In this document: positions 1 to 64,000 of the stretch, one piece after another
Layout of the letters: every line of letters begins with the position of its first letter
Position numbering within the stretch: position 1 is the first letter of the stretch
Origin: Cristatella mucedo
Lineage: Eukaryota > Bryozoa > Phylactolaemata > Cristatellidae
DNA: 64,000 nucleotides
NCBI GenBank assembly: GCA_009760855.2
Contig: WPIO01000093.1
Location: 706,001 to 770,000, forward strand
Direction: 5' to 3'
The notes under the pieces: model-generated
The model's database searches: none
Seen by the model: the letters and a program-made list of their open reading frames with translations, nothing else
What the model was told of the DNA's origin: nothing
Position numbers and translations under genes: made by a program

Positions 1-1504
1 AACGAACGAAATTGTTATTGCTGTCAGCACAAAGGACGTTCACGAGAAACTTGCATCTTGTGCCCATAAGGTACCGAGAGCGTCAAACATAATGAGAATG
101 CTCTTTCTTTTAAGGACAAGGGCATAACCCCATAACAAGCATGGCGACAACATGTGGAATGGAGTTAAGACACAGGCCACTCTTAAAGTCGAAACAGATT
201 GTATATCCTTAGCAAGACAGCGAAATGTTCTGAGTTCAGGCTGAAGCTAACGACCATGCCCCAAGCTAAGATGATGAAAAACATGGCACTATTTCTGTTA
301 TGGTGATTGCTCAGTCGCATAGTAACGAGCAGCTACTAAGGGCAGTGGAGATACAGCAGGGCAATACGTAGGATAATATACCAAAATAAAGGATGCGTTG
401 ATAGAAAAGTGAAGGCAAGACAGAGTAGTACGATAAAGAAGTGGCACGAGGCAAAGAATACTGCTCTTAAGTCTACTCGCTGTACACATGCAACGCATGG
501 ATTAGGCAATAACTTGCCCAAGTGACTGCTAGGAATTGCAAGACAATAGGCGGACACGCGCACCTCCACATGCACCTCAGGTATAAGCAAATGATGATGC
601 ACTGGCTGCTTTATAAAAAACAAAAGGCAGCAGTAGTATGGCAGTAATCTACCCCTTATCTCGGTGTGTCGGGCTGAACTTGGTGCTAGTGCAGTGTGAA
701 AGCTGTTAGCCCAAGAAATAACGATGGTCAACGACAAGTACAAGATCAACGAAAATCAGCTATGCACTGCCCGACACGGTGCATCGCACGACTGCGACAA
801 AAAATAAAGAATGAACATCATCTAATGCACCAATTGACTAGAACGAGTGCAGTTTAAGTCTACGAGTTATCGGTAGCAGCTCGAGCACGAACGAAGTAGA
901 GGGTCAGCCATTGATGTCGATACCACTGTTGGACCTGCAACAAAGGCGGTTGCTGCTCTTAACACAGTAAGCCGAATTGTTAACACAAAAGAGAGTGCAG
1001 TTCACAGAGCAATAGCGTGAACCAGTGTGTGCAGTCTCATAGAGCTGCTTTCGACTGCGGTACATTGGCACAATATTTTAAAAATCGCGACGACGAGAAA
1101 GACTTACGTCCACCAGAACCATTTAGAGATTGCACAGGCAAGGCAAAGGCCTGGTGAGTGATTATTAGCATACAACTGACTGAGACACAATAGCAGCAGA
1201 CAAAGAAAAAGCCTCGTCTCTAAGTGATGACCACGCGAGTGCAACAACGACGCATGATAGGCTTGCATCGTCAGAATATTCGTGATAAACAAGTCTGTAT
1301 GCAGGTACACAGCAACAGCGTGAATCGGCATCTCACACAGCATGCAGTCCACGAAGCCTTCTCAGAGTGCACACTAGAAGAGCATCAGTAGATGAGCAGA
1401 ACTTGATAAAGACAAACAAAATGGTAGCACCCATGCAGAAGATCACGAGGCAGCAACTCAAATTTTTCTGTACTAATATACTAAGAAATAATATATACTA
1501 AGAA
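1..1504. other. no gene or repeat recognised
   Basis: Mixed-composition sequence downstream of TMEM245. Open frames here (longest 137 codons, minus strand, 336-749) are hydrophobic, lack recognisable motifs and are not supported by splice or codon evidence. TACTAAGAAATAAT is repeated in tandem around 1478-1510, where the LINE-A tail begins. Confidence 0.4.
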
Positions 1505-3118
1505 ATAATAATAATGCACTTGATAAAGCACCCTCAGATAACTTAATCTCTTTCTAGGTGCTTTACATTTGCTGCAAAGGGAAATGCGATTGAATGGTTA
1601 GTAACGCCATGCTTGATAAACAACATGAATAACATGGTTAGGGGTCCAAGATTATAGAAAATAAAGCTCCAGGATGTTCCATGACGCATACAGCAACGTG
1701 TATCCCATCGAAATAAGTAATTTTACCCAATTCGGTTAAAACAAGCAGAGTCAAACTCGGATTTCAAAATTCACTCCAATACGTGAAGTATTGGCCCAGT
1801 TATAGATTTTACAAGGCACAGATCTACACTTGAAATGAGACAGTTTAAAAGTCACAAGAATGTACCTCAACAAGCTTCACAAATGTACCTCAATCTGCCA
1901 AGTTCGACAAGTTGGGCTACAAGTCGCATATGACACAGAGATCGGTAAATTTGTTATTTGTAGATATGTTGCTTCGGTTTAAATCCTGGTTCCACGAGGT
2001 TTGCACATTCATTTTTGCTTTCATGTGGAAGTGTACCCGAGTGCTTCCTATCCCATTTCAAACATATTTGTCTTTTGAAAGGTACCCTCAATAAATATAT
2101 GATTATCAAACGAATTTTATAAATATTTTCTTGACATTCCCCCATAAGCATACATAAAATGAGTCTCGCGGACCCACTAAATGCTGTGATAAATAGATGC
2201 GTTTTTAGCTTCTTTTTAAATGCCGTCTTGTCAGAGGATGTGGTAACACCAGTCCGAAGTAAGTTTCAGGCTTTGGGAGCATACGAACTACAGGCACGGT
2301 CTCCAAAGGATTTGAGGTTCGTACCAGGTATAAGTAGCCGATTGGATACGAAAAGCAGGTGGTACACTGCGCCACCTGGTGGGGAGTAGGTCTGACAGAT
2401 AGGCTGGTGCTAAAGAATGAAGGGATCTAAATGTTAGTTACAGAACCTTGAAGTTGATTCACTGCTTGCCTGGGAGCCAGTGCAGGTCAGCGAGAAGTTG
2501 CATGATGCGGCAACTGTGACGCTCACTACAGATAAGCTTAGCTGCAAGAGTTTTGCACCAACTGTAAGCGCCTGATAGCATAGGCCGGTAGACCAGCAAG
2601 CAGTCAGTTACAGAAATCAAGACGGGATGTCACAAACGCAAGGACCAATTTAGATGTGGTATCCCTGTCTAACCAAGCCCAAATTTTAGCAATATTAAGT
2701 AGGCAGGCTTGACTGTCGAGCTGGTGTGGACGCCTAATGAAATGTCACTTTGGAACAGAACACATAGATTTTGAGCAGATTCAACAAGAGATATACTGGC
2801 TGAGCCGATTTTGAGCGTTAGATTTTCCAATTATTGAATCACACTTGACTTGCTCACAACTAGAAAGTTAGTTTCATTATCATTAAATTTAAGAAAATTT
2901 GCTGTCATTCATGTGTGGATGTCATTAGTACATGCAGCAAGGAAGTTGAGAAAATTCGACGTGCTGAAGGGCTGGGAGGGATCAAAGCAAAGGTACAGCT
3001 GAGTGTCCTCTGCATAAAAGTGAAAGCCTAGATTGTACTTGGCAATCGCATCAGCAAGAGGGAGAGTATAAACTGTGAATAGAACCGGACTTAGCATTGA
3101 GCCCTGAGGTACATATAT
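1505..3118 (-). mobile_element. LINE-A fragment with a ~500-bp interruption
   Basis: Minus-strand LINE-A. (ATT)n and the 3' hairpin tail lie at 1505-1646, then foreign DNA to about 2140, then the C-terminal region and part of the RT to about 3118, where the copy is 5'-truncated. The RT block contains [20 protein letters not shown] but the catalytic YADD has become YAED. It is a pseudogene copy. Confidence 0.85.
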
Positions 3119-3424
3119 TTCAGTGGTTCCTCATGATCCAGGATGCCATTTGACCATTATAATCTTTTACTTAGCTGCTGAAAATGCCAACAAACCCATT
3201 ACTCTGAAGTGGATACATTTGCCCCATTCTCAATATTCATGCATAGATTTGGAGAAACTGCACAAATTCTACCATCTTGAAGATGCAGCTTTCATCCGTG
3301 GGCATGTGCGGACATATTGACTACATATTTCAGTGTTTACAAAGAAGAATGATAATAGCAAAAGAAATCTAATGACTGACTCACTTGATTATCTAAATGA
3401 AGTTGTAAGCACATTGTCACTAGG

Positions 3425-3570
3425 TCTTAGCCGATCGGTAAGGTGCTTGGACTATCACAAGCCAAGGGCATGAGTTCAAATCATTCAGCAGGCAAAACTG
3501 TATTGCCCACAGCAAATTGCTTGCAAGCAGCCACGGCTCAGGTGCTGCTACATAAATGAGGCTAAGGATC
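3425..3570 (+). mobile_element. SINE-A-like copy (old)
   Basis: Reads like the SINE-A head (TTAGCCGATCGGTAAGGTGC), then a degenerate B box (GAGTTCAAATC), then the body ending AGGTGCTGCTACATAAATGAG, matching the ends of better copies. Diverged; limits approximate. Confidence 0.5.
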
Positions 3571-5053
3571 AGCTGACGTTTATTTTTTGTATGGCCAGAA
3601 CGAAACTAAAGGAAAAAGGAAATAGCATCACTATAAAGGCCTTTCAGTCACTCAAACAAAACTTGAATGTGACCGGCTGCACAATAAGAATGCTAAGAGT
3701 GACCATGGGAAACAGTCAATACCTTGCCGACAAAGCATGAAAATAAGCATAAACAGCCTTCTACCAGATCCTAAATAGCCGAACCCGAATATTGAGATCA
3801 CAAAGCCAAGAAGATGCTGACAACAGATAAATTGATGCAGTAGATGACAGCAAGGCAGGTAATCCCTACCCCGTGCCTTGCGTGGCACTGGTTAGAGTAT
3901 CCGAAACGGGGAGCACGCATGTCTGATTTGTTGAGACGACGGTTGTACTTAAGGTTGAAATAAAAAAAGCGGACTTGTGTTTTTCCTTTCACCACGATTG
4001 CACACAAAACTTCAGCACATCAGTTTATATAGTAACCAGGGCCAGTATTTCGCAGGCCAGGGATGAACATTAAGCAGATGAAAGGTGCAGGTGCCCCTAG
4101 TTACCATCGCATCGAACTATTGCATCGACTGGACAACGCAAGGATTCACATTCTCTTTCATCATGCACGTGCTGAGGTAGTAAACTGTAAACAGGTAGAG
4201 GTAGTTAACATTTCGGCTCATTTAGGAAAGCGAATCATCCTAAATGCACGTCTCGTACATAAAATCGTTAGCATTTCATGGTGTGGGATCGAGCTGCCCC
4301 GGACAAAAACCCATCGAATGAGGGGGAGAGGTGGCACTAAGCAAACAGAAAGCAGTGAGAAATAAGGCAGATCAAGCAAGCGCTAGGCAGCCAGACACTG
4401 CAGCTACGTCAAACGAGTGTTTACAATTTGCATCCGACTCGGCTAGGTATTCGATCACAGGTTGTATGGCAAAGTGGTAAAAAAGGAAGCAAACGTGAAA
4501 GCCAGAGTTTTTGCATTCGGATGAAGACAGGCAGGTCAGTGGAACCTGTTTAGACTAAGAAGGCGTGGCTGCTTCGTGCTGACTTTGCCAGTGCCAAGAG
4601 CTATCTCACTAGACAATAAAGCACGTTAGAAAGTTGGCTGCAGGCTGATCTGCTACCTGAGAACAGAACTAGTTAAACACTTCTAGGAGCACAGCCGACA
4701 GCAGAAAAGAAACTGCTATGAATGACTGGTGCTGACGCTAAACTAAGAAGTAGATTCGTCTATCAGCTTTACACTAAACTGAGCAGACAGTGTCCATTTA
4801 AAGGTAGCTTTTACTCAGACAATGTTTGTTTATGTAAAAATAGCTTCAGCAAGTCAACTAGAGCCCGTGGTTCAAGCTACCTTATATAAAAATATAATTA
4901 ATTTATATAGCACCCCAAGAGAACTTAATCTCTATTCAGGCGCTTCACATATGCCTCGGGACCTTAACAGTTGAACCCAACCACTGCAGGCCAGGGGATT
5001 CCAGTGCTACTGAGAGCAGCAAGGTTCATCTCTCAGTGTGGAAAGGCTTGGAC
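3571..5053. other. downstream flank of TMEM245
   Basis: No gene recognised. A variant LINE/SINE tail in minus orientation lies at about 4885-4955 (AGAGAACTTAATCTC core). If exon 16 of TMEM245 is internal, a further exon would have to lie here; none was seen. Confidence 0.35.
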
Positions 5054-35459
<30,406 letters not shown>

Positions 35460-36180
35460 GGGATCGCATGCGCCTACCGGATGACAAGCGCCATTCAGAA
35501 TTGTACTGGCCAGCAAGCAGGCCTAAGGTCAGGGTTTCGCCGCAGGGATTCCCTCCTCCCGCTTCTTACCATCCGGAGGTGCGTTTTAATGAGCAGCCTT
35601 CGTCGCGCAGCGGACGAGTTCTTTGTAGCCCCGTCGGCTATTTTTCGGCGGTTGCCTTGCGAATATCGTCGAGCTGTGACATGAATGCGGGAATCGAGAA
35701 ATCTATTTGTACCTTTAACGAGGCAGTATAACGATATAACCTAACGGCCACGCGTTTATCCGTGCTGTCGCGTGCAGAATTCGGCGAGATACCGTCCTAG
35801 CCATGCATATACAGGCGTGACGTTTTCTCGTAGCTTACCGAAAGCCATTTTTGTGGAGTTATCGTCTTTAATGTGCATGCTCAAGAACTTCTCCGGTGGC
35901 ATTTCGCAGCGCCGCGTCACCCTTCAAGCGCATCCGGGCTGAACTGTCGCCGCGCAGGCAGACGCCCAGCGAACGAAGGGAGCTTGGAGGTCGGTTAGCG
36001 AAGGCCGAGCCGCGCTTGTTCCGGGAGGCGGCGATCCTCGCGGCAGCCGTATTTCCAGCCTCACTGGGGTTTGAGAGGAGGGGCCGGGCCGGTGCGGCAC
36101 TCTCGGCAATCACGAAAGCAATTTGAACTATGCAGACGTGTCCCTCAAGGGGTGGGCTGGTTATGCACTGTAAGGACACG
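35460..36180 (-). promoter_or_regulatory. GC- and CpG-rich 5' flank of TMEM245
   Basis: Sequence just upstream of the TMEM245 ATG has clearly more CG dinucleotides than its surroundings (for example 35890-36080) and no obvious TATA box. Overlapping open frames on both strands are typical of GC-rich non-coding DNA. It probably holds the 5' UTR and promoter; the start site cannot be placed. Confidence 0.4.
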
Positions 36181-36524
36181 TGTCTCGACTAGTTTTGTGT
36201 ACGCCAGGCAGGCGCGACTCGTGCGTGCTTCTTAACTCGACTAGGCTTTCAGTCCTGACCCTAGGAAACTAGCATTAAAGGGAGCCGAGAGGTCTCCAGA
36301 TTATCGCGGACAGTCTCGGCGCTTGTTTTCAGGAGCCGCAGCTAAACTGCCGTCCGGAACGCTTCTTTGGAGCCCATAGCGACTGAGAAATTTGGTTCGT
36401 GGAAAGCGTCAGTTTGCAGCCATTAACTGGACGCTAATATCTCGGTCTACGCTGCCTAGCATGCGATTCAGCCGTTCTGGTGGGTGAGAGGGGCCGCGAC
36501 TAGTTATTTCATGCATAATTTTAG

Positions 36525-36660
36525 CAGGCGTGAGCACATAATGCACAACTCATGCGGGCAGACCGAGTACTGTGGGGAGCAGATGGGTTTTAGTTTCTTT
36601 TTAAATGTCACATTTTCATGACGTAGACTTGACATATGTAACTAGAGGCAAAGTTATACC
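36525..36660 (-). mobile_element. LINE-A-like fragment
   Basis: Matches the stretch from GTGAGCACATAA to TTTCTTTTTAAATGTC of LINE-A. Short and diverged. Confidence 0.5.
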
Positions 36661-37049
36661 GCGATTGGGATCACTAAACCGCTGGATGACGTTGTGATGA
36701 GCGTGCGGACAGGAAAGTGACCCCGGGTTTCTCCTAACCCAAGAATTATCTGCGGTCTCAATTCGCTCACTGGGTGTTATCTTGGGCTTCGGTCGCTTTC
36801 AGGTGTGACAGCCCTTACACGATTGGTATTGTGAAGGCTTTTTTTAACATGTCCGGATGGTGAGCGATGTGGGTTGCCAGTGTATAAGGTAGAGCCGACC
36901 AGGTTGCATAAGAAAGAGTGGCTGAGATTGTATGGTATATATCCTATCGTCCTTTGCTGAGGCTGCGAGACGACGTTTGCTCACAGTCAGCGGACACTGC
37001 TCGATTCTTACACAAAGATATCTCTCTGGCTACTTACTCTGCCAGATAT

Positions 37050-37205
37050 TCTCCAGCCATCCATTGCAGCCACCTCCACGCTGCTGACTTCTTCGACTGT
37101 GCTTTTGACTTAGCAATTACTCTCTCTTACTCTTTGTTGTGTGAGATTAGGTCTGGTGGCTATTGGTTGGCACCGAAAACCGCTCTGGCTTTGAGCGCTA
37201 CCGAA
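37050..37205 (+). mobile_element. LINE-B 3' fragment
   Basis: Contains CTCTTTGTTGTGTGAGATTA, then GGTGGCTATTGGTTGGCACC, matching the 3' UTR of the better LINE-B copies. No tail. Confidence 0.6.
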
Positions 37206-37494
37206 ACCACCCACTTACTCTTTGCGACTCTCCGGCATTACATGCAAAGATACGCTACTGGCTCTGAGGTTAGGCGATAGAGCCAACTTGAAGCCGATCC
37301 GTTAAAGTCGCGAAATTTCGCTCCCTATGCAGAGCAGCGAGGTAGAGTTGAAATTTAGTGACACCCTGCCAATGAGCAACTCCTACGTGCTATGATGCTG
37401 GTCGATCTGAGAGGTCAAGCAGCATTACAGCGCTGCACTTGAATTGGTTGCGGAGCAACCCCGAGGAGCAGGTCTCGAGCGATCAAATGTAATA

Positions 37495-37628
37495 CAACTC
37501 CACTTGTAACTCCACAAAGCCCCAAAGACTGGGTTAATGTTACGCAGCATAGTTTTCTATAGCGAACTCAAAGCCTAAACCGCTTTTGGTACGCAAGCAG
37601 CTCGTTGCATTAGAACCTCACGTTGGAA
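37495..37628 (-). mobile_element. LINE-B 3' end
   Basis: Begins at the LINE-B end (TTGTAACTCCACAAAGCCCC) and stops where a LINE-A tail begins at 37629; the LINE-A probably inserted in or beside it. Confidence 0.65.
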
Positions 37629-37850
37629 GCAATAATAATAATAATAGTAACAATACATTTGATATAGCGCCCTCAGAGAACTCAATCTCTTTCTAGGAAC
37701 TTTACCGATGCTATATAGAAATAATTACCAATGATTGGAGGTAATGTTCACAAGCAGCAGGCATAGTATAAGCAGGTACATGCACACGAAGGACGAATCA
37801 CCAAGACCCACCAAATGCTGTAATAAACAGGTGTGTTTTGGGTAGCGTTT
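37629..37850 (-). mobile_element. LINE-A 3' end
   Basis: (ATT)n, hairpin and 3' UTR to the C-terminal codons. Intergenic. Confidence 0.75.
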
Positions 37851-37882
37851 AGGTTATCTTAGGGAGCTATGGAAGTATAATG

Positions 37883-37886
<4 letters not shown>

Positions 37887-37980
<94 letters not shown>

Positions 37981-37981
37981 C
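37887..37981. repeat. compound (AT)n(GT)n(AT)n microsatellite
   Basis: About 28 bp of AT, 53 bp of GT and 14 bp of AT. A frame through it encodes only Cys-Val repeats. Confidence 0.97.
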
Positions 37982-38202
37982 ACATCTGTGCCAGGTCAGA
38001 AACTGCTCAAACCTCTATGAGGGATGAAGGCTGTCTTTCTTATAGGCAAAGAGAAGACAGTACAAAGCAGGGCAAACAAGCAGCAGAGCCAGCAAAAAGC
38101 ACGATGGTGATTTTGAACAAAAGTCATTGACTAGCTGCCAGCCGAAGCAGTGAAATATATATTGCACTAAACCTACTGACTCTTGTCTCAAGCCCACGAG
38201 TT

Positions 38203-38326
38203 ATAATAATAATAATAATAATAATAATTCACTTGATAAAGCGCCCTCAGAGAACTTAATCTCTCTCTAGGCGCTTTACATTTGCTGTAAAGTGAAATGC
38301 AATTGAATGGTAAGTAATACTGAACT
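38203..38326 (-). mobile_element. LINE-A 3' tail
   Basis: Uninterrupted (ATT)n of about 26 bases and a perfect outer stem (AAAGCGCC / GGCGCTTT). Likely one of the younger copies. Confidence 0.8.
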
Positions 38327-38729
38327 TCAAAGCTTTCATCACGTTTTATTCGCTTGTGAAAACTTTCTGCCTTTATCATTAGATTGATCACAATATACTC
38401 ATGCACTTGCTTTAGCTTGCTGAAGAGCATCAGAAAAAATTCTGCAACAGTCCAAAGGGGTCGCAAACTTAATCATGGGCTCATAACGGTTTGTGTACAT
38501 CTAGCCAAGCTGCCTATTGTGGAATCATTACGGAATAATGTCATCAATATACAGTAACTTAATTACATTAAGAGCATAAATAGAGGTCTTCACCATCTGC
38601 TACATAAATAGATTTGGATAGATTTTGAAATATCACTTTACATTGATATTTTTTCTAGAGGTTGCAATCGTGGTTAAAATCCTGAGATTGGTAAGGCATC
38701 TTCTCGTTCTCGCTGGGAGTCTAGTTGTG

Positions 38730-38952
38730 CCTATGCGTGCTGACACTGTGCATGGTGTCACTAACCACACTTGCATGCTGACCCTGTACATGTCAACCCT
38801 AACCATGTTATTCATGATCTTTATCAAGCACGATACCTTTCACCATTCGACCGTGTTTCCTTTGCAGCAAATGTATAGCGCCTAGAAAGAGATTAGGTTC
38901 TCCGAGGGTGTTTTATCAAGCGCATTATTATTATTATTATTATTATTATTAC
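38730..38952 (+). mobile_element. LINE-A 3' end
   Basis: 3' UTR from TATGCGTGCTGACACTGTGC through the hairpin to a (TTA)n run. 5'-truncated. Confidence 0.8.
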
Positions 38953-39889
38953 CTATAAAAACTTTAGTCCGGTGAATTTAGAAATAATCCAAGACTTGAA
39001 CAAAATTTTTTGTCAATGCGTTTGACGGGTCACATTTTCTCCGTAGCAGAAACTTAATTTGGCCGCAGTTATCAAGCGCTAAATGGCGCTCTTGGCCTAG
39101 CAAGCATCAATTTAAAGTGCTTATCGGTAGCGACGGTGTGGGCATAGATACTGGGTTCAGTCGCTATTTTCGCACTTAAACGTTCAGACGCTGCAGCAGT
39201 TGAACTTCTCCGTTTGTGTAATAGTAGAAATTCTCTCGGAGCAACCTAAGAAGGACTTACAATCACCGAGCAGTCTCTCAGTTTCGCTTTCGTGCCTCGA
39301 TCGAATGGAGCAGCTTCTTACTTCTGGCTTAGCGAGAATTTTGGCACATCGCTATAGCTCTACGTTTAGGGACGTGGCACGATATCAACGCCTGCTCTAT
39401 AAAATGCTCTCGAAAAGACTTGGTCTCCTCTGTGAAAAAAAGTTGCCTTTTAACGTTCTGGGCGAGCCTGAAGCTCTGAGCGAACGGCTCACCGCCCGAA
39501 AGCTTCTTTAGAACCGATACCCACATAAGAAAAGAAATTGTTTACCCGTCAGGAAAGCCAGAAGTTTTTTTCAGAAAGGTTCGAATGGCCTCTTTAGACC
39601 TGTTTAGAACGAATAAGGTCTCTCAAAAATCTAAAAAAAAAGAAAAAGATCAACCCCTCTCATACGTCCTCCCGGGAAAATTACCCCGAATGTTTACGAC
39701 GGAAGTCTGTCCGACGTGGCGGCCTTTGTAGCCCTGTATGACATATCCCGAGCTAACGCCCTGAGCAGAATCACCTTGAAGTTGCCTGCCGAAGGAGCTA
39801 CCAAGCAAGCCTTCAAAATGCCTCTAAGCCTGGTAGTCCCTCCCTGAAACCCTTTAGCGACTCGTAAACGGCAACCGCATAGCAAAACG
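38953..39889. other. intergenic, unassigned
   Basis: No repeat recognised. A 103-codon plus-strand frame at 39200-39511 has no recognisable motif and no supporting splice sites; not called as a gene. Confidence 0.35.
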
Positions 39890-39892
39890 CAT

Positions 39893-41270
39893 AGCAGAGT
39901 TAGGAGAGCAGTTGAGGTAGTGAGTAGCATAGAAGTAGCAGCTCAAGACCGCTGAAAAAGATGTGCCATAGTCAGCAGTTGGAGAGTAGATGTCGTTGCG
40001 TAAGAATTGTGGAGGCGAGTTCCCCAGTCTAGGACCTGCAGAGCTAAAGCTTCTGTCGCCAACTGTCTTTAAGCGGAGGAATGGGACAGCTAATTTATTG
40101 TCCACACAGGACCTGAGGGCGCGAACAGGCTGAAACTGATGCAGCAGTTCAGTTAGGTACGAAGGAGCCAAGCCGTGGCGGGCCTTGTGGGTCAGCGTAA
40201 GAACTTTGCTCTGTATCCTTTGCTCAACCGGCCACCATTCTAGCTCTTTCAGCAAAGGAGACACGTGCTCAAACCGCTGGGACTTGAAGACCAGCCTTGC
40301 AGCCATATTAATAGTCCGCTGTAGTGGCATAATAGCTTTCTTTGGTAGCCCAGCCAAAAGGGAATTACAATAATCAAGCCGAGACAGAACTAAAGAGCTA
40401 GTTAAATTTTTTACAAGCCACTTTGGGAGACAGCTTCTAATCTCGGATAGGGATCGGATGTGATGGCTAGCTGTAGAGGCAGTCTTCTGAATGAAACTTT
40501 TGAAATTGAGGCAGCTGTCAAACACGACGCCTAGATTACGAGCACGAGGTGAAGGTCGCACAATAGCATCACCTATTAGAACAGCAAAGCCTTTTAATTC
40601 AGCTACACGCTTAGGGTGTCCTATGAGAAGCAGTTCGGTTTTATCGTCATTTAATTTCAGGAAGTTTTCCGACATCCAGGATCGAATATCGGCAAGGCAA
40701 GCATTCAGTTTCTCAGTTGCTGCAGCAGATTCCGACGGTTTAAATGACAAATACAGCTGAGTATCGTCAGCATAGAAGTGATATCCTATTCCATGGGCCT
40801 TAATCACTTTTCCCAGAGGTTGCGTATAAATGGAGAACAGCAAGGGACCAAGTACAGACCCTTGAGGGACTCCACAGGTGACCCTTCTCAGGTCTGAGAC
40901 CTGACCCCCACACGACACGGATTGAACACGATCAGACAAGTATGATTTAAACCACGCCAGTGCTTCGTCTGCCAGACCAATCGTTGTTCTCAATCGTTCA
41001 AGCAGAACTTCGTGATCAATGGTGTCGAAGGCAGCTGACAGATCTAGCAAAGCTAGAGCAGTGACATTCCCGTCGTCGTTGCCACGTAGAATGTCATTGT
41101 TAACACGGAGGAGAGCAATTTCAGTGGAGTGCTGCCTCTTGAACTCTGATTGAAATGTTTCTGACATTTCATTCTTTTCAATATGTTCAACTAGCTGCTT
41201 AGCAACAATTTTTTCAAGAATCTTCGACAAGAAAATAAGAAGTGAAACTGTGTGATAGTTTGCAAGGACC
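39893..41270 (-). pseudogene. LINE-B reverse transcriptase, long open frame, both ends missing
   Basis: One uninterrupted minus-strand frame (41230-39854). RT motifs in order: [19 protein letters not shown] (A), [14 protein letters not shown] (B), [12 protein letters not shown] (C, intact), [12 protein letters not shown] (D), then the post-RT domain to [10 protein letters not shown]. Upstream sequence reads further into NYHTVSLLIFLSKIL. The endonuclease, N-terminal part and 3' UTR/tail are absent, so it cannot be an autonomous element. CR1/L2-like by motif style, from memory. Confidence 0.9.
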
Positions 41271-41589
41271 TCTGTATCTAATCCTAACCTTCCAAGTTAA
41301 CTTAATAAACCGCATCTTCATGAGCCGTCTTGATCCGTGGGCGACTGCCCGCACAAACTTAACAGAACTACTGGAATAGTTTCAGCTTCTGTGCATTTTC
41401 ACGTCCTACATGGAAGGTGACTGTGCTGTTTGTATCCTCCTTGTTTAGGCCGCTGGTAACAGAGGTTTATGCTACGTTTTTCAATCAAAACTCAGACTCT
41501 CAGACCTCAGCAGACGAGTCCGCTTCCCGCCGGCAGGTTTCGCTCTGAATTTCGAGCCCCGAGCAGAATGCCACATGCCTAACAATTGC

Positions 41590-41934
41590 ACCTGTTCGAG
41601 ACCTTTTCGCCCAATCCTTACTCACTTCCAACTTGCGTGACGACATCCTCTGATTTGGCCACGTTTAAAAAAAAAGTTAAAACACATCTACTTATTGCAG
41701 CAGTTAGTGGGTTCATGCGATTCTTCTTTTACGTGCTTATGCGTGCTGACACCGTGTGTGCTGCCACTAACGATACTTGCATGCTTACCCTATCCATGCA
41801 ATCCCTAACCATGTTATTCTTGTTTATTGAGCATGCAACTACTAACAATTCGATCTCGCTTCCTTTGCAGCAAATGTAAAGTGATTTGAGTTCTCTTAGG
41901 TCGCTTTAACAAATGTATAACTATTATTAATGAG
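41590..41934 (+). mobile_element. LINE-A 3' end
   Basis: C-terminal codons (LPTCVTTSSDLATFKKKVKT), 3' UTR, shortened tail lacking part of the hairpin, and a short (ATT)n. Confidence 0.75.
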
Positions 41935-42589
41935 GGATAATTTGCTAATTTGCACTTGTAGCTGTACTTAACCTGTCGCCACCAGTGAAAACATAACGTA
42001 TCTCCAGGGAACCACCGAGATTTCCGATATGGGCTACCTCGCTTAGGAACTCAAGTGAATAAAACTATTAAATACGAATCAGGTACGTAGTTGGCTGTAG
42101 CAGCCTGTGGGAGTCGCAGATTCAAGACATTTCTTCAAAAGGAGCACCTTGTTTTATTTCGGAGTTAAAGAGGCTGTTTGGGTGGCAAGCCTCGTTCACC
42201 CGCGTTTGTCAACGGTTTCCAGATTGGCTTCAATGTTATTTAAGGGGCGGTTACATTTTTACAGTTCTTGGGATTTTTGCGAGTTTCTGGAGAATAACTT
42301 TAAACAGGTTGAAAACTGCTGACAAGCGCGCCGAAGGTGCGTTTCTCAGCAGCTTTAGAGCCGCGGGTGCTCTGAGAGCCCTCGGCTCTCCAAATAGGGG
42401 TACACAATAATTTGTTTTAGCGTAGAGAAGCAGACATCCTGGTAACGCATCTTCGGCATGAGGCTAAAAGCATTCCAAAATTTCTATAAAGTTAAAGGAA
42501 TATCGAAATTGAACTGCTAAAATAAAAGTGAGAGTTTGAACAACCATAAAGTGTGAGCTAAAGAGCGTTGGATGCAGATTTTGAAAAAG

Positions 42590-42745
42590 TCCTCTATCAT
42601 TTGCCACGCCCCCTATAGATCGAGGTTCGGGTCCCCGACTTAAATCCTTGCTGCGCCCATTCTCCATTCATTTCTCGTTGTTATTGAAAGGGGTTAATGG
42701 AGAATATTCCAACGCTGCTTCTGCTGCTACAGTTAGGCCTAATGG
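42590..42745 (+). mobile_element. possible SINE-A copy
   Basis: B-box-like GGTTCGGGTCC near 42623 and the body end GCTTCTGCTGCTACAGTTAG. Strongly diverged. Confidence 0.35.
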
Positions 42746-42842
42746 CTCATGCTGCAAAGAAAAACGAAAAGATAGCTGTTAAGTTTTCTGCAGCCACCAT
42801 CGCCTCCGAACGCTGAAACAACCAAGGTTGACTTATGTTAAT

Positions 42843-43735
42843 AATAGTAAAACTAATAATAGTAATACATTTGATAAAACGCCCTCAGATATATCAATCT
42901 ATTTCTAGGCACTTTACATTTTCTGCAAAGGAAGCACAATCGAATGGTTGGTGGTAGCATATGCTCAATAAACAACACGAACAACATGCAGAGGGATGAC
43001 ATGCACAGGATCAGCATGCAAGTGTGGTTAGTGGCAGCATGCAGCAGTGTCAGCACGCATGAGCACATAAAGGACGAATCACAGGGACTCACTAAATACT
43101 GTGACGAATAGGTGCGTTTTTAGTTTCTTTTAAATGCATTCAAGTCAGGAGATATCGTGACGCAGGTCGGGAGTAAGTTCCAGGCTTTGGGAGCATACAA
43201 ACTACAGGCATGGTCTCCAAAGGACTTGAGATTTGTACGAGGTATAGGTAACCAGTTTGATTCCGAAAAGCCGGTGGTACGATGGTTAGCCTTGTGAGGC
43301 ACTAGATCTTATAAGTAGGCTGGAGCCAAAGAATGAAGCGACCTAGAAGTGAGTGACAAAACCTTGAAGTCGATGCGTTGCTTGACCGAGAGCCCGTGCA
43401 GGTCGGCGAGAAGTAGCACGATGTGGCCACTGCGACGCTCACTACAGACAAGCCAAGTTCGGAGCTTTGCGCCAGCTATAAGCGCCTGACTGAACATTCT
43501 GGTAGGCCAGCAAGCAGTAAGTTCCAGAAGTCAAGAATGTCAAGAAATCAAGATGTCAGAAGTCAAGATGTCAAAAATGCATGGACTAATTTAGATGTGG
43601 TATCTCTACTTAAACATGCCTGAATTTTAATAATCTCATGTAGCTGAAAGTAGGCAGACGTTACTGTGGATCTGATGCGATCGTCTGTTAACCGAGTAAA
43701 AATGGCAAGTTTTTTTCAAGTCATCTCTAGAGGTT
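42843..43735 (-). mobile_element. LINE-A 3' portion
   Basis: Tail, 3' UTR and post-RT domain; minus-strand frames give [20 protein letters not shown] and SYAPK-like AWNLLPTCVTIS. A local expansion of a 13-base unit lies at about 43531-43580. Confidence 0.8.
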
Positions 43736-44269
43736 TAAATTTTGTTAGACTAACAGGTCAACCAATGCAATTCTATACAGGTCAAAGCTATCAGAGGCAA
43801 GCACTATTTACAACACCGGGTGAATGTAATTCTGATTAAAAACGCTAATTCTTCCACACTCTTTGATGTATATTCATGGAAACTCGCTGCATGGGCTCTC
43901 CATTTAGTGAAAGTGCTTTTGGGTTAGAAGTCAATGCTGAAAAGACGCTTTTGTACCTTCACCCATGTGCTGCACCTTGACGATGAATATTCAATGCCGG
44001 CATTCAAATGCACGTTTATTTAGTCCTAACGCAGTAAGCGGCGAAGTTTTCCCGCTAAGCTTTTGCACTAGGACCACTCTGACTCTTGCGAGAACTACCC
44101 CTGGAGCGGGATAGACCGGCCATGTGGCATTTTCAGAGGGCCATTTCTAATCTGCCACGAGACTTCTTATTCTCCCCTTAGAATATGAGCGTGATGCATA
44201 TGGCAGCCGCTACGCTTATTTTCCGCGCTTCGTTTTGTTTGTTTTGTCCGCATACTTTGCAACTGCAAG

Positions 44270-44855
44270 TACGGCAAGGCCATGGAGTTTTTCCGACAAG
44301 CACAGTCCACGGCGCACGCGCATTCAAACTTTAGAAAAGCGCGCGCTAAGCTCAAAGTTAGGCATAATTTGATGTAAGTGAGCACACGATGCACAGCGAG
44401 TTCCTCATACTTCTTACGGAACGAAATCTTCCCTCCGGCTTACGACTGCGGCACATCCTTTTCCAGCCGTCCTGCGCTGCTGCTTCCACGCTACTCACTT
44501 TCTCGTCTGCCCTCCTGATTCATGCGTGAGATGAAGTCTGTTGGCAACCGTATACGGACTGAAAGCCGCTATATTATATTACCAGCCCGTAGTACGTCAT
44601 GAATTGCGGCTTGAGCCGGCGCGCTCACACGTGAACCTAATCCTCAACTGCCGCATATCATTGATGAATAAGCGTACGAACATGCTTCATATACGTGTGC
44701 CGGAGGCACTATAGAGAGACTTTCTGCTGAGCACAGCCAGCCTTGGCATGGTTCTGAATGTTTACAGAAGCAGTCTAGGACGACGGAGCCGACAACTGCC
44801 GCGACTTTAACAGCAGTTCCATTAGTCAAGGTTAAGAAGGTCAAACGCGTCTGGA
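44270..44855 (+). promoter_or_regulatory. 5' flank of ZCRB1
   Basis: Upstream of the ZCRB1 ATG there is a short CpG-rich patch (44305-44350, with GCGCGCGC) and then, at about 44440-44570, a LINE-B 3' fragment. No TATA box is seen near the ATG. The promoter is inferred from position only. Confidence 0.3.
44440..44570 (+). mobile_element. LINE-B 3' fragment upstream of ZCRB1
   Basis: GCGGCACATCCTTTTCCAGC through GAGATGAAGTCTGTTGGCAA to ACTGAAAGCCGC follows the LINE-B 3' region. About 285 bp before the ZCRB1 start codon, same direction. Confidence 0.65.
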
Positions 44856-44968
44856 ATGAGCGGTGGCCTTGCACCGAGTCGAAGCACCGTTTATATCTCA
44901 AATATACCTTTTTCATTGACGAATAATGATGTACACAAGATATTTGAAAAGTACGGAAAGGTAGTCAA
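44856..44968 (+). CDS. ZCRB1: ZCRB1 exon 1 (start codon)
   Basis: Residues 1-37 plus two bases. The ATG at 44856 has G at -3; the protein starts [19 protein letters not shown] and runs through [10 protein letters not shown]. It holds RNP2 of the RRM. Donor AA|GTAAGTG, phase 2. Confidence 0.95.
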
Positions 44969-47900
44969 GTAAGTGACAGCACTCGTAGTCCCCGTGGTGA
45001 CTAAAACGCAGATATTTCTGCTCGCACGTTCTTTGGCGCTAACTTCTGTGTTTAGAAACCGAGCTTGCTGTAAGGTACTGATATTTCAAATCCACACTAT
45101 CTACCGTCTGTCCAATATATATTCAGTGACCTGCAAATGACTTCTCGTTATTTTAGCTTGGTAACTGGACGACAAAAGGTCGACAGTTAGCGTTGTGCGA
45201 TATTCGCGGTGTGTGGGGGAGGGACAAATGACATTAGCTGCAGAGAGCTGCTGTCCTCGATGCCCCGGACCACAACTCTCGCCTTGCGCTTAAAACTTGA
45301 ATAGCATCACATAGAAGAAAAGTCGGTTACGAGGGAAAGCAGAGCCCCGGCTTTTTGTGCTAACCTGTGCATGATTTTCGTGCATTGACGCTTTCGAGCA
45401 TTGACTGACTCATTGTCTCTTGTGGCTCATGTGCATGGCCCTACCCACATCAAGGGTCACACACTCGACCAGATTTTCTCGTATAACTGCACTCTGTCAT
45501 CACCAATTATTACCAAATCATGCTTATCTGACCACATGCAGATCTCATTCAATCTACAGTGTGTGCCCACATCCTCCTCTACAATAACCTGTGAATCGCG
45601 AAACCTCAAGACCCTTGACATCGATGCTGTCCGTGCGAGAATATCTGCTTCACCTCTGCTGCTCAATCCTCCCTCCGATCTGTCATCATTGGTTCAACAC
45701 GACACTAGCTGACACGCTAGACGAGTTTGCACCTCTGACAAAGCGCATTGTGCGCCCCCGCCCAGACGGCCTATGGTTTACCACAGACATTAAACTAGCC
45801 AAGTCTACTAAACGAAAGCTTGAAAAGGCATACAAAAGATCCGGACTAACTGTCCATCGACAGGCATATGAAGACTACTGTAGGTCGTACCGATCGATCC
45901 TAGCAAAGGCTAAGTCTAGTTTTTATAAAAGCATTGTCGAATCACAGATGCACAATCCAAAAATGCTGATGTCGACAATAAACCATCTCCTCAACCGTTC
46001 CCAGATTAGCTCCTTACCTGATGATCCTAATGATGATCTAGCCAGTCGCTTCTCTCGATTCTTTGTGCAGAAAATAGACAAGATCAGGGAATCCATCCCT
46101 GCGATGACAACCTCCCCACTAGAATGCTGTTCCTCGGTTCCTGGCTGCACCTCAATGACTGCATTTAAGCAGGTCACTAGTGATCTAGTCCTAAAGTTCG
46201 TATCTCAATCAAAGAAGACAACAAGTCCTCTGGACCCTATTCCCACTGTCCAGCTCCTACGTTGCATTGATCTGCTGCTGCCATGCATAACTAACATAAT
46301 TAATATGTCATTAGCCTCAGGTCATGTCCCAGTACCTTTCAAAAAAGCTGTAGTCAGGCCACTTCTCAAGAAAGCTACACTTGACCAAGAGAACTTGAGC
46401 AACTACCGCCCAGTTTCCCTTCTACCATTCCTATCAAAGACACTCGAACGGGTCGTGGCGGACCAGCTAAACTCGTATATCGAAACCTCACACCTTGCTA
46501 GTAAGTTCCAGTCTGGCTTTAGAGCTAATCACTCCACAGAGTCAGCATTGCTTCGGGTATACAACGACCTACTTAGGAATGCAGACATGGGTAGAGTGTC
46601 TCTGCTTGTTTTGCTTGATCTTTCGGCAGCTTTTGATACCATCGATCACAAAGTTCTTCTAGAGCGCCTCTCATCTCGCCTGGGCATCACTGGCACTGCT
46701 CTGCAGTGGTTCAGGTCCTATCTCAGTGGGAGACTCCAGAGTATTGACGTGAATGGACAAAGATCATCTGAAGTACCTCTGAAATATGGAGTACCTCAGG
46801 GCTCAGTGCTAGGTCCGGTTCTTTTCACGGTTTATACTCTGCCTCTTGCTGATGTGATTGCAAAGCACAATCTAGGCTTTCACTTCTATGCGGATGACAC
46901 TCAGTTGTACCTTTGCTTTCATCCCTCCAGCCTTCGAGCACCTCAAATTCTCTAAACTCACTAGCTGCATGCATTGATGACATCCGCACATGGATGGCAG
47001 CAAATTTTCTAAAACTTAACGATGATAAAACTAACTTACTAGTTATGGGCAAACCCAGTGAGATCCAGAGATTGGAAAGGCTGACTCTCAAAATTGGCTC
47101 TGCCAGCATATCTCCTGTCGAATCAGCTTGGAATCTAGGTGTCATATTCCAAAGCGACCTCTCGTTAGACGACGACCATATCAGCTCCACAGTCAAATCT
47201 GCCTATTTTCAGCTTCATAAGTGCTAAAATTCGGGCTTGTTTAGATAAAGATACCACGTCCAAGTTAGTTCATGCATTCGTGACATCCCGTCTCGACTTC
47301 TGCAACTCACTGCTTACTGGCCTACCAGCATGTGCGATCAGGCGATTGCAGCTGGTGCAAAACTCTGCAGCTAGGCTTGTCTGTCGTGAGTGGCGCAGTT
47401 GCCACATTACTCCACTTCTCGCCGAACTGCACTGGCTACCAGTCAAGCAACGGATTGACTTCAAGGTTTTGTCGCTCACTTTTAGGTCTCTTCATTCTAT
47501 GGCTCCAGCCTATCTGTCAGATATACTACCCCATCAGGCCAAGCATCGTACCACCCGCTTCTCGGAATCCAACAGTCTAGAAATACCTCATACAAACTTC
47601 AAATCCTTTGGAGACCGTGCATTTAGTTCATATGCTCCCAAAGCCTGGAACTCCCTCCCGACCTGCGCCAGAACATCCACTGACCTGACTACATTTAAAA
47701 GGAACCTAAAAACACACCTATTTAGGACAGCATTTAGTGGGTCCCTGTGATTCGTCTATGATGTGCTTATGCGTGCTGACACTGTGCATGCTGCCACTAA
47801 CCACATTTGCATGCTGACCCTGTGCAGTCACCCCTAACCATATTTTTCATCTCGTTTGTTTTTCAAGCATGATTTTACTTACCATTCAATTGCATTTCAC

Positions 47901-50900
47901 TTTACAGCAAATGTAAAGCACCTAGAGAGAGATTGAGTTCTCTCAGGGCGCTTTATCAAGTGAATTATTATTATTATTATTATTATTATTCAGTATGTGT
48001 TACTGGCAGTAGAGGTCCTACTAACCGGTGGCTCTGGCTTGGTGTCGGTCGGCCAATTTCCTTTAACAACAAAACCGAACTATTACGCATTAGATATCCT
48101 AAACAATCAGCTGGACTAGAAGACTTTATGGTCTTGTAGTTGATTCTTACGCTGACCCACAAGGCCTGCCACCGGCTTCGCTCCTACCTAGCTGAACTGC
48201 TGCACCGGTTTCAGCCTGTTCGCGCCCTCAGGTCCTGTGTGGGCAATAAATTAGCTGTTCCATTCCTCGCTTAAAGACCGTTGGCGACAGAAGCTTTAGC
48301 TCTGCAGGTCCTAGACTGTGGAACTCGCTTTCACAATTAATAATAATAATAATAATAATAATGCACTTGATAAAGCGCCCTCAGAGAACTAATCTCTTTC
48401 TAGGCGCTTTACATTTGCTGCAAAGCGAAGTGCAATTGAATGGTAAGTAATATCATGTTCGATAAACAAACAACATGAATAACATGGTTAGGGGTGACAT
48501 GCACAAGGTCAGCATGCAAATGTGGTTAGTGGCAGCATGCACAGTGTCAGCACCCATAAGCCTTATGCAACGACAACTGCTCTTCTTCTGCCGACTATGG
48601 CTCATCCTTTTCAGTGGTCCTGAGCTGCTACTTCCATGCTACTCACTACCTCAACTGCTCTCCTGATTCTGCTATGCTTCCCAGTTTCTCTTCGTTGCAT
48701 GAAATGAAATCTGTTGGCTACCGAATGCGTACCGAAAGCCGCTTAGGCTGTGAGTTCGCTATACAAAACTCCTGTGTAACACTCACGTAGTCTTTATGAC
48801 TTTGTGGAGTTACAGACGGAGATACATGGATGCTGTAGTGTGAACATAATCATGTGCTCGGAATTTAGGTGTCCCCTTTGAAAACTGCATAACGTTTATA
48901 AGTTTCGTGAAGTAGACTGCCTCTACAGCTAGCCATCACTTTTATCTGTGTCTAAGAATTGGAACAGCCGACCAGGGTGGCTGGCTAGAGATTTTACCTG
49001 CTTGCTGGTTCTGTCCAGGCTGGGCTACTGTAAATCAGTTTTGGCTGGGCTACCGAAAAAAGCCTTTGCAGCTGGTAATGAATATGGCTGCAAGGTTTGT
49101 GAACAAATCTAAGAGATTCAGCTGTGACTCTCCTTTCCTGAACGAGCTGCAATGGTTTCCGACTGATCAACTTACAACAGAGGAAAATCCTTACTTGTAT
49201 GTTCGGATGGTCGCAAGGTCTTCATGGCATGGCTCCTCCATACCTAGCTACCTACCTCCATACCTAGCGGTTTGAGCACGTGTCACCTTTGCTAAAAGAG
49301 CTAGGATGGATGCCGGTTGACCAACGGATACAGAGCAAAGTTCTTACGCTGACCCACAAGGCCCGCCACGGCTTGGCTCCTCCATACCTAGCTGAACTGC
49401 TGCATCATGTTCAGCCTCCTCGTGGCCCCAAGTCCTCCATGGTCCATACATTAGCTGCTCTATTCTGTCACTTAAAGACTTTTGGGGACAGAGGCTTGTG
49501 CTCTTCAGGTCCTTGACTATGGAACGGACATCCACAATTCTGGTGCAACGACGACCTGCTGCCGACTGTAGCACATCCTTTCTAGCCATCCCGAGCTGCT
49601 ACTTCCATGCTGCTCACTTCATCGACTGAACTCTCGACTCAAGCGATGCTTCTTCTCACTTTCTTCTTGTTGCATGAGATCAAGTCTGTTGTCTATTGTT
49701 TGCAAACCGAAAGCCGTATAGGCTTTGAGTATATACAATGCACTGTAGAAAACTCCAGGTTAATAACCTTTTAGACCCTTTGGCTTTGTGGACTTACATT
49801 TACAGTTACATGAAGGAGATACATTTTCATGATATTGGTGATTTGTGGTTATAAATTGAATGGATTGACGTGTTAATTGTGCTGAAAGGCCCAATTCTCA
49901 CCAGAGCATAGTGCTTCAGTTGAGGAAAACAAGTCTGTTACAAGTTCGCAATTGGCAGCAGACTTTGGTGGTTTTCGAAAACGAGTGTCAACTTCTATTC
50001 TACGTTCCTTGATACAAATATCTCATTATTTTAGGGTGACCATCATGAAAGACAAAGAAAGGCGGCGGAGCAAAGGTGTTGCATTCGTCTTGTTTCTGGA
50101 GCGTGAGAGTGCATGGAAGGCTGTTGAAAGCCTTAACAATACAGAGGTACTCGTGAATGGCCCAAGAATTCGGGTGTACACTGCTGTGGCTTAGTCAATG
50201 GTTAACTTCAGTGCATCTTTAGATGACTTTATCGTTCTTCTACCGTACGCGATGAACCATTTTCTGCTTCTTTTATGAGCTGATGTCCTCTAGTCATTGT
50301 GTACTAGTAATTTGACATCAGATTGAATATTAAAGAGAACCAAAGAGTGTACTTCCTCAAACGATGCTGACACGAATATATGTACACTCGCGGTATTTGG
50401 TGTCGTGTATGTCGGGTCCTCGAAAATGTATGTGATCCAAAATCCGGCATAATTTTGTACTATCAGCTTTTAATTTTTTCGTATATGTTTCTAAGTTCTC
50501 TGTGCGAGTGTACATGCTCGAGAGCGTGAGTGCGAAAGAGAGTGTGTGTGTGCGTGTGCATGTGTCTGTCTGTCTGTCAGTCTATCTGTATATGTGTGCT
50601 TGCGAATATGTCCTTTCGTGTATGTGCTGCATACATTAGTGGTTAGCTGATGCCTCTTGTGATTGGGTTAGGCTGTGCTCATGGGCTGGGTAGCATCCTA
50701 GCTGAACAAATTTGTTCCTTGTCGGCTGTAGATCGGCTACGAGCGAACTATTCAAGTTTGGTGTGAGAAACTCTATTATGACACTTATTGACTGAGATGT
50801 CGCTGGTTGATGTTGCAGTTACAGGCTCTGTGCTGTTACTGTGAGCTCGTGTTTCCAAGGTTCAAGCATGACTTGGCATAAGAGGAAGTTACCAGTTTCT

Positions 50901-53900
50901 TTTCAGTGGTTAAAAATCTTTGCACGGAGGCCACTTTTGTGGCATTGAGGAAACTTGCTGCCATGTAGGCATTGTAGATTTTCTTGCTACTTTTAACTCA
51001 CGGCAGTATGCTGTGACTCTAGAGTGAAGCTTAATTAATAATAGCAATACCTGTAATAGGAAGTTAAAGTAATGCCCTAAGACAGTGGTTCTCAACCTTC
51101 CTAATGCCGTTACCCTTTAATATAGTTCCTCGTGTTATGGCGAGCCCCAACCGTACAATTATTGTGCGCAAAATGTGGAAATGCGTGTTTTCAGATGGTC
51201 TTAGGCCATGACGACCCATGTGAAAGGGTTGTTCGACTCTCATAGGGGGTCGACCCACAGGTTGACAACCGCTGCCCTAATAGAACTTGATCTCTGTCTC
51301 AACTTTTTCAACACATGCTGCCTGCAGATTATATTTAGCATTATTGTCTGAGCCATTCTTGTGCATCCATCCTCAACAAGTTTGTCTGAGGTTAGCATGT
51401 GACTGACTGGGGGCATTTGATTGATATAGAATTACCTATAAAGAGATATTAAGTTCTCTTTTGGTGCCATGCAAACGTCTTCCTAGTGTTGTTATCATTC
51501 TTAATTACTGAAGTCCAGTGGAATGGCAACTTTAACGGTTCGAATTTCCAACTGTAGATACTTGTGCTGCTTTCTGCTCTGTATTGATATTCATTAGTAC
51601 ATTCAAAGTAACTCTTAAGGTTTTTGAGGCAGTCTTATTTTGCTATAAGATTTCTTATTTTGTTATAAGATTTCTTCCATGTACTGTTTATGTGCCTGTG
51701 CCACACTAGTCTGCGGATTATGTCGAGCTTCACTAGCACTTGTTTCCGCTGGGTGGCTGGAGCAAGTAAATGAGCTAACTGTAGTTCTCTGGGAAACTTT
51801 TCAGAGCCACAAGCTGCCGATGTTTTTATCTCTGAATGTGGACACTATTCTGCTATGCAGTCGTGATCTAAAGTGTTTGGGTCACTTTTCTTCTTTGCTC
51901 GACCTCTATGCTGGTGTCGCTGACCATTCTGAGCTATACCGTGTAATTCACGGGTCTTGCTAATCCATGTCTACAAATGTAGTTATCTTATTGTTGCAGA
52001 TGTTTGGTCGTACAATCAAGTGCAACGTGGCTATGGACAACGGCCGAGCATCCGAGTTCATTCGCAGGAAGACGTACCCGGACAAGTCGCGTTGTTACGA
52101 ATGTGGGGTGTGTTTGTTGATAAGTGTATATAGGGTGCTCGCTTTTTTAATCCGTTTCTTGAGGCGGTTTGTTGGCTTGACACTCGGGCTTGCTTGCTTG
52201 TGTTGCCACACTGCATTGATCATGTCTCTTCGTGCCAGGAGTCTGGTCACCTCAGCTTCAAATGTCCACGCAATCTGCTCGGTGACAGAGAACCGCCCAA
52301 GAAGAAGAAAAAGAAGAAGAAGCGGCAGCAGGGTGACAGCTCGGAAGACGAGGACGACGACAGTGCCGACGATGGCGCCAGTGCTAGCTCAGAGCGGCGG
52401 ACCCAGCAGCAGCAGCAGCAGTCAGATAGCTTGGCCTTGGCGCTGAGTTACCAGGTGGGTGTGTGCCGGCACAGCATTGCATGCATGCAGCTTTGCTGCC
52501 AAAGCAGCAGGAGGCCGTTTATATAATGTAATTGAATGTATCTCTGTCTGTAACTCTAAAAAGCCACAAAGACTATGTAGGTGTTATGCAGTAGAGTTTT
52601 GTATAGCGCACTCACAGCCTAAGCCGCTTTCGGTACGCATTCGGTAGCCAGCAAGCTTTATCTCACTCAACAAAGAGAAAGTGGGAAGCACAGCCGAGTC
52701 AGGAGGGCAGTTGAGGTAGTTAGTAGCATGGAAGTAGCGAGTCAGGACTGCTGGAAAGGATGTGCCATAGTCAGTATCATGACAGCAGTTGTCGTTGCGT
52801 AAGAACTGTGGATGCGAGCTCCACAATTCAGGACTTGCAGAGCAAAAGCTTCTGTCGCCAACGGTCTTTAAGCGGAGAAATAGAATAGCTAATTTATTGT
52901 CCATACAGTGCCTGAGGGTACGAGGAGGCTGAAACTGGTGCAGCAGTTCAGCTAGGTAGGAAGAAGCCAAGCCGTGGCAGGCTTTGTGAGTCAGCATAAG
53001 AACTTAGCTCTGTATCTATTGATCAAGTGGCAGCCATCCAAGCTTTTTCATTAAAGGAGACACATGGTCAAACCTCTGGGATTTACAAACTAGCCTTTCA
53101 ACTATGTTCGTCGCCAGCTGCAGTGGCCTAGTGGCTTTTTTTTGGGTAGCCAGCCAGAAGGGAATAATCTAGCCGAGACAGAACCAAGGAGCTAGTTAAA
53201 TTTTGCACAAGCCACCGTATAAGACAGCTCCTAATCTTCGATAGGGATCGGATGTGATGGCTAGCTGTAGAATCAGTCTTCTTAACGAAGCTTTTATAAT
53301 TTAGGCAGTTTTCGAAGACAATAGCTAAATTCCGAGCACACGGTGATGGTCGCACAGCAGCAACACCCATTAGAAGAGCAAATCCTTCTAATCCAGCCTC
53401 ACACTTGGGGTGTCCTATGAGTAGCAGTTCTGTTATATCGTCGTTTAGTTTAAGGACATTTGCTGATATCCAGGATCGAATGTCGGCAAGGCAAGCATTC
53501 ATTTTATCAGTCGCTGCAACAGATTCCGACGGTTTAAATCGCAAATACAGCTAAGTATCACCTAGAGAGCCTCCAGCACTTGGTTGCTTGGATGTAGGGC
53601 TGGCCTTATCCAAGTATGGCATCGATCGCTGGAAGTGTCTACTCTAACACGTTGGATGTACCCTAGACCATTTCTACTGCGGGATTGCTATTGTGCAGAC
53701 CTGCGGCTAATGCATTAGATGCTTCATGTGCGTTGCTTTATATAGCTAGCTAAGGGACCGTATGTGCTGCCGTTTATGCTGCCACTGTCTATGATAGTTA
53801 TACACAATAGATTAGTTGGGGATTCAAAATGAAGCATGTCAATAGTATATATACAGTGCCGGCCCAAAACATGTTTGCACTAGCTATGGCCCCTTTACTG

Positions 53901-56900
53901 TTTGAGTTCCGCTGAGTGCGTGTTCCCTATCGACTGCACAAACTAATTATGGCATATCAATAGCATGTGTTTTCTATCAAATGATATACAATAGAGCTCG
54001 TAAGCTTAACCCTCTGCCGTATCGTTGACCTTTGCATGGAGTGAAGTCGGAAATCACTAGTGCCGGGCCATTTGAGTTATCTCTCCACCCCCAAAACTAG
54101 GTCTATGTGTCCACGTAAACATGACCACTCTGCTACAGTGAATCGCGCAAGAATGTCCGGAGGCAATTCCATGCCTTCTGGATACCATTTTGTGGCTAGG
54201 CCATTTTGAGTTCTGAGGCTCTCAGTGGTAAGCAGCACTCAACCGAAGATGGCCGGATTTTCCAAGAAGGGTGCCATTCTTGCATGAAAAAACGGAGAAT
54301 ATTCTATTCGAGCGATTGCAAGGATGATCAGTGCTACAGAAGCGGCAGCTAGGTTCAATTGAAGAACCTAGAACAGGGCATGACAAATCGCCGATTCGGA
54401 GTAGTAGGTGTCGCTGTACGACGATAAGCGACAACCGGATGATGAGGGCTCCGTGCGAGGTCCGGTTCTTTTCACGTTTATACTCTCCCTCTTGCTGATG
54501 TGATTGCCAAGCACAATCTAGGCTTCACTTCTATGTGGATAACACTCAGTTGTACCTTTGCTTTGATCCCTCCCAGCCTTCGAGCACCTCGAATTCTCTC
54601 AACTCCCTTGCTGCATGTATTGATGACATCCACACATGGATGACAGCAAATGTTCTTAAATTGAATTATGATAAAACCAACTTACTAGCTATGGGCTAAG
54701 CAAGTGTGATTCAGAAATTGGAAAGGCTAACGCTCAAAATTGGCTCTGCCAGCATATCTCCTGTTGAATCAGCTCGAAATCTAGGTGTCATGTTCCAAAG
54801 TGACCTCTCGTTAGACGACCACATCAGCTCCCCATAGTCAAGTCTGCCTACTTTCAGCTACATAAAATTGCTAAAATTCGGGCTTGTTTAGATAAGGATA
54901 CCATGTCTAAGTTGGTCCATGCATTTGTGACATCCCATCTTGTCTTCTGTAACTCACTGCTTACTGGCCTACCGGCATGTGCAATCAGGCGATTACAGCT
55001 GGTGCTAAACTCCGAAGCTAGGCTTGTCTGTCGTGAGCGTCACAGTTGCCACATTACACCACTTCTCGCCGACCTGCACTGTCTACCAGTCAAGCAAAGG
55101 ACCGACTTCAAGGTTTTTTCGCTCACTTTTTGGTCACTTCATTATTTGGCTCTAGCCTATCTCTCAGATCTATTCCCCCACCACGCCAAGCATCGTATCA
55201 CCCGCTTTTCAGAATCCAACAGTTTACCAATATCTCGTACAAACCTCAAATCGTTTGGAGACCGTTCATTTAGTTCGTATGCTCCCAAAGCCTGGAACTG
55301 CCTCCCGACTTGCGTCAGAACATCCCCTGACTTGACCACATTTAAAAAGATTTTAAAAACACACCTATTTAGGTCTGCATTTAGTGGGTCCCGGTGATTC
55401 GTCCTTGATGTGCTTATGCGTGCTGACAGTGCATGCTGCCACCAGCCACATTTGCATGCTGACCGTGTGCATGTCACCCCTAACCATGTTATTCATGTTG
55501 TTTATCAAGCATGGCATTACTCACCATTCAATCGCATTTCCCTTTGCAGCAAATGTAAAGCGCCTAGAAAGAGAATGAGTTCTCTGAGGGCGTTTTATCA
55601 AGTGCATTATTATTATCATTATTATTATGGCAGCAATGCAGGTTTACCAGTAGCAGGTTTATCAATTCATTGAAAATTGAGAAAGAACTGGGGCTCTCAG
55701 GGATTACTGGCAGCAAAAGAACGATGAGAAAGAGGCTTGCCGAGCCAGGTCGAGCCGTCCGGTCCAGAGTTGCCATGAGGAAGCTGCTACTTAGCGTTAG
55801 GCACTAACGTAGGAGGCTGGCTTTCGCCTGTAAATACCATCACCGGACCTAAGCTGAGTGGTGTTTTGTGGACTGGTGAATCCAAGTTCACCGTGGTGGT
55901 TGGGTAATAGTGTGGGGTTGCCTTAGCGCTGCTGGTGTAGGGTGCTTGCACCTGGTGCAGGGGATGATGAATGCAGAACGCTAATTCGACATTGTTAAGA
56001 TTGTTGGCATTAAGTCAGCTCATAGCATACATGGTTTGGACCTGATTAGCATACATGGTGTAGGCTTTATTTGGTAACAGAACAGTGATCCGAAGCATAC
56101 CACAGGCATAATAAAGGACTTTTTGACAACCCTATGAGTCAAGCCTCCGATCACTTCTGGATTTTGGAATGGCCCAGTCAGAATTAAGATTTGAACCCCA
56201 TTAAACATTTGTGGTAGAAGTTAAAGCATAAAATAGGAGAACATGTTACCCGTCCTCGAATTTGTAATCAATTATTCGAACTTCTGCTGAAGGAATGGCA
56301 GAAAATCGCATCTGACATATGCGAGAAATTTTCGGGGTCAAAGCCCAGAAGGCTTCTCGGTAAAGAAAATCATGGAGGAGCAACGCACTTCTAAATTTTT
56401 TTTATTTCATTGCAATTTTGTGCACAAGAAAGTGCTTTAACTGTGGCATGCTTTAGTTTATTTCAACAGCATCGGCTTTTGCGATTTATCTTGTTTGCTC
56501 AATTTACCAGGCCGAAACGCAGGGCCTGAAGATCTTTTGGGCCGGCACTATGTCACTCATTTGTATTTCGCCCTATGGCAACTGAATCTTCATCCAGGTA
56601 CTTCACACATGTCGCAGGGCTCGAGCCCACGACCTTGGTCGTCAACGGCAAACACCTTGGTCTTGTTCATCACATGCGAGCATCTTACACCCTTTCGAGC
56701 TTGTGTCCTCTCGGCTATGATATGTGGCATCTACTTGCAAGGCTATTCTACTCGAATCATTGAGCAACTAGGCTCCTTGGCGCTGCAATTAGAAACACTT
56801 GCTCTAAATCCCAAATCAGTCGCAATCTCCCATCCCCACTCTAGCCACTGTTATTCTCAGGCTGTAAGGACTTCTCTCACCCTTAAATGAGTAACTTATC

Positions 56901-57821
56901 CATCCACATGCATCATATGTGCAGTTGACTCTCAAGTGTTGAATATGTCGACCGTAGCATAGTGCATTTCTTCTAATATTCGTTTTTGTTGTGACTACTG
57001 GTGTAGGGGTGGGTGGGGGGCCAACAGGCCCTGCATGCTCCTTTGCCTTCTTATGATTGCCTGCCTCGGGAAATGTCAAGATCTGGCTGCCTCCTTGACT
57101 TAATCATGGCTATACCAATGACTAATAGATATGCCTCGAGTCTCAGCATCTCTAGGTCTGTAACTCCACAAAGCCATTGAGACTAAGTGGGTGTTACTCA
57201 GGAGAGTTTTTAATAGGGCACTCAAAGCCTAGGCGGTTTTCGGCACGAATTCTTTAGCCATATAGTATCTCATTTACCTATTTCTGTTTGCTGTAGAGCT
57301 GCAATCCAACCTGGGGTAATTTCCTCAACGGGTACTTGCTGTGAGGAACCATTCTTACTCGTTATTAGCCTTATCGTGCTTTACCATTCGCGAATAAGGT
57401 GGGAAATACATGCTGACGTGATCATGCAGCACCGTACATTGGTGCTTTCATGGTGTGTGCGTGCGTGTGGTGCCTTTGAACCGTGCAAGTGTTAAACTGG
57501 AACATCTGAATTGCTTTCTTGCACGTCCTCGGTGTTGCTAAACGTCTCAGCTGTTCTGCCGCCCGATGTGCTTTTCTGCTTTTTATTTACAGTGTCAGTT
57601 TATGCGGTTTCTATAGGATAGGTTGTTGTTCGTCATTCGATGTGTTATGTCGAACGAACAATCCTTGCTGACTTGATGTCACCCTGTTTTCTTAGGAGCA
57701 GAAGGCAGCTGGCCCACTCAGCAATAGTCGTGCAACCACGGTAGCCACCACCAAGCGGAAGATCTATCGAGCTGATGGCTATTTTAGTGACGAAGAAGAA
57801 GTTGCTGGAGACGACACGTAG
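44856..57821 (+). CDS. ZCRB1: ZCRB1 / U11-U12 31 kDa protein, complete, 5 coding exons
   Basis: Coding exons 44856-44968, 50035-50146, 52000-52107, 52239-52454 and 57696-57821 join to 675 nt (224 codons plus TAG); the human protein, from memory, has 217. The N-terminus MSGGLAPS is diagnostic. The RRM has RNP2 VYISNI (residues 12-17) and RNP1 KGVAFVLF (51-58). A CCHC knuckle follows (Cys107, Cys110, His115, Cys120). Then come eight lysines (132-139), an acidic Ser/Asp/Glu stretch, six glutamines and the terminal motif YFSDEEE. The family protein is a component of the U11/U12 di-snRNP of the minor spliceosome and acts in the nucleus. Its four introns are ordinary GT-AG and none has the U12 donor ATATCC or GTATCC. 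Introns 1 and 4 are large and mostly retrotransposon. Confidence 0.96.
45390..47991 (+). pseudogene. LINE-A, longest copy (2.6 kb)
   Basis: Starts inside the endonuclease ([27 protein letters not shown] at 45401-45712), then linker and RT (45591-46955: motif [18 protein letters not shown], motif [19 protein letters not shown] intact), then frames 46913-47227 and 47280-47750 (post-RT domain, [19 protein letters not shown]). At least three frameshifts. 3' UTR, hairpin at 47915-47954 and (TTA)n to 47991 are complete. It fills half of ZCRB1 intron 1, in sense. Confidence 0.92.
47915..47954 (+). promoter_or_regulatory. LINE-A 3' stem-loop
   Basis: Outer arms AAAGCACC / GGGCGCTTT, inner arms AGAGA / TCTCT, loop TTGAGT, directly before the (TTA)n tail. 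In other copies the outer arms are perfect. By analogy with eel UnaL2 this is likely the RT recognition structure. Confidence 0.6.
48058..48830 (+). mobile_element. LINE-B fragment interrupted by LINE-A
   Basis: Begins at [20 protein letters not shown] (motif D onward), skips part of the domain, then carries the post-RT block and 3' UTR to GGAGTTACAGACGGAGATAC. The gap at 48338-48562 is a minus-strand LINE-A insertion. Confidence 0.75.
48338..48562 (-). mobile_element. LINE-A 3' end nested in LINE-B
   Basis: (ATT)n, hairpin and 3' UTR to TGTCAGCACCCATAAGC. LINE-B sequence (CACAATT ... TTATGCAACGAC) resumes on both sides, giving a clear relative age. Confidence 0.85.
48855..49830 (+). mobile_element. 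LINE-B fragment, second copy
   Basis: From CTCGGAATTTAGGTGTCCCC (post-YADD) through [20 protein letters not shown] and the 3' UTR to GGCTTTGTGGACTTACA. Frames broken. In ZCRB1 intron 1. Confidence 0.8.
50035..50146 (+). CDS. ZCRB1: ZCRB1 exon 2
   Basis: Residues 38-75. Acceptor CATTATTTTAG; encodes [20 protein letters not shown] (RNP1) to SLNNTE. The donor GAG|GTACTC is weak; without splicing the frame would continue 15 codons to TAG at 50192-50194 and lose the rest of the RRM and the zinc knuckle. Joining to exon 3 in phase 0 restores the conserved N-N-x-x-x-F-G-R. Confidence 0.92.
50541..50600. repeat. GT/CTGT-rich low-complexity tract
   Basis: GTGTGTGTGTGCGTGTG followed by CTGTCTGTCTGTC. 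In ZCRB1 intron 2. Confidence 0.7.
51083..51274. mobile_element. SPIN-like hAT MITE (192 bp)
   Basis: Ends CAGTGGTTCTCAACCT and (complement) CAGCGGTTGTCAACCT are inverted repeats matching at 14 of 16. Flanked by 8-bp CCCTAAGA (51075-51082) and CCCTAATA (51275-51282), a target duplication with one mismatch. Internal text such as CCTAATGCCGTTACCCTTTA and TTTTCAGATGGTCTTAGG is what I remember of the SPIN non-autonomous consensus. No coding capacity. In ZCRB1 intron 2. Confidence 0.88.
51300..51480 (+). mobile_element. LINE-C-like tail remnant
   Basis: 3' UTR-like text and a tail with AGATATTAAGTTCTCTTTTG. Diverged; ZCRB1 intron 2. Confidence 0.45.
52000..52107 (+). CDS. ZCRB1: ZCRB1 exon 3
   Basis: Residues 76-111. 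Acceptor TTGTTGCAG, donor GGG|GTGTGT. It encodes [20 protein letters not shown] and onward to RCYECG: the end of the RRM, the NGRA-x-EFIRR linker and the first two cysteines of the zinc knuckle. Confidence 0.95.
52239..52454 (+). CDS. ZCRB1: ZCRB1 exon 4
   Basis: Residues 112-183. The acceptor is CGTGCCAG, the donor CAG|GTGGGT, phase 0. It completes the knuckle (ESGHLSFKC), followed by [11 protein letters not shown], a polylysine run, an acidic stretch and a polyglutamine run (CAG repeats at about 52404-52421). Confidence 0.95.
52528..53555 (-). mobile_element. LINE-B 3' portion
   Basis: 3' end (CTGTCTGTAACTCTAAAAAG on the plus strand), post-RT domain (frame 52997-52584) and motif D region (frame 53544-53128, [20 protein letters not shown]). 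Truncated just after the YADD position. In ZCRB1 intron 4, antisense, starting about 75 bp after exon 4. Confidence 0.85.
54450..55628 (+). mobile_element. LINE-A 3' portion
   Basis: From motif B/C (GPVLF-like) to the hairpin and (ATT)n. The YADD motif reads YVDN and the RT part is frame-broken, but the post-RT domain is open at 54903-55397 ([19 protein letters not shown]). ZCRB1 intron 4, sense. Confidence 0.85.
55660..56450 (+). pseudogene. Tc1/mariner transposase fossil
   Basis: Broken frames give [31 protein letters not shown] (usual DES motif now GES), [26 protein letters not shown], and a DLNPIKHLW block containing an in-frame stop. These are the ordered blocks of a Tc1-type DDE transposase. 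Terminal repeats were not found. ZCRB1 intron 4. Confidence 0.8.
56558..56690 (-). mobile_element. SINE-B copy
   Basis: On the minus strand: AACGACCAAGGTCGTGGGCT then CGAGCCC, then GTGTGAAGTACCTGGATGAA and a degraded tail. ZCRB1 intron 4. Confidence 0.6.
57148..57270 (-). mobile_element. LINE-B 3' end
   Basis: GTCTGTAACTCCACAAAGCC, then AGGCGGTTTTCGGCACG; matches the last 120 bp of LINE-B. About 430 bp before ZCRB1 exon 5. Confidence 0.65.
57696..57821 (+). CDS. ZCRB1: ZCRB1 exon 5 (stop codon)
   Basis: Residues 184-224. Acceptor TGTTTTCTTAG; begins EQKAAGPLS, ends [13 protein letters not shown] plus a short acidic tail and TAG at 57819-57821. The R/K-x-x-YFSDEEE ending is the conserved C-terminus of the family. 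Confidence 0.94.
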   Translation, partial: EQKAAGPLSNSRATTVATTKRKIYRADGYFSDEEEVAGDDT

Positions 57822-58396
57822 TTGTATCCTTATTCGGCCATATAGCCACCAGGATTCATCGATTCAGCTGCAGTAAAAGACTCGTACTGCACCTTGCTAG
57901 CCTGATATTTCACAGCCATTATACGATGCTACGTGTGAGGAAGGCTCGATTCGATGTACCCATTGAAGTTGAGCGTTGACAGAATTGCATAGCAATGCTG
58001 TCTTTGTCTGCATCGTTGCACGAAGACCAGCTATCTGAACTCGTGCTTAGGCTTAGTGATCCAGCAGCATGGCCTAGCTGTCTCTATATTTATCTGTTTA
58101 GCTTTACCATTCATTCACATTTTTTTTGCTTGAAAGTGACCGCTGAAACTGGATCGACAACTGCTCCGGTCAGTCCCGAGATGGGCAAACTTGAGATTTA
58201 TACGGCTACTAAATGAACTTATTCCTAGGTTACAAAAGAGATAGCTCTTTGCTTTACCAGACTCTGCAATTAGCTCACCTTCAGAACACGTAACCTCTGA
58301 CTTGGACAACGTTCTATTGGTGAAGGCTGTCGTTTGGCTACAGGAACGGTACACGAATTGTAATGACATTTTTCAGGGCATGATGCACGAGCCCGG

Positions 58397-58402
58397 AATA
58401 AA
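58397..58402 (+). terminator. candidate poly(A) signal for ZCRB1
   Basis: AATAAA about 576 nt after the ZCRB1 stop, in sequence with no recognised repeat. It would give a 3' UTR of about 0.6 kb. It rests on the hexamer alone; no transcript evidence is available. Confidence 0.3.
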
Positions 58403-58530
58403 TGGATTCCAATGTATTATAAACATCGTCATTTCTCTTGCACTTGAATCCATACAATGGTCGTTTTTCATGCAAAGTTGTGTACCCATGTATACTTTTA
58501 CTGCCCCCGTTGAAGGCGCTGTCTAAAAGA

Positions 58531-58696
58531 ACTCTTAGCTGATTTAGCAGCCTTGTTTCTATAGCGGCAGAAGACCCTTGTCGGCTTTGACCGCTGCTTG
58601 CAGTTGGTAAGAAAGGATCGCCCAACTGCAGGATTCGAACCCACGAACTCCGTCGTAAAGAGCGAGCACCTTACCTCCTGGACTATCATGGCCCAG
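58531..58696 (-). mobile_element. SINE-A copy
   Basis: B box GGGTTCGAATCC (complement of 58631-58642); the A box region is slightly decayed (complement of CCTCCTGGACTATCATGGCC). Body ends GGCTGCTAAATCAGCTAA. Just downstream of ZCRB1, possibly beyond its 3' UTR. Confidence 0.75.
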
Positions 58697-58964
58697 TCTA
58701 CTGTAGTAAACCGCTTTCGTCCAGGCCTCTGACGACCTAACATAGTGAGTGATATTTGGTTAATACGTTTGACTCTTTTATTGCCATTTGAAAACCGACA
58801 ATATTTCGGAATATTATGTTTAGCTTTGCCGGCTAATAATTTACTCGGTAACTGTTCCCGGTGGAGCTTTCTTCTGAACACTTCTACTAAGCCAACGTGA
58901 TCTCTGACAACTGATTTCTAAGAGCCAATAGTTTTACAACAAGCAGCTTAGAGTCGTGCAGACA

Positions 58965-59580
58965 TTCGGTCATGGATGTCTACCAATTTCCCAAAAACTA
59001 AACGATAATACCGAACTCCTACACATTAGATGCTCCGGGCGAGCAGCCGGGCTAAGAGAAGTCGCCCTGTAATTGTTTGTGCCATTGTGCGACCCTCACC
59101 ATGTGCTCGGAATTAAGGGCCTGTGTGATAGAATCGTGAAGTTTTAAATCTTCATTAAGAAGAACCCTTCCACATCTAACCATCACGCTCAATCGCTGAT
59201 TGTCTTGCTTGGTTATCTTTCGCCAGTCTACATAGTAGAACTACTTCCTTGTCTTGCTAGGTATCGTACCAATAGACGTGTGACTCAAATCGTTAGCTGA
59301 TCGTCGAAGCAGCATCCAATAGTTTAGATACCGTGCCTTTAGTTCGTTTTGCTCTCAAATCGTGCTCACTCGCTGACTGACTAACGAATTCCATAACCTG
59401 ACAGAAAAAAGAAGCTAAAAACGCTTTGCTGGGTCCGCGTGAATTGGTGTTCGAGTGCTTGTGCTGCTGCCGCTGTGAATGTTCTCACTAACCCACTAGC
59501 CATATTGACATGCTTTCCTTACAGCACATATACAGTGCCTATAAGAGATCGAGTTTTCAGTAGTTCAATAAAAATGTACT
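58965..59580 (+). mobile_element. LINE-C-like fragment
   Basis: Motif D-like KLNDNTELLHIRCS, post-RT text in broken frames, and a variant tail (TATAAGAGATCGAGTTTTCA). 5'-truncated and old. Confidence 0.6.
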
Positions 59581-60789
59581 ATTATGTTTTTTATGTAAAT
59601 TTGAAAGTATGAATATGGGGGAAAAGTCTCGATGCATTACGTGAGCTTGAATTGGTGCGTTGATGTTTACTTCGATAATAAAGGTTGCAAAATTATTCGT
59701 TAATGCGGCAACGAAATAAACTTGCACTTACATGTGAGATTGCCGAAGTTGAAAGTACTAAGGCTGTTGATAAAAGATCAATCACTGAGACTACTTCAAA
59801 AACCGAAGCAATTAGCCTGAATAGGCATGTGTAGCGAACTCCTGAGAGCTCGTGGTGTACTGATTCAACAGCTGGAAAGGAGCCATTGCTGCTATCGTCT
59901 AGCTCGAAGCAGGCAGTGCCCTGATGGTGCCTATGATTGGTCATTGATTGGCTTGTGTCCCCATCATTTCAAACGAGTAGAACTTAGCTTCCCAGTCTTC
60001 TTTCGGACTTCCGTCAGCCACAGACCACACCCCCAGTCCTGGAGACTTGGGTAGAAAGGCCAAAGCAGGGCCGAAGCGAGCCAGACCGTGTAAACGCGGC
60101 TTCTCTTTCACAGTTTGTCTATGCTATATGTATAGAGGTACACGAATGTGCTGTCAATTTGTAATTGCTTGTTATGCCCAGGTTGACTGAAAATACCGAC
60201 TGCGCATGCAAATGAATACTCTAGTGTATGTAAGCAGGAATGAGCTCAATCCAATAGGTAGCTCGCGGTCGTCGGGGGGGGGGGGGCTCGCGTGCACTCG
60301 AGAGGCGGCGGCGCGACGAAGAACAACGATGAATGATGCCTCCACAGACTAGTTTCGGGTGAGACGACAGCGGCTATATCATACGCAGGCGGGTGAGCGT
60401 ACATACTGGTTTAGTAGCCGTCGTGTAAGCAGCCGCAGAGCGCGAGGAGAGATGAGTGTGTGAGGGAGTGAGGGAGAGTGGATAGCGTCCACACTGGTCA
60501 ATGGACAAGCAGAAAGTAGGTCGTTGCAGCGCTAGTGAGATCGTACGACCCAGCTAACCCTTCGTGAATTAAGTCGAGCTTGGTCAGTCTCGACTGCAGT
60601 GCTTAATGAGCTGCGGTGCAGCTCGCCCGTTGGCAGGGCGGGTGAGTCCGGCTGGGGCGGAACGACACTGCGACCAGAACACGCCCACAGTCACCTGTCA
60701 CAGCCTTAAGCCTGGTTTAGACGGCGAGTCTTGCTTCCACCCAACTCGAGTCTTCGGTGTATACGTCACAAATACCGCGGGGTGGTCCA
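59581..60789. other. intergenic, becoming GC-rich
   Basis: No gene recognised. A run of 13 G at about 60276-60288 and CpG-rich sequence around 60280-60330 and 60600-60670 could mark a promoter, but no exon with convincing splice sites was found. Confidence 0.3.
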
Positions 60790-60805
60790 GACTTAGGGTA
60801 AGACT

Positions 60806-61009
60806 TTGATGTGTGTGCCTGTTGCTTCTCGGCCACTGGTGTGTGGTGCCCCGCTCTCAGTGGGTGGTTGGGCGGTTTGCTCGGTGCAGCCTTTGATGTG
60901 GGCTGGTGTTTGGGTGGTTGGCTCAGTGCGGCCTTTGATGTGGGCATGTGGCCCACCATGGTGGCTCATCACGGATGCACTCCCTTATCTGTGGTGAGTC
61001 AGCCCCTAG

Positions 61010-61074
<65 letters not shown>

Positions 61075-61186
61075 CCTCTGGGGAATAAAGATTGAGTCTC
61101 ATTTCACCGATCACGTTCGCCTGCTCGTGTCTCCGTGAGACTCCACCAGCGCTGCTGCTGCCGGAGACACAGTAACATAACAACTT
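60806..61186 (+). mobile_element. possible solo LTR or other insertion
   Basis: 381 bp bounded by near-identical 16-base direct repeats (GACTTAGGGTAAGACT at 60790 and GACTTAGGGTGAGACT at 61187). It contains a duplicated 40-50-bp G/T-rich unit (60860-60950), a (TA)n run, AATAAA at about 61083 and an end ACACAGTAACA, a layout like an LTR. The class is uncertain. Confidence 0.4.
61012..61071. repeat. (TA)n microsatellite
   Basis: About 60 bp of uninterrupted TA dinucleotides inside the possible LTR. Confidence 0.97.
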
Positions 61187-61329
61187 GACTTAGGGTGAGA
61201 CTCAGTAGCCAAACCCGGTTCTACTTTTTCAGCCAAGACTAAGCAAGTGACCAATCATAGATACCGTTCAGGCATCGCCAACTTGACCAGCGAAATCATC
61301 GATAAGTTCTTGGCCAGTCCCTGTTTATA

Positions 61330-61368
61330 TTATATATATATTATATATATTATTAATATAATATAAGT
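61330..61368. repeat. AT-rich low-complexity tract
   Basis: Imperfect TA/TTA repeats. Confidence 0.8.
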
Positions 61369-61399
61369 AGCAGATTTTGAGGCAGATAAAGGCTATAGC

Positions 61400-63149
61400 G
61401 GACAGGTTTCATTCTACCGGAAATTACCTTAGCGAAGCCAGGCCGTAGGGAACCGTCGCTGCTATCCCCATCAACGCTCAGTGGGCGGAGCGAGTAGGCC
61501 ACCAGACTTGAAGCGAGATTGCCATCTGAACCTCCCACAAACCGGAAGACCGTGGTAAGACTCGCGTTGGTAGAAAGAAAGACTAGCCGTCAAAACCAGG
61601 CTTTACAGAAATTCCCAATTCTGCACACTGCGACTAAAACTGGAGAGCAAATTGCGACGCACGCTGCGACAGCTGCTTGTATACATTTGGTCGTATAGGC
61701 TATTTTAGCTGTCCTCTCGATAGAGGTTTTCGAAGAAATGCGCGTCGTATTCCTCGGCACGGCGGCTTTGCTTGCAGGTCGTTTCCGGCTGCGAGCAGAC
61801 CGGCTCCTTCTCCTTTTGCTCGCCACTTAGCCGCTGCCCTCACTAGCAGAAACAGTCAGAACCAGCAACGAGTCCCAAGCTCGGCGACGCGATTCGCATT
61901 AACAACTTTTTGAGCTGCCTCGGTGTGACATTTTGGAGAGGCCTTTTTAGGAAATGCAAGTCTCACATTTCTCGAATGCGGCTGAGCCGCGGTAGCCGAA
62001 GGAATAGAGGTCCCACGTGACTACTCCGACTTGGCTTCTCCCCCCCTCTCGCGCCAATGGGTTACGGTGAAAACTTTCTGAGACTAGAAGCTTACGCACT
62101 TAAACCCCCAGATTCCATCGATGGAAACCGTGCGAGCTTTGAGAACGCAGAGACGAGCAAAGAAGCGCGGCTGGAAGCTAAGTGCCCGTAGTTTACTGAG
62201 TAGATCATCGATGGTTAGCGCCAAGTGCTACAGCTCAAGAGCAACGAACGATCCGCTGCCTACGACCGGCCGAGCTCTACCGAGCCGTCAAACTAAAGCC
62301 AGTGCCCCTCGTATGACGCAGCACACAGCCAGCGCTCGTCCTTTAAAGCTTCGATCGCTGCCGGCATCGATGCGTGCATTCAAAGGTGGCAGGGCGGAAC
62401 CGCTGAGTCGCCAGCCGACGTCGTTACCTCGGTATGGCTATTTGCATTAAGGTTAGCGACGCTCGAGCTTAAAATACCTCGCTCGTCGGTAGCATAGCGG
62501 GCCCTATCTCGGTGTAACGCCTGAGACGGTGTCCCCATAATTAAACTAATTATATGCACCGAGTTGCATCATCTGAGCGTGATGCGACCAGTGAGCGAGC
62601 GAGCTGGCGCGAGAGCGTCCGTCCAGACTTCAGAGCTCGCTACTCAAGCAACTGCTGCTTCTGCAACTGCTGCTTCTGCACGGCAGACCCTTCCAAACAT
62701 TTAAGTGTCGCCTCTCATCATACGCCTGCACGTTTACTCAGCCATCACTCCGCCGTCAAACTGCCCTGAGCTCACAGCCCCCCAGCCCCTCTGCAGAGCG
62801 ATCAGCCACTTGCAGGAGAGAGCAGCGAGCGAGACAGCGAAGAGGATATTGCACATCCGGACTCTGATTTCACAGACTTGGCTGACAGGAGAGGAAGCCA
62901 CACTTTCACTCCAATTCACCCAATTTCACTCCAATTCTAATCAGAGGCCTCGGTCACGCTAAGTCCTGTGCTGTGCTGTGCTTCTGACGTCTGGGTCCAG
63001 CAGTGGAACTTGTTGGATTATAGGTGCCAACTTTTTTCCTCCTCCAGTCGGCCAGATGAGCAGTGCTTCTGCAGCAGCATGGCTGCTCTATTCTAGGCTA
63101 TGGGAGTCACCTAGTCAGCCTTCTTGTGTGCTTTAGCATCCGCCAAAGC
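61400..63149. other. GC-rich stretch without a recognised gene
   Basis: CpG-rich sequence with several short open frames on both strands (to 109 codons at 62121-62450), basic in composition and without motifs. Could be a promoter and 5' region of a gene outside the window; no exon is supported. Confidence 0.3.
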
Positions 63150-63315
63150 ACTACACTTGTTTGGTTGCGCCTGGATGGCTAAGCACGTGCAAGCCGTGCA
63201 AGTTCTGCAACCCGTGTTTGCTGATTCTCTTGCTGCGAGTTGCTAAGTGCCTGGATAGAGATTTAGCTCTATTAGGGTGCTGTACAAGTTACCTTATTAA
63301 CACTATTATACTTAT
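63150..63315 (+). mobile_element. SINE-B/LINE-C-like tail
   Basis: CTAAGTGCCTGGATAGAGAT, then TTAGCTCTATTAGGGTGC and an (ATT)-like end. The head with GGCTAAGCACGTGCAAGC may be a decayed tRNA-like part. Confidence 0.5.
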
Positions 63316-63945
63316 TATTGTTATGCATCCCGACAACCGTCGCAGGAATTAACTTGTCTTTAATGCGTCTTCCGAACCATTTGCTTTTCAGATTTCCGGT
63401 CATCAGTAGGTAACTTGGCTGGAAATAGGTAAGCACTTTTAGCTTCGACCCTATCCAATAGATACCCATCTGATTGATAGGACGTCAGAAACGATCTCAA
63501 AACTAAATTACGATTAATGCTCAGAATTGCTGGAAATACTGGAAGAGACAACCTCAATGCACTGCAGCACAAGAGATTTCGTCTGCTACTCATCGTGTTT
63601 ATCACTGGCGTCGTCTCGCCATCCGGTTCGGTCAATCGTACACATAATTAGAAAATACGTGAGGTATACTAGGCAAAACCCAGCACATTTATTAGCTGAA
63701 CACATCCAAAGTAACAGACTTTCAATAAGCAGTGAAGAATGAAGGTTTTGCGAAACAGAAGGTCCAGTCCAAACGCTTTTACGACTCAGCGATTCAGCAA
63801 AAGCAGCATGATCGTATCTCCAGGAAGTTTTCATACATTCAACCACATGGAGATCACTGCATTGTATTTATAAAGTTCCAATTTAAATGAAATTCCATGA
63901 AGCCACGTAAACATTATGACAAGCAAAAGAATTGGATTCCCCATT

Positions 63946-64000
63946 CAGCAAAAATATGATATTACTCACCATTCAATTGCATTTCCCTTTGCAGCAAATA
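63946..64000 (+). mobile_element. LINE-A 3' end, cut by window edge
   Basis: ATATTACTCACCATTCAATT, then GCATTTCCCTTTGCAGCAAAT: the last 3' UTR bases before the hairpin. The tail lies beyond 64000. Confidence 0.75.

Follow-up and report, generated by a model that had tools for sequence, protein, structure and literature searches.

The copy in the ZCRB1 intron of Cristatella mucedo is an ordinary intronic member of an apparently extinct, high-copy, non-autonomous hAT family of the Buster type, probably SPIN. We assign it to the miniature non-autonomous hAT elements of the Buster group and regard it as most likely SPIN (SPACE INVADERS) or a very close sister, with a probability of about 0.7, the name itself resting on ten patterns taken to be SPIN-type. 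In all likelihood Cristatella is one more host of an element type already known. SPIN serves as a test case for the movement of transposons between distantly related animals, and each additional invertebrate host with datable copies helps to tell which animals carried it, and when. Because the copies in this host are numerous, conform to one consensus and mostly retain target-site duplications (TSDs), dating and comparison with SPIN elsewhere would be direct.

The window, a stretch of 64,000 nucleotides, had been read beforehand from its letters, and this sequence-only reading described a 192-bp element with hAT-type inverted ends, flanked by an 8-bp target duplication with one mismatch. Both descriptions were confirmed. 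The element spans positions 51083–51274 (no strand assigned) and lacks coding capacity. Its 5′ terminal inverted repeat (TIR), CAGTGGTTCTCAACCT (51083–51098, plus strand), agrees with the other end at 14 of 16 positions and is identical to bases 1–16 of the consensus derived from the host genome. The 3′ TIR (51259–51274), read on the minus strand as CAGCGGTTGTCAACCT, is one base off the consensus end, CAGCGGTTCTCAACCT. The TSDs (also without strand), CCCTAAGA on the left (51075–51082) and CCCTAATA on the right (51275–51282), agree at 7 of 8 positions, and the left copy carries the family-typical TA at positions 4–5. Compared with the 187-bp consensus, the window copy is 91.4% identical (16 substitutions in 185 aligned columns), with a further nine gap columns made up of insertions of 6 bp and 1 bp and a 2-bp deletion. 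The 6-bp insertion is private to the window copy and is placed by the alignment, to within 1–2 bases, at 51206–51211 (without strand).

A structural scan of the window for TIRs matching at 14 or more of 16 positions, TSDs matching at 7 or more of 8 and lengths of 60–599 yielded 19 matches: 18 in an (AT)n microsatellite at 17732–17802, and the element. When lengths were restricted to 100–400 and at least three G or C were required in the TIR, the element was the sole match in the window, and the same stricter scan returned no structural match in 20 first-order Markov shuffles of the window. With an E cutoff of 0.1, the consensus as query located no copy in the window besides 51083–51274, and an 18-bp match at 42304–42321 (E 0.40) was therefore rejected as a second copy. 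Rfam and ARAGORN gave no match on the window.

The location in a ZCRB1 intron, also proposed by the sequence-only reading, is borne out by the splice boundaries and flanking exon peptides of a GT..AG intron at 50147–51999 on the plus strand. The exon peptide beside the intron matched ZCRB1 chain 2e5h with an E value of 2.5e-13 (48/73 query residues), just behind a poly(A)-binding protein (E 2e-13), as is usual for RRMs. A longer ZCRB1 exon peptide matched both RRM_1 and zf-CCHC. The numbering as intron 2 in the sequence-only reading is provisional: the one motif tried for an exon upstream of the intron located none in 44000–50120.

In the host assembly (572,011,866 bases, 688 contigs), the window element as query gave 40 scored places of 2067 first-look candidates, namely its own position and 39 others. 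The 39 further copies are near full length, 83–85% identical to the window element and spread over many contigs. The 187-bp consensus, built from all 39 fetched copies and the window copy, has ends that are identical at 15 of 16 positions. The genome-wide count of copies and divergence, suggested earlier as a check, thus returned 39 further near-full-length copies with 92.5–96.8% identity to the consensus and a non-CpG divergence of 3.0–7.3%; the fetched copies are the best-scoring ones, so these values are biased low and understate the age of the family. With the consensus as query, 41 matches were scored of 2336 candidates, the best at 96% and one at 85%, and the scored copies lie about 4–15% from the consensus. 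Pairwise identity among the 39 copies ranges from 85 to 94% (mean 89%), in a star-like pattern without strong subfamily columns. No young copy was found among the scored copies, the nearest being about 96–97% identical to the consensus, and the family therefore looks extinct in this host.

Copy number was estimated from 200,000 bases, to which 20 contigs, chosen among those where copies had already been found, each contributed 10 kb from a preset position. This sample (GC 47%, CpG observed/expected 0.84) contained one copy, 87% identical and with flanks agreeing at 5 of 8 positions. Poisson extrapolation gives about 2,900 copies for the whole genome, although the error is very wide (roughly 70 to 16,000), in agreement with the candidate counts, in which candidates are unconfirmed copies. 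The 150-bp flanks of the 39 copies are mostly different from one another; eight flank matches of 38–128 bp between copies look like other repeats. Two copies (L013 and L028) have both flanks in common, in opposite orientation, and at G000:C676:2828045–2828503 two SPIN-like copies lie about 90 bp apart, also in opposite orientation.

The terminal C and G are retained in 35 of the 39 copies. TSDs, compared in 35 copies, agree at 8/8 positions in nine, at 7/8 in 14, at 6/8 in six and at 5/8 or fewer in six. As a control, left and right flanks were paired across different copies, and of these 1190 pairings 27 agreed at 7–8/8 and 95 at 6/8. Agreement at 7–8/8 is therefore found in 23/35 true pairs versus 27/1190 mismatched ones, which, with the 7/8 duplication at the window copy, is the 8-bp TSD expected of a hAT element. 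Position 4 is T in 64 and position 5 is A in 60 of the 70 TSD sequences, and the preferred target is close to nTCTAGAn. In the available text of PMC3499496, TcBuster is described as preferring nnnTAnnn and SPIN is placed in the Buster family; the TSDs of our 35 copies show this Buster-group preference. Short TIRs of about 15 bp belong to the definition of the hAT superfamily, as excerpted from PMC11008031, and are present here (14/16 in the window copy, 15/16 in the consensus). The ends, the TSDs and a 187-bp consensus too short to encode a transposase support the earlier assignment as a non-autonomous hAT element, and with 39 further similar copies the family is MITE-like.

The identification as SPIN was examined with ten patterns of presumed SPIN-type text, drawn up before the consensus was built but after the window copy was known. 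All ten match the host consensus exactly, with no mismatches, whereas five of the ten differ from the window copy by 1–3 bases. Three of these five differ through one shared base, the letter of which is already suggested by the other end of the element, and the informative content comes down to two strings, which span two substitutions and the 6-bp insertion of the window copy. Genuine but small, the test favors close kinship with the presumed SPIN text, with no power to separate SPIN from its nearest relatives. Two strings that we take to be internal to SPIN, GATGGTCTTAGGCGACC and GTTCCTCATGTTGTGG, are both exact in the host consensus. The TIR CAGTGGTTCTCAA is common to several hAT-Charlie families.

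Exact SPIN-type patterns had no match in genome_contigs, and in viral_contigs the single match (L001), 20 bp long and without a second end, was taken as chance. Phages and plasmids, searched by distant blastn with the element as query and an E cutoff of 0.1, gave no match. Among SPIN-type strings sought in paper texts, six were unmatched, and for one 10-base string the matches listed look unrelated by title. The available parts of PMC5791352 and PMC5331948 hold nothing on SPIN beyond references.

The nature of the host was assessed from its mitochondrial contig (C688, 21,008 bp), in which COX1 is followed by nad3 (a Pfam match) in the segment 12000–17000 (L083). In COX1, conserved serine positions carry AGA/AGG, conserved methionine positions ATA and a lysine position AAA, while TGA encodes tryptophan. 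This reading of conserved sites corresponds to mitochondrial code 5 and points to a protostome. Code 5 excludes vertebrates, echinoderms and tunicates; lancelets have a similar code. The sequence-only reading had raised the possibility of an invertebrate host; an invertebrate host and a multi-copy family are supported by the code and the 39 further copies. The COX1–nad3 order is, to our knowledge, unusual, and on the same contig a segment of about 2.1 kb is duplicated in tandem, with tRNA matches recurring at a spacing of 2,115 bases.

We compared the family with known SPIN and SPIN-like elements. The non-autonomous SPIN members are likewise short and non-coding, with hAT ends and an 8-bp TSD with a central TA, and the ten presumed SPIN-type patterns fit the consensus; the differences lie in the host, Cristatella being a protostome by its mitochondrial code, and in the transposase partner, which was not found at the 21 loci examined. 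The painted turtle has 385 SPIN elements, according to PMC4054807. For the snail Biomphalaria glabrata, a hAT of about 1,000 copies with significant identity to SPIN is described in the accessible text of PMC5440852, which also describes the DNA transposons there as not being recent invaders and reports no intact transposase; it resembles our family in having an invertebrate host, a likeness drawn from the published description and not from sequence. In the triatomine Rhodnius prolixus, SPIN_NA_12_RP and SPIN_NA_13_RP likewise place SPIN in a protostome, but in the excerpts of PMC11614815 the authors report transfer from vertebrates with high identity, whereas the Cristatella copies are decayed. 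By these sources SPIN or SPIN-like elements had already been published from the invertebrates Biomphalaria and Rhodnius, and Cristatella would be a later addition. OC1 (OposCharlie1), as portrayed in the available portion of PMC3621081, is a horizontally spread hAT with a single burst and likewise star-like copies in the Tasmanian devil; it is another family by name and is likened here by description.

Horizontal entry of the SPIN-like family into this host is plausible, though putative. A further-reaching account, less likely than not, would have SPIN entering one more protostome lineage horizontally, in an event so far unreported and separate from those of the snail and the triatomine. A single burst would then have produced hundreds to thousands of copies before the transposase died out. 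Less probable than SPIN itself, though a real competitor, is a sister hAT family with SPIN-like ends that is not SPIN proper (OC1, hAT1, ET, URR1-like or an unnamed Buster element). Short ends are common to different hAT families, which would suit a sister family, although the presumed SPIN strings GATGGTCTTAGGCGACC and GTTCCTCATGTTGTGG are exact in the consensus and speak against it, insofar as such strings can separate the closest relatives. A sister family is also consistent with the coexistence of several horizontally moving hATs in one genome, as for SPIN, OC1, hAT1 and ET in Rhodnius in the text available from PMC11614815.

Old vertical inheritance, by which a resident hAT would resemble SPIN through common descent, is compatible with either family name and appears unlikely. 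The presence of other hAT families in the host genome is consistent with it, yet the scored copies lie only about 4–15% from a consensus for which near-identical tetrapod text is presumed; such similarity of non-coding sequence across phyla is not expected by descent and, as far as that presumption holds, counts against inheritance. Contamination, misassembly or chance resemblance is refuted, as is the single-copy artifact that the sequence-only reading had named as its own refutation, by 39 further copies on many contigs, mostly with TSDs and with different flanks, and by the empty shuffles.

Under the favored reading as a SPIN-type Buster element, the family would probably have arrived by putative horizontal transfer, and a related hAT transposase may once have acted on the element in trans. 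Such an enzyme would have recognized the ends of about 16 bp together with subterminal sequence and then excised the element, with insertion presumably at nTCTAGAn-like sites and duplication of the 8-bp target. One main burst could have spread copies through the protostome genome, after which activity would have ceased and the copies decayed independently. The ZCRB1 copy would now be an inert passenger, removed by splicing with its intron.

When the host genome was searched with the PF05699 profile for a transposase partner, 150 of 766 candidates were scored and 138 of these were matches. At the 21 of these 138 loci that were examined, L062 and 20 weaker ones, no transposase with SPIN-like ends was found. 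For the 20 weaker loci the coverage was some 1.5 kb on the C-terminal side, where a SPIN-like end agreed at 11 of 15 bases at most; at least two of them, L067 and L068, have the protein of L062 and therefore contribute nothing further. L062 itself was rejected as a SPIN-like partner, its ends being different and the consensus matches there short and weak (best E 0.028, 23 bp).

Other hAT families are nevertheless represented among these loci. L062 (G000:C110:3940700–3945200, 502–3708 within it) has ends TAGGGCTGTACCGGA, a TSD ATCATAAC that agrees at 8/8 and a 640-residue open frame with zf-BED and hAT dimerization domains. PF05699 matches of this type are many across the genome, all with the same score (76.8 bits), and the L062 family is apparently very recent and intact, and possibly still active. 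Four weak hAT loci (L064, L071, L075 and L076) belong to another hAT family with a common C-terminus and an end like CAGGGGTGGGCAAAC, unlike the SPIN-like ends.

Elsewhere in the window, exons at about 5553–35522 on the minus strand presumably belong to TMEM245; two of these putative exons had no match in Pfam. Remains of non-LTR retrotransposons recur at 26234–27824, 39854–41296 and 45588–46955 and as other fragments, and both frames tested (39854–41296 and 45588–46955) matched RVT_1. Several repeats in the window run into (ATT)n.
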